DNA of 56,568 nt, taken from NCBI GenBank assembly GCA_007134845.1, contig SLKA01000085.1, forward strand, positions 1 to 56,568, given 5' to 3'. The notes beneath the pieces were generated by a model, which was not told the origin of the DNA, did not search any database, and worked only from the letters and a program-made list of their open reading frames with translations. Shown in pieces: positions 1 through 56,568 of the stretch (positions within the stretch are counted from its first letter, which is position 1; every line of letters begins with the position of its first letter). The position numbers were made by a program, and so were the translations under genes. Source of the stretch: Balneolales bacterium. GTDB taxonomy: Bacteria > Bacteroidota > Rhodothermia > Balneolales > Natronogracilivirgulaceae.

Positions 1-473
1 AACAGAGGTGCCAGCCAGGTTGCAATCGAATTCAGCGACTGAGTCAAATTCAATCGACCGGAGGCTGTTTCCGCGGGACCGAGCTCGGTCACATAGGGAT
101 TGGAAGCTGTCTGCAGCAATACTGTACCCAGCGACAGAATAAATATGGCCCCCAAAAAGAATATGTAGGACTCCAGGCCAATGGCCGGATAAAAAAGAAA
201 TCCGGCAACCGCATAGATCAGCAATCCTGTAACTATGGAGTTTTTGTACCCTATCCCTTTGACCACCCATCCGGCCGGTATCGAGAATAATGCATATGAT
301 ATGAAGAAGGCTGAATTTACCAGAAATGCTTCGGTATAACTCAGATCAAAAGCCTCCATGACCGGATCGCTCAACGTTATGATAAACGTCGTTACAAAAC
401 CGAAAATGAAGAAGACCATGGAAATGAAAACCATTCCCACCTTCATTGTTTTACTATCTAGATTGTTTGACAT
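1..473 (-). CDS. Sugar MFS transporter, FucP/GluP type (3' part cut off by the window edge)
   Basis: This is the N-terminal part (about 157 residues) of a major facilitator superfamily permease of the fucose/glucose-galactose symporter group, an inner-membrane protein importing a sugar with protons. The translation shows alternating hydrophobic segments, the family-like stretch 'SNPYVTELGPAETASGRLNL' at about residues 121-140, and 'NSIATWLAPL' before the edge. The ATG at 471-473 begins MSNNLDSKTMKVG, a short polar head followed by the first membrane helix. It lies 69 bases downstream of a ROK sugar kinase on the same strand, so import and phosphorylation are probably co-transcribed. The sugar cannot be named from sequence. 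No clear ribosome binding site precedes the start. Confidence 0.88.
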   Translation of the reverse strand, partial: MSNNLDSKTMKVGMVFISMVFFIFGFVTTFIITLSDPVMEAFDLSYTEAFLVNSAFFISYALFSIPAGWVVKGIGYKNSIVTGLLIYAVAGFLFYPAIGLESYIFFLGAIFILSLGTVLLQTASNPYVTELGPAETASGRLNLTQSLNSIATWLAPL

Positions 474-542
474 GGTTAGTGAATTTGTTAATAATTGAAT
501 TAGTTCATTTCAGTCACGATACATGGCAATTACTTGCTAAAG

Positions 543-1499
543 CTACACAATTTCCTTCCAAATAAGAGAGCTTGAACCCAGCACGGCAACATTTTTATCC
601 ATAATCTGGGAGAGTCTGACCTCCACCTTGTTTTTAAATGGTCCCATCACATACTCTTCCAAATATTTTTTTGTGGGTTTCAGAATGTAATCACCCGATT
701 TTGCCAGTCCGCCAAACAGGAATATGGCTTTCGGGCTGGTATGGGCTACAGTGTCGGCAAGCTTTCTTCCGAGTATTTTACCGGTAATGTCGAATGCTTT
801 GAGTGCGATGGGATCATCTTTTTTCGCTGCGTTATAGATCAATTCGGAGTCCATTTCGTCAAAAGAATAATTCACCAGGTCCGATCCCCTGCTGTCATGT
901 GCCAGTAGTTCGAACACAGTACGCTTGATTCCGGGTGCCGAAACATATGTTTCCAGACAGCCTTTGTTACCGCAGCCACACTGCCTGCCATTTTCAAGCA
1001 CATTGGTATGGCCAATTTCACCCGCAAAGCCATCGTGTCCGTACACCAGATCACCATTTACAATAATCCCACTTCCCAGCCCGGTTCCCAGTGTGATCAT
1101 GATGAAATCATTTATGTCCTGCCCTCCACCGTATACTTTTTCACCAAGTGCAGCCGCATTTGCATCGTTGGTCAACCGAACAGGGACATCAAAATATTTT
1201 TTCATCATCTCAGCAAACGGAATGATACCCCTCCACCTAAGATTGGGCGCGTCTTCAATTGTTCCGTTGTAAAAATTGCCATTAGGGGCTCCAATGCCAA
1301 CTCCGACAATCTTGTAATTCCCTTCAAGGCTCTTCTCGCCACCCTTTAGCTCCTTTACCAAGTTTTCCAGGTAATCCTCAACATTGTCAAAAATATTCGT
1401 TGGAGAAGAACCTTCACCAAAAATATTACCCTCACGGTCAACAAACCCGTATTTGGTGAATGTTCCACCAATATCAATACCGATCACATATTCACTCAT
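543..1499 (-). CDS. ROK family sugar kinase (glucokinase-like)
   Basis: This 318-residue cytoplasmic kinase is predicted to phosphorylate glucose or a related hexose with ATP. It has the N-terminal phosphate-binding motif 'GIDIGGTFTK' (residues 7-16), the catalytic Asp in 'LTNDANAAALG' (Asp112), a glycine-rich 'TLGTGLGSGI' loop, and the full ROK zinc site: His164 of 'EIGH' with Cys174, Cys176 and Cys181 in 'CGCGNKGC'. The ATG at 1497-1499 is preceded by AAAGGAGG about nine bases upstream, a strong Shine-Dalgarno site that fixes the start. The sugar permease follows on the same strand. Substrate specificity is inferred only from family and neighbour. Confidence 0.93.
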   Translation of the reverse strand: MSEYVIGIDIGGTFTKYGFVDREGNIFGEGSSPTNIFDNVEDYLENLVKELKGGEKSLEGNYKIVGVGIGAPNGNFYNGTIEDAPNLRWRGIIPFAEMMKKYFDVPVRLTNDANAAALGEKVYGGGQDINDFIMITLGTGLGSGIIVNGDLVYGHDGFAGEIGHTNVLENGRQCGCGNKGCLETYVSAPGIKRTVFELLAHDSRGSDLVNYSFDEMDSELIYNAAKKDDPIALKAFDITGKILGRKLADTVAHTSPKAIFLFGGLAKSGDYILKPTKKYLEEYVMGPFKNKVEVRLSQIMDKNVAVLGSSSLIWKEIV

Positions 1500-1550
1500 G
1501 ATATATAAATCCTCCTTTTATAATTACCGAAATTTTTATTCACAACCCTT

Positions 1551-1578
1551 ATCTGGCAGGCTTAATCTGGCAGGCTTA
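1551..1578. repeat. Two perfect tandem copies of a 14-base unit
   Basis: ATCTGGCAGGCTTA occurs twice back to back, 52 bases upstream of the ROK kinase start and so probably in its leader or promoter. Perfect identity suggests a recent duplication by slippage. Confidence 0.95.
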
Positions 1579-1778
1579 TAAGATTTGCAGTAAGATGTGG
1601 ATTTTAAAATAACAAATGCAACCGCTTTTTCATATTCCAGACAAGCATATCAGTGACTGTTCCAAATAGCAGCCTGTCTTGAGTCTTCGCCTTCTCTATT
1701 GAATTACTGCCTGAATTTGTATCTTCTTTTATTGCTTAAAAAAACTCACAGTAACCAAACTGCTACACTCCAATCATG

Positions 1779-1792
1779 GGATAATATTATCC
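1779..1792. promoter_or_regulatory. Perfect 14-base palindrome, candidate operator
   Basis: GGATAATATTATCC is a perfect self-complementary 14-mer 77 bases before the dehydrogenase start. Length, position and perfect symmetry fit a binding site for a dimeric regulator. No regulator gene is adjacent, so the binding protein is unknown. Confidence 0.4.
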
Positions 1793-1868
1793 AGTGACTT
1801 CATGTACGCAGTTCCAATCATAATGGTTTATTCTCTCCATATAGCTTGCCCGAAAGCCTTTGTTTTTT

Positions 1869-4800
1869 ATGTCTCCCATTTCTAGTCCGAACAACCCGTT
1901 GATACCAGAACTTACTTTTTCCACTGATACCCTCACCCGCCTACTCTATTCCAGTGATGCCTCGCTTTACCAGGAGCTCCCCGCCGCTGTCGCCTTTCCA
2001 AAAAATCAGGATGATTTCAATGAAATCATCAACCACGCCCGACAGAACAACCTGTCCATCACCATGCGCGCTGCGGGAACCAGTCTGGCCGGGCAGACCA
2101 CAGGGGACGGAATCATTGCCGATATATCACGCTTCATGCACCATATTATCGACATCGATCCGGCCAGCCGCACAGCGCGCGTGCAACCCGGAGTCATACG
2201 GGATCAGCTTAACCGTGCTGCCGGGAAGCACGGACTCCTTTTCGGTCCTGACACCTCCACCACCGATCGGTGCATGCTGGGTGGCATGATCGCCAACAAT
2301 TCCTGCGGCTCCTATTCCATAAAGTACGGAACCACTCGTGAGCATGTGAAGGAACTCGATGTAGTGCTGAGTGACGGTTCATCCGCTACATTCAAGTCGC
2401 TCTCAGAGTCGGAATTGAATGAAAAGATGAAGCTGGATTCACTTGAGGGACATATCTACCGTGAGATGTTCCGGCTGCTGAGCGAAAACCGGGATCTCAT
2501 ACTGGAGAACTTCCCGCATCCCGATGTCAAAAGACGCAACACCGGCTACGCCCTGGACAGAATGTGCGAGATGCACCCCATCACTCCCGGCGGACGCCCA
2601 TTCAACATGTGTGAACTGCTCAGCGGCAGCGAAGGCACTCTTGCAATAATCAACGAGGCTGTCGTCCGGCTTGAACCGGTGGAAAAGCACAAACTGCTGC
2701 TCATTCCGCAATTCGCAACCCTGCAGGAAGCCCTGCGAAGCACGGTTGATGCTGTTGCTTTCAATCCAGCCGCTGTCGAACTGGTCGACAACTTCATCCT
2801 GGACGCCACCAAAGGCAACCGCGAACACAATCGCAACCGCTTCTTTCTCGAGGGTGAACCCATGGCGCTGCTGATCATCGAATTTCAGGGGGACGACATC
2901 AACGAACTCCGCGATCGTGCCCGCCGGCTAAAGGAGAAGCTGATCACCGAAAAGAAAGGCTACGCCCACAGCCTGATGGAACAGCCGGAGGACATGGTAC
3001 GGGTCTGGAATCTGCGCAAGGCCGGTCTGGGCCTGCTCATGGGCCACCTGGCTGACTCCAACTCCCCCGAGTTTGTGGATGATACAGCCGTCCGCGTGGA
3101 AGACCTGCCTGACTATATCGCCGAATTCCAGCAGATCCTTGAGAAACACAAAACCCGCAGCGTCTACTATGCCCATGCCTCGGTGGGCGAACTCCACCTG
3201 CGTCCCATACTCGATATCAAGACCAGAAAGGGACTCATCAAGATGAAGTCCATCGCCGTAGAGGTAGCCGATCTGGTAAAAAAATACCGGGGTTCACTCT
3301 CAGGCGAGCACGGTGACGGACGTCTGCGGTCACATCTGATTGAGAGGATGGTGGGACCGGAAGTCATGGTGCTGCTGAAGAGGGTCAAGCAAATCTGGGA
3401 CCCGGATAACATCCTGAACCGCGGCAAGATCATCGATCCCGAGCCGATGGATGCCGACCTGCGCTATTCACCCGACTATCGGGAAATCGAAGTCGACACT
3501 GTCTTTAAATGGAGGGCGGAAAAGGGATTCGGTCCGGCTGTCGAGCTCTGCAACGGAGCCGGCGTATGCCGGAAAAAAGCAGAGAGCGGCGGCACCATGT
3601 GCCCCTCCTACATGGCTACGCTAGATGAAAAGGACAGCACCCGGGGCCGCGCCAATATCTTCAGGCAGGTATTTTCCAGTCAACAGCAGGATGGTTTTAC
3701 TTCTGATGAAATCAAGGAGGCGCTGAGCCTGTGTCTGAGCTGCAAGGCATGCAAGACCGAATGCCCCGCCAATGTCGACATGGCCAAGCTGAAGGCGGAA
3801 TTCACACACGGATGGCACAAAAAGAACGGCATCGGCCTGGCCTCCCGCTTCTTTGGAAATGCCGCAACAGTCTATCCGCTTGCCGGTGCATTTGCCCCCG
3901 TTGTGAACTTCATCAACAGTCTGCCACCGGTAAAAGGGATCTACCAGCAGCTTTTCAACATCCACCCGGAACGCAAGCTGCCTGATTTTGCCCATCAGAC
4001 CTTCATGCGCTGGTACCGGAAAAACGGAGCCTCACAAAACGGTGCCTCGCAAAGCGGTGCTTCATCAACAAAACCCGGAAAGAGTCACGGAACAAGTTCC
4101 GCAGCAACTGCGGCTCAAACCGGCGTATCGGCTGCCCCGTCTCCTCCCGCAACCAAAGTGGCACTGATCGTCGACTGGTTCACTGACTATCACGAACCCT
4201 CTGTCGCCCGGGCGGCCATTGGCGTACTTCAAGCCCTCAATTGCGAAGTAACGGTCGTGGGTCCGCTGGAAAGCGGCCGCACCCAATTATCACGGGGAAT
4301 TCTGGACAAAGCCAGACACATAGCCGAACGGAACATCCGGAAAATGAAGGCCTATGTGCATGCCGGCTACCGGCTGGTGGGCCTGGAGCCCAGCGAAATT
4401 CTGACCTTCCGGGATGAGTACCTCGACCTCTGCGAGGATGACCTGCTTGAAGACGCCCGCTCCATTGCAGAAGCCTCTTTCTTATTCGAGGAGTTCCTTG
4501 CTGATGACATCGATCCTGCTTTGTTTGCTCGTCAGTTCAGCGGCAGAGAGCAAAAAGTGTATGTGCATGGACACTGCTATACCAAGGCCCTTGTCGGAAT
4601 CACACCGGTACTGGAATCGCTGCGCCGCGCAAATTATGATCCTGTAGAACTCAAGACGGGCTGCTGCGGCATGGCGGGCAGCTTCGGCTATGAGGAGAAG
4701 AACTACGATGTATCCATGAAAATTGGTGAGCTGGCGCTCTTCCCGCAGATCAGACAACTTAAAGAGGACGATGTCATCTGCTCGCACGGCTTCTCCTGCC

Positions 4801-4877
4801 GGCATCAGATATCAGACGGTACACAAAGAACCGGCCGCCATACGGCAGAAATTATATGGGATAGCAGAAAACAGTAA
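1869..4877 (+). CDS. FAD-linked oxidase fused to Fe-S/CCG domain, YdiJ-like (D-2-hydroxyacid dehydrogenase type)
   Basis: This 1002-residue single-chain GlcD-GlcF type enzyme is predicted to oxidise a D-2-hydroxyacid (YdiJ relatives act on D-2-hydroxyglutarate) and pass electrons to the respiratory chain. An FAD-binding-4 domain comes first ('AAGTSLAGQTTGDG', then 'MLGGMIANNSCG'), followed by the FAD-oxidase C-terminal domain ending 'GEHGDGRLRSH' near residue 479. Next are two 4Fe-4S motifs (about 561-580 and 'CLSCKACKTECP' near 621) and a CCG domain with 'TGCCGMAGSFG' near 930. The first CCG repeat reads 'LESGR' where the family often has LCCGR. A Ser/Ala/Gly-rich linker at about 718-763 separates the halves. 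ATG at 1869 is preferred to the in-frame TTG at 1860. Its substrate is inferred from family. Confidence 0.9.
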   Translation: MSPISSPNNPLIPELTFSTDTLTRLLYSSDASLYQELPAAVAFPKNQDDFNEIINHARQNNLSITMRAAGTSLAGQTTGDGIIADISRFMHHIIDIDPASRTARVQPGVIRDQLNRAAGKHGLLFGPDTSTTDRCMLGGMIANNSCGSYSIKYGTTREHVKELDVVLSDGSSATFKSLSESELNEKMKLDSLEGHIYREMFRLLSENRDLILENFPHPDVKRRNTGYALDRMCEMHPITPGGRPFNMCELLSGSEGTLAIINEAVVRLEPVEKHKLLLIPQFATLQEALRSTVDAVAFNPAAVELVDNFILDATKGNREHNRNRFFLEGEPMALLIIEFQGDDINELRDRARRLKEKLITEKKGYAHSLMEQPEDMVRVWNLRKAGLGLLMGHLADSNSPEFVDDTAVRVEDLPDYIAEFQQILEKHKTRSVYYAHASVGELHLRPILDIKTRKGLIKMKSIAVEVADLVKKYRGSLSGEHGDGRLRSHLIERMVGPEVMVLLKRVKQIWDPDNILNRGKIIDPEPMDADLRYSPDYREIEVDTVFKWRAEKGFGPAVELCNGAGVCRKKAESGGTMCPSYMATLDEKDSTRGRANIFRQVFSSQQQDGFTSDEIKEALSLCLSCKACKTECPANVDMAKLKAEFTHGWHKKNGIGLASRFFGNAATVYPLAGAFAPVVNFINSLPPVKGIYQQLFNIHPERKLPDFAHQTFMRWYRKNGASQNGASQSGASSTKPGKSHGTSSAATAAQTGVSAAPSPPATKVALIVDWFTDYHEPSVARAAIGVLQALNCEVTVVGPLESGRTQLSRGILDKARHIAERNIRKMKAYVHAGYRLVGLEPSEILTFRDEYLDLCEDDLLEDARSIAEASFLFEEFLADDIDPALFARQFSGREQKVYVHGHCYTKALVGITPVLESLRRANYDPVELKTGCCGMAGSFGYEEKNYDVSMKIGELALFPQIRQLKEDDVICSHGFSCRHQISDGTQRTGRHTAEIIWDSRKQ

Positions 4878-4919
4878 CCAATGAGCAACCGGATGAGAAT
4901 TCCGGGACCGGAAACGCTT

Positions 4920-6176
4920 TTATGCCTTTTCCACAGTCTGCTTGACCAGCGCCACCGCGCCTTTGATGTCGAAAGTCTGCACATCTACCGTCTTTGCGTA
5001 ATCCATTACCGGAATCACGTTGCCGCTCTTGTCAACAATCCGATATTCGATGCACATGGAACGGCCTTCCGAAACTTTATGGAGGTGCGAAATGGCCTTT
5101 TCCCGATCATCAGGGTGAACCAGCTTTTTCCAGCCTTCATGACCCTCGCATTCCTGCACCGAATATCCGGTGATGTTGGTGACATCGTCGGAAAGCCATC
5201 GGAATTCAGGCTCTCCACCATCGTTGAAGCTTAAACCGTACTTGAAGTCGCTCTTGGTGTTGAAAATCCGGTTAAAATCCTGATTCCGCTGGTAGAGTGT
5301 TTTGAGCACTTTCTTACGCAGCGATACATTGCTAACCTCGGTACGCATCACTTTTTCCGTCTTCAGCTCAAGCGGCTGTATGTTTGCCTCTACCTGTATC
5401 GGCAGACCACCCTTGTGCTGCAGAATGAACCTGTAATCGGACTGGGTTTTGAAATTAGCTTTCCAAAGTTCCTCGAAACGGTCTTTCACAATCTGGCCAT
5501 GCTTATCCGGCATGATATCCCAGAATTTCATTTTCTTCAGCTCCTCTTTTTCGTATCCGACCAGCTCAAGTAATGATTTGTTTGCGAAACGAATCGAGCC
5601 GTCTTCAGCAAGATCAAGAATCGTTCTCTTGGATGTCTCATAGAAGTCATCCATTTCGACCTTGCTGTCAACCAGCGACTGCTCCAATCGCTTGCGCTCG
5701 GTTATGTCATGCTGATAGGAAACCCAATGTGTGATTTTACCGTCTTCATCCACCAGAGGATGGATATCCCACTGGTTGATAAACTCGGATCCATCTTTGC
5801 GGTAATTCACCGTCTGGCCAAAAAACGCTTTGCCTTCAATGAGGGAATCCTTAAGCCTGTCCAGTGTTTCCCGGTCGGTCTTGGGTCCCTGAAGAATCCG
5901 GGGCGTCTTGCCGATGACCTCTTCCTTTTTGTACCCGGTCATCCTCTCAAACCCATCATTCACATAAACAATTTTGGGGCCGGGTTTATCGAGGTCCAGT
6001 TCGGTTATCAGTATGGAGTCGTAATCGTTGCGAATAGCCGCCTCAAGTAGCTTGAGTTCCTTTCTTGCGGTGTCCCTTTCTTCAATAATTTCTTCAAAAA
6101 GATCTTTGAGGGCTTCCACAGATGACTGATCTCTGGCGTGTGCACGAATTACACGCATTACTTCCAAAATATCCAT
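4920..6176 (-). CDS. Multi-PAS sensor protein without an output domain
   Basis: This 418-residue soluble protein has a short N-terminal helical region (1-45) and three PAS/PAC units at roughly 47-160, 170-285 and 300-415. The first PAS resembles LOV domains ('PRILQGPKTDRETLDRLKDS', then 'DITERKRLEQSL'), but the LOV flavin-adduct Cys position is Pro92 (TPR in place of NCR), so a LOV photocycle is not expected. No histidine kinase, GGDEF, EAL or DNA-binding domain follows. It presumably acts by protein-protein contact or is a stand-alone sensor; the signal and partner are unknown. It converges on the YdiJ-like gene with a 42-base gap. Confidence 0.88.
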   Translation of the reverse strand: MDILEVMRVIRAHARDQSSVEALKDLFEEIIEERDTARKELKLLEAAIRNDYDSILITELDLDKPGPKIVYVNDGFERMTGYKKEEVIGKTPRILQGPKTDRETLDRLKDSLIEGKAFFGQTVNYRKDGSEFINQWDIHPLVDEDGKITHWVSYQHDITERKRLEQSLVDSKVEMDDFYETSKRTILDLAEDGSIRFANKSLLELVGYEKEELKKMKFWDIMPDKHGQIVKDRFEELWKANFKTQSDYRFILQHKGGLPIQVEANIQPLELKTEKVMRTEVSNVSLRKKVLKTLYQRNQDFNRIFNTKSDFKYGLSFNDGGEPEFRWLSDDVTNITGYSVQECEGHEGWKKLVHPDDREKAISHLHKVSEGRSMCIEYRIVDKSGNVIPVMDYAKTVDVQTFDIKGAVALVKQTVEKA

Positions 6177-6271
6177 AACTAAAGTATCTGTTTGTTTAAA
6201 TAATATGTATTACAACTATTTGCGTTCCAGTTTGTGTAACCGTTTGTTGCATTTTAATCCGCCTTTACCTT

Positions 6272-6299
6272 AGCCTTTTCTTTATGCTGATAAAAGGCT
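6272..6299. repeat. Perfect 8-bp inverted repeat, possible weak terminator
   Basis: AGCCTTTT and AAAAGGCT flank a 12-base loop in the 213-base gap after meaB. There is no T-tract on the meaB strand, so an intrinsic terminator is only a guess. Nothing else is recognisable in 6177-6389. Confidence 0.4.
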
Positions 6300-6389
6300 G
6301 GAATGAATGGGATAGACCTGCTCTATCAATACAAGAATTACATTCGCGGTGCAAATCGTTCCCGGTTAACCAACTTTTTTCAAAATAAG

Positions 6390-7457
6390 TCAGATCGGCA
6401 TCCGATTTCGCTCATCTTGATCCACCAGTCCCGATACCACTTTCTTCCGGAATGCGAGCCCGGCGCGAAGCGGTGTGGTGTTTCCGCTGTCAACTTCGGC
6501 AGCCAGCTCCTCCAGAAACTTCTGAGAGTTGCGATCATCCTGCAAGATCTGCATCAGGGAATCTTCGGCCAGCGAACGTATCCAGTGACGAAGCTGATCG
6601 CGGCGTCTGTTGTCAAAGCGGTTGTCTTTTTTCCTGTCTGCAAGTGCCGCAGCAAGCTCCTGCCAACAGGAACGCACCGTTATGCAATCCAGCGCACTGC
6701 AGGATCGAATGATAATGCCGGACTCCCTGCTCTCTGACAGCTCCATGGCGCTTTGATATTCATTTACTGCATGTAACGCTGCCTCCCGCATTCCGCCATC
6801 AGCTTTGTTCACCAGAATCGCATCAGCCATCTCCAGAATACCGCGTTTAATTCCCTGCAGCGAATCACCTGCATTGGGAAGCATCAAAACAGCAAAAAAA
6901 TCAACCATCCTGCTGACCTGCCACTCCGCCTGGCCAACCCCAACCGTCTCCACAAGCACTATATCGTATCCGGCCGACTCACAAATCAGAATTGCCTCAC
7001 GCGTCTTGCGCGCAACTCCGCCTGGTGTCTTTCCGGCAGGAGAAGGACGGATAAATGCAGCATCCGACCTGGCAAAATCCACCATTCTGGTTTTGTCACC
7101 AAGTATGCTGCCACCGGACAGCGGGCTGCTCGGATCAACAGCCAACACTGCCACCTTGCGACCATCTGCAATCAGCTCCTTTCCAAGCGTCTCAATAAAT
7201 GTGCTTTTACCGACGCCCGGCACACCGCTTATTCCGATCCTTTGGGCTCCCCCGGTGTAGGGCAAAAGCAGTTCAAGCAGCTGTTGCGCCGGCTCCACAT
7301 CCTCCGGCCGGGCGCTTTCAACAAGAGTTATCGCTCTGGCCAATTCACGCCGGCTGCCGGAACGGATGGCGTCCGCCCAGGCCCGGAACATCCCGGCAGA
7401 TTGAAATTCTTCCCTGCCCATATCGGAGCGAATGTGTTGCTTTCGTTCTTTGGCCAT
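6390..7457 (-). CDS. meaB: Methylmalonyl-CoA mutase-associated GTPase MeaB
   Basis: This G3E-family GTPase chaperones methylmalonyl-CoA mutase, gating delivery of adenosylcobalamin and protecting the enzyme from inactivation. In the 355-residue product the P-loop 'GVPGVGKST' lies at 78-86, followed by 'AVDPSSPLSGGSILGDKTRM' (switch region), 'VETVGVGQAE' and the guanine-specificity motif 'NKADGG'. The gene lies 68 bases downstream of the mutase on the same strand, as usual for this pair. Longer in-frame starts exist, reaching into the mutase gene, but the family begins near 'AWADAIRSGSRRELARAIT', so ATG at 7455-7457 was chosen; ATG at 7421 is also possible. Neither has a clear ribosome binding site. 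Confidence 0.95.
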   Translation of the reverse strand: MAKERKQHIRSDMGREEFQSAGMFRAWADAIRSGSRRELARAITLVESARPEDVEPAQQLLELLLPYTGGAQRIGISGVPGVGKSTFIETLGKELIADGRKVAVLAVDPSSPLSGGSILGDKTRMVDFARSDAAFIRPSPAGKTPGGVARKTREAILICESAGYDIVLVETVGVGQAEWQVSRMVDFFAVLMLPNAGDSLQGIKRGILEMADAILVNKADGGMREAALHAVNEYQSAMELSESRESGIIIRSCSALDCITVRSCWQELAAALADRKKDNRFDNRRRDQLRHWIRSLAEDSLMQILQDDRNSQKFLEELAAEVDSGNTTPLRAGLAFRKKVVSGLVDQDERNRMPI

Positions 7458-7525
7458 GCACTTACATGTTCGGTTTGATCTTTCTGGTTTAAAATGGCTG
7501 AACATTAAACAGGCGAGTTGCAGGC

Positions 7526-9595
7526 TCACCGGCTCCCCTTTCCCGCACCGCGTGCTGCAATGCAGCCAAGAACTCTGCGGGCCGCTTCCGGAATTCTTGT
7601 TCCCGGACCAAATATTTCCAGAACACCCTTTTTTCTCAGCCATTCTGCATCTTTATCAGGTATCACGCCACCGGCAACGACTGCAATGTTATCGGCGCCC
7701 TCCCGCTTCAACTCATCTATCAGGCTGGGAATAAGTGTTTTATGGGCGCCGGCAAGTGTTGATACACCCACCACATGCACATCATTCTCAATGGCCTGGC
7801 GGGCTGCTTCCGCAGGGGTGAGAAAAAGCGGACCCAGGTCCACATCAAATCCAATATCGGCAAATGCCGTAGCCACAATACGCGCACCACGGTCATGTCC
7901 GTCCTGCCCCAGCTTGACGACCAGCATTCGCGGTCGACGCCCCTCCCTGCGGGCGAAGGCTTCCACTTCCTGCACTATCTCCATAAAAAGTGTTTTGTTT
8001 TGAAACGATTTACGATATGCCCCGCTGATAGCCGTTTGGGCTGCCCGGTGACGGCCCCAAACATGCTCAAGCGCTGATGACATCTCGCCGACTGTGGCCC
8101 TTGCCCGGGCGGCGTCAACCATGGCCTCCAGCAGTCTGCCGGCTTGCTGATCGGCCAGCGCCTCTTTCGTCACCCGCTCTAAAGCTTGTGCAACGGTGCC
8201 CGGATCGCGTTCCGACCGAATGTGATCCAGTTTCTTTTTCTGCTGATTGAGCACTTTTTTGTTGTCCACATCAAATACATCCACCTCTTGCGCTTCTTCC
8301 GACCGGTACGCGTTCACCCCCACGATGACCTCATCACCGCTGTCTATAGCGGCCTGCCGTGACGCAGCCGACTCCTGGATTCTGCGCTGAGGCATACCCT
8401 GCTCTATGGCTCGGATCATCCCCCCCAGCGCGTCTACCTCACGGATTATCTCCATCGCTCCGGAAGCAATATCTGATGTAAGCGATTCAATGGCATATGA
8501 CCCGGCCAGGGGATCAATGGTCTGGCACAGACCGGCCTCCTCCTGCAATATGAGCTGTGTATTCCTTGCAATGCGTGCGGCCCTGTCTGTCGGCAGGGAC
8601 AGTGCCTCGTCATAAGAATTGGTATGGAGTGACTGTGTCCCTCCCAGTACACCGGCCAGCGCTTCAATGGTCGTCCGAATCACATTATTCAACGGATCCT
8701 GAGCTGTCAGGCTCCAACCTGATGTCTGGCAATGCATTCGTAATACCAACGATTTTTCGTTTTCCGGTTGAAACCGCTCCCTGACCAGTCTTGCCCACAA
8801 TTCCCTCGCAGCACGAAGCTTGGCTGTTTCCGTCAGGAAATCCATGCCCAACGCAAAAAAGAATGAAACTCTTGGGGCCGCGTCATCGACCCGCAGTCCC
8901 GCCGACCTGGCCGCCTCAAGATAGGCGAGTCCGTCCGCAATGGTAAATGCAAGTTCCTGCAACGGTGTGGCGCCCGCTTCCTGCATATGGTAACCTGACA
9001 CCGAAATAGAGTTGAAGCGCGGCATCTTACGGTGCGTATAAGCCATGATATCTGATACAATCGTCATGGAGGGTGCCGGCGGATAGATATAGGTGTTCCG
9101 AACCATGAATTCTTTCAGTATATCATTCTGAATGGTGCCGGCAAGCTTTTCCTGACTCACGCCCTGCTCTTCGGCAGCCACAATAAAGCAGGCCATGACC
9201 GGCAAAACTGCTCCGTTCATGGTCATGGAGACCGACACCTCATCCAGTGGAATCCCGTCAAATAGCTGAATCATATCCTCTGCGGTGTCAATCGCCACAC
9301 CGGCCTTGCCTACATCCCCCTCCACCCCCGGATGATCGGAATCGTACCCGCGATGTGTCGCCAGATCAAAAGCCACGCTCAATCCCTTCTGACCAGCTTT
9401 CAAAGCTTTGCGGTAAAACGCATTGGACTCTTGTGCTGTTGAGAAACCCGCGTACTGGCGAATGGTCCACGGCCGGCGGGTATACATCGTTTCATAGGGA
9501 CCGCGACTGTAGGGATATCGCCCCGGGCCGGACTCTTCATATCCGCGAGCGGCCAGATCTTTTGATGTGTATAACGGCTGCTTTTTAATATTCAT
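7526..9595 (-). CDS. mutB: Methylmalonyl-CoA mutase, large (catalytic) subunit with B12 domain
   Basis: This 689-residue adenosylcobalamin enzyme interconverts (R)-methylmalonyl-CoA and succinyl-CoA, linking propionate or branched-chain/odd-chain breakdown with the TCA cycle. The N-terminal TIM-barrel region carries '[20 protein letters not shown]' and '[20 protein letters not shown]'. The C-terminal cobalamin domain has the base-off ligand motif 'DGHDRG' at 565-570 (His567) and the 'GGVIPDKD' region. It is followed by meaB. No small subunit (mutA) is adjacent: the gene upstream is cdaA, 59 bases away. The enzyme may be homodimeric, or mutA may lie elsewhere. No cobalamin riboswitch is visible in the short upstream gap. 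Confidence 0.97.
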
Positions 9596-9654
9596 AAAGA
9601 GAGCCCTGCCTTTGGATTGCGAGCTGCCGGATTGCTGTAAGACTTGTCTGTAAT

Positions 9655-10476
9655 TCAGTTGCTGTCCAGCTCGGACTGCCGGAAACTTGATGCTTCCTGT
9701 TCCTGGATATCACCCTCTCCCAGGTGCTTCTGCATTTCATAACGCAGCTTCTGGATCGTCAAACCACTTGTAAGAGCACCATTCTGCGCTATTGAAATCC
9801 TTCCCGTCTCCTCGGATACCACAACCACCAGCACGTCATTCACTTCACTGATGCCCAGCGCGGCACGGTGACGTGTACCGAATACCGATGAGATATTGGG
9901 ATTCTGACTGATGGGCAGATAGGCACTCGCAGCGACAATCTTGCTATCCCGAATCACCACAGCGCCATCATGCAATGGCGTTTCCTTGTTGAAGATGGTC
10001 AGCAGCAATTCACTGCTCACAGTGGCATCAAGCCCGACCCCTTTATCCACCAGATCATTCAGCGGCGACCCTTTTGAAAAGACGACGAGAGCTCCGGTCT
10101 TGGTCCGCGACAGGGTTTTCACAGCCTCAATTACCTCCTCAATCACTGAAAAGGAACCGCCCCGATCAAAAAATTTGTATAGCGTGGTATTTTGACCAAT
10201 GTTGTAGAGCAGCTTGCGTATCTCTGGCTGGAATATGATGATAACGGCAATTATACCAACATCAATCAACCTCCGGAGCACAAAATTGATAGTGGCAAGT
10301 CCAAACAGGCTTACAACCGCATTGACAAGAAAAACGATCATCAGTCCAATAACTACAGGCACGGCGAATGATCCGCGTATCCACCTGTAGAGCAATAGAA
10401 TAACACACGCGATGATGAGCGTCTCTATAAGGTCTTTCAGACCGAATTCCAGAAATCCAAGTGGTAAGATTTCCAA
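9655..10476 (-). CDS. cdaA: Membrane diadenylate cyclase CdaA
   Basis: This 273-residue enzyme condenses two ATP into cyclic di-AMP, a messenger mostly tied to potassium/osmotic and envelope homeostasis. Three hydrophobic helices occupy about residues 15-82. The DisA_N cyclase domain follows with 'LHDGAVVI' (Asp170-Gly-Ala, metal/nucleotide site) and 'GTRHRAALG' (Arg202-His-Arg204). The start codon is TTG at 10474-10476, since no in-frame ATG precedes the first membrane helix. It sits 81 bases downstream of folP. A folP-cdaA pair is common in Bacteroidota. No c-di-AMP phosphodiesterase (GdpP/PgpH) is in the window; nrnA at 49984 could act on the pApA product. Confidence 0.95.
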
Positions 10477-10557
10477 TGTGTTTATGCCGGTTGACAGTTA
10501 GGGGTAACAAGTTATGCAATCCTGCAGGGGCATCCATCCCAAGATAACTTCTTTGTG

Positions 10558-11442
10558 CTACAAAACGGAAGAAATCGCCTTGAAAACTTTCAGTGAATCC
10601 CGCGCTTCACGGACATCATGCACCCGCAAAATATCGGCACCCTGCATCAGTGCATGATAATGAAGCGAAAGCGTTCCGGCAAGTCGTTTATTTACCGGCC
10701 TGTCACCGTTTTCATCTGCCAGAATACGCCCGATCATTGATTTGCGTGATGCTCCTGCAAGCACGGGATAACCAAGACGCTTGAATGTGCTCAGCCTGGC
10801 GATGATTTCCAGGTTGTGCTGCACTGTTTTCCCGAATCCAATTCCCGGGTCAATGACGATCTGCCGCACCCCTGATTCCCCTGCTGATTTCGCCTGCTTC
10901 ATCAGAAAATCGGAAATTTCACCGATGACATCGTCATACTCCGGCCGCTCCTGCATGGTTTTGGGCAACCCCTTGCTGTGCATAAGCACCAAAACCGCAT
11001 TGTATTCAGCGCACAGTCCGGCCAGCCTCGGCTCCCGCTGCAGCCCGCTCACATCATTGACCATCTGAACACCGCACTCAAGCGCTCTGCTGGCCACCGG
11101 ATATTTGGTGGTGTCAATGGAAAACATGATCCCGGGAAATTCGGACACAGCTTTCTCGAGCACCGGTATAACACGGCTTATCTCCTCCTGCACCGAGACC
11201 GGATCAGATCCCGGACGCGTCGACTCTCCACCGATATCTATGATCCCCGCTCCCTCCCGGACCATCTGCTCTATTCGGCGCAACCCCTCATCGACACCGC
11301 CAATTTCCCCGCCATCCGAAAAAGAATCGGGTGTGACATTGAGCACGCCCATGATCACTGGCGTTGAAACAGAAAGCGCCTTGCCCGTAAGGACAAAGCG
11401 CTTATAAGAATTCTGATCCGCTTCGGAATTTGGGTTTCCCAC
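10558..11442 (-). CDS. folP: Dihydropteroate synthase
   Basis: This folate-pathway enzyme joins p-aminobenzoate to 6-hydroxymethyl-dihydropterin pyrophosphate and is the sulfonamide target. The 294-residue TIM barrel shows the signature 'MGVLNVTPDSFSDGG' (31-45), 'DIGGESTRPGSDPV' near 69-82, 'FSIDTTKYPVA', 'VNDVSGL' and 'IVIDPGIGFGKT'. The start is GTG at 11440-11442, supported by GGAAAGGAAG five bases upstream. It lies 34 bases downstream of fdxA and 81 bases upstream of cdaA on the same strand, so the three are probably co-transcribed. Confidence 0.96.
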   Translation of the reverse strand: MGNPNSEADQNSYKRFVLTGKALSVSTPVIMGVLNVTPDSFSDGGEIGGVDEGLRRIEQMVREGAGIIDIGGESTRPGSDPVSVQEEISRVIPVLEKAVSEFPGIMFSIDTTKYPVASRALECGVQMVNDVSGLQREPRLAGLCAEYNAVLVLMHSKGLPKTMQERPEYDDVIGEISDFLMKQAKSAGESGVRQIVIDPGIGFGKTVQHNLEIIARLSTFKRLGYPVLAGASRKSMIGRILADENGDRPVNKRLAGTLSLHYHALMQGADILRVHDVREARDSLKVFKAISSVL

Positions 11443-11476
11443 TATGCTTCCTTTCCGGGTTGCAGTTAACCGGCGA

Positions 11477-11806
11477 TTATTCCTTAATCATATCGACGGT
11501 TTTCTCTTTTTCCGCCCACTCATCTGCTTCCGGCAGCGGGTCTTTCGTCTCGTTGATGACCGCATCATCCCAAACTTCCGCGAGCCGCTCGTTTAATTCG
11601 ATGTAATTTTCCCATTTTTCAGGCACTTCATCATCCGGGAAAATGGCCTCGACCGGACACTCGGCCACGCAGGCGTCGCAATCGATGCAATCATCGGGAT
11701 GAATTACAAGAAAGTTGGGGCCTTCACGAAAAGCGTCGACCGGGCAAACCGCAACGCAGTCCGTGTATTTGCAATTGATACAGGGTTCGGCAACTACGTA
11801 TGTCAT
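11477..11806 (-). CDS. fdxA: 7Fe ferredoxin FdxA
   Basis: This small soluble electron carrier of 109 residues holds one 3Fe-4S and one 4Fe-4S cluster. The cysteine pattern (Cys9, 12, 17, 21, 40, 43, 46, 50) matches Azotobacter ferredoxin I with an offset of one, and the flanking text '[13 protein letters not shown]', '[11 protein letters not shown]' and '[10 protein letters not shown]' is typical of the family. The ATG at 11804-11806 has AAGGAAT about eight bases upstream. It is the first gene of the fdxA-folP-cdaA-mutB-meaB run. Its redox partner is not identifiable here. Confidence 0.95.
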
Positions 11807-12048
11807 TCTTTTATTCCTTGCTTGGTTACTAATTTCAATTGATGTACAAATTCAAAAAATCTCCCAGAAGTCTTCCGTCTGCTGATTCTGCCACCTCTGA
11901 TTGTCTCCTTTAATTCCGGATCAAATTATCTGAAAAATAAATCAGATTCAATCCAAATAGAGAAAGCCACTGCAATCTGCATGCCTGCGTTAACAGACGC
12001 GATGCCGATGTACAAAATCAGATGATTGCAGTTATTTGATGAATGCAT

Positions 12049-13272
12049 TTATTTTTTGATGATATGCCAAACTTCCTTCAAGGAACCGTCATTTCCCGCA
12101 GGTTCAAGATCCAGGATGTAACAGATCATCTCATAGATGTGAACGAGTTCGAACGGACCGACGCGCTTGCCTTCATGAAAATCCGGTCCCTTTGCCAGGA
12201 ATATGGTCCGCATTTCCGGTTCGCGGTGATCCCATCCGTGATGTCCGGCCAGGACGCCGCGCCGTTCAAACATGGAACGGCTGGTGATCGTCCAGGGAAG
12301 ATCAGCCACAAGAATAATTTCCGGCGTGCGACGGTGGCTGCCAATTCGGTATTCATCCGGAAGCTCCTGCCGGTAATAGACCCGGTAGTTGTCCTCTTTC
12401 GCTTTCAGTAATTCATAGACCTCTTCCCGCTTGCCTTCATTCGGACGGATCATGGAGACCGGGCCCCATCCAACCACCCGCAGATCATCCAGATCGATAA
12501 TTTCATCCAGAAAAATGACCTTGTCCTCCGATGGCGCTGCCATGCCATGATCAGAGACAATAACCAGATTAGTTGATTCCAGGAGTCCGTTCCGCTCCAG
12601 CCCGGATATAAGATAACCCATGTCCTGGTCCATATCTGCAATGGCTTGCGTCACCTGGTCACTTTCCGGTCCATGACGATGCCCTTCCGAATCTATCCGG
12701 CTGAAGTAGAGTGTTATAAAGTCGGGACGCGTATCATCTTCCAGTGTCAGCCATGTGATGACCGAGTCAATCCGCTGCTCATGCGGAATCCTGCCATCGT
12801 AGTCATTCCACCGGGTTGGACGCACACCCGCGATCTCAGCCTCGCTGCCAACCCAGAACATGGAGGCCGTCCGCACTCCCTGCTTTTCTGCTGTTACCCA
12901 AAGCGGCTCCCCCTCGTACCAGCGGCCCTTTACCAGCTCCTCCCTGTTGCCAAGGCTGAATGTGGCATCCCACTCCGGATCGTACATCGTATTTGACAAA
13001 ATGCCATGATTTTCGGGATAGAGCCCGGTCACGACAGAGTAGTGATTGGTGAATGTAAGCGTGGGAAATACCGGGATCAGGTACTCTGCCAAAACCCCCT
13101 TTTCAATGATCAGATCAAAGTTCGGAGTATCGGTCCGATCAAAATATTCCGGCATGAAACCATCAATAGAAATAAGCACAACGGCATTTCTCTGCTGAGC
13201 GGCAAGGGTGGCGGAGTGCAAGGACAACGTGAGTGTCAGCAGCTGAACAAATAGCATAGTATATCGCGACAT
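12049..13272 (-). CDS. Secreted nucleotide pyrophosphatase/phosphodiesterase (NPP, alkaline phosphatase superfamily)
   Basis: This 407-residue enzyme is exported by a signal peptide (about residues 1-25, ending 'SATLAAQQ') and predicted to hydrolyse phosphodiester or pyrophosphate bonds of extracellular nucleotides with two zinc ions. The NPP ligands are present: Asp37 in 'LISIDGF', the nucleophile Thr73 and Asn76 in 'PTLTFTNHYS', Asp/His in 'IDSEGHRHGP', 'VSDHGM', and the last His in 'GHHGWDH'. The gene is isolated, with 240 bases before fdxA and 452 bases before the next gene. It may be periplasmic or surface-exposed. The substrate (nucleotide, phospholipid head group or other) cannot be told. 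Confidence 0.9.
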   Translation of the reverse strand: MSRYTMLFVQLLTLTLSLHSATLAAQQRNAVVLISIDGFMPEYFDRTDTPNFDLIIEKGVLAEYLIPVFPTLTFTNHYSVVTGLYPENHGILSNTMYDPEWDATFSLGNREELVKGRWYEGEPLWVTAEKQGVRTASMFWVGSEAEIAGVRPTRWNDYDGRIPHEQRIDSVITWLTLEDDTRPDFITLYFSRIDSEGHRHGPESDQVTQAIADMDQDMGYLISGLERNGLLESTNLVIVSDHGMAAPSEDKVIFLDEIIDLDDLRVVGWGPVSMIRPNEGKREEVYELLKAKEDNYRVYYRQELPDEYRIGSHRRTPEIILVADLPWTITSRSMFERRGVLAGHHGWDHREPEMRTIFLAKGPDFHEGKRVGPFELVHIYEMICYILDLEPAGNDGSLKEVWHIIKK

Positions 13273-13393
13273 ATAAGATCAATTATGTGATTTCCGGGAT
13301 ATTTGTCTGGATATTTGTAACAAGCATGTAATTGGAAACGAGAACATTCCATCAATGTGCATAAAGTATCATCGGTCAACTATGTCTGAAGTA

Positions 13394-13424
13394 TTGTCCC
13401 GTTTCGCTGAGTATGTTATCTTTG
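13394..13424 (+). promoter_or_regulatory. Candidate Bacteroidota-type promoter
   Basis: TTG at 13394-13396 is followed after 20 bases by TATCTTTG at 13417-13424, an exact match to TAnnTTTG. Transcription starting near 13431 would give a leader of about 295 bases before the ATG at 13725. It is a motif match only. Confidence 0.45.
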
Positions 13425-13475
13425 CGCATCTTAACATAGATATCGTACTCCTCCATTAAAATCAGTTGCACAGAA

Positions 13476-13509
13476 CATATTTGTACAGGTATCATATTTG
13501 TACGGGCAT
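13476..13509. repeat. Imperfect tandem duplication, 2 x 17 bases
   Basis: CATATTTGTACAGGTAT is followed directly by CATATTTGTACGGGCAT (15 of 17 identical). It lies between the candidate promoter and the hairpin cluster upstream of the gene at 13725. Confidence 0.9.
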
Positions 13510-13587
13510 CGATGACAGGAGAAGTACAGGCAATATCAATCTGCAGAAGATATCAAATATGCATTTTAAAACTCATAAAACACCCTT

Positions 13588-13690
13588 GACCGTTGAAACG
13601 GTCACTCAGAAAAAGAAAAAACACATGAAATGTCCATGACCGGGGATAGCCCGGACACACAAGAGCATGATTATCATCGTCATGGACATT
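13588..13690 (+). promoter_or_regulatory. Structured leader: hairpin plus long stem with nested hairpin
   Basis: GACCGT and ACGGTC (13588-13603) form a 6-bp stem with a TGAA tetraloop. AATGTCCATGAC (13629-13640) and GTCATGGACATT (13679-13690) form a perfect 12-bp stem whose interior holds a 5-bp hairpin, CCGGG/CCCGG (13640-13654; base 13640 is shared, so the inner stem is effectively 4-5 bp). The structure ends 34 bases before the ATG at 13725. It matches no riboswitch class I know. It could be a regulatory leader, an sRNA or a DNA cruciform site. Confidence 0.5.
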
Positions 13691-13724
13691 CTATGTGACC
13701 TTAGGAATCAAAAATTATTAACAG

Positions 13725-14180
13725 ATGAAAAAACTAGTTGCATTACTTTTATTGACCGGTGTCATGGCAATCGCGGCAGAGGCTCAAAATACAGAAAGAA
13801 ACAAGGGACTTGGGGCAATTATCGGAGATCCCACCGGTGTGAGTCTGGCATACTGGACTTCCGACAATCAGGCTTTCAGCGCAGGGGCGGCATGGCATTT
13901 TGTACATAACCCATCCATGCATTTGCACGTGGATTATCTTTTCTACCGGTTTGACATCATTGAGCCAAATGTCGGAGCCCTGCCGCTCTATTTCGGGGTG
14001 GGTGGACGCATCCGGTTTGACTATGAGGATAAATTCGGCATTCGCTTCCCGCTGGGTTTAGCATATCACTTCCAGAACGATCCGCTCGAAATCTTTCTCG
14101 AAGTTGTTCCTGTTCTTGACCTGGTGCCCGGCACAGGATTTTCCGGAAACAGTGGTATAGGAATCCGATACTACTTCTAA
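13725..14180 (+). CDS. Small outer-membrane-type beta-barrel protein, DUF3996-like
   Basis: This 151-residue exported protein has a signal peptide (about 1-20, 'MKKLVALLLLTGVMAIAAEA'). The mature part alternates hydrophobic and polar residues and ends in an aromatic residue ('IGIRYYF'), as in outer-membrane barrels. The stretch 'IIGDPTGVSLAYW', 'LHVDYLFY', 'LPLYFGVGGRIRF' and 'EVVPVLDLVPGTG' resembles the DUF3996 family; that assignment is by recall and not searched. At this length it would form a small barrel, probably 8 strands. Function is unknown. A structured leader of up to about 300 bases precedes it, and no good ribosome binding site is visible. Confidence 0.8.
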   Translation: MKKLVALLLLTGVMAIAAEAQNTERNKGLGAIIGDPTGVSLAYWTSDNQAFSAGAAWHFVHNPSMHLHVDYLFYRFDIIEPNVGALPLYFGVGGRIRFDYEDKFGIRFPLGLAYHFQNDPLEIFLEVVPVLDLVPGTGFSGNSGIGIRYYF

Positions 14181-14185
14181 CAGGT

Positions 14186-14282
14186 TCCCCGGCTGCAGGT
14201 TACAGCGCATGATATAGCGCAGGATACACCGACTGGCCGGGGATCATTCAACAAATCAGACTGGCAACATAACAGACTGGCA
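14186..14282. repeat. Intergenic inverted and direct repeats
   Basis: TCCCCGGC (14186-14193) and GCCGGGGA (14236-14243) form an 8-bp stem enclosing a small GCGC/GCGC hairpin. Two copies of CAGACTGGCA follow (14257-14266, 14273-14282), and ATCCATTGA occurs twice at 14298 and 14315. This lies between convergent genes, so it may end transcription, but there is no T-tract. Confidence 0.5.
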
Positions 14283-14349
14283 CGGTTGATCGCAGCCATC
14301 CATTGAACTCAGCGATCCATTGATCATGGAATTCGAGTAGCAGGAGTTT

Positions 14350-15597
14350 TTAGCCGGATATATGAATGGTCTGTCCCTCATGCGCAAGTTCTGCATGCAT
14401 CTGCGAATCCTTGGCCATTTTCTTGACCTTTTCCTCAACCTTATGCAGCTCATCGTCGGTAAAGTCCGGGCCGAAATGTGTCAGTATCAGGTGTTTAACG
14501 CCGTTCTTTTTTGCCCGTTCCACAACAAGCTCCCAGGCGGAGTGCCCCCGGTTTTCCTTGCTCCTGTATTCTTCCAGGTCGAACTGGGCATTGTGGATAA
14601 GCACATCAGCTTCTGACACAAAAGCGTCAAACTGCTTGAGATAGGGAAGGTTCTTGCCTCTCATGCTGCTGTTTTCAAGCGTATTCAGCTCGTTGTCAGG
14701 GCAAAAAACAATCTTTTTCCTTCCGATTTCAAATTTGTAGATCGCCGTTTCTACCGGATGATTGGCAGAGATGTACCGAACGCTGTATCCCTCAAAATTC
14801 TGCCCATCCCGTTTAATTGCATGGTAATCCAGGTGTGCCTTTAGCATTTGCGCTGTAATGGGCGAGTACGTGTAAGACACCTGATCAACCAGGACTTCCT
14901 TCGTGGAACCGGTAATCTGCTGCGGCATGTAGACATCGAACTTGTTCCTGTCGGAAAAAAGCGGCTTGAAAAACGGGAACCCCTGGATATGGTCCCAGTG
15001 GGGATGGGTGATAAAAATCCTTCCCGTAACCGGCTCTTCGTCATCCTGAAGCTGATTTCCAAGACTGCGAAGACCTGATCCGGCATCCAGGATGAGCAGC
15101 TGCTTCTGACCGGGAACCTTGAGCTGTACGCATGTGCTGTTTCCTCCGAACTCTTCATATTCCTTGCCAGGACAGGGAATGGAGCCCCGGACACCCCAGA
15201 ATGTGATCTGAATGGCATCACCCAGAACTTCTTCTATTTTTTCGGCAAGCTTGCTGTAAATCATCGGCTTGTGGTAAAAATCGGTCACCCCTGCCTTAAG
15301 GGCGATATCTTTTTCCACAGGATAATCGCGGCCGGTTAATACAAGAATGGGAAGATTTTCAAAATTGTCATCCTCTTTAAGCTGCTTGCAAAGATGAAGT
15401 CCGTTGCCATCGGGGAAATGAAGATCCATGATGATCAGATCAGGTCTGACATCGTACACGCTTTGAATTGCTCCCTCGAAGGTATTATGCTGGTAAAACT
15501 TGTAACCTTTTTTTCTGAGAAAAGAACCGACCAACTCACAAAGAGTGAGGTCATCCTCTATCATCAGTATTTTCATTCCCCTTTCAGTCTTCGCCAT
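14350..15597 (-). CDS. Receiver domain fused to metallo-beta-lactamase-fold hydrolase
   Basis: In this 415-residue cytoplasmic protein residues 8-125 form a CheY-like receiver with acidic pocket Asp15/Asp16, phospho-acceptor Asp58 ('LIIMDLHFPDGNG'), Thr88 and Lys110. Residues 130-415 form a metallo-beta-lactamase-fold hydrolase: 'FWGVRGSIPCPG', 'EFGGNSTCV', metal motif 'THPHWDH' (His198, His200, Asp202, His203), then 'ILTHFGPDF'. The hydrolase half resembles RNase Z/cyclic-nucleotide phosphodiesterase-like proteins; the substrate is unknown. Phosphorylation may switch the enzyme on or off. No cognate kinase is adjacent. The start MAKTERG is supported by AAAAGGAA about 11 bases upstream. Confidence 0.88.
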   Translation of the reverse strand: MAKTERGMKILMIEDDLTLCELVGSFLRKKGYKFYQHNTFEGAIQSVYDVRPDLIIMDLHFPDGNGLHLCKQLKEDDNFENLPILVLTGRDYPVEKDIALKAGVTDFYHKPMIYSKLAEKIEEVLGDAIQITFWGVRGSIPCPGKEYEEFGGNSTCVQLKVPGQKQLLILDAGSGLRSLGNQLQDDEEPVTGRIFITHPHWDHIQGFPFFKPLFSDRNKFDVYMPQQITGSTKEVLVDQVSYTYSPITAQMLKAHLDYHAIKRDGQNFEGYSVRYISANHPVETAIYKFEIGRKKIVFCPDNELNTLENSSMRGKNLPYLKQFDAFVSEADVLIHNAQFDLEEYRSKENRGHSAWELVVERAKKNGVKHLILTHFGPDFTDDELHKVEEKVKKMAKDSQMHAELAHEGQTIHISG

Positions 15598-15722
15598 ATA
15601 GCATATTCCTTTTTTAGTATTTGGTCAGGGTAATAACTTACACTTGATAAAATTTGCAAACAATATAGGCATTGCATAGAAAAAAAATTCGATTTCTATA
15701 ACAATTTACCAGTATCATCCGC

Positions 15723-17927
15723 CTAATCGTCCAGTTTTTGCCGAAGCTCTTCCAGTTTATCCTGTTTTTGTTCAAGAACTTTCTGTGATTTATCAATTTT
15801 CTGTTGGATTTCATCAATCAGGACATTTCCTTTTCCGCCCGGATTAATAAATGTTTTGGTATCCATAAACCGCATAATTTCCTCATGAAGATTGTCACAT
15901 TCTTTCTTCAATTTAAAATATTCGGCGCGCAGGGACTTGTCCTCCGAAACCGATGCTCCTGAAGCTTTTCCGGTCATTTTCCGGCCACTGCCGCGTACCC
16001 GCTGATATATACGATCACAGGCTTCCTTGTACTCTTTTTCAATCTTGTTTTTCTTCTTGATGGGCACAAAGCCGATTTTCCGGTATTGCTCCTGAAGCTG
16101 CTTTGCCTGCTCCACCGCTTCTTCCGGATTTTCATGGTCACCCAGCTTCACCAGTTCAGCAACAATTTCCTTCTTCTTGTTGTAGTTCTCTTTCTGCTCA
16201 TCTCTGATAACCTTGAAATGTTCTCTGCGCTTATCATAAAATTCATCCATGGCCTTTTTAAAACGCTTCCACACTTTTCCAGCCTTCCTTCGGGGTATCG
16301 GACCCATTTGCTTCCAGGCTTTCATGAGCGCATCCATCTCTGCTGTGGCCTGATTCCAATCCGTGCGTTTTGAGACCTCTTCCGCCTTTTCGCATAATAC
16401 CAGTTTTTCGTTCAGGTTCTCTTGCTCCTGCTCGCGGATGACATCCAGATTTTCACTCTTTTTCTCATTGAATTTCTTCGATGCTTCATTAAACCGATCC
16501 CACAGTTCATCACTCTTCCCTTTCGGAACCGGGCCAATTTTTTTCCACTTCTTGTGAAGATTATTCATTTCCCGTACAGCAACGGCAAGATCCTCCTCTT
16601 CCGCGAGCGCTTCCGCCAGTTCACACAGCCGGATTTTATTCCGGATATTTTTCGTTGTCTGTGCGCGAAACGCCTTGTTATACTCCATTTTTTTGTTGAA
16701 GTAATCATCACGAACCGCCTTAAAACGCACCCAAACCGTATCCGACTGCTCATTTGGAACATGGCCGATTTTCCGCCACTGCCGGGATAGCTCCTCAACG
16801 TCCCTGTCAAGCTGCTCCCAGTTCTCTGTTTCCGGACCGACCGAAGCAATAATCTGATTCAGCTTGTCGAGAATGGCCAGCTTGCCTACAAGGTTTTCCT
16901 CTTCTTTCTGTCCTTTTTTTACCAGATAGGCAACTTTTTTATCATTGAACTCCTTTATAAGTTCCTGATATTTATTTTCCTGCTCCCTGACTTCTGGCTC
17001 ATTCGGCAGGTCCCTTATTTCCTCCCACCGGTTTGTAAGGTTGCCAACCTGCTTGAATGCCTGCCATTTTTTCTTGTCAATGATATGCTGCAGCTGATCC
17101 AGAATCTTTGCACGCCTGTCCAGGTTCTCCTTCTTCCGTTCGCGTCGCTTTTCCACCCATTTTGATTTCTTTTCCGCCATCTTCTGTTGCGTGGCATCCA
17201 AACGCTGCAGCAAATTCTGATAGCCGGGCTCCTGGATCAGTGACCCTTCCACTTCTATGAGCTGATCCCACTTGAAACGGATATTATCGAGCTCAGACTG
17301 CATGGTCTGCCAGTTGCTCTCACCGGCAATCTCATCCGCTTTATCTGCAAGCTCGACCAAAGCAGACAGCGACTCGGGATAATCAACTTTCTCAGCTGCT
17401 TCTTCTTTATCCGGTTGTTCTTCACCTGCTTGTTCCTTCTCCGGCACTTGTTCCTTCTCCGGCGCTTGTTCTTTCTCCGGCGCTTGTTCTTCACCTGCTT
17501 GTTCCTTCTCCGGCGCTTGTTCTTTCTCCGGCGCACTCTCTTTCACCGATTCCATCTGCTCTGTTTGACCGGTTGAAGTCTCCGTAATCTCAGTAGCTGA
17601 TTCCGTCTTTGATTCACCGCATTCGCGGATCACAGCATCTATCTTGCCGACAAGAGTCTCAAAATCACCGACAGCTCTGGCTGAAATGACTTCATCCCGC
17701 AGCTTTTCAAGTCTTTCAAGCAGCTCAGGCTCACGCTCCTGATCGCCAACCGATTTCAGATAAGAATCCACATACTTTTCGATATCCGAAAACATTTTTG
17801 AAAAATAGCGCAGTGCCTCGCCGGTTTCGGCCGGATCCACTTTTACAAGCTCTTTTCCCTGAAATATCGCATTGTCATTTTGCAAAATGCGACCGTCTGT
17901 CGTAATGGTTGAATGCTCTTTTTCCAT
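15723..17927 (-). CDS. DUF349 repeat protein with charged tandem-repeat linker
   Basis: This 734-residue, highly charged and helical protein has at least five or six DUF349 units of about 70 residues ('W..L....VWKRFKKAMDEFYDKRREHF' type), probably forming long coiled coils. Residues about 125-200 are an acidic low-complexity linker built from APEKEQ and AGEEQ repeats. DUF349 proteins are common in Bacteroidota and actinobacteria; their function is not settled. ATG at 17925-17927 is preferred over the in-frame GTG three codons upstream. There is no signal peptide. Neighbours (REC-MBL, SDR) give no functional clue. Confidence 0.9.
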   Translation of the reverse strand: MEKEHSTITTDGRILQNDNAIFQGKELVKVDPAETGEALRYFSKMFSDIEKYVDSYLKSVGDQEREPELLERLEKLRDEVISARAVGDFETLVGKIDAVIRECGESKTESATEITETSTGQTEQMESVKESAPEKEQAPEKEQAGEEQAPEKEQAPEKEQVPEKEQAGEEQPDKEEAAEKVDYPESLSALVELADKADEIAGESNWQTMQSELDNIRFKWDQLIEVEGSLIQEPGYQNLLQRLDATQQKMAEKKSKWVEKRRERKKENLDRRAKILDQLQHIIDKKKWQAFKQVGNLTNRWEEIRDLPNEPEVREQENKYQELIKEFNDKKVAYLVKKGQKEEENLVGKLAILDKLNQIIASVGPETENWEQLDRDVEELSRQWRKIGHVPNEQSDTVWVRFKAVRDDYFNKKMEYNKAFRAQTTKNIRNKIRLCELAEALAEEEDLAVAVREMNNLHKKWKKIGPVPKGKSDELWDRFNEASKKFNEKKSENLDVIREQEQENLNEKLVLCEKAEEVSKRTDWNQATAEMDALMKAWKQMGPIPRRKAGKVWKRFKKAMDEFYDKRREHFKVIRDEQKENYNKKKEIVAELVKLGDHENPEEAVEQAKQLQEQYRKIGFVPIKKKNKIEKEYKEACDRIYQRVRGSGRKMTGKASGASVSEDKSLRAEYFKLKKECDNLHEEIMRFMDTKTFINPGGKGNVLIDEIQQKIDKSQKVLEQKQDKLEELRQKLDD
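17414..17534 (-). repeat. In-frame 18-base coding repeats in the DUF349 gene
   Basis: The reading frame encodes APEKEQ (18 bases) five times, one of them VPEKEQ, and AGEEQ (15 bases) twice, in a higher-order order of two or three APEKEQ then AGEEQ, duplicated. Copy number changes would keep frame and lengthen or shorten the linker. Confidence 0.92.
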
Positions 17928-18076
17928 TAATATCACTGTAGATGCGGATTACAATACTATGTATATAATACACCTTGACTCATTAATAACAAACAGTTAC
18001 CGCTTGATGCAGATGAAAAGGCACCTGTTCAGATCCAAAGTATAAGTTGATAAATTTTAGGGCTTAAAAGAATAAT

Positions 18077-18108
18077 AAAAAAAACCGGAATAGTAAATCT
18101 ATTTCCCG
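18077..18108 (-). terminator. Rho-independent terminator after the SDR gene
   Basis: Read on the minus strand, GGAAATAG, loop ATTTA and CTATTCC (one bulged A) are followed by eight T residues. It starts 18 bases after the SDR stop codon. Confidence 0.7.
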
Positions 18109-18125
18109 TTCAGCTGCAGTTCATA

Positions 18126-18911
18126 CTACTTGCGCATGACCATACCGCCAATCAACATACCGACACGAACCGGCACCCATTTACTGAGCAGATAGGAAAT
18201 GCGTAAAAGTGATCTTGAAAACTTCATCGGTATGTTTTCCGCCAGGCCAGTCAACCCTTTCAAAGCCACCGCTTCAGGTGATTGCAAACCCCGAAAAGCC
18301 GCCTTTCTTATATCTGCTCCGGCCACATCAAAAAATTGCGTATTGACCGGACCCGGACAGAGTGAACTGATGTGAACCCCGGTATCCTCAAGCTCCTTCC
18401 ACAAACTCCAGCTGAAATTGATGACAAACTGTTTTGTTGCCGAATATACGGAGAAGTAGGGAACCGGCAAAAACCCGGCCATGGAAGCTACATTCAAAAC
18501 CCCACCCTGGCCCCTTCCCACCATTCCCGGAACAAGAAGACGCGTCAATAAAATAAGAGAATGTACGTTCACCTGCATCATATGCTGATACATTTCAAAA
18601 TCACCGTCGATAAAAGCTCCGTTATAGCCGAATCCGGCATTGTTGACGAGCACATCAATATGATGATTTTTTTTTTCAACTTCCCGGATCAGCGAGGCCG
18701 GTCCATCCGGATCTGACAGGTCCGCCGGAATGACGGATACTTCGCAATCGTATTGTGACCGGAGTTCCTTTGCCAGCGCATCAAGGCGGTCCTTCCTTCT
18801 GGCGGTTATTACAAGATCGGCACCGTACGATGCCACTTGACGACAAAAAGCGATCCCGATTCCCGATGAAGCACCGGTAACCAGGATCGTTTTATTATGA
18901 TAATACTGCAT
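18126..18911 (-). CDS. Short-chain dehydrogenase/reductase (SDR), DltE/YqjQ-like
   Basis: This 261-residue NAD(P)-dependent oxidoreductase with a Rossmann fold shows the cofactor motif 'TGASSGIG' (12-19), 'NNAGFGYNG', catalytic Ser in 'NVASMAGFLPV', and the 'YSATK' Tyr/Lys pair, then 'CPGPVNTQF'. 'ARRKDRL' after beta-2 favours NADP(H). The substrate is unknown; classical SDRs of this type act on carbonyls of lipids or small metabolites. The in-frame region upstream runs into the mscS gene, so the start was set at the ATG 18909-18911 giving MQYYHNKTILVTG. It follows mscS by 28 bases, and a terminator follows it. Confidence 0.9.
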   Translation of the reverse strand: MQYYHNKTILVTGASSGIGIAFCRQVASYGADLVITARRKDRLDALAKELRSQYDCEVSVIPADLSDPDGPASLIREVEKKNHHIDVLVNNAGFGYNGAFIDGDFEMYQHMMQVNVHSLILLTRLLVPGMVGRGQGGVLNVASMAGFLPVPYFSVYSATKQFVINFSWSLWKELEDTGVHISSLCPGPVNTQFFDVAGADIRKAAFRGLQSPEAVALKGLTGLAENIPMKFSRSLLRISYLLSKWVPVRVGMLIGGMVMRK

Positions 18912-18939
18912 TGCGATCAACCCGACTGCTAAAAAATGA

Positions 18940-19764
18940 CTATTTCTGGCTTTTATCAGCCTGATAAAAGTGAACATCCCGCTGAGGGAAGGGGATGGTG
19001 ATTCCTTCCTTGTCAAATCGTTCTTTGATATCCTTGATCAATGCAAATCTTGTTGGCCAAAGGTCGGATGCCTTGGTCCATGGACGCACATACAGGTCCA
19101 CCGAACTATCCCCCAGCTCGCCAACGGCCACCATGGGTTCCGGATCCGCAAGTACGCGCTCATCCGCATCCAGCGCTTCCCTGACAATCTTCATCGCCTT
19201 ATCAATATCATCTGTATAGCTGATGCCAAAGATCATATCCACCCTTCTTGTTGGATTTGTCGAAAAGTTCGAGATATTTGCACCCCAGATGTTACTGTTG
19301 GGAATGACCATGTAAATATTGTCAAATGTGTGCATTTGCGTAGAGAAAAGTCCGATTTCATCCACCACACCCAGAACCCCGCTTATATTGACTGCGTCAC
19401 CGACATTAAACGGGCGAAACAGCATAAGCATCACGCCTGCGGAGAAATTGCTCAGTGTTCCCTGCAATGCCAGACCAACAGCAAGTCCGGCCACACCAAG
19501 CAGTGCAACAAGGCTTGTCGTTTCCACACCGAAGCGATTCAGCACAGCTATTACCGTGGCAATAAGAATAAGGACCTTGACTGATTGCGTAAGGATCGGG
19601 GTCAGTGTCTTGTCGATGCGCTCTGACTTCTCACATGATTTTCTCACGCGCTTGCTGGCCCAGCTGGCGATCAACCAACCGATAATCAGGATGGTTACCG
19701 CACCAATGATGTTGAATCCGTAAGGAATTATCACTTCGGCAACAATTTCTTCGAAATTTTCCAT
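18940..19764 (-). CDS. mscS: Small-conductance mechanosensitive channel MscS
   Basis: This 274-residue inner-membrane channel opens under membrane tension to release solutes on osmotic downshift. Three membrane helices lie within about residues 15-125. The pore helix has the Gly/Ala-rich 'GVAGLAVGLALQGTLSNFSAG', cut here to the family pattern, followed by the beta domain ('MLMLFRPFNVGDAV', 'PNSNIWGANISNFS') and an alpha/beta C-terminal domain ending 'PFPQRDVHFY'. Length matches E. coli MscS (286). A run of four perfect 8-base repeats lies 69 bases upstream of the ATG and may affect its promoter. It is probably co-transcribed with the following SDR. Confidence 0.95.
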   Translation of the reverse strand: MENFEEIVAEVIIPYGFNIIGAVTILIIGWLIASWASKRVRKSCEKSERIDKTLTPILTQSVKVLILIATVIAVLNRFGVETTSLVALLGVAGLAVGLALQGTLSNFSAGVMLMLFRPFNVGDAVNISGVLGVVDEIGLFSTQMHTFDNIYMVIPNSNIWGANISNFSTNPTRRVDMIFGISYTDDIDKAMKIVREALDADERVLADPEPMVAVGELGDSSVDLYVRPWTKASDLWPTRFALIKDIKERFDKEGITIPFPQRDVHFYQADKSQK

Positions 19765-19833
19765 GACAATTTTAGGTGTTTGATTTCGATTTTTGATTTT
19801 TTACAGCAAATGATCATCTTGGAACTATCATCA

Positions 19834-19865
19834 CTGCCTGTCTGCCTGTCTGCCTGTCTGCCTGT
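19834..19865. repeat. Four perfect tandem copies of CTGCCTGT
   Basis: The 8-base unit CTGCCTGT is repeated exactly four times, 69 to 101 bases upstream of mscS (read on the minus strand as ACAGGCAG). Such short perfect repeats are prone to slipped-strand length change. Confidence 0.97.
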
Positions 19866-19947
19866 GAAAAGCAAGAAAAATTACACTTTTAATCGCATAA
19901 ATCTAAAGAGATAAAAAAACAATGCGTTCGACAGCACACCAATAATT

Positions 19948-19977
19948 AAGGCGAGCCGACTGTCTTCGACCCGCCTT
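19948..19977 (-). terminator. Possible terminator after dps
   Basis: AAGGCG and CGCCTT form a 6-bp stem with an 18-base loop, followed on the minus strand by AATTATT. It lies 52 bases past the dps stop. The loop is long and the tail weak. Confidence 0.35.
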
Positions 19978-20029
19978 ATAAAACTGCTGCACTATGACGC
20001 ATATGACCATCTTCACTGAAATCAGGATG

Positions 20030-20524
20030 CTACTGGAGGTGGCTGCGAAGCATCCATGCCACTTTTGAATGTGTGCGGATACGTTCGGTCACCAAATCCA
20101 GCGAGGCTTCGTCACCAGCTTTTTCACACGCCGGCAGGGCCTTGCGGGCTGTTCGGATAACCGCTTCATTGGATTCCTGCAATCGTTTAACCATTGCTTT
20201 GTCATCTGGCAAGCCCTCCTCTTCAGTGATCGTGGTCAGTTTTGAGTACTCTTTGAATGAACCCGGTGCAAAATGCCCAAGTGTGCGAATTTGCTCGGCG
20301 ATGGAATCAATGGCTTCGGCCAGCTCGGTGTATTGCTCCTCAAACATGGCATGCAACGACTGAAAGTTCATTCCGGTTACATTCCAGTGATAGTTGTGGG
20401 TCTTGAGATAGAGCATGTAGCTGTCGGCCAGCAGTACACCCAAAGATTTTGCTATCTCTTCACGCTGTTTGTCGGTAAGTCCAATGTCGATGTCGTTGTC
20501 TTTTTGATTTAATAATGTATCCAT
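20030..20524 (-). CDS. dps: Dps ferritin-like DNA-protection protein
   Basis: This 164-residue protein assembles into a dodecameric shell that oxidises and stores iron with peroxide and can bind DNA in starvation or oxidative stress. The inter-subunit ferroxidase ligands are all present with E. coli spacing: His46 ('HNYHWN'), His58, Glu62, Asp73 and Glu77. The ATG at 20522-20524 is preceded by AGGAG seven bases upstream. An AATTGT-T-ACAATT palindrome lies 26 bases before the start and could be an operator. The gene appears to be transcribed alone. Confidence 0.96.
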   Translation of the reverse strand: MDTLLNQKDNDIDIGLTDKQREEIAKSLGVLLADSYMLYLKTHNYHWNVTGMNFQSLHAMFEEQYTELAEAIDSIAEQIRTLGHFAPGSFKEYSKLTTITEEEGLPDDKAMVKRLQESNEAVIRTARKALPACEKAGDEASLDLVTERIRTHSKVAWMLRSHLQ

Positions 20525-20550
20525 AATCGTCTCCTGTTTTTATCATTTTT

Positions 20551-20563
20551 AATTGTAACAATT
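20551..20563. promoter_or_regulatory. 13-base palindrome in the dps promoter region
   Basis: AATTGT and ACAATT surround a single central base, ending 26 bases upstream of the dps ATG. The position fits a repressor or activator site. A TTGACA lies upstream, but I could not place a well-spaced -10. Confidence 0.4.
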
Positions 20564-20593
20564 CAACAACGCTGCCTGCTGTCAATTCGTTTC

Positions 20594-21322
20594 TCACTTG
20601 TTCCTATAATACACGATAAGACGCTTAAAATCTTTGGGAGTTTCCGCTTCCAGACCAATAATTTCGCGTGTGGACGGATGGATGAATTCCAGGCGGGAAG
20701 CGTGCAGCGCCTGGCGATTGATCAGCTTCTCTTCCTGCTCGTCGCTGGCATAGTGCCGGTCACCCACAGTGGGATGACCGATTTCAGCCAGCTGTACCCG
20801 GATCTGATTTTTCAGTCCCGTGTCAAGCGCCACTTCCACCAGTGACGTATCCCTGAAACGCTCGATAACACGATAAAGCATCCGGGCTTTGGTACCGTCA
20901 GGGTCGTCTTCCGGAACAATCACATTGCGAAAACCGTCCTTGATCCGTTTCATGTAGTGTACCAGTTCGGCCTCAGGCGGATCCGGTGTGCCCCGCACCA
21001 GCGCCAAATAGATTCTGGCAGGTTCATGGTTCCGGAACTGTTCAATCAACCGTGATCTGGCCCGGGAGCTTTTAGCGAATAAAACCACCCCGCTTGTATA
21101 ACGATCTATGCGATGCACCGTCTGTGCCCGTTTTTTTTGAGGCTGCAGATAGATATCCAGTGCGTCCTGAAGGTTGGCCGATTTCATTCCCTGAATCGGC
21201 ACCGTCAGTATGCCCGCCGGTTTGTTGACAGCGACCAGCTGATTGTCCTCATAAAGGATCTCCGCTCTCACCCGGGCATTCAATATCACATATCTCTTCT
21301 TTTTTTTCATGGCTATCCGCAT
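20594..21322 (-). CDS. RluA-family pseudouridine synthase
   Basis: This 242-residue enzyme isomerises specific uridines of rRNA or tRNA to pseudouridine. It shows motif 'VNKPAGILT' (about 33-40), the catalytic Asp73 in 'HRIDRYTSG' (usual family form HRLD) and 'LKNQIRVQLAEIGHPTVGD' toward the C-terminus. No S4 domain precedes the catalytic domain, so it resembles the short RluA/YlyB type; the target uridine cannot be assigned. The ATG at 21320-21322 overlaps the preceding gene's stop by 10 bases; a second ATG at 21308-21310 would begin right after that stop. Either way translation is probably coupled. Confidence 0.92.
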   Translation of the reverse strand: MRIAMKKKKRYVILNARVRAEILYEDNQLVAVNKPAGILTVPIQGMKSANLQDALDIYLQPQKKRAQTVHRIDRYTSGVVLFAKSSRARSRLIEQFRNHEPARIYLALVRGTPDPPEAELVHYMKRIKDGFRNVIVPEDDPDGTKARMLYRVIERFRDTSLVEVALDTGLKNQIRVQLAEIGHPTVGDRHYASDEQEEKLINRQALHASRLEFIHPSTREIIGLEAETPKDFKRLIVYYRNK

Positions 21323-21570
21323 TTAGTGGCGGCCGGGGATTCCAGATTTTGCAGAAACAGCCGGCTGCATACCGGGCCCATCATAGACCGGGCGAAAACC
21401 AGATCATCCCCTTCCGCCTGCTCCAGAAAATCAACCTGTTGATCGCCAATTCTCCGCAGCCGCTGCACACAGCTGTGTATGGTACGGGCATCGCTGCGTG
21501 CGTCCGCCTCATCCATCTGCTCCGAAAGATCAACAATCTCCCCGGAAAGTTTCAACAGCACGGTTTTCAA
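21313..21570 (-). CDS. Hypothetical small helical protein
   Basis: This reading frame of 85 residues fills the gap between the unknown gene at 21582 and the pseudouridine synthase. It is charged, predicted largely helical, with no membrane segment and no motif I recognise. The first possible start is TTG (21568-21570), 11 bases after the upstream stop; GTG at 21561 and ATG at 21516 are alternatives. Overlap with the next gene by 10 bases and the tight spacing argue that it is real, but no ribosome binding site stands out. Confidence 0.45.
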   Translation of the reverse strand: MKTVLLKLSGEIVDLSEQMDEADARSDARTIHSCVQRLRRIGDQQVDFLEQAEGDDLVFARSMMGPVCSRLFLQNLESPAATKCG

Positions 21571-21581
21571 CGGTAGAAGCG

Positions 21582-21938
21582 TCAGATGCTCATTTCCACA
21601 TTGTGCACATTTCTCAGAATTGCGACGGCATTTTTGTCCTTGTCCTGCATGACCCGGTGCTCGAGATTGGTGATCAGACCGGTTTTCGCTTCGTCGAATG
21701 CCTCTGTCCTGGCATCTTCGGGCGTAGTAGTGCGCATAAGCACATAGATGTCATCGGCACGGATCACACTGTACAGCCCGTCGTCATTGAACGCGTGTGA
21801 GCGAAGCTGTTCATATTGATCGAACAGTTCCGAAAATTCATGCGATTCTGCTGCTTTTTTGATGATTTCAACATCTTTGGGACCTTCAGCACTCAGCGGA
21901 ATATGGCAGAGATAAAAAAACTTTTCCTCGTAAAGCAT
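21582..21938 (-). CDS. Hypothetical protein, 118 residues
   Basis: This soluble, acidic protein begins MLYEEKFFYLCHIPLSAEG and contains 'DIYVLMRTTTPEDARTEAFDEAK'-like text, quoted only as a landmark; I do not recognise the family. The ATG at 21936-21938 is preferred because AAAAGGA lies about ten bases upstream. A longer form starting at 22010 (142 residues) would overlap the peptidase stop codon and is also possible. It sits in a run of four minus-strand genes (peptidase, this gene, a small gene, pseudouridine synthase) with spacings of 0-62 bases, suggesting one transcript. Confidence 0.65.
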   Translation of the reverse strand: MLYEEKFFYLCHIPLSAEGPKDVEIIKKAAESHEFSELFDQYEQLRSHAFNDDGLYSVIRADDIYVLMRTTTPEDARTEAFDEAKTGLITNLEHRVMQDKDKNAVAILRNVHNVEMSI

Positions 21939-22000
21939 AGGGGTAATATCCTTTTTAAACTGTGAATCGTTGCATCTTTTTAATGTACGAAAATATTGGA

Positions 22001-22858
22001 TCAATTGCATTGACCGGCATACTCCAGCCAGCGTATCATGATGTTGTAAACCCGCTCGATATCCTGTATGAATACAGCTTCGTTTTTCTGGTGATAGGGG
22101 AAAATAGCCGGTTCAAGTGCCAGTGAGGGAATGCTCGACACCCGGTCACGGTTCAGTTCCGCTCCGTAATGCAGGTAATCATTGGTATTGTTGGAGAGCA
22201 GCATATCCGGATCAATCGAAAGGAACTCATCACGCACCCGGTCGGTCAGCTCCCTCTCCTTTTCTGTCGGCTCCTGCCCGGTGAACTCCCAGTGTCCGCT
22301 GTAAAGGGCAATACCCGGTTTACCCTTGAAAAGAGGCGTGGTATCCAGGGTGATTGCCGTCGAAGGCAACATCTTCTCCCGGATGAGAAATTTTGAAATG
22401 CGCTCTGCTCCGATCCCGTGATGAAGGCCCTTGCCGTTGTTTTTCAGAAGATGCGGGTGTCTTTTCAGTCCGAAGCTCTCTTCCATCTCAGAAAAAAGTA
22501 GCGTAAGCGGTGGAAATGAACGTCCGGCACCAATCTGTGCAAGTGCAATACAGAGCGCAAGTCCAACTGCATTGTCCAGCTGACCGACAAGCCGTTCCTC
22601 CTCATATTCAAAAGGCAGCTCATCCGGTGCGGACGGACCGAAATGGTTGATCTTGTCCAGATGCGCGGTAAGCGCCACCGGCGCACGGCTTTCGTCACCA
22701 GGCACGAAAAAAACGAGATTGTTATCAGGCACTCGATACCATACAACTCCTGGAACCAGCTTCATCAAGGTCAGGATGAGATCATGGATGCGATCTTCAT
22801 AGGAAGAGAACGAGGGGACAATGGCGATGTCATGAATTAATGATATTAGCTTTTTCAT
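22001..22858 (-). CDS. Zinc metallopeptidase of clan MH (M42/M28/M20-like)
   Basis: This 285-residue cytoplasmic aminopeptidase-type protein has the clan's metal ligands in order: 'TAHLDKI' (His and Asp of the first motif), 'GQLDNAVGLAL' (bridging Asp) and 'FSEMEESFG' (Glu pair, general base plus ligand). It is shorter than typical M42 or M20 enzymes (about 350-400). The final His ligand is probably in 'IFPYHQKNEAVF'. It may be a peptidase, or a deacylase or cyclase of the same fold. ATG at 22856-22858 (MKKLISLIHDIA) was chosen; a longer frame starting at 22927 adds a hydrophobic stretch that looks spurious. Confidence 0.75.
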   Translation of the reverse strand: MKKLISLIHDIAIVPSFSSYEDRIHDLILTLMKLVPGVVWYRVPDNNLVFFVPGDESRAPVALTAHLDKINHFGPSAPDELPFEYEEERLVGQLDNAVGLALCIALAQIGAGRSFPPLTLLFSEMEESFGLKRHPHLLKNNGKGLHHGIGAERISKFLIREKMLPSTAITLDTTPLFKGKPGIALYSGHWEFTGQEPTEKERELTDRVRDEFLSIDPDMLLSNNTNDYLHYGAELNRDRVSSIPSLALEPAIFPYHQKNEAVFIQDIERVYNIMIRWLEYAGQCN

Positions 22859-22958
22859 AGCTGTAAAAAGTACAAAAGTGCATACAAAAATGCATGTTCC
22901 CGCATAGTCCCAATAATTATCCGTCATTCACCGTTTTTAACCGGTACATAATGATTTG

Positions 22959-23014
22959 TTGCATATCTTCGCAACCGGATGTATTTTCGAAGTCATATGC
23001 ATGACACGATGCAT
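22959..23014 (+). promoter_or_regulatory. Candidate promoter followed by an ATGCAT dyad
   Basis: TTG (22959-22961), 20 bases, then TATTTTCG (22982-22989) matches TAnnTTTG at seven of eight positions. Just downstream, ATGCAT-gacacg-ATGCAT (22997-23014) forms a dyad that would sit near +1 to +18. This is consistent with a repressible promoter for the gene at 23073. Confidence 0.4.
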
Positions 23015-23072
23015 GCCTTGAATTATCTTGTGTCCAGTACAAATCCAATAAAAAATTTCAGCACGTTAAAAA

Positions 23073-23537
23073 ATGGATATAGATACCCGAAACAGAATTA
23101 TCAGCGGTATTCTTACTGTTGTTATTATTGTACTTGCCTGGTTTTTGTATGATTCCATTACCAGTCCGTACGAAAAAGTCGAGGAGCAACGTGAGGTAAC
23201 CGCGCAGGTTCGGCACCGGCTTACAGTAGTTCGGGACGCTCTTGTTGAGCATCAGCGAAGAAACAATCATTTCCCGCAAACGCTTGACGATCTGGTGGAA
23301 TGGCTCAAAACCGACGAGAACATGGTCGAAAGAGGAGATTCCCTTTTCCAGTTCCGCCCGCCGCACGAGTACGATCCCGATGCACTGATCTACTCACCCA
23401 GAACCGGCAATCGCTTCCAATATGCTTTAAACGATACATTGCGGCCAAATATCTATCTTCTGGAAGATCCTGACACCGACGATGCCATCGGCTCGCTCGA
23501 GCGCACTACGCTATTGAACGCAACCAATTGGAACTAA
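23073..23537 (+). CDS. Membrane-anchored hypothetical protein, pilin-like layout
   Basis: This 154-residue protein has one N-terminal membrane helix (about 9-26, 'IISGILTVVIIVLAWFLY'), then a charged helix and a soluble domain. 'VRDALVEHQRRNNHFPQTLDDLVEW' has the layout of the region after the pilin helix in GspG-type pseudopilins; the key elements are 'RNNHFP' and 'DDLVEW'. It lacks a prepilin-peptidase site (no G|FTLIE), so it is not a normal pilin. It is followed after 10 bases by the DUF3822-like gene, then rsmD, in what looks like one operon. Its function is unknown. Confidence 0.72.
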   Translation: MDIDTRNRIISGILTVVIIVLAWFLYDSITSPYEKVEEQREVTAQVRHRLTVVRDALVEHQRRNNHFPQTLDDLVEWLKTDENMVERGDSLFQFRPPHEYDPDALIYSPRTGNRFQYALNDTLRPNIYLLEDPDTDDAIGSLERTTLLNATNWN

Positions 23538-23547
23538 TCCGAATGCA

Positions 23548-24405
23548 ATGCCGGAACCGGATGCGCACCTTGGAGTTACTTTCGACGACAACAAGCTCTA
23601 TTTTGCCGTATCCTCACCGGCGAGACCGGCATTTATAGAGCGTATAGGCCAGATTGATTTCTCATTTAATCTGGTCGATTCCATAGCTAGCCGCGATCCG
23701 GACACTTACCCGGGTATCTGTGAAACCCTGGGAAAACTGATTCAAGTGGAGGATATTTCCGAAACCCGGATGGTCATTCCACCGCTGCTGGAATGCTGGA
23801 GTATTGTGCCGAAATCCGTTTATGATCAGGAAGACGAGTGCGAAGCACATTTGAGTATTCTGATGCAGGGGACGGATATCAAACGAACAGCCCCGGAGTG
23901 GCATCAGATCAGCAACCGCGATTTCAAGCTGCTTTCTGTCAGACGGAAAGAAAATCTCGATTCTTTCTCCTACCTGGTCAACGGCCCGGAAAACGGCAAG
24001 CTCTGGTCTGATTTTCAGATTGGCGAAAAATGGATGCAAATCAGCCGCTACCATGGCTCTTTCATGACCGTCTCATCCTATAAAGGTGTGCTGAGCATCT
24101 CGTCCTATATGCTGGGCAAGCTGCGAGCCGCTACATACATCACCCACGAAGATGTGTCCGACCTGCCCTACTTGTGGCTTCAGTACGCATCCCATCTCCA
24201 CTGGATGCTTGGAATGCATGAACAGATCCTGGTGTTCGGAGATAAGTCCGGCAAAATCGTCGACACCCTGCAGACATACTGGGACGATGCCTCCGATGTC
24301 ATTGTAATGAACTCTCTTGAAAACATGAATCTGTCCTCCGAAGAGGAAACATTCAGTTTTCCACTTGAGCGGGCTTTTCCGGCCATCGTACTCTCTCTGG
24401 CCTAA
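23548..24405 (+). CDS. DUF3822-like protein (predicted actin/PilM-like fold)
   Basis: This 285-residue soluble protein starts 'HLGVTFDDNKLYFAVSS', like the first strand pair of an actin-fold ATPase, and has a late 'ILVFGDKSGKI' segment. In Bacteroidota a DUF3822 protein of similar size usually lies immediately upstream of rsmD, as here (2-base gap), so I assign it mainly by position and length. No Walker motif is seen. The function of the family is not known to me. The ATG at 23548 follows the membrane-anchored gene by 10 bases. Confidence 0.6.
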   Translation: MPEPDAHLGVTFDDNKLYFAVSSPARPAFIERIGQIDFSFNLVDSIASRDPDTYPGICETLGKLIQVEDISETRMVIPPLLECWSIVPKSVYDQEDECEAHLSILMQGTDIKRTAPEWHQISNRDFKLLSVRRKENLDSFSYLVNGPENGKLWSDFQIGEKWMQISRYHGSFMTVSSYKGVLSISSYMLGKLRAATYITHEDVSDLPYLWLQYASHLHWMLGMHEQILVFGDKSGKIVDTLQTYWDDASDVIVMNSLENMNLSSEEETFSFPLERAFPAIVLSLA

Positions 24406-24407
24406 CC

Positions 24408-24986
24408 ATGCGGATTATCACCGGAACACTCAAAGGCAGAAAGATCACCACGCCTGCGCACGTTGACATGCGGCCAACCTCAGACCGTGCCAAGGAGAGC
24501 ATTTTCTCCATTATCGAAGTTCGGAAGCACCTGCCCGGAAGCAGCATCCTCGACCTGTTCGCCGGTTCCGGCAACCTTGGATTCGAAGCCATTTCACGCG
24601 GTGCGGAAAGGGTACACTTTGTTGAAGTGTCGGGTGCCGCTGTAGAACATATTGATAAGACTGCCAGACAATTCGGTGTGGATAAGCAGATTCACACTAT
24701 CTGCTCATCGGTGGAAACCTACCTAAGAGGGCACTCACGGCCTTTCGATATCGTTTTTGCCGATCCGCCCTACGATTACGGGGAGCTGCCCGAGCTGCCC
24801 GACATCATTCTCAGGGATGGATGGCTCAAGGAGGATGGGTGGTTCATCCTGGAACATGACAAAAGGCATCATTTTGGTGAACGCTCCGACTGCGTTTTCA
24901 CAAAACCCTATGGCCGCACTATCGTCTCAATTTTCAGGAAAAACGAGGAAACCGATTCTTCCGGCAAAGCAAACAGCGAAGAGTAA
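24408..24986 (+). CDS. rsmD: 16S rRNA (guanine(966)-N2)-methyltransferase RsmD
   Basis: This 192-residue SAM-dependent enzyme methylates G966 of 16S rRNA during 30S assembly. It has 'MRIITGTLKGRKI' at the N-terminus, 'RPTSDRAKESIFSII', the SAM loop 'LDLFAGSGNLGFEAISRGA' and catalytic 'FADPPYDY'. Length equals the family's. It follows the DUF3822-like gene by 2 bases and precedes coaD by 180 bases, an arrangement common in bacteria. The last 12 residues or so are a polar tail. Confidence 0.96.
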   Translation: MRIITGTLKGRKITTPAHVDMRPTSDRAKESIFSIIEVRKHLPGSSILDLFAGSGNLGFEAISRGAERVHFVEVSGAAVEHIDKTARQFGVDKQIHTICSSVETYLRGHSRPFDIVFADPPYDYGELPELPDIILRDGWLKEDGWFILEHDKRHHFGERSDCVFTKPYGRTIVSIFRKNEETDSSGKANSEE

Positions 24987-24998
24987 CCAATGTTACAC

Positions 24999-25046
24999 CA
25001 GATTACCGTTATGACAGTTTGCCGTTTTAGCAGATTGCCGCCTGCA
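24999..25046. repeat. Imperfect repeat, three units of 16 bases
   Basis: CAGATTACCGTTATGA, CAGTTTGCCGTTTTAG and CAGATTGCCGCCTGCA follow one another without gaps, sharing CAGnTTnCCG. They lie in the rsmD-coaD gap. Confidence 0.6.
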
Positions 25047-25166
25047 ACTTTCCTGCAAATTGCAGAAGTTATCACATGCCGGCAAGTGCGCCATTCGTTT
25101 TTGACTTATCAAAAAATCACATTTTCCAATTAAAGCTGACATCTGAAACCAACAGAGGGTACCACT

Positions 25167-25649
25167 GTGGAAGTCATTTATCCCGGTTCATTTGATCCCA
25201 TCACATTCGGTCACCTTGATGTGCTTGAGCGGGCCACCAACCTGTTCGACAAAGTGATCATCACCATTGCCGTCAATACTCGGAAAAACGCCATTTTTAC
25301 TCCCGATGAACGCATTATCCTGATACGGGAAAGCATTCGCGAAAAACCCTTTGCACATAAAGTTGACATCCGAAAGTTCACCGGACTTCTGGTTGATTTC
25401 GCTCATCAAAACAAACTTAAAACCCTGATCCGGGGCGTTCGGCAGTTTTCCGATTATGAGTACGAATTTCGCATGGCACTTATGAACCGGAAGCTGGGCA
25501 AGGACATCGATACCATTTTTCTAATGCCAAGCGAGCACCTCACCTTTGTCTCCGGCTCACTGGTTCGCGAGATAGCCTACTGGGGCGGTGATGTAAGTCA
25601 TTTTGTTCCGGCAAATGTTGCCGAAGCGTTGAAAAATAAGTACGGCTGA
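25167..25649 (+). CDS. coaD: Phosphopantetheine adenylyltransferase CoaD
   Basis: This enzyme transfers AMP from ATP to 4'-phosphopantetheine, the fourth step of coenzyme A synthesis. The 160-residue nucleotidyltransferase shows 'YPGSFDPITFGHLDV' with the T/HxGH-type motif, 'RGVRQFSDYEYEFRMALMN', and 'SSLVRE'-like 'SGSLVREIAYWGGDVSHFVP'. The start is GTG at 25167, with AGAGGG seven bases upstream. It is probably transcribed separately from rsmD, since 180 bases intervene. Confidence 0.96.
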   Translation: MEVIYPGSFDPITFGHLDVLERATNLFDKVIITIAVNTRKNAIFTPDERIILIRESIREKPFAHKVDIRKFTGLLVDFAHQNKLKTLIRGVRQFSDYEYEFRMALMNRKLGKDIDTIFLMPSEHLTFVSGSLVREIAYWGGDVSHFVPANVAEALKNKYG

Positions 25650-25780
25650 TCACCTTTCCCGAAATGGCAACTACCCGTTGACTTTCGTATCTTATTCTGT
25701 TTTTGCAGGCAGCCTCATTACTGTCTGTGTCATTTTCTAACAAATATTATTAATCGGTTATACATTTAATTTCATTTGCC

Positions 25781-26980
25781 ATGATAGCACAACGTGTTCA
25801 GGCCATAGCGCCTTCGGAAACAATGAAAATTTCAGGTCGTGCCAAAGAACTTCAGCGCGAGGGAAAATCAGTCATCTCTCTGAGCCAGGGCGAGCCTGAT
25901 TTCAAGACCCCGTCGCACATTTGCGATGCCGCGATCCAGGCAATTCGTGACGGTCACCACGGCTATACAATGAACACAGGCAACCCTGAACTTCGTGAGG
26001 CAATCTGTGCGAAACTCCGCAAGGAAAACCGTCTGGAATACACACCGAATCAGATTATCCTCTCCAACGGGGCAAAACAGTCCATTGGTTTCTCGATTCT
26101 TGCCACCATCAACCCGGGTGACGAAGTCATCATCCCCGCACCATACTGGGTCTCCTACCCGGAGATGGTGAAGCTGGCGGAAGGCAAGCCGATTATCGTG
26201 TCCACTGATTTTGCCAACAACTACAAAATGACATCAGATCAGCTTCGTGCGTCCATTACACCAAAAACCCGGATGCTGATCCTCTGTTCACCATCCAACC
26301 CCACAGGAAGCTGCTACTCCAAAGAAGAGCTTGGCGCCCTGGCCGAAATACTCCGCGAGCATCCGGACATCCTGGTGCTCTCCGATGAGATTTATGAATA
26401 CATCGTTTTCGAGGATGAGCATGTCAGTATTGCACAGGCGGCTCCGGATCTGATGGACCGGATACTTCTCGTCAACGGCTTTTCGAAAGGATTTGCCATG
26501 ACCGGATGGCGGCTGGGATATCTTGCCGGACCGGCTGCAATAGTCAAGGCCGTAGCTAAAATCCAGAGCCAGGAAACTTCCGGACCCTGCTCCATATCAC
26601 AGAAAGCGGGCGAAGCGGCCTATCTGAGTCCACGCGACTCCGTCAATGAGATGGTCGCTGCTTTCCGTGTCCGCCGCGACTATTTGGTGGATTCGCTCAA
26701 CCAGATTGAAGGCGTCAAGTGCTTCAGTCCCGGCGGTGCCTTCTACGCTTTTCCTGACATTTCGGCCTATCTGAATTCTGTAACGCCATCGGGCGACCGG
26801 ATAAACAACAGCACTGACCTTTGCATGTTCCTGCTGGAAGAGCGCGGACTTGCTGCCGTGCCTGGCGATGCCTTTGGGGAACCGGCCGGAATCCGGCTTT
26901 CATATGCAGCATCCATGGAACATCTCAAGGAAGCGGTCAAGCGGCTCCGCGAAGGTCTTGAAGCCCTGAAAAAATCGTAA
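25781..26980 (+). CDS. aspC: PLP-dependent class I aminotransferase, aspartate aminotransferase type
   Basis: This 399-residue fold-type I enzyme is predicted to transfer the amino group between aspartate and 2-oxoglutarate, though other substrates are possible. It shows 'SQGEPDFKTPSHI' (substrate site), 'LSNGAKQSIGFS' (cofactor phosphate), 'CSPSNPTG', 'LSDEIYEYIVF', the Schiff-base lysine in 'GFSKGFAMTGWRLGY' (Lys236) and Arg in 'GIRLSYA' near the C-terminus. It belongs to the Thermus/Bacillus-like Ib subgroup by its 'MTGWRLGY' context. The gene is flanked by coaD and an FmdB-like gene on the same strand. Confidence 0.9.
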   Translation: MIAQRVQAIAPSETMKISGRAKELQREGKSVISLSQGEPDFKTPSHICDAAIQAIRDGHHGYTMNTGNPELREAICAKLRKENRLEYTPNQIILSNGAKQSIGFSILATINPGDEVIIPAPYWVSYPEMVKLAEGKPIIVSTDFANNYKMTSDQLRASITPKTRMLILCSPSNPTGSCYSKEELGALAEILREHPDILVLSDEIYEYIVFEDEHVSIAQAAPDLMDRILLVNGFSKGFAMTGWRLGYLAGPAAIVKAVAKIQSQETSGPCSISQKAGEAAYLSPRDSVNEMVAAFRVRRDYLVDSLNQIEGVKCFSPGGAFYAFPDISAYLNSVTPSGDRINNSTDLCMFLLEERGLAAVPGDAFGEPAGIRLSYAASMEHLKEAVKRLREGLEALKKS

Positions 26981-27068
26981 ACGATTTCTTTTGCGCCGGC
27001 GTTTTAGAGTTCAGTCAGAATTACATAATGAATCACATTATTAACCATCATCTTTAGCACAAACAGAC

Positions 27069-27389
27069 ATGCCGACTTACCAGTACAAAAGGGAAGATGG
27101 TTCCATATTCGAGATTGTTCAGAAAATCTCTGCAGATGCGCTCAATACCTGCCCGGAAACCGGACAGAAAGTGAAGCGCGTGATCACCGGCGGCGGTGGT
27201 GTGGTCTATAAGGGAACCGGATGGTATGTTACCGATTACAAGAACAAATCCAACGGGGCATCCGAAGGGCAAAAGGAATCAGGGCATAATGCGGCTGAAG
27301 TCAACAGCCCCTCTTCATCAAATGGCAACGGCGGCGGATCGGCCGGCAATGGCAAAAAAAAATCAGCTTCCGGTGAAGCTCCCTCATGA
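27069..27389 (+). CDS. FmdB-like protein with a degenerate zinc ribbon
   Basis: This 106-residue protein starts 'MPTYQYKREDGSIFEIVQ', like the FmdB regulatory-type family (MPxYEYxCxxCG), and has 'TCPETGQKVKRVITGGGG' and 'YKGTGWYVTDY'. Only one cysteine (Cys28) remains of the four expected zinc ligands, so the ribbon should not bind zinc normally. The C-terminal third is a Ser/Gly/Asn/Lys-rich disordered tail, as often in this family. It overlaps yraN by 4 bases (ATGA type), so the two are translationally coupled. Its role is unknown. Confidence 0.8.
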   Translation: MPTYQYKREDGSIFEIVQKISADALNTCPETGQKVKRVITGGGGVVYKGTGWYVTDYKNKSNGASEGQKESGHNAAEVNSPSSSNGNGGGSAGNGKKKSASGEAPS

Positions 27390-27748
27390 ACCACATCGAA
27401 CTGGGCAGACTGGGTGAAGACCGGGCCGCTGCGTTTCTTGAGTCAAGGAGCTTCACTGTGCTGGACCGAAACTATCGGTTTATGCGGGCAGAGGTGGATA
27501 TCGTAGCCGCCACTGACCGGGAAGTCGTCTTCGTGGAGGTCAAGACCAGGAACAGCACCGCATTCGGCGAGCCTGAGGATAGTGTGAGCGATAATAAAAA
27601 AAAACAGCTCTTCAAGGTTGCCGAAGCCTGGTTGCACGAACGAAAGATGGAGGGTTCGCCGGTGCGTTTTGATGTCATATCCATTCTCAAACCCGGTCGG
27701 CCGGATGAAAAGGTCAACCACATTGAAGGGGCTTTCTGGTATATCTGA
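27386..27748 (+). CDS. yraN: UPF0102/YraN endonuclease-fold protein
   Basis: This 120-residue protein of the PD-(D/E)xK nuclease fold shows the motif set 'GRLGEDRAAAFL', 'AEVDIVA' (catalytic Asp) and 'VFVEVKTR' (E-x-K), and ends in the usual 'HIEGAFW'. Its biological role is not settled; it may be a Holliday-junction-resolvase-like nuclease. Its start overlaps the FmdB-like stop, which supports the ATG at 27386. Confidence 0.92.
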   Translation: MNHIELGRLGEDRAAAFLESRSFTVLDRNYRFMRAEVDIVAATDREVVFVEVKTRNSTAFGEPEDSVSDNKKKQLFKVAEAWLHERKMEGSPVRFDVISILKPGRPDEKVNHIEGAFWYI

Positions 27749-27833
27749 TTTATCTTCAACCTTCGGATGCGTAATACCATAAAATAAATTATTTTAGGAG
27801 GAGTCACTTCATTCATGTTCCAACTCCATTTTC

Positions 27834-28136
27834 ATGAACCTCCAACTTTTTAACCCGCTCCGCTGGCGTCGTCCCTTCCTGCTGTCGATCCTGCTGCTGA
27901 TGCTGGTGGTTTGGTTCGGCTTCATTGACACCTACAGCATCCGGACCCGGATACTGCTCAACAATGAAAAAAACGAGCTTATCCATGAGACGGAGAGGCT
28001 CCGGGAGGAAACCGTGGAGTATCAGATGAAGATGGAAGAACTTGAATCGAATCCCGGATTGCTTGAAAAACTTGCCAGAGAGGAGTACGGGATGCGCAAA
28101 CCAGGCGAAATCATCTACCGGGTGCAGGAAAAGTAA
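27834..28136 (+). CDS. FtsB/DivIC-family septum formation protein
   Basis: This 100-residue bitopic membrane protein has a short cytoplasmic head, one membrane helix (about 15-33, rich in Leu/Val), a coiled coil ('NNEKNELIHETERLREETVE') and the family end 'LEKLAREEYGMRKPGEIIYRV'. It would bridge FtsL and FtsQ in the divisome. It lies between yraN and a ROK gene on the plus strand. Confidence 0.9.
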   Translation: MNLQLFNPLRWRRPFLLSILLLMLVVWFGFIDTYSIRTRILLNNEKNELIHETERLREETVEYQMKMEELESNPGLLEKLAREEYGMRKPGEIIYRVQEK

Positions 28137-28191
28137 ATTATTGTCACACCATCATACCTGTAATATTTAACTATAACAACCTCACTTTCCA

Positions 28192-29028
28192 ATGATTTCT
28201 ATAGGCATCGACCTTGGCTGCACCAACATCAAATCGGCTGTCGTTGATCGTGAGAAAGGATTGCTTTCCAGCTACTCCATTCCAACAAATGCATCCGGCG
28301 GACCAAGTGCCGTTCTGGACCGGATCGCGGAGGCCATAACCAATACTGCAGGCGACGCCGCTGAAAAACCTATTGGTGCCGGAATCGGATCTCCCGGTGT
28401 AATTTCTCGTGACCGTACCACGGTTTCACATCCGCCGAACCTGCCCGGCTGGGAGGTGATCAATGTCAACAAGGAGATAAAAAAGCGGATCGCTCTTGAT
28501 GCGATCGTTGATAACGATGCCAATCTGATGGCACTCGGATCATCGCGTTACGGAGCAAGCCGGGATCTGGACAGCCTGGTCATGCTTACATTTGGAACCG
28601 GAGTGGGCGGCGGTATCATCTATCACCGGGAATTGTACCGTGGCATGACCGGCGGTGCCGCCGAACTTGGTGATGTCATCATTGATTACGACGGACCGGA
28701 ATCAAACAGCACCGCAAAGGGTGGTATCGAGGCCTATATCGGACAACATTTTCTTATTCGCAAAGATCTTGCTATCCACATTCTCGCCGACGCCGGAAAA
28801 ATGCTGGGTTATGCCATCGTCAATTACATCCATATTCTGGATATTCGCAACATAATCGTAAGTGGTGGCGTTGCCAAAGCTGGTGACTGGATTCTGGAGT
28901 CTGCCCGCAAAGCTGCTTTAGAACGGTTGATGCCTCCCTTCCGGGATGGTTTTGACATTCGTTACGAAACACTGGGCAATGATGCCGTGCTGCTCGGTGC
29001 AGGCAGCCTGGCATTTGAGTTTTTATAG
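28192..29028 (+). CDS. ROK-family protein lacking the zinc motif
   Basis: This 278-residue ROK protein keeps the sugar-kinase elements: 'GIDLGCTNIKSAVV' phosphate loop, 'DNDANLMALG' with catalytic Asp109, and 'TFGTGVGGGI'. The zinc site is missing: where 'EIGH' is expected the sequence is Glu158-Leu-Gly-Asp161, and the CxCGxxGC cluster is replaced by 'PESNSTAKGG'. It is short for a ROK (usually 290-320), lacking that loop. It may be a kinase that needs no zinc, with altered substrate, or a non-catalytic relative. It precedes lptD by 26 bases, so a sugar role in envelope building is possible but speculative. Confidence 0.88.
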   Translation: MISIGIDLGCTNIKSAVVDREKGLLSSYSIPTNASGGPSAVLDRIAEAITNTAGDAAEKPIGAGIGSPGVISRDRTTVSHPPNLPGWEVINVNKEIKKRIALDAIVDNDANLMALGSSRYGASRDLDSLVMLTFGTGVGGGIIYHRELYRGMTGGAAELGDVIIDYDGPESNSTAKGGIEAYIGQHFLIRKDLAIHILADAGKMLGYAIVNYIHILDIRNIIVSGGVAKAGDWILESARKAALERLMPPFRDGFDIRYETLGNDAVLLGAGSLAFEFL

Positions 29029-29054
29029 CACATCACCGAAAAGATAACCCATTC

Positions 29055-31955
29055 GTGCCTTTTGCGCGATTCTGTATCATAACGCTGCTTATATTTGTTT
29101 TGGGGTTATTTATAGCGCCTTTGGAGTGGTGTGCGTATGCCCTGCCATACATGCATCCGGATGCCATTCCAGTCCGGGACATCAGCTCACATGACCAGAA
29201 CGCCCGGGACACAACTGGTACAACTGCTGCTGATACCACGCAGACCATTGACCCGAACGATGTTGATGAGGCCCCCGCGGATACCATTCCAACAAGAGAT
29301 ATTGATCCGACAGATATCCCAACCGGCCAGGATCAGGAGGACCTCGAACGGCAACGCCTGCAGGATGTGCCGGCAGATGATGCCGACCGGAGGGAACCCG
29401 GAAGGATGGAGCCCGATCGCATGGATCCGGGACGCAGGGGCCCGGGTGAAATGGGACCCGCCGAGGAAGATGAAATCCGGTTTTCATCCCGCGATTCGCT
29501 TGTTTTTACAACCCGGGATGAACGGCGGGCCACACTCTATGGAAACGCAAGGGTCGGCAATCAAAAAGGAGAGCTGAACGCCGGCGAAGTCCTGCTCAAC
29601 CTCGATAAAAAAGAGATGAGCGCACAGGCCGGTGATCCTGCCGACACTCTTTCCGAGCCGGTACTGCAGCGCGGGGAAGACCGGGTCCGCAGCCGCCGGA
29701 TCGCCTACAACTACGAAACCGACAAAGGGAAATTTGATGTGGCCCGCATCACCATGGATCAGGGCAATGTCATCGGCACACAGGTGAAGCGCACCGCGTC
29801 GCATGTCATTTTCGTTGATGACGGAATCTACTCGACCTGTGAGCTCGACCACCCTCACTTCTACATCCGCGCCAGCCGGATGAAAGTGGTCAACGAGGAG
29901 GAGATCTTCTTCACCAGGGCGCGGCTTTTCATCCTCGACATACCCTATCCGCTGGTATTTCCGTTCGGTTATGTGCCCTCGCGGATCACCCGAAAACAAT
30001 CCGGCATTCTGGAACCGTCGTTCACCTATCAGGACCAGCAGAACCGCGGCATCGGACTGCAAAACCTCGGATGGTTCCAGTATTTCAACGACTATCTAAC
30101 CGGACAGACTTCTGTTGATATTTTCACATCCGGAACATTTTTTATTTCATCGCGGCTTAATTACAGGCGCACGGACAGGTATAACGGATCTGTGGAGCTC
30201 GGGTATTCACGAGATCAGGGCATGGAGCCCACAGATCCCGATTTTTTCTCAACCAGGCAGCGCAGACTTCTGCTCAATCACAGCCAGACCATCAACCCTT
30301 ACTCCTCTGTTACTGCCAACATCAATCTGCGAACAGCCGACTATCACAATCGTAATTCTTACGATATCGACGATCGGGCCGAAGTAAGCACCACCTCCCG
30401 TATCTCATACAACTTCAACCACCCGGAAGGAGCCTATTCCTTTAATATTGCCGGTTCGCTCAATCAAAATTTTGCTACCGATGTGACCACGCTCACCGGT
30501 CCGGATGTAACTTTCTCCCTTCGCAGAATCACACCCTTTCAGCGCTCGGGTCCGGCAGGCACTGGTTCATGGTATGAATCCCTGAGCATCCAGTACAATA
30601 ACCGGCTTCAATCCAGATACAACTTCCAGCCTGGTGATACCGACATCGGTTTTCTTGAGGCGCTCTTCAACCCGTCCAAACACCGGGAGGCTACGGGCGA
30701 TTTTCGCCACATCAATGCCGGTCTCAGACAGACCGCCCGGGCCGATTTGCAGCTTCTGAGCAGCTCTGTTGCCAACATCGGCACGAACCTGAGCATCAAT
30801 GAATACTGGTACCCGCAAACGGTTCGGCAGGAATGGGACCCGGAGCAAACCCGCGTCGTCTCACATATGGAACAGGGATTTTCCACAGGTCGTGATTTTC
30901 AGACCAGTGTAAGCCTTAATACTACCCTTTACGGATTGAGTGAGGCGCGGATAGGCCGTTTTGAAGGTTTCCGCCACACCATGCGCCCTTCTGTGAGCTT
31001 CAGCTACAGGCCCGATTTCAGCGATGACATCTGGGGCATCTACAGGGAAGTGCAGTTCAATGAGGCTGGCGACACACGCAAGTATTCGAAGTTTGTGGGC
31101 GGAATCGTAGGCGGACCCGGCGCCGGACGCCAGCAGACCCTCGGACTGAGCCTGAACAACATCCTGGAAACCAAGGAAGTGCGGCGCGATACCACCGGCG
31201 AGCGCAACGAGAGGGTCGTCAGACTGATCGACCGCTTCAATCTCAGCACCGGCTATAACTTTGCGGCTGAAAGTTTCAATCTTTCCAACCTTAACGCATC
31301 CATCTCTTCTTCTTTCTTTCAGAACCTGAGCCTTAACGCCAATGCGACTTTCAGTTTCTATGCAACCGATGATGACGGCAACCAGATTGACCGCTACATC
31401 TGGAAGGAAAGCAATCAGCTGATGCGGCTCACAAATTTCACATTTGCAGCGAGCACCCGGTTCAGCAGCGGCGGAAACGGCCGCGGACGGTTTGAGCAGC
31501 CGAAGTGGCACTATCCTGAACATTATGATCCGCTGGACCAGTCCCGGTTTCATCCTGTCGATGATGCCATTTACTACGGAAGAGTGGAGCGGATTGATGT
31601 CCCCTGGTCCATGAGCCTGAGTTTCAACTACCGATGGCGCAAGGGGCCTGGTACGACCGTTACACAGTCCGCCGTCGTGAACGCACAGAATATCCAGTTC
31701 CGGATTACTCCGGAGTGGCAGGTTGGGACCTCGCTGGGGTACGATTTCATTGATATGGAGCTCACTCCTTCACGCTTCAATGTCACCCGCAATCTGCATT
31801 GCTGGGACCTGACTTTTCAGTGGAATCCGTTTGGTGATTTCAAGTTCTTCCTGTTCCGGCTTTCCGTTCGCGATTCCCAGCTGCATGGTTTGTTCCAGAA
31901 GCTGCCGGGGCTCAACAACCTGGAACGAAGCTCAAGTCCGATCAACCGTTTCTGA
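29055..31955 (+). CDS. LptD-like LPS-assembly outer-membrane protein
   Basis: This 966-residue exported protein has an N-terminal hydrophobic segment (about 8-28), an acidic Pro/Asp/Arg-rich linker (about 35-145, with repeated 'EPGRMEPDRMDPGRR' type text), an OstA/LptA-like jellyroll region ('DERRATLYGNARVG', 'GELNAGEVLLNLDKK') and a long C-terminal beta-barrel of alternating strands. 'YIRASRMKVV' and 'FFTRARLFILDIPYPLVFPFG' are typical of Bacteroidota LptD relatives. It should insert lipopolysaccharide or a related glycolipid into the outer leaflet. Start is GTG at 29055. No lptE is seen. It converges on ribE. Confidence 0.88.
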   Translation: MPFARFCIITLLIFVLGLFIAPLEWCAYALPYMHPDAIPVRDISSHDQNARDTTGTTAADTTQTIDPNDVDEAPADTIPTRDIDPTDIPTGQDQEDLERQRLQDVPADDADRREPGRMEPDRMDPGRRGPGEMGPAEEDEIRFSSRDSLVFTTRDERRATLYGNARVGNQKGELNAGEVLLNLDKKEMSAQAGDPADTLSEPVLQRGEDRVRSRRIAYNYETDKGKFDVARITMDQGNVIGTQVKRTASHVIFVDDGIYSTCELDHPHFYIRASRMKVVNEEEIFFTRARLFILDIPYPLVFPFGYVPSRITRKQSGILEPSFTYQDQQNRGIGLQNLGWFQYFNDYLTGQTSVDIFTSGTFFISSRLNYRRTDRYNGSVELGYSRDQGMEPTDPDFFSTRQRRLLLNHSQTINPYSSVTANINLRTADYHNRNSYDIDDRAEVSTTSRISYNFNHPEGAYSFNIAGSLNQNFATDVTTLTGPDVTFSLRRITPFQRSGPAGTGSWYESLSIQYNNRLQSRYNFQPGDTDIGFLEALFNPSKHREATGDFRHINAGLRQTARADLQLLSSSVANIGTNLSINEYWYPQTVRQEWDPEQTRVVSHMEQGFSTGRDFQTSVSLNTTLYGLSEARIGRFEGFRHTMRPSVSFSYRPDFSDDIWGIYREVQFNEAGDTRKYSKFVGGIVGGPGAGRQQTLGLSLNNILETKEVRRDTTGERNERVVRLIDRFNLSTGYNFAAESFNLSNLNASISSSFFQNLSLNANATFSFYATDDDGNQIDRYIWKESNQLMRLTNFTFAASTRFSSGGNGRGRFEQPKWHYPEHYDPLDQSRFHPVDDAIYYGRVERIDVPWSMSLSFNYRWRKGPGTTVTQSAVVNAQNIQFRITPEWQVGTSLGYDFIDMELTPSRFNVTRNLHCWDLTFQWNPFGDFKFFLFRLSVRDSQLHGLFQKLPGLNNLERSSSPINRF

Positions 31956-32063
31956 TGCTGATCCGCCGCGGCCTGCAGCTGATGCCACCGCTGTTTCACG
32001 AAAACTGTCTCTCGGGAGTTACTTCACGGGAATTATTTCCAGGATAGTATTTCCCGGTGATGA

Positions 32064-32786
32064 TCAGTCGGTGAATCCGCTGTCACGCAACAGCTGCTCC
32101 GACACGACGCCACCCGATATATCCCCTCTGCCTGTTTTTCCCGTCTTGTCCGCCATGCCCGATTTTCCTGTCGCGTTTCCGGTGCCAGCCTTGCCGGTCT
32201 CACGGTTTTGCATAAATCGCAGCACATATTTCCCAAGAATATCGAACTCCAGATTTACACGGTCGCCCTTTCTGCGGTTCTTGACGACAGTGTGATCCCA
32301 GGTGTACGGAATGATGGCGACGATAAACTGCATGCCGGCTTCACGTGCTATAGTCAGACTGATTCCGTCGATCGCAATGCTCCCGCGTCCGACCACAAGA
32401 TCGCGCCACTCCGGTGCATAGGCAATGGTGAACAGCCAGTTGGTCCCTTCCTTGCGGATATCGACAATTTCACCGGTGGTATCTACATGCCCCTGAACAA
32501 TATGGCCGTCAATGCGCTGGGCAAGCGAGAGCGAACGCTCCAGGTTGACTTCTGAGCCGGGTTTAAGGTCACCAAGGGCTGTTTTTCGCAGTGTTTCCTC
32601 AACAACCTGCACCGAGACAGAGTCCCTGTCCTGCCGCACCACGGTCTGGCACACCCCGTTTACACACAGGCTGTTATCCACTTCAAGCGTCGAGGCCAGC
32701 TTGCATGCGATGGCAAGTTCCCTGCCCCCGCCAATATCTCTTACGGCCGTAATTTTCCCCAGTTCCTCAATAATTCCGTTAAACAT
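32064..32786 (-). CDS. ribE: Riboflavin synthase, alpha chain, with low-complexity insert
   Basis: This enzyme dismutates two 6,7-dimethyl-8-ribityllumazines to riboflavin. The 240-residue protein has two lumazine-binding repeats: 'MFNGIIEELGKI' with 'CVNGVCQTVV', and 'GHIVQGHVDTTGEI' with 'SIAIDGISLTI'. A Gly/Lys/Thr-rich insert at about 196-225 ('TGKAGTGNATGKSG' type) precedes a normal-looking end 'SEQLLRDSGF'; it makes the protein about 40 residues longer than usual. ATG 32784-32786 was chosen because the protein must begin MFNG and AAAGGAG lies nine bases upstream. It follows ribD by 37 bases. Confidence 0.95.
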   Translation of the reverse strand: MFNGIIEELGKITAVRDIGGGRELAIACKLASTLEVDNSLCVNGVCQTVVRQDRDSVSVQVVEETLRKTALGDLKPGSEVNLERSLSLAQRIDGHIVQGHVDTTGEIVDIRKEGTNWLFTIAYAPEWRDLVVGRGSIAIDGISLTIAREAGMQFIVAIIPYTWDHTVVKNRRKGDRVNLEFDILGKYVLRFMQNRETGKAGTGNATGKSGMADKTGKTGRGDISGGVVSEQLLRDSGFTD

Positions 32787-32823
32787 AAGTTCCGCTCCTT
32801 TCTTGGGATTGATGGTGCACGCA

Positions 32824-33948
32824 CTAAAAATAGCCGGTATACAGCATATCATCACCGATTTGGGTCCATTCACCGGATCGAAAATCGATAATCTCGCTCA
32901 TCCGTTCAATGCCAAGGCCGAGAAAACTACGTGTTCCTCCACCAAGCATTTTCGGTGCGATAAACAGATGCAGCTTGTCCACCAGATTGTCTCTGACCAG
33001 CGCCGATGCCAGCTGGCTGCCTGCCTCCACCAGGATGGATGACACACCAAGGTCACCGATTTTATGGATGGTCTGGTCCAGATTGCAGTGTCCGTTAAGC
33101 TCCGAAACGTGGACAGTATGACCACGAAAATAATTCGGCTGAAGCAGTCCGAGAACCGGACCGCCGGCTTCTTTCACCACATCAGGATTGTATGTCACGC
33201 GAATGGTCTTATCCTCATGGATATCACTGAAAAGGTGAAGGTCGGAAGGCAGTGTGCCGGGGCCGTCTAAAACAATGCGCCGGGGCTGCCTGCCGCTCAC
33301 ATGCCGCACAGTGAGCTTGGGGTTGTCGAGCAGTGCGGTATTGCGTCCAACCAGTACGGCATCGTATTCACTGCGCCAGGCATGCACTTTTTTTCGCGCT
33401 TCGTCACCCGATATCCACCGGGAGTCTCCGTCCGGGGCGGCAATATATCCGTCCAGTGTCTGGGCCACCTTCAGCACAACATACGGTTTCCCGAAACGCA
33501 TATTGAAGAGGAACACTTCGTTGAGTTTCCGGGCCTCATCCTCCATCACTCCGGTAACAACACTGATTCCCTTTGATCGCAGGTGCTCTATCCCTTGTCC
33601 ATTGACTCGCGGATTGGGATCGGTCATCGCCACCACGACTCGTTTCAGTGGGTATTTCGCCAGTTCATGAGCACATGGTGGAGTTTTTCCGTGATGTGAG
33701 CAGGGTTCCAGCGTTACATAAATTGTGGCATCCAGGAGATCCGAGCGATCCCTGACCTGATTGAGGGCATTTACTTCGGCATGTGCTTCGCCGTACCTCT
33801 CGTGATAACCCTGCCCGATCAGCACACCTTCAGATGAGTAAATGACACATCCCACCAGCGGATTGGGAGAAACGTAACCCTTTCCTTTTTCTGCGAGCCG
33901 GAGCGCCCGCTTCATTCGCTTTATATCTTCCGCGGATGCGTCATGCAT
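32824..33948 (-). CDS. ribD: Bifunctional riboflavin enzyme RibD (deaminase/reductase)
   Basis: This protein catalyses deamination of the pyrimidine intermediate and then NADPH reduction of its ribosyl side chain, two early steps of riboflavin synthesis. In the 374-residue protein the N-terminal deaminase has zinc ligands His56 with Glu58 in 'EAHAEVN', and Cys83 and Cys92 in 'PCSHHGKTPPC'. The reductase half has 'VVLKVAQTLDGYIA', 'DAVLVGRNTALLDNPKL' and 'LVEAGSQLASALV'. It begins one base after the ppiD stop and precedes ribE. No FMN riboswitch is present. Confidence 0.96.
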   Translation of the reverse strand: MHDASAEDIKRMKRALRLAEKGKGYVSPNPLVGCVIYSSEGVLIGQGYHERYGEAHAEVNALNQVRDRSDLLDATIYVTLEPCSHHGKTPPCAHELAKYPLKRVVVAMTDPNPRVNGQGIEHLRSKGISVVTGVMEDEARKLNEVFLFNMRFGKPYVVLKVAQTLDGYIAAPDGDSRWISGDEARKKVHAWRSEYDAVLVGRNTALLDNPKLTVRHVSGRQPRRIVLDGPGTLPSDLHLFSDIHEDKTIRVTYNPDVVKEAGGPVLGLLQPNYFRGHTVHVSELNGHCNLDQTIHKIGDLGVSSILVEAGSQLASALVRDNLVDKLHLFIAPKMLGGGTRSFLGLGIERMSEIIDFRSGEWTQIGDDMLYTGYF

Positions 33949-33949
33949 G

Positions 33950-36037
33950 CTACATCGGACGCTGCATCATGCGCTGCTGAGTTCTGAAATCTCTGATGTC
34001 GGCATCAGCTTTAAGGCGATCCACCCACACATTGCCGAATCCTGCATTTTTTTGCTGCTGCAGCTCTTCACGGATCTGACGCCGCTCGGCAGTCGTCATG
34101 GCAGTGACATCGGCCATGGTCCGGTTTTCAACCATCATCACAAATACCGCATTATTGCCAGCGATTGCGGGTGACAAGTCACCTACAGGAAGGGAGAACG
34201 CTGCACCTACGATTTTCGGCTCCCGTCCGGCACCCGGAACGGTTGCAGCATTCAGGCGGATGCGCTCAGCGCTTTGGACCGACTTGCCACTGGTTTCAGC
34301 AAGCTGTTCAAGAGTCACATTACCCTCAATCATCTCGCTTACACGCTGCGTAAGCAGCTCTCTGCGCTTCTTGTCACGAACAAGTGATTCAACCTGCGAA
34401 CGCACCTCGTCGAGCGGTCGTGTTCCCTCCGGAATAACCTCATCCACACGGAAAACAATGAACTGCTCTTCTGTCTCAATTACATCGGATATATCACCTC
34501 TTTTCATGTGCTGAAGTTCATTCAGGATGATTCGGCTCTGTCCGAGACCGGTAATAAATGGAGTACCTTCGGTAGCTATTCCTTCAGATACGGTATACCC
34601 GCTGCGTTCAGCTTCGCTGATAAAACCGTCTGATTCGGCATAGAAATGGAAGTCCTCCGCATCGTTGGCCAGACGCTGGACGGTTTCAAACGGATCGGGT
34701 TCGACATCCTGACTCATATCCGCAAACCGGATATCCCTGCTCGTCCGGTCGGCTATCTGGAACAGGTAGATACCATCGTCACCAGCAAGCGGGCCGATAA
34801 TCGAACCGGTGGAAGCGGAGAAAATGGCATTTGCCAGGTTGGCGGGCTTGTCATCACGTTCAATATACCCGAGTTCTCCGCCCCTTCGAGCCGACTGATT
34901 GTGAGTTGAATAGGCTTCCGCGAGTTTCGAAAATGATTCGCCCTGACGTGCACGGATCAGCAGCTCTTCGGCCTGCTCCCGCCCATCCTCATCATCTGTC
35001 AGACGAATCTGGCGCACTCGCACATATGTCTGATCTGCCGGGCGCTCTTCGAGCAGCCTCACCATATGAACACGATTGTTATAGACATAAGGTTCGCTTA
35101 CGTCATCCAGATCAATCTCGAATGCCCTGAGATGCTCCGGACGCACCTCTGACGGTTTCAGAAAATTTTCAAAATAGTCGGTTTCAGAAAAATTGTCCGA
35201 AAGGAACCGGGCTACATTCTCCGTTTCACGGAACTCATCCCGAAGGCCTGACAGGAAATTGAGTGTCCGGATCGTATCTGCTTCTGTCGGAGCAATGGAG
35301 AAGGTCACATAGGAGAAGCGCCAGGATTTGCTTCTCTGGAACCGGTGCTCGTTGTTCCGGTAGTAGGAACGGATTTCAGAATCGGTCACTTCGATTTCAT
35401 CGGAGGGAATGTCCGAGTAAGGAAAGCGCACATATTGAAAACTGGCACGGCTGTTCTGGCGCTTGTAATGTTCTTCCACTTCAAAATTACTCACACGCAG
35501 CGATGCTTCAATAAACTGATTCAGCTTTTGCTGACGGCGCTGTTCCCGCAGTTGCTGCTCAATCATGATCCAGATCTCCCGGTTTTCAGGTGCTTCGATC
35601 GCATTCTGAAGGGCTACTCTGTCGATGGTTCCATCCTCGCGTGTAAACTGCTGCCGGATAAAGGGATCCGGATTATCTCCGGTCACCATGTCAATCAATT
35701 CGGAATCGGTGACCATGATTCCCATATCCTGCATTTTCTGCTTCAGAATCTTGTCCACAATCAGCTGCTCCCAAGCCATTTCCTCATACTGCGCACGAAT
35801 TTCACTGTCGGGGCTAGCACCCGTCTGCTGGCGATATTGTTCGGTATAGAGATTGATCCGCTGGTTGAATTCTGCCCAGGACACAGGATCCCTGTTCACC
35901 TCTCCCATATTTCTGGGACCTGCCATCATGGCGTCAAAGACCTGTGTATCTGCAAGCACCCACAGCAGTCCGAATGACAGGATAAGAATCCAGATGATAT
36001 ACTTGGTACCGGATCTAAGTTTTTGCATCAAGCCCAT
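33950..36037 (-). CDS. ppiD: Membrane-anchored peptidyl-prolyl isomerase PpiD/SurA type
   Basis: This 695-residue periplasmic folding factor is tethered by one N-terminal membrane helix (about 14-32). It has a SurA_N-like chaperone region ('GEVNRDPVSWAEFNQRI', 'WEQLIVDKILKQKMQDMGI'), a parvulin-type PPIC domain around 335-430 ('VRVRQIRLT', 'GESFSKLAEAYSTHNQSARRG', 'GGELGYIERDD') and a further helical C-terminal part. It is expected to help outer-membrane proteins fold. A promoter-like motif sits about 70 bases upstream. It is followed immediately by ribD, with a 1-base gap. Confidence 0.92.
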   Translation of the reverse strand: MGLMQKLRSGTKYIIWILILSFGLLWVLADTQVFDAMMAGPRNMGEVNRDPVSWAEFNQRINLYTEQYRQQTGASPDSEIRAQYEEMAWEQLIVDKILKQKMQDMGIMVTDSELIDMVTGDNPDPFIRQQFTREDGTIDRVALQNAIEAPENREIWIMIEQQLREQRRQQKLNQFIEASLRVSNFEVEEHYKRQNSRASFQYVRFPYSDIPSDEIEVTDSEIRSYYRNNEHRFQRSKSWRFSYVTFSIAPTEADTIRTLNFLSGLRDEFRETENVARFLSDNFSETDYFENFLKPSEVRPEHLRAFEIDLDDVSEPYVYNNRVHMVRLLEERPADQTYVRVRQIRLTDDEDGREQAEELLIRARQGESFSKLAEAYSTHNQSARRGGELGYIERDDKPANLANAIFSASTGSIIGPLAGDDGIYLFQIADRTSRDIRFADMSQDVEPDPFETVQRLANDAEDFHFYAESDGFISEAERSGYTVSEGIATEGTPFITGLGQSRIILNELQHMKRGDISDVIETEEQFIVFRVDEVIPEGTRPLDEVRSQVESLVRDKKRRELLTQRVSEMIEGNVTLEQLAETSGKSVQSAERIRLNAATVPGAGREPKIVGAAFSLPVGDLSPAIAGNNAVFVMMVENRTMADVTAMTTAERRQIREELQQQKNAGFGNVWVDRLKADADIRDFRTQQRMMQRPM

Positions 36038-36106
36038 AGAAAACCTCGGAGACGTAAAATTATAAAATAAATCTATAAAACGGTTTTAATTTCATTTAAT
36101 AGCTTG

Positions 36107-36137
36107 GAAAGATACGGCTATTGCTGCGATTTACAAA
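36107..36137 (-). promoter_or_regulatory. Candidate promoter of ppiD
   Basis: On the minus strand TTTG (36134-36137), 19 bases, then TATCTTTC (36107-36114) matches the Bacteroidota -33/-7 pattern at all but the last base. A start near 36100 would leave a leader of about 63 bases before ppiD. Confidence 0.45.
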
Positions 36138-36229
36138 GCTATAAAGCTATTATTTGGTATAACGACAGCACCCATAATTTGGTGCGAAAGAGATACCGGA
36201 TAATTCTAAAGCCATTTGTGTCCGGTTGT

Positions 36230-37174
36230 TTAAAAAATTTCTATCAGACGCATATGCTTGAGGAAATGCCCCGGCTCATCCTCCATCTTGCGGGAAATAT
36301 TTTTGAGGTTTACGGCAAGGCTATCAAGATTTTCATAGAGTGATGGATCCTGGATAAGCCGGCCGAGCGTTCCCTCGCCACTGTTGATTTGCTGCATCAT
36401 CACATGGAGCTCTGAACTCACCCCGCCCAGCTCACGGGAAATCACACCAAGTTCCTGGCTGGTAGTTTCCAGGTTCTCAAGAATATCATCCAGCTGCGAC
36501 TGTCTGCCAGTACTCAGGGTGTCCAGGTTTTGCATGATATGCTTCAGGCTGATAATCGATTCCTCAAGGTCCGCACTCCGCTCCTGAAGCAGTCTGTCGA
36601 TCTGCCGCGATGAGCTGCTGAGTGTTGCGATCGTCCCGCGCAGATCTTCCTTGCCGCCATCCTTGAGAATCTCATCGATCTGACTCAGAACATCCGCAAG
36701 ATTTCCGGTTGATCTTTGAATGTCGGGCTTCACATCTTCAGCAAAACTTTGCAGCTCTGCAAACGCCCCATGGTCATAGACCCCCTCGATATATCCGCCG
36801 TCCGGCAGCATCTCATCCTGCCCTGAGTGGTGAATTCTGACCCGTTTTCCGCCAATCAGGTCAGCCGATTCAATATAGGCTCGTGATCCGACCGGAATTC
36901 CTTCGGTATAAGACAGGTTGAGGACAACCCGAACACTGTCCGGTCCGGCCAGCTCAACCCGGTTGACAGAGCCGATTTTCACGCCGGACAAGTAAACAGA
37001 TGTTCCAACACTGATGCCGTCCACACGGTCAAAAACGGTATAGAGCTGAAGGCTTGGACGGAAAATGGGGACATCCTGCATCAGGCGAAAGCCAATGATG
37101 GCTATCAGTAAGGCAATCACGATGGTCAGTCCAATTTTTATTTCATTCTGAATCTTTTTCAAACCGGGCTCCAC
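36230..37174 (-). CDS. mlaD: MlaD-type MCE-domain lipid transport protein
   Basis: This 314-residue periplasmic substrate-binding component of an MlaFED-type system moves phospholipid between the inner and outer membranes. One N-terminal membrane helix (about 13-32) is followed by an MCE domain (about 40-118, 'YTVFDRVDGISVGTSVYLSG', 'VNRVEL', 'IGGKRV') and a long helical tail (about 130-300) with heptad-like repeats. It lies 5 bases downstream of mlaF. Such MCE proteins form hexamers. No mlaB or mlaC homologue is next to it. Confidence 0.93.
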   Translation of the reverse strand: MEPGLKKIQNEIKIGLTIVIALLIAIIGFRLMQDVPIFRPSLQLYTVFDRVDGISVGTSVYLSGVKIGSVNRVELAGPDSVRVVLNLSYTEGIPVGSRAYIESADLIGGKRVRIHHSGQDEMLPDGGYIEGVYDHGAFAELQSFAEDVKPDIQRSTGNLADVLSQIDEILKDGGKEDLRGTIATLSSSSRQIDRLLQERSADLEESIISLKHIMQNLDTLSTGRQSQLDDILENLETTSQELGVISRELGGVSSELHVMMQQINSGEGTLGRLIQDPSLYENLDSLAVNLKNISRKMEDEPGHFLKHMRLIEIF

Positions 37175-37179
37175 ATAGT

Positions 37180-37914
37180 TTAGATGGTGTATTCACTGGC
37201 TATAATGAAGGAATGCAATGCTTTGTGGTCACTTTTCCGCATTTCGTCAACCGTGCCGTACCAGCTCAGTTTCTGCTGATCCAGAAACGCAACTTTGTCC
37301 GCAACACGGAGCACGCTGTGCATGTCGTGCGTGATCACAATAGAAGTAATATCAAGGGTATCCGCCATACTGATGATCAGGTCATTGATTTCGTCCGACG
37401 TCTGCGGGTCAAGACCGGACGTCGGCTCATCGTATAAAAGATAATCGGGTTTCATCACAATTGCGCGTGCAAGTCCCACCCGCTTCCTCATGCCGCCCGA
37501 CAATTCAGCCGGTGTCTTTGTTCCGATATCGGCAAGATTTACAAGTTCCAGTGATTCCATAACCCGCTCATTGATTTCATCCTCGTTGAAATCACTGAAG
37601 AAGCGGAGAGGAAATGCCACATTTTCGTAGGCAGTAATGGAATCGAACAGGGCGGCACCCTGAAAGAGTACACCGAAACGCTGGCGAAGTCTGCGCAGCT
37701 TTGCATACCGGATCTCAAATATATTCAGCCCGTCGATCAAAACTTCACCGGCATCCGGATAAAGAAGCACATTAAGGTGCTTCATCAGAACAGATTTACC
37801 GGATCCCGATTTGCCGATTACCGCAAGTGTCTCGCCGTCGTCAATTGTAAGACTGACATTCTCCCAGACGAGGTTGGCGCCAAAACTTTTCGTTAGATTA
37901 TTGATTTCTATCAT
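37180..37914 (-). CDS. mlaF: ABC ATPase of the Mla lipid transporter
   Basis: This 244-residue ATPase drives the MlaE permease. It has Walker A 'GKSGSGKS' near 36-43, a Q-loop in 'FGVLFQGAALFDS', signature 'LSGGMRKRVGLARA', Walker B 'YLLYDEPTSGLDP' and the switch His in 'ITHDMHS'. The 'GMRKR' signature variant and 'YENVAFPLR' are typical of MlaF. The start was set at ATG 37912-37914 (MIEINNLTKSFG), 10 bases after the mlaE stop; the longer in-frame reading enters mlaE. Confidence 0.95.
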   Translation of the reverse strand: MIEINNLTKSFGANLVWENVSLTIDDGETLAVIGKSGSGKSVLMKHLNVLLYPDAGEVLIDGLNIFEIRYAKLRRLRQRFGVLFQGAALFDSITAYENVAFPLRFFSDFNEDEINERVMESLELVNLADIGTKTPAELSGGMRKRVGLARAIVMKPDYLLYDEPTSGLDPQTSDEINDLIISMADTLDITSIVITHDMHSVLRVADKVAFLDQQKLSWYGTVDEMRKSDHKALHSFIIASEYTI

Positions 37915-37924
37915 GATACAACGG

Positions 37925-38662
37925 CTAAAGAAGCAAAAAGGCGAGGACAAAGTCCGCCACCAGAATGTAGATACAGCTCAGGACGGCAGCCTGGGTCGTT
38001 GCCTGACCCACTCCCTCTGCTCCTCCGGTGGCAAAGTAGCCCTTGTAGCAGGAGATGGAGGTGATAATGTACCCGAAAACGAATGATTTAATGACACCGA
38101 AACTCACATCCGCCGGCGAAAACACCTGACGTGCACCGAGCATGAAATCGGCCACAGGCACCGCTCCGGTCATGTAGCCCGAGAGCAGACCGCCTGACAT
38201 TCCGGCGACCGCGGCAGCCACATAGATGACCGGAAACATGAATATCCCGGCCAGGACTCGCGGCATGACCAGAAATGTTACGGAGTTGAACCCCATTGAT
38301 TCAAGCGCATCGATCTGTTCACTCACTGCCATGGTGCCCAGCTCGGTGGCAATACGGGCGCCCACTCGTCCGGCCAGCACCAGGGCGCTGATCACCGCAG
38401 CCAGTTCTATCAGCAGAGACTGGGAGACTATGGATCCGATCGTTTCCGGTGGAATAAAACCGGCCACAAGCTGGTAGGATGTCTGGATCGTCATCACCGC
38501 ACCGGTGAAAAATCCAGCCAGGATAATTATCGGAAGCGAATCATAGCCGGTTTTGACCATCTCAATGATGATATTCTTCCAGTACATGCCGAATTCCGTG
38601 GAAGACCGGATAGCTTCGTAAATCAGCCTGCAATAGCGTCCGACATCAACAAATAATTGCAT
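37925..38662 (-). CDS. mlaE: Permease of the Mla lipid transporter
   Basis: This 245-residue inner-membrane protein has about five or six helices and forms the lipid path with MlaF and MlaD. Family features include 'LPIIILAGFFTGAVMTIQ', 'LVLAGRVGARIATELGTM' (the conserved R-GAR-A-ELG signature), 'EQIDALESMG' and 'GYITSISCYKGY'-like text near the end. It is the first gene of mlaE-mlaF-mlaD and is divergent from porQ with a 138-base gap that must hold both promoters. Confidence 0.95.
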   Translation of the reverse strand: MQLFVDVGRYCRLIYEAIRSSTEFGMYWKNIIIEMVKTGYDSLPIIILAGFFTGAVMTIQTSYQLVAGFIPPETIGSIVSQSLLIELAAVISALVLAGRVGARIATELGTMAVSEQIDALESMGFNSVTFLVMPRVLAGIFMFPVIYVAAAVAGMSGGLLSGYMTGAVPVADFMLGARQVFSPADVSFGVIKSFVFGYIITSISCYKGYFATGGAEGVGQATTQAAVLSCIYILVADFVLAFLLL

Positions 38663-38800
38663 GAAATAGCCGTTGTTTAGGAAATCCGAATTGCTAATTT
38701 ATTACTCCTGGGAAATACAACGCAAAATAAAGAACAAAAAGTTATGAGTATTCTGATATTTTGCAACGGTAAGTTAATGAAATAATCCTTCAATTTGGCT

Positions 38801-39793
38801 GTGAAATCACATATCCTTGCAGGCCTGCTTTTCGCGACCGGCCTCGTCGGCCTTACTGCTGGCGAATCGTCCGCCCGGAACGGCAACGAAACGGTCTTCG
38901 GTTTCCTGAATATGCCCGGATCGGCGCGAACCGCTGCTCTGGGGGGTAATCATATCTCATTGAATCGTGGTGGAACCGCAAACTTTGAGGTTAACCCGGC
39001 TTATCTGAATAAAGATAATCACAAAGAACTTTCACTGTCATACCTGAATCATTTTTCGGACATCTATCTTGGTTCTGCGGGCTTGGCCTGGCATCTGGAG
39101 GATATCGGTACGGTTGCCACCGGTATTCGTTTTCTGAATTACGGCGATTTCACACGAACCGACAGCGACGGACAGGCGCAGGGTTCGTTCAATGCCTACG
39201 ACTTCTCCTGGAGTACCGCTTATTCACGAACATTATTCCCGAACCTTTATGCCGGCATCGGCGGGCAATTCATTATCAGCAGTTACGAAGAATACCGGTC
39301 TTCCGCTTTTGCCCTGTTCGGCGGCATGTACTACAGCTTCAACAATGATCACACGCACGTTGGAGTATCATTTCGGAATTTCGGAGTGCAGATCACACAA
39401 TTTGACGATACACGTGAGGATCTTCCTTTTTCCCTCATGGCCGGCATCACTCATCGCCTGCAGCATCTGCCGCTTCGTTTCAACCTGACCCTACACTCCC
39501 TGGACCAATGGAATCTGCCTGTCTTCGATGACGAATCGGATCCCGGTTTTTCCGACAACCTGTTCCGACGCATGAGGTTTGGCACAGAGTTCCTGTTTTC
39601 AGATAACTTTCATCTTCGCCTGGGTTATGACCATCTTCAAGGCCAGGAACTGAAAACCGATCGCAGGATAGACCTTTCCGGAGCATCCATCGGGCTGGGC
39701 ATCGTGATCCGGGACATCCATTTTGATATCAGCCGCACATCCTACAGCGAAACAGGTGGGCTCATTCAGCTCAATGTGAGCACCCGTTTGTGA
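38801..39793 (+). CDS. porQ: Type IX secretion protein PorQ-like
   Basis: This 330-residue outer-membrane barrel protein of the FadL-like PorV/PorQ family has a signal peptide (about 1-20). Its mature start 'VFGFLNMPGSARTAALGGNHIS' is the PorQ hallmark, with key elements 'SARTAALGG' and 'NPAYL'. PorQ belongs to the type IX secretion attachment complex that places cargo on the cell surface. Start is taken as GTG 38801 (a TTG lies two codons upstream). PorX at 54022 fits the presence of this system, but no other structural T9SS gene is in the window. Confidence 0.8.
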   Translation: MKSHILAGLLFATGLVGLTAGESSARNGNETVFGFLNMPGSARTAALGGNHISLNRGGTANFEVNPAYLNKDNHKELSLSYLNHFSDIYLGSAGLAWHLEDIGTVATGIRFLNYGDFTRTDSDGQAQGSFNAYDFSWSTAYSRTLFPNLYAGIGGQFIISSYEEYRSSAFALFGGMYYSFNNDHTHVGVSFRNFGVQITQFDDTREDLPFSLMAGITHRLQHLPLRFNLTLHSLDQWNLPVFDDESDPGFSDNLFRRMRFGTEFLFSDNFHLRLGYDHLQGQELKTDRRIDLSGASIGLGIVIRDIHFDISRTSYSETGGLIQLNVSTRL

Positions 39794-40022
39794 TCGTGAC
39801 CGGCACAATCTTTGCATAGGATCACAAAATTATTCCCGAATGGAGGCATGCATCGATTTGCACCTCATTGTGCAGAAGAATAAATGCGTTGAAGAAAAAA
39901 TGCGCCGGATAAGGTGCAGACGATAATATCTGCCGGAGTTCATTGCCTATTTTGCTATATTCATCGTGCACGGAATCCCTTATTTCACAGGATTCTTTAC
40001 GTTATGGACTAATAGATAACCG

Positions 40023-41195
40023 ATGATTCGATATCTGACTGCCGGTGAATCGCACGGACCGGAACTGATTGGCATTGTCGAGGGTCTTCCCGCCGGAATC
40101 CCTCTCTCCGAAGAGGCCATTGCAAAACAGCTGGCCCGCAGACAAGAAGGATATGGGCGCGGCGGACGCATGGCTTTCGAAAAGGACACCGCTGGAATCG
40201 TTTCCGGCGTCCGTTTTGGCAAAACCATGGGCCATCCTGTCGCACTGAAGATGGTAAACAGGGCCTATGAAAAAGATGCTGACAACTGGCCCAGGGTTAT
40301 GTCCGCCAAGCCGGTTAGTGACAGCATCCCGAAAATAACGGTGCCGCGTCCCGGCCACGCAGACCTGGTCGGGGTTCAGAAATTCCGTTTTGATGACATC
40401 CGCCCGGTAATCGAACGCTCCAGCGCCCGGGAGACCGCTATGAGAGTGGCTTGTTGTGCCACGGCAAGGGAGTTTTTACGGCACTTCAAGATTGAGATTG
40501 GCGGTCACGTCATACAAATCGGAGAACAGGGCTACTCATCATGGGAATCCACCCGGGAGACTGCCGACCCGCTGTTATCCAATGGAGCAGAACACCTTGC
40601 CGATACCGCTGACGGATCAGAAGTCCGCTGTCTCGATGCCAGCCTGACCGGCCACATGGTGGATGAAATCAAGAAAAGAAGAAAAGAAGGCAGCTCCCTG
40701 GGCGGGATCTACGAAATTATCGTAACCGGCCTTCCGGCAGGACTCGGAACATATGTACATTGGGACCGAAAGCTTGAGGGTCTGCTGGCACAGGCAATCA
40801 TGAGCATTCAGGCAATGAAAGGTGTGGAAATCGGACTTGGTTTTGAGGCCGGAAAACGGCACGGTCATCAGGTGCACGACGAAATTACCTGGGAGTCGAA
40901 CCGCTTCGGCCGATCGACCAATCGTGCCGGCGGACTCGAGGGTGGTGTGACTACCGGCATGCCGCTGATTATCCGGGGTGTCATGAAACCGATCCCGACC
41001 ATGCTCAAGCCCCTTCAAACCGTCGATATCATTACAAAAAAGGCCCAGGACACACGCTACGAGCGGTCGGATGTGTGCGCGCTCCCCAGAGCAATGGTCG
41101 TAGCCGAAAATGTAATTGCCCCTGTAATTGCCAATGCATTCCTTGAAAAATATGGCGGCGACTCCATCGCTGAAATCGCCGGACGTTACCCGTAG
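40023..41195 (+). CDS. aroC: Chorismate synthase
   Basis: This enzyme converts 5-enolpyruvylshikimate 3-phosphate to chorismate with reduced FMN, the last shared step to aromatic amino acids and folate. The 390-residue protein shows 'TAGESHGPELIGIVEGLPAG', 'RRQEGYGRGGRM', 'PRPGHADL', 'RSSARETAMRVA' and 'RSDVCALPRAMVVAE'. Its length is close to the longer Gram-positive/Thermotoga class and not the 350-residue proteobacterial class. The 229-base upstream gap contains no recognisable gene. Confidence 0.97.
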   Translation: MIRYLTAGESHGPELIGIVEGLPAGIPLSEEAIAKQLARRQEGYGRGGRMAFEKDTAGIVSGVRFGKTMGHPVALKMVNRAYEKDADNWPRVMSAKPVSDSIPKITVPRPGHADLVGVQKFRFDDIRPVIERSSARETAMRVACCATAREFLRHFKIEIGGHVIQIGEQGYSSWESTRETADPLLSNGAEHLADTADGSEVRCLDASLTGHMVDEIKKRRKEGSSLGGIYEIIVTGLPAGLGTYVHWDRKLEGLLAQAIMSIQAMKGVEIGLGFEAGKRHGHQVHDEITWESNRFGRSTNRAGGLEGGVTTGMPLIIRGVMKPIPTMLKPLQTVDIITKKAQDTRYERSDVCALPRAMVVAENVIAPVIANAFLEKYGGDSIAEIAGRYP

Positions 41196-41335
41196 ACACA
41201 ATGAATCGCAGCATAGAGCACATTGGATAGCGTGCACAGAGTAAAATTAATCATTCCTTCCATGCGTTAGGCCATACGTTTGGCACCGCATCGGCGTTAG
41301 GATGAGAAGTTAAGATGAAAACACGAAAACAGATT

Positions 41336-41361
41336 CATGAATGAAAGCCATGAATGAAAGC
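41336..41361. repeat. 13-base perfect tandem duplication over a start codon
   Basis: CATGAATGAAAGC occurs twice back to back and spans the translation start of the TPR gene. Each unit holds two ATGs. Because 13 is not a multiple of three, the copies are read in different frames. Confidence 0.97.
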
Positions 41362-41676
41362 AGGGTACAAAAGCTTAAAGAATTTCTGGATGCAGATCCG
41401 GATGACAGTTTTTCCCGGTTTGCTTTGGCTCTGGAACATCTGAAAATCGGAGACAGCGATACCGCACTTAAACATTTTGAGTATATCCGGGATCATGATC
41501 CGGAGTATGTGGGCGTCTATTACCACCTTGGAAAACTTTATGAGTTGATCGGCATTCCCAAAAATGCATTGAAAACATTTACCACCGGCATAACGGCCGC
41601 CCGAAAAATGCATGATCACCATGCCGCCTCCGAACTTGAACAGGCACTCGATGAACTTGAAACTGACGAAGCGTAA
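41341..41676 (+). CDS. Small tetratricopeptide-repeat protein
   Basis: This 111-residue soluble helical protein has about two TPR units: 'DSFSRFALALEHLKIGDSDTAL' and 'VGVYYHLGKLYELIGIPKNAL', the second with canonical Gly/Tyr/Leu positions. It is probably a protein-binding adaptor; the partner is unknown. ATG at 41341 or 41350 could initiate, and the region carries a 13-base duplication. It is followed after 10 bases by the LysM/RlpA gene, suggesting one transcript and possibly an envelope role. Confidence 0.82.
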   Translation: MKAMNESRVQKLKEFLDADPDDSFSRFALALEHLKIGDSDTALKHFEYIRDHDPEYVGVYYHLGKLYELIGIPKNALKTFTTGITAARKMHDHHAASELEQALDELETDEA

Positions 41677-41686
41677 ATCACCTGAT

Positions 41687-42961
41687 ATGCGAACATTTCT
41701 ATTCCTATTCTGCATTCTGCTTATCTCTTGGCCGGCACTGGCTGCCGACAGGCCAACCCACACTGTGCGCCAGGGACAAACCCTTTTCAGCATTTCCAGA
41801 CAATACGATGTCACCGTAGAGCAGCTTCGGACATGGAACGACCTGCCCGACAATGTCATCCGGGTGGGACAGGAGCTGATTGTGGGCACTGCCGGAACAC
41901 GGCCGGTGACGGAAGAACCCGATACCAGTCCCCGCCATGATTCACGGCCCGATTCCCGCACCGACTCAGGAACGATCTCACACACGGTCGAGCCCGGCCA
42001 GACCCTGTTCCGCATATCGCAGATATATGATGTGACCGTCGATGAGATCAAGCAGTGGAACAATCTGCGTGATAATATCATCTCTATCGGACAAGAGCTT
42101 GAAATCCGGAAGCAAGCCGTATCAGATCGTGCACGTCCGGTTGTACCACGGGATGAGTCGCCGGTGGTTGCGGATCGGCCTGATGAAACCGATCCGCCCG
42201 AACGACCTGCCGATACGACGGACCGGCAACAGCCCGCCCCTGCTGCTGATGACGGATTCGGCGAACCCGATGCTCCTGCCTACTACGAAGTGCGGCCGGG
42301 CGATTCCCTCTTTCGGATTGCTTCCCAGTTCAACATGAGTGTTCAGGAATTGATGGATTACAACAATCTCGATAGTTCGACAATCCACGTCGGACAGCAG
42401 CTGCGCATTCGCAGCCGGCCAGCCGCCCCGCCTTCCGTCGCGGCTGAGTGGGACATGGAAAGCACCGCACAGGGTCGATTTATGACACATACCATCAGCG
42501 AAGGAGACTCACTGCATCAACTTCTGCAGCATCACCATATGGATATGGAGGAGTTTCGCGCCCTGAATCCGGGTGTATCCGTATCAGACCTGCGCCAGGG
42601 CGATGAAATCACGCTTATTCTTGCCGCAACCACAACACGCCGCAATCCCTATCGCACCGGATCACGGGTGAATAACGGTTCACAGATTGCAGTCACCCGA
42701 TATCCCGATGACAGGCACCGCAAGACCACAACAAGCGGTGATCTTTATAACCCGGAGGCACTGACAGCAGCTCATCCGAGTCTATCGCTCGGAACGGTGG
42801 TCTACATCGAAAATCCGGAGAACGGCCGCGGGGTATTCGTCCATGTTAATGACCGAACCCCGGAAAACCGGCTCATGCTCTCCGATGCTGCATTCCGTTC
42901 TTTGGGCTATTACAATGCATCCCGCCTGATTGCCAAAGTTCATGAGGTAAATGATAATTAA
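41687..42961 (+). CDS. LysM-repeat protein with RlpA-like double-psi barrel
   Basis: This 424-residue exported protein has a signal peptide (about 1-18), four LysM modules and a C-terminal RlpA-like domain. LysM units start at 'HTVRQGQTLFSIS', 'HTVEPGQTLFRIS', 'YEVRPGDSLFRIA' and a divergent 'HTISEGDSLHQLL', separated by Pro/Asp-rich linkers. The last 90 residues contain 'GDLYNPEALTAAHPSLSLGT', 'VHVNDR' and 'LSDAAFRSLG', as in RlpA, which binds or cleaves naked glycan strands at septa. It is likely a peptidoglycan-bound cell-wall protein. The upstream in-frame extension overlaps the TPR gene and was rejected in favour of MRTFLFLF. Confidence 0.9.
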   Translation: MRTFLFLFCILLISWPALAADRPTHTVRQGQTLFSISRQYDVTVEQLRTWNDLPDNVIRVGQELIVGTAGTRPVTEEPDTSPRHDSRPDSRTDSGTISHTVEPGQTLFRISQIYDVTVDEIKQWNNLRDNIISIGQELEIRKQAVSDRARPVVPRDESPVVADRPDETDPPERPADTTDRQQPAPAADDGFGEPDAPAYYEVRPGDSLFRIASQFNMSVQELMDYNNLDSSTIHVGQQLRIRSRPAAPPSVAAEWDMESTAQGRFMTHTISEGDSLHQLLQHHHMDMEEFRALNPGVSVSDLRQGDEITLILAATTTRRNPYRTGSRVNNGSQIAVTRYPDDRHRKTTTSGDLYNPEALTAAHPSLSLGTVVYIENPENGRGVFVHVNDRTPENRLMLSDAAFRSLGYYNASRLIAKVHEVNDN

Positions 42962-42966
42962 TTTTA

Positions 42967-42982
42967 AATAATTTAAATTATT
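42967..42982. promoter_or_regulatory. Perfect AT palindrome after the LysM gene
   Basis: AATAATTTAAATTATT is a perfect 16-base palindrome 5 bases after the stop codon. It may be part of a terminator or a protein site, or chance in AT-rich DNA. Confidence 0.3.
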
Positions 42983-43137
42983 GGCCACTATTTCTTACAT
43001 TAAATCTGTATCAGTGTGAGGATGTAAGTACGAAGCAGCCATATACTTGACACGACAGAAAAACTCATGCAATTTTACACTGTACCCGACTCCTCGCACG
43101 GGGACTACCTGTGATTTAATCAAACGATTGATTTTTG

Positions 43138-43716
43138 ATGGAAGGAATGACAAGAGAAGAGCTGCAGAAACAGGAAGATTTCAATGACGAGATTCTTCCT
43201 CACCTCGATGCACTCTTCAATTTTGCATTAAAACTTACAGCCAATACGGACGATGCCGAGGATCTGGTTCAGGACACCATTGTAAAGGCATTCCGGTTTT
43301 TCAGCAGCTATGAGAAAGGTACGAATGCAAAAGGATGGCTTTTTCGGATTCTGAAAAACTCATACATCAATAATTACAGAAAAACCTCCAAACAGCCTCA
43401 AAAAGTGGACTACGACGAAATCGAGCCCTTTTATGAGAGTATAAGGAGCGAGCAGTCAAATACCACCGACATGGAAGCAAACATGTACGGTGAGATGATG
43501 GACGATGATGTCACGGCAGCTCTTGCAAGCCTGCCTGAAGATTTCCGGACAGTTGTGCTTTTATGTGACATTGAAGGGTTTTCCTACGAGGAAATCGCTA
43601 ATATGCTGGATGTCCCCATTGGAACCATTCGCTCAAGGCTGCACCGCGGCAGGAACCTTCTCAAGGTTGAGCTGATGGAATATGCTACCCGCCGCGGCTA
43701 TAATGATGATGAGTAA
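43138..43716 (+). CDS. ECF-type RNA polymerase sigma factor
   Basis: This 192-residue sigma-70 family factor redirects RNA polymerase to a specific promoter set. It has region 2 ('ALKLTANTDDAEDLVQDTIVKAFRFF', of which 'DAEDLVQDT' is the core), 'NAKGWLFRILKNSYIN', a variable acidic linker, and region 4 ('LPEDFRTVVLLCDIEGFSYEEIA' and 'GTIRSRLHRGR'). Start ATG 43138 is preceded in frame by TTG. No anti-sigma factor follows; the next gene is a convergent histidine kinase. In other Bacteroidota an ECF factor (SigP) works with PorX, but equivalence here is not shown. Confidence 0.93.
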   Translation: MEGMTREELQKQEDFNDEILPHLDALFNFALKLTANTDDAEDLVQDTIVKAFRFFSSYEKGTNAKGWLFRILKNSYINNYRKTSKQPQKVDYDEIEPFYESIRSEQSNTTDMEANMYGEMMDDDVTAALASLPEDFRTVVLLCDIEGFSYEEIANMLDVPIGTIRSRLHRGRNLLKVELMEYATRRGYNDDE

Positions 43717-43775
43717 TAACGCCTCACACCTGTCGGCCGCAGCCCCGTCATCTTCACTCTGATCCTATCGCTTGC

Positions 43776-45116
43776 TTATCTGTTCTGCCTGCCTTCCTCT
43801 TTCGCTGCTGTTTTCCTTGCATTTCCATTCACCGGCAGCATCATCCGGAACGTAGTGCCCTCGCCCGGAGCTGATTTATACACAAAGATTCTTCCCTTGT
43901 GGTACTCCTCCACAATCCGGCGAGTCAAACTCAATCCGAGTCCCCATCCTCTCTTCTTTGTGCTGTAACCCGGATTGAAAATCTCCTTTTTGTGCTTTTT
44001 CTCAATCCCCTTGCCTGTATCGGTTACATCTATCACATAATGATTGTTGTGTTCATGAGTCTCTATATGAACCCGGGCATTGCCATTTTTGGAATCGATA
44101 GCATCCAGCGAGTTTTTCAGGAGGTTCTCAATCGCCCAGGCAAAAAGCTCCGGGTTGATGGGGATCCTCCTTTCCGATCTGACATCCATCGAAAGTGTGA
44201 CATGCTTGCCATGCTGCGGCATGCGACGCTCCAGATATTCCATCACCTGCCGAATGATAGGCCCCACTTTTTTGGGTTTGAGCTCGGGTATGGAGCCGAT
44301 TTTATTGAAACGTTCGGCAACCGTCTGCATGCGCTGCAGATCACTGGAAATCTCATGCGCTATCTGAAGCGTTTCCTGGTCGTTGTTCTGCTCCTTAAGC
44401 AGTGCCATCCATCCATACAGACTCGAAAGCGGTGTTCCCAGCTGATGCGCCGCCTCACGCGCCATTCCAACCCAGAGATTGGACTGCTCTGTACGTTTTA
44501 TACTGCTCAGGCTCAGGTATCCCAGCCCCAGAAAGAGAGCCAGCAGCCCGAATTGAACATAGGGGAAATACTGAAGTGTGCGGATGATGGCGCTGTCGCC
44601 GTAATAGACAAACTGCTCCTGGATCATGTCACCCTCTCCAAGCTCAATCCGGATCGGTTCATTCTGTGATGCATATTCAACTATGATCTGCTCGTTCAGC
44701 TCCCGGTTTCCTGTATTCCTGGATCCCAGAATATTCATATCCTCGTCAACAACGATAGAGGGAATTTCAAACCGGTTTTTTATGATCAGTTCTGATGCAA
44801 TGAAATCGAGCGAAGCATTGGACAAGTCGGATTCCGCCCTGTTAAGCGCACGTATCCAGCGATTTTTTACCAGATCACTGATCCCCTCATGTGTTGACAT
44901 CTCCACCATGATGGCCGAAAGCTCATCTCGTGTATCCTGGTAGAGCGGCCTGCTGTTGTACTCCATGGCCCGGGCCCACAATTCAACACCGGAATGCTCC
45001 TTCTCACGGATTTTCTCAATCAGATACTGGGTGTAAATAAACGAACCGATGGCAGTGACAACCAGAAAAAAGACAAGTGCAATCTTGATCCGATTCGATG
45101 TGCTGTTGAAGAACAT
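43776..45116 (-). CDS. Two-helix membrane sensor histidine kinase
   Basis: This 446-residue kinase has membrane helices at about 10-30 and 187-207 flanking a periplasmic sensor domain of about 155 residues. It has an H-box with the atypical 'EAAHQLGTPLSSLYGW', N-box 'ENLLKNSLDA', G1 'DTGKGI' and G2 'GWGLGLSLTRRIV'. A HAMP domain is not obvious. The C-terminus is basic. No response regulator is adjacent, so it is an orphan. The AHQxGTPLSS form of H-box is frequent in Bacteroidota kinases; PorX (54022) is a candidate partner by inference only. Confidence 0.92.
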   Translation of the reverse strand: MFFNSTSNRIKIALVFFLVVTAIGSFIYTQYLIEKIREKEHSGVELWARAMEYNSRPLYQDTRDELSAIMVEMSTHEGISDLVKNRWIRALNRAESDLSNASLDFIASELIIKNRFEIPSIVVDEDMNILGSRNTGNRELNEQIIVEYASQNEPIRIELGEGDMIQEQFVYYGDSAIIRTLQYFPYVQFGLLALFLGLGYLSLSSIKRTEQSNLWVGMAREAAHQLGTPLSSLYGWMALLKEQNNDQETLQIAHEISSDLQRMQTVAERFNKIGSIPELKPKKVGPIIRQVMEYLERRMPQHGKHVTLSMDVRSERRIPINPELFAWAIENLLKNSLDAIDSKNGNARVHIETHEHNNHYVIDVTDTGKGIEKKHKKEIFNPGYSTKKRGWGLGLSLTRRIVEEYHKGRIFVYKSAPGEGTTFRMMLPVNGNARKTAAKEEGRQNR

Positions 45117-45223
45117 GATTTTCAGGCATTGGTAAACGTTTGAATGAGCCGCGCCGCTTTACGAATCGTGCGGTCATCTTGATCACCTATAGATAACGAA
45201 CCGGTGGCCTGGGCTATTTTTGC

Positions 45224-46465
45224 CTATGCCGAAGCCTTTCGCTTTTTGTAGATCGGCGGAGCAAATGAGACAATGGTATCTTTTGTGATGATGCAGCGCT
45301 CAATATTCTTCATCGTCGGCAAGGTGAACATGATGTCCAGCATCGCCCGCTCCATAATGGAACGGAGTCCCCGGGCACCGGTTTTACGCTTCATGGCCTG
45401 AGAGACCACTTCATGAAGCGCATCTTCTTCAAACTCCAGCTCTACACCCTCCATTCGAAACAGCTTTCTATATTGCTTGATGATTGCATTTTTGGGTTTC
45501 AGCAGGATATTGATCATCGCCTCTTCGGATAGCTCTTCCAGTCCGGATATGATTGGCAAGCGTCCGATTAGCTCGGGTATTAGCCCGAATTTCTGCAGGT
45601 CTTCCGGCTCGACATGGGTGAATATTTTGGGATCATCCTTGTCGTATTTATCCTTGTAATCGGCCGTGAAGCCCATGCTGGAAGCGGATAGTCTGCGCGA
45701 GATGATTTCGTTCAATCCCTCGAAAGCACCCCCGCATATGAACAGGATATTGCGGGTATCCACAGTAATGAAGCTCTGCTCGGGATGCTTGCGGCCCCCT
45801 TTCGGCGGTACGTTGGCCGTGGTGCCTTCCAGTATTTTAAGCAGAGCCTGCTGGACACCCTCGCCGGATACATCCCGGGTGATGGACGGGTTGTCGCTTT
45901 TACGGGCCACTTTGTCCACCTCATCAATATACACGATGCCTCGTTCGGCACGCTCCACATCGTAATCGGCGGCCTGAAGCAGATTTGACAGGATGCTTTC
46001 CACATCCTCGCCGACATAACCGGCTTCGGTGAGCGCTGTCGCGTCCGCTATGCAGAACGGTACGTCAATGATGCCGGCCAAAGTGCGCGCCAGCAATGTT
46101 TTTCCCGATCCGGTCGGACCCAGAAGCACGATATTGCTTTTCTCGATTTCGGCGTCATCATCTTCAAATTCCGGACTTGCTATGCGCTTGTAATGGTTGT
46201 AAACGGCAACCGAGAGTGTTTTTTTCGCCTCCTCCTGTTCAATAACATACTCGTCGAGGTAAGCCTTGATCTCAACAGGCTTGAGATTATTTTTGAATGC
46301 CAGCTGCTCTTTCTTGCCCGGAGAAAGATCGCTTTTTACTATGCCGGAAGCATCTGTAATGCACTGGTCGCAGATGTAGACATTGGGGCCGGCAACCATG
46401 CTCTTTACTTCATGGCTCGACCTGCCACAAAAAGAACATCGAATTTTTTTTTCCTGATCACTCAT
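45224..46465 (-). CDS. clpX: ATP-dependent protease ATPase subunit ClpX
   Basis: This AAA+ unfoldase feeds substrates into ClpP. The 413-residue protein has an N-terminal zinc domain (Cys10, Cys13, Cys32, Cys35), Walker A 'GPTGSGKT', pore loop 'GYVGED', Walker B 'IVYIDEVDK', and the ClpP-docking loop reading 'SMGF' where IGF is usual. '[15 protein letters not shown]' marks the C-terminal domain. It is the last gene of tRNA-Leu, tig, clpP, clpX, in the common bacterial order, 63 bases after clpP. Confidence 0.97.
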
Positions 46466-46528
46466 TATTGAAGATATCGTTTATTTAATAGCCTGCCATG
46501 TTCATTGCAGTATGCATATATGAATATA

Positions 46529-47179
46529 CTATTTGGCGGGTGCGCGCTCAAGAACTTTGTCAACCAGGCCATAGGCCAGTGACTCCTGTGCATCCATCCA
46601 TTTGTTGCGATCCGAATCACGAACAATTTCTTCCGTTTCTTTTCCGGTGTGATGTGCCAGTATTTCACTCAGGGTCCGTTTGATCCGGATGATTTCGCGG
46701 GCCTCAATCTCGATATCGCTGGCCTGACCCTGTGTGCCGCCAAGCGGCTGATGGATCATAACCCTGGAGTGCGGCAGCAGGGTCCGCTTGCCTTTTGTGC
46801 CTGCTGCAAGAAGCACCGCTCCCATAGATGCAGCCATTCCCATGCAGATGGTGGACACATTGCAACGGACATGTTGCATGGTGTCGTAGATGGCCAGTCC
46901 GGAGGATACCACGCCGCCCGGGCTGTTGATGTACAGATTGATGTCCTTCTCCGGATCGTCCGACTCGAGAAACAGCATCTGGGCCACAATGCTGCTGGCG
47001 ACAGCATCATTGATGGGGGTTCCAAGGATGATGATCCGGTCTTTCAACAGCCGGGAATAAATATCAAACGCCCGTTCTCCACGATTGGTCGTCTCAATGA
47101 CCATGGGAATGAGGCTGTTTTGCGGCTGACTGCCGGAAAAACTGTTATCGTCGAACAAGGGTTGCTTCAAATGGTTCAT
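46529..47179 (-). CDS. clpP: ClpP protease subunit with Asn at the expected catalytic Asp position
   Basis: This 216-residue subunit forms the tetradecameric proteolytic chamber that works with ClpX. The nucleophile Ser118 ('[10 protein letters not shown]') and His143 ('[10 protein letters not shown]') are present with the same 25-residue spacing as E. coli Ser97/His122. Counting ungapped from Ser118, the E. coli Asp171 position is Asn192 ('[10 protein letters not shown]', codon AAC). It may still be active, as some ClpPs have a Ser-His-Asn triad, or activity may depend on assembly. Its start overlaps the tig stop by 4 bases. The N-terminal 25 residues are a likely propeptide. Confidence 0.95.
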
Positions 47180-48483
47180 TTATCGCTCTTTTCGTTTCGT
47201 TGTTCTTTCTTTTTTTCCTGATAGGCATCCTTACCGAGCTCATTCACCGATACCTGGTCCAATATACGATCGAAAAGCTTGTCTGTGCGGATATTCTGCC
47301 GCAAATTTTCAAGCTGATCGGCTGATTGCGCATAGAAGTTTTTCACCATCTCGACGGGCAGGCCGTAGCGGTCGGCTTCGGAAGAAAGCCGCGCATCGAC
47401 ATCTTCCTCCTTTATCTCGATGTCATCGAACTTCTTGCCCAGCTCGTCCATGATGAACGCCCATCGTGCTTCGCGTTCCGCGTCGTCCCTGATGGATTCG
47501 CGGTATTCCTCCTCGTTGAAGTCCTCCGGCAACGGCTGCCCCTGCTGCTGTTGCTTCATCCGGTCGACATGGGCATCCTGGAACCGGCTCACCAGCACAT
47601 CCGGTATTTCTATATCCGGATGTGCTTCAATCAGTTTATCCATGGCTTCCTGTTTCAGCATATCATTGGAAACCTGGTCATAGTAGTTCTGGATCTGGCT
47701 TTTGATACGGCTTCGGTAATCATCGACCGTGGTCACTTCTCCCTTGGTCGCTTCCTTGACAAACTCCTCGTCAAGCTCCGTGACCTCAAGCTTCATCACC
47801 TTCTTGACGGTAAGACGGAAGGTTTCGGCGTCGTCACCTTCACCCAGAGTCACTTTCACCTCATCTCCCTTTTTTGCACCCTTGAGCGCATTCAGGAATT
47901 CCTTGTTTTCGTCATCGCCGAGATCCAGTTCCTTGTCGGCATCCTGGTCTTCCTCGTTGGGATTGCCGTCTTTGTCAAGCGGAACCGCATCAACCGTTAC
48001 CCTGCTTTTATCATCTATTTTCTCATCGGTCTCCTTCCAGGCGCCACCACGCTCGAGCGAATGTTTCAGCTCCTCCTCGACCTCTTCCTCCGTCACATCG
48101 TGGACCATCTTGTCGATTTTGAATGAGGCAATGTCCTTCAGCTCAAAATCCGGCTTTACCCCGATCTCTATCTTCACCTCGAGTTCGCCCTCTTCCCATT
48201 TCATATCCTCAAAACGGGGTTCACCCACAGGACTGAATTTCGGCACCACTTCATCCTTGAACACTTCCTGGATATATTTGTTTATTTCCTCGGATTCGAT
48301 CTCTTTGCCAAATCGTTTTTTTACAATGGATACAGGAACCTGACCAGGACGGAATCCGGGCATATTGATCTTTTTCCGATATTCCCGAAAGGCTTTTTCA
48401 AACCGGGGCGTCAGTTCTTCCCGGGTTGCAGATATGGTGAGAACCTTGTCTACATTGCTTTTGTCTTCAACAGCTATGTTCAC
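47176..48483 (-). CDS. tig: Trigger factor
   Basis: This ribosome-bound chaperone meets nascent chains at the exit tunnel. In the 435-residue protein the N-terminal ribosome-binding domain holds the signature-like '[10 protein letters not shown]' (about 41-50). The FKBP-type PPIase domain in the middle is very acidic ('[18 protein letters not shown]' region). The C-terminal arms are helical with a basic tail. The start is GTG at 48481-48483. clpP and clpX follow, making a folding/degradation operon. The Asp/Glu excess hints at a salt-adapted proteome, though this is weak evidence. Confidence 0.96.
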
Positions 48484-48503
48484 GTAAATGAAATTTTAGG
48501 GTT

Positions 48504-48535
48504 AAAAAAATCCCGGACGGCAGATACCGCTCGGG
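48504..48535 (-). terminator. Rho-independent terminator after tRNA-Leu
   Basis: On the minus strand CCCG-ag-CGG, loop TATCTG, CCG-tc-CGGG is followed by A and seven T residues, 39 bases past the tRNA. It separates the tRNA from tig, so tig may rely on read-through or its own start. Confidence 0.7.
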
Positions 48536-48574
48536 GAAACAGGATGTCATCAGATAATCTTGCTGCTTGCATCG

Positions 48575-48656
48575 TACGAGAGGGGGGACTCGAACCCCCA
48601 CGCCTTTCGGCACTAGATCCTAAATCTAGCGTGTCTACCAATTTCACCACTCTCGC
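48575..48656 (-). tRNA. tRNA-Leu (anticodon TAG)
   Basis: The minus strand folds into a class II tRNA of 82 bases. Its parts are acceptor GCGAGAG/CTCTCGT (first pair G-U), D arm with GGTAGAC, anticodon stem CTAGA/TCTAG around loop TTTAGGA (anticodon TAG, reading CUA and CUG-type leucine codons), a long variable arm GCC-GAAA-GGC, and T arm GGGGG-TTCGAGT-CCCCC. The discriminator is A. CCA is not encoded (CGA follows). The extra arm and A73 fit leucine identity. Confidence 0.97.
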
Positions 48657-48705
48657 AGTGAGGCACTCATCAGAATGCCGGGATTTTACCAATACCGGCA
48701 TAAAG

Positions 48706-48736
48706 CAAAATTCCTGCATATTAATTAGCCTGACAA
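48706..48736 (-). promoter_or_regulatory. Candidate promoter of tRNA-Leu
   Basis: On the minus strand TTG (48734-48736), 20 bases, GAATTTTG (48706-48713) matches TAnnTTTG at seven of eight positions, about 50 bases upstream of the tRNA 5' end. Confidence 0.42.
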
Positions 48737-48875
48737 TATACGTAAATTCACGTGTTTTTTCAATGTTGGGCCGCTTTCGCCATTTTCCTGCCGGATGTGT
48801 TTTTCAATTAGACATTGATTGGTTATTTTTCAGAGTCCGACTTGCCCGGAATCTTTTTACCGGAATCTTTTCTAC

Positions 48876-49211
48876 ATGAGTATGAATCACGTATTTGTGT
48901 ACATCACCACTTCAAGCCGCAAGGAAGCGGAGGCTATAAGTGAAGCGATCATCCGTGAGCGGCTGGTTGCCTGCACCAATATCATAGACAATATGTCCGC
49001 GCTCTTCTGGTGGGATGACGCCGTACAGAAGGAGAAGGAGGTCATACTTATAGCCAAAACAACGGCGGATGCCTTTCCCCGCCTTTCGTCACGGGTAAAT
49101 GAGCTGCACAGCTACGAATGCCCCTGTATTATCGGCATGCCCATATCTATGGGAAATCCTGATTATCTTACGTGGATTGACGAAGAGGTCCGTCCCGAAT
49201 CCGACCGTTAA
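48876..49211 (+). CDS. cutA: Divalent-cation tolerance protein CutA
   Basis: This 111-residue trimeric CutA1-type protein with a ferredoxin-like fold shows 'VFVYITTSSRKEAEAISEAI', 'ERLVACTNIIDNMSALFWWDDAV' (its 'LVACTNI' and 'FWW' are family marks), 'EKEVILIAKT' and 'HSYECPCIIGMPI'. The family was named for copper tolerance, but its molecular role is unsettled. ATG 48876 or 48882 gives the normal length; the longer upstream reading is rejected. It overlaps no gene; the crotonase begins 19 bases later. Confidence 0.94.
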   Translation: MSMNHVFVYITTSSRKEAEAISEAIIRERLVACTNIIDNMSALFWWDDAVQKEKEVILIAKTTADAFPRLSSRVNELHSYECPCIIGMPISMGNPDYLTWIDEEVRPESDR

Positions 49212-49230
49212 CAACCTAATCCGAATTGCT

Positions 49231-49995
49231 GTGCCAGTTGTCAAAGTCAACAAGAAAAAGCACATTTACTGGGCTGAAATCAACCGTCCGGAATCCAACA
49301 ACTCCATTGACTTTGAGGTCATGGACCTGTTGGAAAACCTGCTCGACGAAATCGAGAAGAAGGATCATATACGGGTCCTTATCATCAGCGGATCCGGTCA
49401 CCGGTTCTTTGCATCGGGTGGCAACATCAAGGCGTTTTCCAAACTCAAGAGCCGTGAGGAGGGCCGGCAAATGGCAGAACGCATGACCTCCATTCTGCAC
49501 AGGCTGGAAACAGGCCGTTTCTGGACCATGGCGTGTATAAATGGCGAGGTGTATGGCGGCGGATGCGAGATGCTGCTGGCCTTCGACTTCGCCATTGCCA
49601 GCAAGACGGCGACGTTTGCCTTTACGCAGTCCCGTTTCGGTTTGCCGCCCGGTTGGGGTGGCATCACGCGGCTTGTCGAGCGGGTGGGACGCTCACGGGC
49701 CCTGGAGTGGCTGGGCAGCAATCAGATTATCAGTTCGGATGAAGCGGTGAATTCCGGGCTCATCAACAAACTTTCCATAACTTCCGAACTTCGGCGCAAT
49801 ACCTGGGAATGGGCCGTTGAACTCTCGAGGATTGAGCCTGATCTGATCGAAGAACTCAAGAATGGAACACTCTATGCCATCGACTTTACAAGAGAGAATT
49901 CACTGGAACGCGAACTGGACCGATTTGCAGACTTCTGGGCAACGCCCCAGCATCACGAAAAGGTGGCTGATTTTTTGATAGGGTCACGGAAGTGA
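49231..49995 (+). CDS. Crotonase-fold acyl-CoA enzyme lacking the second hydratase Glu
   Basis: This 254-residue enoyl-CoA hydratase/isomerase superfamily member has oxyanion-hole motifs 'FFASGGNIKAF' and 'GEVYGGGCEML'. The first catalytic Glu (rat Glu144, in 'GGGCE') is present; the second (Glu164, normally in QPE) aligns, 20 residues on, with Gln in 'FTQSRFGLPPGWGG'. The 'GWGG-TRLV' context recalls ethylmalonyl/methylmalonyl-CoA decarboxylase-like proteins (ECHDC1), so hydratase activity is doubtful. GTG at 49231 was chosen, since longer starts overlap cutA. Its 3' end overlaps the convergent nrnA gene by 12 bases. Confidence 0.86.
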   Translation: MPVVKVNKKKHIYWAEINRPESNNSIDFEVMDLLENLLDEIEKKDHIRVLIISGSGHRFFASGGNIKAFSKLKSREEGRQMAERMTSILHRLETGRFWTMACINGEVYGGGCEMLLAFDFAIASKTATFAFTQSRFGLPPGWGGITRLVERVGRSRALEWLGSNQIISSDEAVNSGLINKLSITSELRRNTWEWAVELSRIEPDLIEELKNGTLYAIDFTRENSLERELDRFADFWATPQHHEKVADFLIGSRK

Positions 49996-50988
49996 TTCGG
50001 CTATTAACGGAACCAGTTCGTTCACAGCCTTTTCGATGGGACCCGGGTGCCAGGCACCTGCTGCATTGAAATGGCCGCCTCCGTCAAATCTCCGGGCTAC
50101 CTGGTTCAGGTCAACCAGAGATTTGCCTCTGAGGCTGATCTTGACACGGCCCTCCCGCTCGTAGAAAATCACGGATGCGATCACGCCATGAATGCTCAGA
50201 GGATAGTTGACAAATCCCTCGAGATCATCCTGCGAACAACCGTTTTCCGCCAGCATCTTTTCAGTCACCTGCATCACGGCGACCCTTCCATCACACAGTA
50301 GCCGGATTCCTTTGAGCGCCGTTCCCAACAGATGATATTCGGCCAGACTTTTGTTGTCATAGATCCGGCTGTAGATTTCACTGGGTTTGATGCCGCCATG
50401 TTTGATGATGCTGCCGATGGCAAAATGGGTGGCAGCGGTAACAGAGTCGAAGCGGAAAGAGCCCGTGTCTGTCAGAATTCCGGAATAAAGCGCCTCCGCA
50501 ACTTCTTTTGTGATATGCTCCGGACCTGTCTCTACAAAAAGACTGTACACCAGATAGGCTGTTGAACTTGCATCGCTGTCCCAGAGCATTTCCCGGAAAA
50601 ACCCGTCCGGCGGATCCAGGTGGTGATCGATCAGATAGAGCGGCCTGGCGGTATCACTGAAATATGCGGCCATCTTTCCAAAACGGAACGGATCGTTGCC
50701 ATCAACAAAGAGAATACCGTCGCACCGATCCAGCAGCTCTTCTGTGGGAATGCGAATCTCCTCCTGCGCCGAGAGCCATTTCAGGTTGTCGGGAACCGGA
50801 TCGTCGTTGAAAAGCAGCGGTTTTATACCACGGCTCCGAAACCAGAAATTCAGGGCCAGCTGGGATCCGATCGCATCACCATCCGGTCCGATATGCGATA
50901 TAAGGCCCGGTTTTTCAAGTTTTGCCAAAGCTTCGGCAAATTTCTTTACCATCTTGCGTATTTTGATTGCTGTATTGTTCACCTGCAT
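49984..50988 (-). CDS. nrnA: DHH/DHHA1 nanoRNase/pAp phosphatase NrnA
   Basis: This 334-residue cytoplasmic phosphoesterase degrades 2-5 nt RNAs and dephosphorylates pAp; some homologues cut the pApA formed from c-di-AMP. The DHH domain has 'GPDGDAIGS', 'LFVDGNDP' and 'YLIDHHLDPP' (the DHH motif), then 'ALYSGILTDTGSF'. The DHHA1 domain ends 'ARRFDGGGHFNAAGA' (GGGH motif). With cdaA in the same window it is a plausible end point of c-di-AMP turnover. It is transcribed divergently from thiN with a 55-base gap. Confidence 0.94.
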   Translation of the reverse strand: MQVNNTAIKIRKMVKKFAEALAKLEKPGLISHIGPDGDAIGSQLALNFWFRSRGIKPLLFNDDPVPDNLKWLSAQEEIRIPTEELLDRCDGILFVDGNDPFRFGKMAAYFSDTARPLYLIDHHLDPPDGFFREMLWDSDASSTAYLVYSLFVETGPEHITKEVAEALYSGILTDTGSFRFDSVTAATHFAIGSIIKHGGIKPSEIYSRIYDNKSLAEYHLLGTALKGIRLLCDGRVAVMQVTEKMLAENGCSQDDLEGFVNYPLSIHGVIASVIFYEREGRVKISLRGKSLVDLNQVARRFDGGGHFNAAGAWHPGPIEKAVNELVPLIAESLP

Positions 50989-51043
50989 AGTATCACGTTT
51001 TCCTTCAACTTTTCAAAACAACCCGAAATAAAACATCGGTATA

Positions 51044-51673
51044 ATGCGAATCCTGATTATCGCTAACGGCACTGAACCCTCAACCGGACTGATGGGTTCC
51101 CTGCGGGCTGCCTGCGACCGTTTCATCGCAGCCGACGGTGGTGGAAATGCGGCTATCCGCCTGGGGCACAATCCGGATATTGTTATCGGCGATCTGGACA
51201 GTTTCAGCCATGCAGATGCTTTTCACGGTGAGCTGATCCAGGATCCCGACCAGGAAACGAACGATCTTGAAAAAGCGCTCGGCTTTGCCCGCAAACATAA
51301 GGCCCGCCGGGTGGATGTGCTTGGCGCCACCGGAAAAAGGCTCGACCATACACTGAAAAATCTCTCCGTGATGCAGCAGTTTGACCCTTTTTTCGATCAG
51401 CTCGCTTTTTACGACGACATCTTTTTCAGCCGGATCCTTCCCCGCGATTATCGTGTTTCGCTTCCGCCCGGGCATCTGGTCTCTCTTTTTCCCCTTTCCG
51501 GTAAAGTAGAGGGCATTATTACCGACGGGCTCAAGTATCCGCTTCGTGATGAAACCCTCGAAAACGGACGCCGGGATGGCACTTCAAACGAGACTCTTCA
51601 GGCGGATATCCGCATCCGCCACCGGTCCGGCGTGCTTCTTTTCATGACGGCACTCACCGATCGGCTGCTGTAA
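51044..51673 (+). CDS. thiN: Thiamine pyrophosphokinase
   Basis: This enzyme transfers pyrophosphate from ATP to thiamine to make the active cofactor. The 209-residue protein has 'FIAADGGGNAAIRLGHNPDIVIGDLDSF', of which 'ADGGGN' and 'GDLDS' are the catalytic core, then 'QETNDLEKAL' and 'GATGKRLDHTLKNL'. The C-terminal beta domain binds thiamine. No TPP riboswitch fits in the 55-base upstream gap. The sodium/solute symporter follows after 59 bases and could be co-transcribed. Confidence 0.94.
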   Translation: MRILIIANGTEPSTGLMGSLRAACDRFIAADGGGNAAIRLGHNPDIVIGDLDSFSHADAFHGELIQDPDQETNDLEKALGFARKHKARRVDVLGATGKRLDHTLKNLSVMQQFDPFFDQLAFYDDIFFSRILPRDYRVSLPPGHLVSLFPLSGKVEGIITDGLKYPLRDETLENGRRDGTSNETLQADIRIRHRSGVLLFMTALTDRLL

Positions 51674-51732
51674 ACGGCTGTTTCACTTTTCCTGACTGCA
51701 ACCAATATTCACCCGGATTAACAACCTGACCC

Positions 51733-53112
51733 GTGCACTGGATTGACGGCATTATCATCGCCTTTTACTTTGTTGTTCTGATTTGTATCAGCTACTACAA
51801 GCGGCAGAAAAACGAATCGGAAAGCAGTTTTCTGCTTTCCGGCCGCACCCTGTCATTGCCGGCTTTTGTCGCAACGCTGGTATCGACATGGTATGGCGGA
51901 ATTCTGGGGGTTGGTGAATACAGTTTTCAGTTTGGCGTTTCGCAGTGGGTTCTTTTCGGACTCCCCTACTACTTTTTTGCGCTGCTTTTTGCCGTATTCC
52001 TCGCGGGACGCATCCGGGAAAACAAGGCGCTCACTATTCCCGAAGCCCTCTCAAATACCTACAACCGGCAAACCGGTGCCGCCTCGACCATCATCATTTT
52101 CCTGCTTGTGAGTCCGGCCCCTTACATCCTGATGCTCGGACTCCTTTTCCAGTTCTTCACCGGATCTGAAGTCAATATCCTGGTTTTCGCATCACTAACC
52201 GCACTTTTTTCTGTTTTCTATGTGAGCCTTTCCGGATTCCGTGCGGTAATCCGGACCGATGTACTTCAGGTTGTGCTCATGTACACCGGTTTTGCCGTGC
52301 TGCTGTTTCTCGCCATACGCTATGCGGGATCTCCTTTTCAGGTGTGGGATCAGCTGCCCGACACGCACCAGGCACCTCTGGGCGGACACAACATCCAGTA
52401 CCTGCTTGTGTGGTTTTTTATTGCACTGTGGACGTTCGTTGATCCCGCATTCCATCAGCGTGCCGCTGCCGCCAAAAGTCCCGCCACAGCACGAAAAGGG
52501 ATATTCTGGTCAGTCGGATTCTGGTTTCTGTTCGACTTTTTTACCGTTTCGGCCGGCTTGTACGGTTTTCTGATCCTTGGTGAACTGGATAATCCGATCC
52601 TGGTTTATCCCGAACTGGGTGCCTTTCTGCTGCCGGTCGGGCTGTCCGGTCTCTTTTTCCTCACCCTGCTTGCAACGATCATGTCCACCCTCGACAGCTT
52701 CCTTTTTCTCTCGGGCCAGACCCTTGGCCGGGATCTGATCGCCAAATTCTGGTGGCCGGAAAAAAGTGTTTCGATCACCCGCTGGTGCATGCTGCTTTCT
52801 GCCGTATTGGGCATCCTGCTCATCATCATCTACCCCAGTGTCATTGCACTCTGGTATGTGATTGGATCGGTCCTGATCCCCGGCCTGCTTTTTCCCGTAC
52901 TTGGAGTTTATTTGCCGTTTTTCCGGCTCAGAGTTTCTGTCGCAGTGTGGGCGCTGACTTTGCCTTGCGCCGTTGCGGCCATATGGCTGATTCTCGGCAC
53001 CCTGACCACCGGCGATCTCTACAGCTATGCATTCCTGGGATGGGAACCTTTCTATCCGGGACTGTTCACCGCATTGGCCATCTGGCTCTTTGGGCGCAAT
53101 AAAACCATATGA
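51733..53112 (+). CDS. Sodium:solute symporter (SSS family)
   Basis: This 459-residue inner-membrane protein has about 12-13 hydrophobic helices and the LeuT-like inverted-repeat fold. Family features are 'ESSFLLSGRTLSLPAF', 'STWYGGILGVGEYSFQFG', 'WTFVDPAFHQRAAAAKSP' and 'TLLATIMSTLDSFLFLSGQ' (sodium-site helix 8). The start codon is GTG at 51733. The solute is unknown; proximity to thiN invites a thiamine or vitamin role, but nothing in the sequence shows it. Confidence 0.92.
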   Translation: MHWIDGIIIAFYFVVLICISYYKRQKNESESSFLLSGRTLSLPAFVATLVSTWYGGILGVGEYSFQFGVSQWVLFGLPYYFFALLFAVFLAGRIRENKALTIPEALSNTYNRQTGAASTIIIFLLVSPAPYILMLGLLFQFFTGSEVNILVFASLTALFSVFYVSLSGFRAVIRTDVLQVVLMYTGFAVLLFLAIRYAGSPFQVWDQLPDTHQAPLGGHNIQYLLVWFFIALWTFVDPAFHQRAAAAKSPATARKGIFWSVGFWFLFDFFTVSAGLYGFLILGELDNPILVYPELGAFLLPVGLSGLFFLTLLATIMSTLDSFLFLSGQTLGRDLIAKFWWPEKSVSITRWCMLLSAVLGILLIIIYPSVIALWYVIGSVLIPGLLFPVLGVYLPFFRLRVSVAVWALTLPCAVAAIWLILGTLTTGDLYSYAFLGWEPFYPGLFTALAIWLFGRNKTI

Positions 53113-53211
53113 GATAAGGATTTACATGGTTTTATCCAGAAATATTCCCGGGCTGTTCATACTGTACGAACTCTGCTGCTGAAAAAAAGCATGCCGGGCG
53201 GCAAGGGGCGG

Positions 53212-53493
53212 TCAGCCGATATTCTTGAGCAGATGGGACAGATTCAGTTTGTGAATCGGGATCAAATATTTCGACTCGAATGCATCCTTGTGAATACCGT
53301 ATTTGCCGGTTCCCCGGAAATCGACGATGCAGAAACGGTCCACTACTTTCAGCACTTCACCAATTCCGTAAAACTCCGGACACGGCCCGTAGTACACCAG
53401 GTCCCCGCTGTTCAGGTCGTTGTCAGCGCGTCTGTGAAATGGTAAAATGACCGGGAGCCGGTCAATGCGATATGGCAGTCGTTTTATTTCCAT
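53212..53493 (-). CDS. Small DUF3553-like protein
   Basis: This 93-residue soluble protein is predicted mostly beta. The core 'LNSGDLVYYGPCPEFYGIGEVLKV' and 'RFCIVDFRGTGKYGI' resemble DUF3553, a small SH3-like barrel family related to the CarD/UvrD tail fold (recall, unverified). ATG 53491-53493 (MEIKRLPYR) is preferred to one nine codons upstream. It lies 30 bases after tsaE on the same strand and may share its transcript. Function is unknown. The 99 bases between it and the convergent symporter hold no clear terminator. Confidence 0.65.
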   Translation of the reverse strand: MEIKRLPYRIDRLPVILPFHRRADNDLNSGDLVYYGPCPEFYGIGEVLKVVDRFCIVDFRGTGKYGIHKDAFESKYLIPIHKLNLSHLLKNIG

Positions 53494-53523
53494 GTTTAAT
53501 AAAGAAGGCGCAAGATACAAAAA

Positions 53524-53976
53524 TCAATCCTGCTGATGAATTGAAATTTGCCGCCTGTTTTTATCGACATGTGTAATCTCAACCACCCAGCAACTCTGTG
53601 GAAGCAGGGATGCAATTCTTTCCGGCCACTCGATCAGGCAGATGCCGTCACCATAAAGATATTCTTCCAGGCCAAACTCAAGCGCCTCTTCAGGCCGCTG
53701 CAGGCGGTAGGCATCCAGATGATACAAGGTGACTTTCCCGGAATACTCGTGAATTAATGAAAATGTAGGGGACTGCACCTCATCCACCGGGATTTGGAAG
53801 AAACGGGCCACGCCCTTGACAAAGTGTGTTTTCCCGGCGCCCAGATCCCCCTTCAGCAGAACTACATCGCCGCTTGCCAACAGGGATCCGAGCTGCTCGC
53901 CGGCCAGCAGGGTTTCCCCGATGGATGAAGTGGTAATCTGTCTGATGTTTTTCAATGTTACCTGTTTCCTGATCAC
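53524..53976 (-). CDS. tsaE: tRNA threonylcarbamoyladenosine biosynthesis ATPase TsaE
   Basis: This 150-residue P-loop protein works with TsaD and TsaB to make t6A37 in ANN-decoding tRNAs. It has Walker A 'GDLGAGKT' (43-50), 'VQSPTFSLIHEY' (switch I region), 'LYHLDAYRL' and the conserved 'LIEWPERI'. Length is normal. It follows porX by 45 bases on the same strand. tsaB and tsaD are not in the window. Confidence 0.95.
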   Translation of the reverse strand: MIRKQVTLKNIRQITTSSIGETLLAGEQLGSLLASGDVVLLKGDLGAGKTHFVKGVARFFQIPVDEVQSPTFSLIHEYSGKVTLYHLDAYRLQRPEEALEFGLEEYLYGDGICLIEWPERIASLLPQSCWVVEITHVDKNRRQISIHQQD

Positions 53977-54021
53977 CTTCCGTCCAAATATTTATGGGTG
54001 GATTCCATCATCATCCTGGCA

Positions 54022-55569
54022 TCATTTAGGCTGCAGACGGGCGAGTGGCAGAATCATCTCCTCCATGGAAGCGCCGCCGTGCTGGAAGGTGTCACGGTAT
54101 TTGTTCTGATATTTGTTATAGTTGGTTGGATAGACAAAATAGTAATCTTCCAGGGCAATGATATAATTGGTATTCATATTGGCTCTCGGAAGAAAATAAT
54201 CCCCGGGTTTGTCGATGTATATCGCGGCATTGTTATCACATCGCAGATGACGGCCGAATTTGTATCGCAGACTGGTGGATGTATCCCGGTCACCCAGCAC
54301 CTTGGTATCGCGCATGGCCCGGATCGAACCATGATCCGTGGTAATGATGATATTCACATCCTGTTCCGACAGTTTTTTGAGCATCTGGAACAGCGATGAA
54401 TGCGCAAACCAGGTCCGTGTCAGTTCCCGGAATGCGGTAACGTCCGGTGCAATCTCCTTGAGAACCTGAGAGTCGGATCGGGAATGGACCAGGGTATCTA
54501 CAAAATTTATTACAAAGGCGCTGAAGGGGGATTGTGTATAGTTCAGTATTCTCTCAGAAATCCGCTTGCCTTCCTCTGATTGCAGGATTTTCTCGTATTT
54601 CGGCTTGATGCCGGTCTTCTTTCGCTCAAATTGTGCTGCAAGAAGTTCCGCCTCGTGCTGGTTAAGTGAGGTTTCGTTCTCGTCGCTTTGCGTCCATAGC
54701 TTCGGATAATGCCGTTCAATTTGTGACGGATACAGGCCGGCGAAAATGGCGTTGCGGGAGTAGGGAGTTGCCGTAGGCAGAATAGAGTAATAGAAATCGG
54801 TGTCAATGGCATAATATGGTGCAAGCATCTGCTCAAAAACCAGCCACTGGTCATACCGCATGCAGTCTATCAGAAACAGAAATGTACTTTTACCTTTATC
54901 GATCGTGGGCATAACCACTTCGCTAACAAGATCCGGAGAAAGCATGGGCCGGTCTTCGCGACTCGCCCGAAGCCAGTCATAGTAGTCACTTTGAATAAAC
55001 TTGCCAAATTCCGCATTGGCGGTCTGGATCTGGTCCTGTAGCACCTGCTGCAAGCCCTCTTCCGATCCCTTCAATTCCATCTGCCAGTTGGTGAGCTTCC
55101 GGTATATGGTGATCCATTCGTCCCATTCCGGCTGCTCATTGATCATTGCGGTAATCTCATTAAAACTGCGCAAATAGGACTGTGCTGATTTTTCATCGCG
55201 TATCCGGTGCCGGTCGAGTATCCGTTTAACCGTAAGCAGTATCTGATTGGGATTTACCGGCTTGATAAGAAAATCGGATATCTTTCCACCGATGGCATCC
55301 TCCATGATCTCCTCCTCTTCGCTCTTGGTAATCATGATAACTGGAATACCGGGCTGCTTGTTTTTAAGCTCGGTGAGCGTGGTCAGTCCGTCCATTCCGG
55401 GCATCTGCTCATCCAGAAAAATGATGTCGAATTTCTGCTTGCCAACAAGTGAGAGAGCATCCTCTCCATTGGTAACGGGAGTTACTTCATAGCCTTTTTT
55501 TTCAAGAAAAATGATATGGGGTTTCAGCTGATCTATCTCGTCATCAACCCATAATATGGAAATGCTCAT
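54022..55569 (-). CDS. porX: PorX: response regulator with PglZ domain (type IX secretion regulator)
   Basis: In this 515-residue protein a receiver domain (1-120) has Asp9/Asp10, phospho-acceptor Asp53 ('[12 protein letters not shown]'), Thr81 and Lys103, followed by a helical bundle. The PglZ alkaline-phosphatase-like domain runs from about 215 to the end: '[11 protein letters not shown]' metal ligand, '[14 protein letters not shown]' with the catalytic Thr, 'ITTDHGSIR'. In Porphyromonas PorX is phosphorylated by PorY, acts with the sigma factor SigP and hydrolyses (oligo)nucleotides; it is needed for type IX secretion. That role is inferred here from architecture. It lies 138 bases after the ComEA-like gene. 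Confidence 0.93.
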
Positions 55570-55707
55570 TCGCTTTTTTTATGATCTTTTTCAGATTAAC
55601 CGTGTTCAGGCGCATTGAATGAACCCGCCGGCGGAAAGGTGTCGGTTGCATCGAATTGGTAACGCAGAACAACACCGGGAAGTACCCCCGGCTGCATGAA
55701 CAGCACC

Positions 55708-56301
55708 TCATTGCTGCTGCTCATCGGGAGACTCCTCCACAATAATGAACTCACGGATGTTTTCCAATGTAACCGGTCCGATGCCCGATACGTTCAGCAG
55801 ATCTTCGGGCTGCCGAAACGGACCGTTCTTTTCACGGTATTCAATAATTCTGCGCGCTGTTACCGGACCAATTCCGGGAAGCCGGATCAACTCTTCTGCA
55901 CCCGCCAGCTGAATATTGATTTTAGGTTCCAGGGATCCATCAGCCACAGCCATTGATTGCCCTGAATCAGCGCGGATTTGTGCAGACGATTGCATTGCAA
56001 CCAGATTTGACTGCCCCGGCAGGTGATGCCCCTCCAGCAGCGATGCCATCCCTTTCCGGGACTCAGGAGGGTAATACCGGGCAAGAAGAACGACACGCTC
56101 CTCCTCCCGGATACCGGACAAACGGACATATTCGTCAATGACAGGCTTGTAGTAGCTGTCGTCATATATGGTCCGGACGGGACCATACAGATTGAATGCG
56201 GTAAGAATCAGATAAATGCCTATGAGACCCAGTATCACCCTTCTTTCTCCTGCCGTAATTTGCAGGGCCTCCATCCAGAAATACCACTTGCGTTGAAACA
56301 T
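55708..56301 (-). CDS. ComEA-like helix-hairpin-helix protein
   Basis: This 197-residue protein has an N-terminal membrane helix (about 20-40 of the chosen form), a linker of about 80 residues and a C-terminal tandem helix-hairpin-helix: 'INIQLAGAEELIRLPGIGPVTARRIIEYR' with key 'LPGIGPVTA', and 'NVSGIGPVTLENI'. ComEA proteins bind incoming DNA in the periplasm during natural transformation; other members have unknown roles. ATG 56299-56301 is supported by AGGAG eight bases upstream; an in-frame start 14 codons earlier lacks such a site. No other competence gene is adjacent. Confidence 0.85.
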   Translation of the reverse strand: MFQRKWYFWMEALQITAGERRVILGLIGIYLILTAFNLYGPVRTIYDDSYYKPVIDEYVRLSGIREEERVVLLARYYPPESRKGMASLLEGHHLPGQSNLVAMQSSAQIRADSGQSMAVADGSLEPKINIQLAGAEELIRLPGIGPVTARRIIEYREKNGPFRQPEDLLNVSGIGPVTLENIREFIIVEESPDEQQQ

Positions 56302-56450
56302 TGATCTATCTCCTGATAGCAGATATTGCATCCCGTTAACCAAAAGCGTTTTGCTCTTCGCTGTAATACTACAGACGGCTACAGTGCGCCATCCTTACAG
56401 TCACGCAACAAAAGGGAGACAATCTGCCGGTTTCCCAAGCGCTATTTCTA

Positions 56451-56568
56451 GTGTCATGTCAACTTTATAGTTTCGGGTAAATATGCTATCTTTATGGCAA
56501 AAACGCCATGAAGAAATACAAGATTACGTTGACCAGGGATGAAATCGATGAGCTCAAGGCTCTTACTC
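56451..56568 (+). mobile_element. Left end of an IS630/Tc1-type insertion sequence (cut by the window edge)
   Basis: A transposase start is preceded by GTGTCATGTCAACTTTATAG directly after a TA (56449-56450), the usual target dinucleotide of IS630 elements. The exact tip and the matching right end are outside what can be seen. Confidence 0.55.
56508..56568 (+). CDS. IS630-family transposase, N-terminal fragment
   Basis: Only the first 20 codons are in the window. 'MKKYKITLTRDEIDELKALT' matches the usual N-terminus of IS630-type transposases (MKKYxVTLTxxE..L), just before the helix-turn-helix domain. Whether the gene is intact cannot be judged. It is the only mobile-element gene in the window. 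Confidence 0.65.
   Translation, partial: MKKYKITLTRDEIDELKALT

Follow-up and report, generated by a model that had tools for sequence, protein, structure and literature searches.

A receiver–metallo-beta-lactamase response regulator from Balneolales with a predicted cyclic-mononucleotide phosphodiesterase output and changes at its active site in the window's genus

The gene of interest is located on the minus strand of the window, which is the whole 56,568-nucleotide stretch of Balneolales DNA that was analysed, and encodes a protein in which an N-terminal receiver domain (REC) is joined to a metallo-beta-lactamase (MBL) domain. The gene, its functionally relevant parts and the neighbouring genes that feature in the analysis are given below, with the prefixes G and L denoting genomes and loci, respectively.

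14350..15597, minus strand: REC-MBL response regulator of 415 amino acids, with an ATG start, Pfam matches and 17 further family members.
15220..15576, minus strand: receiver domain, residues 8-126, matched by Pfam Response_reg, with E14, D15, D58, T88 and K110 present.
15424..15426, minus strand: D58 codon, the predicted phosphorylation site by residue alignment.
14353..15213, minus strand: FWGVRGS-type MBL domain, residues 129-415, from Pfam Lactamase_B_2, an AlphaFold model and Foldseek/VIA matches.
14989..15006, minus strand: HPHWDH metal-binding motif, residues 198-203, with H198, H200, D202 and H203 unchanged across all 100 rows of the alignment.
14590..14592, minus strand: N336, D or E in relatives (alignment).
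14548..14550, minus strand: R350, W in relatives (GWGHS; alignment).
14470..14472, minus strand: G376, D or E in relatives (HHDP or HFDP; alignment).
15723..17936, minus strand: DUF349 gene, the upstream neighbour of the MBL gene, conserved in the order with or without the receiver.
18126..18911, minus strand: SDR gene, a marker of the syntenic block.
18912..18939, no strand: 28-bp gap between the MscS-type and SDR genes, by synteny the site of a REC-cyclase gene in G445, G457, G461 and G463.
18940..19764, minus strand: MscS-type channel gene, a marker of the syntenic block.
13725..14180, plus strand: small secreted beta-barrel-like protein (DUF3996, 25.6 bits), a convergent and conserved neighbour.
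9655..10476, minus strand: CdaA-type diadenylate cyclase (DAC 145.7 bits, CdaA_N 41.3 bits).
54022..55569, minus strand: PorX-like REC-PglZ protein (Pfam).

An earlier note on this DNA described an intact receiver, with Asp58, Thr88 and Lys110, fused to an FWGVRGS-type MBL, and the description is borne out by a 415-residue open reading frame in which both Pfam domains score above their cut-offs. Response_reg matches residues 10-121 with 68.4 bits (cut-off 30.2), and the acidic pair E14/D15, D58, T88 and K110 are all in place, as expected of a response regulator on both domain and residue grounds; D58, T88 and K110 are kept in 18/18 family rows. Lactamase_B_2 (PF12706) matches residues 169-375 with 43.4 bits (cut-off 27), and Lactamase_B scores 26.9 bits. 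The FWGVRGS motif begins at residue 133, the HxHxDH motif reads H198-P-H200-W-D202-H203, and alignment places the further metal ligands H280, D301 and H374, together with the GHS histidine H352. Since the gene is carried by 17 other family genomes and has a very low dN/dS within the genus, it is not a chance open reading frame. The window comes from a 2.6-Mb assembly that is 80.6% complete, and elsewhere in that genome the protein is matched over the receiver part only. The near relative in the MAG L038, also among the Balneolales, is 91% identical to the window sequence, and the window bacterium presumably comes from a soda-lake setting, as read from sample names. The same note had counted a PorX-like REC-PglZ protein as a second receiver-enzyme fusion in the window, and Pfam confirms it at 54022-55569 on the minus strand. 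Across the order, most of the inspected loci have the DUF349 gene and the gene for the small secreted protein next to the MBL gene. Beside the REC-MBL gene, the minus-strand interval 9655-13272 encodes the CdaA-type cyclase, a pterin-binding enzyme, a ferredoxin and a type I phosphodiesterase/nucleotide pyrophosphatase, in an order that is similar in several family loci.

The hydrolase had additionally been described as intact, which holds for the metal ligands, all of which are present, but not for residues N336, F375 and G376, which differ from those of nearly all relatives. A scan of named genomes yielded 586 stretches encoding a relative, from which the best 80 were kept; by script, 71 of these have an open frame and 70 an FWGVRGS-type motif, the rows dropped being nine without an open frame by the script's rule and L063, which starts past the motif. 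These 70, with 30 earlier sequences, make up an alignment of 100 rows, in which an acid (D or E) occupies position 336 in 96 rows and position 376 in 97, and H occupies position 375 in 94; the window protein has N336, G376 and F375 instead. Position 336 corresponds to the HEAT-motif Glu of RNase Z and also to a Glu in 1zkp, a YhfI-type chain, so that the window protein is missing an acid that is common to both, albeit one that falls outside the published definition of the PF12706 phosphodiesterases.

The REC-MBL gene is present in 18 of the 20 genomes of the family, one copy being truncated at its N-terminus. N336, R350 and G376 occur in all nine copies recovered from the window's genus (10 genomes). 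G446, which by identity represents the closest of the other genera, has D336, W350 and G376, and the remaining eight family copies have D336, W350 and D376; hence D336 is found in 9/9 copies from outside the genus. None of the genus copies has lost any of the seven metal ligands or H352. Within the genus, dN/dS ranges from 0.006 to 0.017 for the receiver and from 0.013 to 0.019 for the MBL domain where dS is finite, although these values are rough, since dS was finite in only 8 of 16 domain comparisons and mostly exceeded 1; the comparison of the window with L038 gave no finite dS for the gene. Conservation of the receiver equals or exceeds that of the MBL domain. Decay of the gene within the genus was rejected on the basis of these ratios (0.006-0.019 where computable), and the combination of strong constraint with a changed active site fits an altered substrate or a non-catalytic role better than it fits decay. 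Judged from the sequences, the genus protein probably has a shifted substrate or is a low-activity, phosphorylation-switched ligand-binding protein. A stricter version, in which the MBL domain of the genus has lost catalysis altogether and acts solely as a binding or scaffold domain switched by phosphorylation, is a genuine if lesser possibility and is compatible with phosphodiesterase ancestry. The replacement of near-universal acids by N336 and G376, the former at a position that is acidic in RNase Z and 1zkp alike, and the conservation of the receiver to at least the same degree as the MBL domain are in its favour; the retention of seven metal ligands and H352 under strong constraint argues against it.

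Fusion of the two domains is not peculiar to the window. Among the 70 motif-bearing relatives from the best 80, 30 have more than 100 residues preceding the motif, and these span Balneolales, Verrucomicrobia, Elusimicrobia and others, with L041-L043 representing degenerate receivers. Of 20 N-terminal receivers inspected from outside the Balneolales, 19 retain D58 and 18 retain K110. At 12 further loci, as read by eye, the receiver is C-terminal of the MBL domain, four of them with an extra GAF-like part; Pfam, applied to four of the 12 (L063, L070, L092 and L100), returned REC in each case, with that of L100 below the curated cut-off. Proteins of approximately 610 residues at L070, L075, L087 and L100 consist of the MBL domain, then a REC-like part, then a GAF domain. 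Given its presence among relatives of several phyla, with D58 and K110 mostly kept, the architecture is widespread, and the receiver lies on either side of the MBL domain in several phyla. The earlier note's premise would have failed had homologues consistently lacked D58 or the metal ligands, which on inspection they do not.

Within the window's order the receiver at the same MBL locus may be intact, degenerate or absent, and in the largest family most members have the MBL domain alone. Intact receivers were found in the window's clade and in G290 (L009). Nine pseudo-receiver rows from the order form one clade (97* in a quick-type tree with midpoint root, from which 19 rows, mostly near-duplicates, were left out). 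This clade comprises L011-L014, L031 and L041-L044; D58 is replaced by E or H in some of its members, and the acidic pair and K110 are lost. Since the receiver of the window resembles that of G290 and occupies the same locus, we infer from the sequences that the receiver was probably ancestral in the order and was later lost or decayed in other lines. Recent addition of the receiver in the window's lineage is unlikely, given the like receiver of G290 at the same locus and the grouping of the pseudo-receivers in one clade.

The AlphaFold model of the MBL domain has a pLDDT of 94, and its top Foldseek match is YhfI (6kns; E 2.2e-15, TM 0.68/0.80), with RNase Z (1y44) matched at E 5.7e-14. By VIA, RNase Z (Z 29.4) and YhfI (Z 28.0; rmsd 2.3 over 236) are about equally close, and chains of the PhnP family are also fold neighbours (6b9v, Z 24.6; 3g1p, Z 24.1). 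RNase Z chains outscore YhfI-type chains in a sequence-profile search of the PDB. According to the portions of the source papers that were available, YhfI and Rv1339, which are of the PF12706 kind, are cyclic-nucleotide phosphodiesterases (PMC9117128, PMC9293780), and the atypical class II phosphodiesterases (PF12706) are defined by a [T/S]HxHxDH motif (PMC9293780). The window protein has this motif, as THPHWDH at residues 197-203, in addition to PF12706 above its cut-off and a YhfI-like fold, and did not match the typical class II domain, PF02112, at E values up to 1. By its receiver the protein thus belongs to the response regulators, and by motif and fold to the PF12706 class II phosphodiesterases, the activity itself being a prediction.

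The distribution of the MBL was compared with that of class III cyclases in a phylum sample of 395 genomes, with the MBL called at E 1e-30 or better and the cyclase taken as PF00211. Both were detected in 87 genomes, the MBL only in three, PF00211 only in 117 and neither in 188 (odds ratio 47, p 6e-26), such that PF00211 is present in 87/90 MBL-bearing genomes and in 117/305 of those without the MBL. Outside the window's order the corresponding counts are 46, 1, 111 and 184 (odds ratio 76). GGDEF, used as a control, has no overall link with the MBL (39, 51, 164 and 141; odds ratio 0.66, p 0.09), and is linked with it outside the order (39, 8, 163 and 132; odds ratio 3.9, p 3.5e-4), and hence part of the MBL-cyclase association may reflect general richness in signalling. 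The p-values are indicative only, since the genomes are related and not independent, and co-occurrence is no proof of a shared pathway. The MBL-bearing genomes without PF00211 are G000, G085 and G286. In a separate count, based on 50 of the 80 best loci, 48 of 50 genomes were cyclase-positive, the negatives being the genomes of L038 and L058.

It is unlikely, in our estimation, that the co-occurrence merely marks signalling-rich genomes and that the MBL substrate is an unrelated metabolite, such as a PhnP-type cyclic phosphate. The PhnP-family chains among the fold neighbours and the GGDEF link outside the order would accord with such a substrate, but the cyclase link is far stronger there (odds ratio 76 compared with 3.9), and a REC-cyclase gene stands beside the REC-MBL gene in all six family genomes that have one. 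These six, out of 20 genomes of the window's family, were identified at 1e-40, and in each the REC-cyclase gene is on the same contig as the REC-MBL gene, 3361-3715 bases away and beside the SDR gene. Pfam finds PF00211 in all six proteins and REC in five, the receiver in G469 being degenerate; one acid alone of the acidic pair is kept (E-N or E-S) in four of the six. The REC-cyclase is the sole PF00211 match in G445, G457, G461 and G463, the last two being represented by loci L040 and L039, respectively; G447 and G469 have other matches. All six have K and D at what we take to be the adenine-specifying positions, so that cAMP is perhaps the substrate of the paired MBL, and what we take to be the transition-state Arg is missing from two of the six (G461 and G445). 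Elsewhere in the order, in G022 and G112, a related MBL gene is directly downstream of a CHASE2-cyclase gene. Proximity of a cyclase to the MBL was rejected as a general rule, being rare outside the family and G022/G112: among loci L009-L133 it was seen in L039, L040, L121, L122 and L067 alone. The earlier note's suggestion of cyclic-nucleotide phosphodiesterase activity is strengthened by the co-occurrence with class III cyclases, the neighbouring REC-cyclase and the YhfI/RNase Z-like fold, and cyclic-mononucleotide hydrolysis, perhaps of cAMP, appears from the sequences to be the likeliest ancestral activity of the MBL.

No REC-cyclase was detected in any of the 10 genomes of the window's genus or in G446. 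No class III cyclase was detected in the window genome, and PF00211 is absent from G446 (97% complete) and from eight of the 10 genus genomes, with the other two, G468 and G472, having an unrelated PF00211 gene of a different architecture (approximately 700 residues). The MscS-type and SDR genes adjoin directly in the window, L038, G446 and G453, indicating that the missing REC-cyclase is not due to an assembly gap at the syntenic site. Absence of a cyclase is not always tied to the residue changes, since G085 (locus L159, read by eye) and G286 (locus L035), both with the MBL and without PF00211, keep canonical acids at positions 336 and 376. Both acids are also kept in G467 (67% complete), where PF00211 was not detected, and in G471, where no REC-cyclase was found. 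The apparent tie between loss of the cyclase and change of the residues comes from a single clade.

The CdaA-type gene at 9655-10476, approximately 4 kb from the REC-MBL gene, raises the question of whether the MBL acts on c-di-AMP, made by the diadenylate cyclase of the same neighbourhood, or on its product pApA. A gene of the same look is similarly placed in other family loci, among them L039, L180, L181, L183, L185 and L188, and the window genome is without a detected class III cyclase. Against this, the characterised PF12706 protein Rv1339 is inactive on c-di-AMP and c-di-GMP, according to the available part of PMC9293780, the phylum-wide link of the MBL is with PF00211, and the short flanks of most orthologues in the order contain no DAC-like gene, which together render a dinucleotide substrate rather improbable. 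Least probable is a phosphorylation-controlled, RNase Z-like nuclease acting in RNA processing, including that of tRNA, a function rejected here despite RNase Z being the best PDB sequence match and tying with YhfI by fold, because the protein scores 85.1 bits against the RNase Z equivalog TIGR02651 (cut-off 292.95) and skips the profile region at approximately 154-212, and because a canonical RNase Z (325.7 bits) is encoded elsewhere in the genome.

With regard to phosphoryl donors, no kinase gene adjoins the REC-MBL gene in the window, as the earlier note had stated. The nearest seen, at 43776-45116 on the minus strand and 28 kb distant, encodes a 446-residue protein with HATPase_c and a borderline HisKA domain; it is a possible partner of either PorX or the REC-MBL protein. 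The note had proposed inspecting the neighbours of homologues for kinases, and these do occur beside some relatives but as the exception: a kinase-type ATPase domain was found in the flanks of 5/29 REC-MBL, 1/12 MBL-REC and 6/55 other loci (flanks of unequal length), and adjacency as a rule was rejected on these counts. Where adjacency is seen, the MBL relative of L062 has an HATPase_c gene directly upstream, and that of L099 a gene for a hybrid kinase with Hpt. At L131 (2648-4815), unfused REC and MBL genes overlap by four bases and are followed by an Hpt-REC gene; this locus is in effect a natural split version of REC-MBL. Loci G000:C137, L141 and L160 encode a kinase whose N-terminal domain is of the cNMP-binding type, and the gene for a small REC protein is just upstream. 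No weight was given to this fusion as a cyclic-mononucleotide receptor in the window's own genome, since by eye the pocket is without the usual Glu and Arg.

We favour, with moderate confidence and on comparative grounds, the interpretation that the REC-MBL protein is a response regulator with a class II (MBL-fold) cyclic-mononucleotide phosphodiesterase as its output, and that in the window's genus its cyclase partner was lost and its active site changed. The architecture, residues, synteny, co-occurrence and strong constraint that underlie this interpretation are directly supported by the sequences. Phosphorylation, hydrolysis, the substrate, the direction of control and the altered activity in the genus are what we infer from them. 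The output would most likely act on cAMP; D58 would be phosphorylated by an unlinked kinase or phosphorelay, and its phosphorylation would modulate activity at the dinuclear metal site. Ancestrally in the family, REC-MBL would have had as its partner a REC-class III cyclase with a gene 3.4-3.7 kb from its own, a pairing through which one two-component network could set both the synthesis and the breakdown of the messenger. Loss of the REC-cyclase gene and fixation of N336, R350 and G376 would then have taken place in the window's genus, with the receiver and metal ligands held under strong purifying selection. If the phosphodiesterase interpretation is correct, a large MBL family gains a testable role, turnover of a cAMP-like signal becomes a direct phosphorelay target in several phyla, and the genus constitutes a natural experiment on the fate of a phosphodiesterase after loss of its cyclase.

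Synthesis and degradation of c-di-GMP are well-known outputs of response regulators. In the freely searchable literature, exclusive of two reviews on what response regulators have as outputs, we found neither a characterised bacterial REC-MBL protein nor a bacterial response regulator described as having a cyclic-mononucleotide phosphodiesterase output, and the REC-MBL architecture was not met in the available portions of PMC5847659, PMC3411652 and PMC12632262; the architecture may well have been mentioned before. Among known systems, PorX of the same window is also a receiver-enzyme fusion, but its catalytic domain is unrelated to the MBL. RNase Z/ElaC is closest by profile score, with HEAT- and GHS-like positions that align with those of REC-MBL, which nevertheless falls far below the family cut-off and skips the middle region of the profile. 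The atypical class II phosphodiesterases (Rv1339, YhfI and Corynebacterium CpdA; PF12706) and Apyc1 share PF12706, [T/S]HxHxDH and the fold with REC-MBL; none is described with a receiver in the portions of the sources available, whereas REC-MBL has the receiver, the FWGVRGS start and, in the genus, N336, R350 and G376. The closest functional parallel is found in Dictyostelium, in which, according to the available part of PMC11988041, RegA is a phosphorelay-fed receiver-cAMP phosphodiesterase and ACB a receiver-adenylyl cyclase. In both cases a receiver precedes a phosphodiesterase and a receiver-cyclase counterpart is present in the same organism, as with the REC-MBL/REC-cyclase pair of the family. 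However, the catalytic domain of RegA is a class I phosphodiesterase and that of REC-MBL has the MBL fold, indicating that the likeness is one of function as opposed to descent of the catalytic domains. We tentatively suggest, as a possibility short of the likelier outcome, that the family had an ancestral two-component 'make and break' pair, encoded in one conserved block, of a receiver-adenylate cyclase and a receiver-MBL phosphodiesterase, paralleling ACB and RegA, of which the window's genus lost the cyclase and kept, under intense selection, a rebuilt and phosphorylation-switched phosphodiesterase for a new ligand or substrate.
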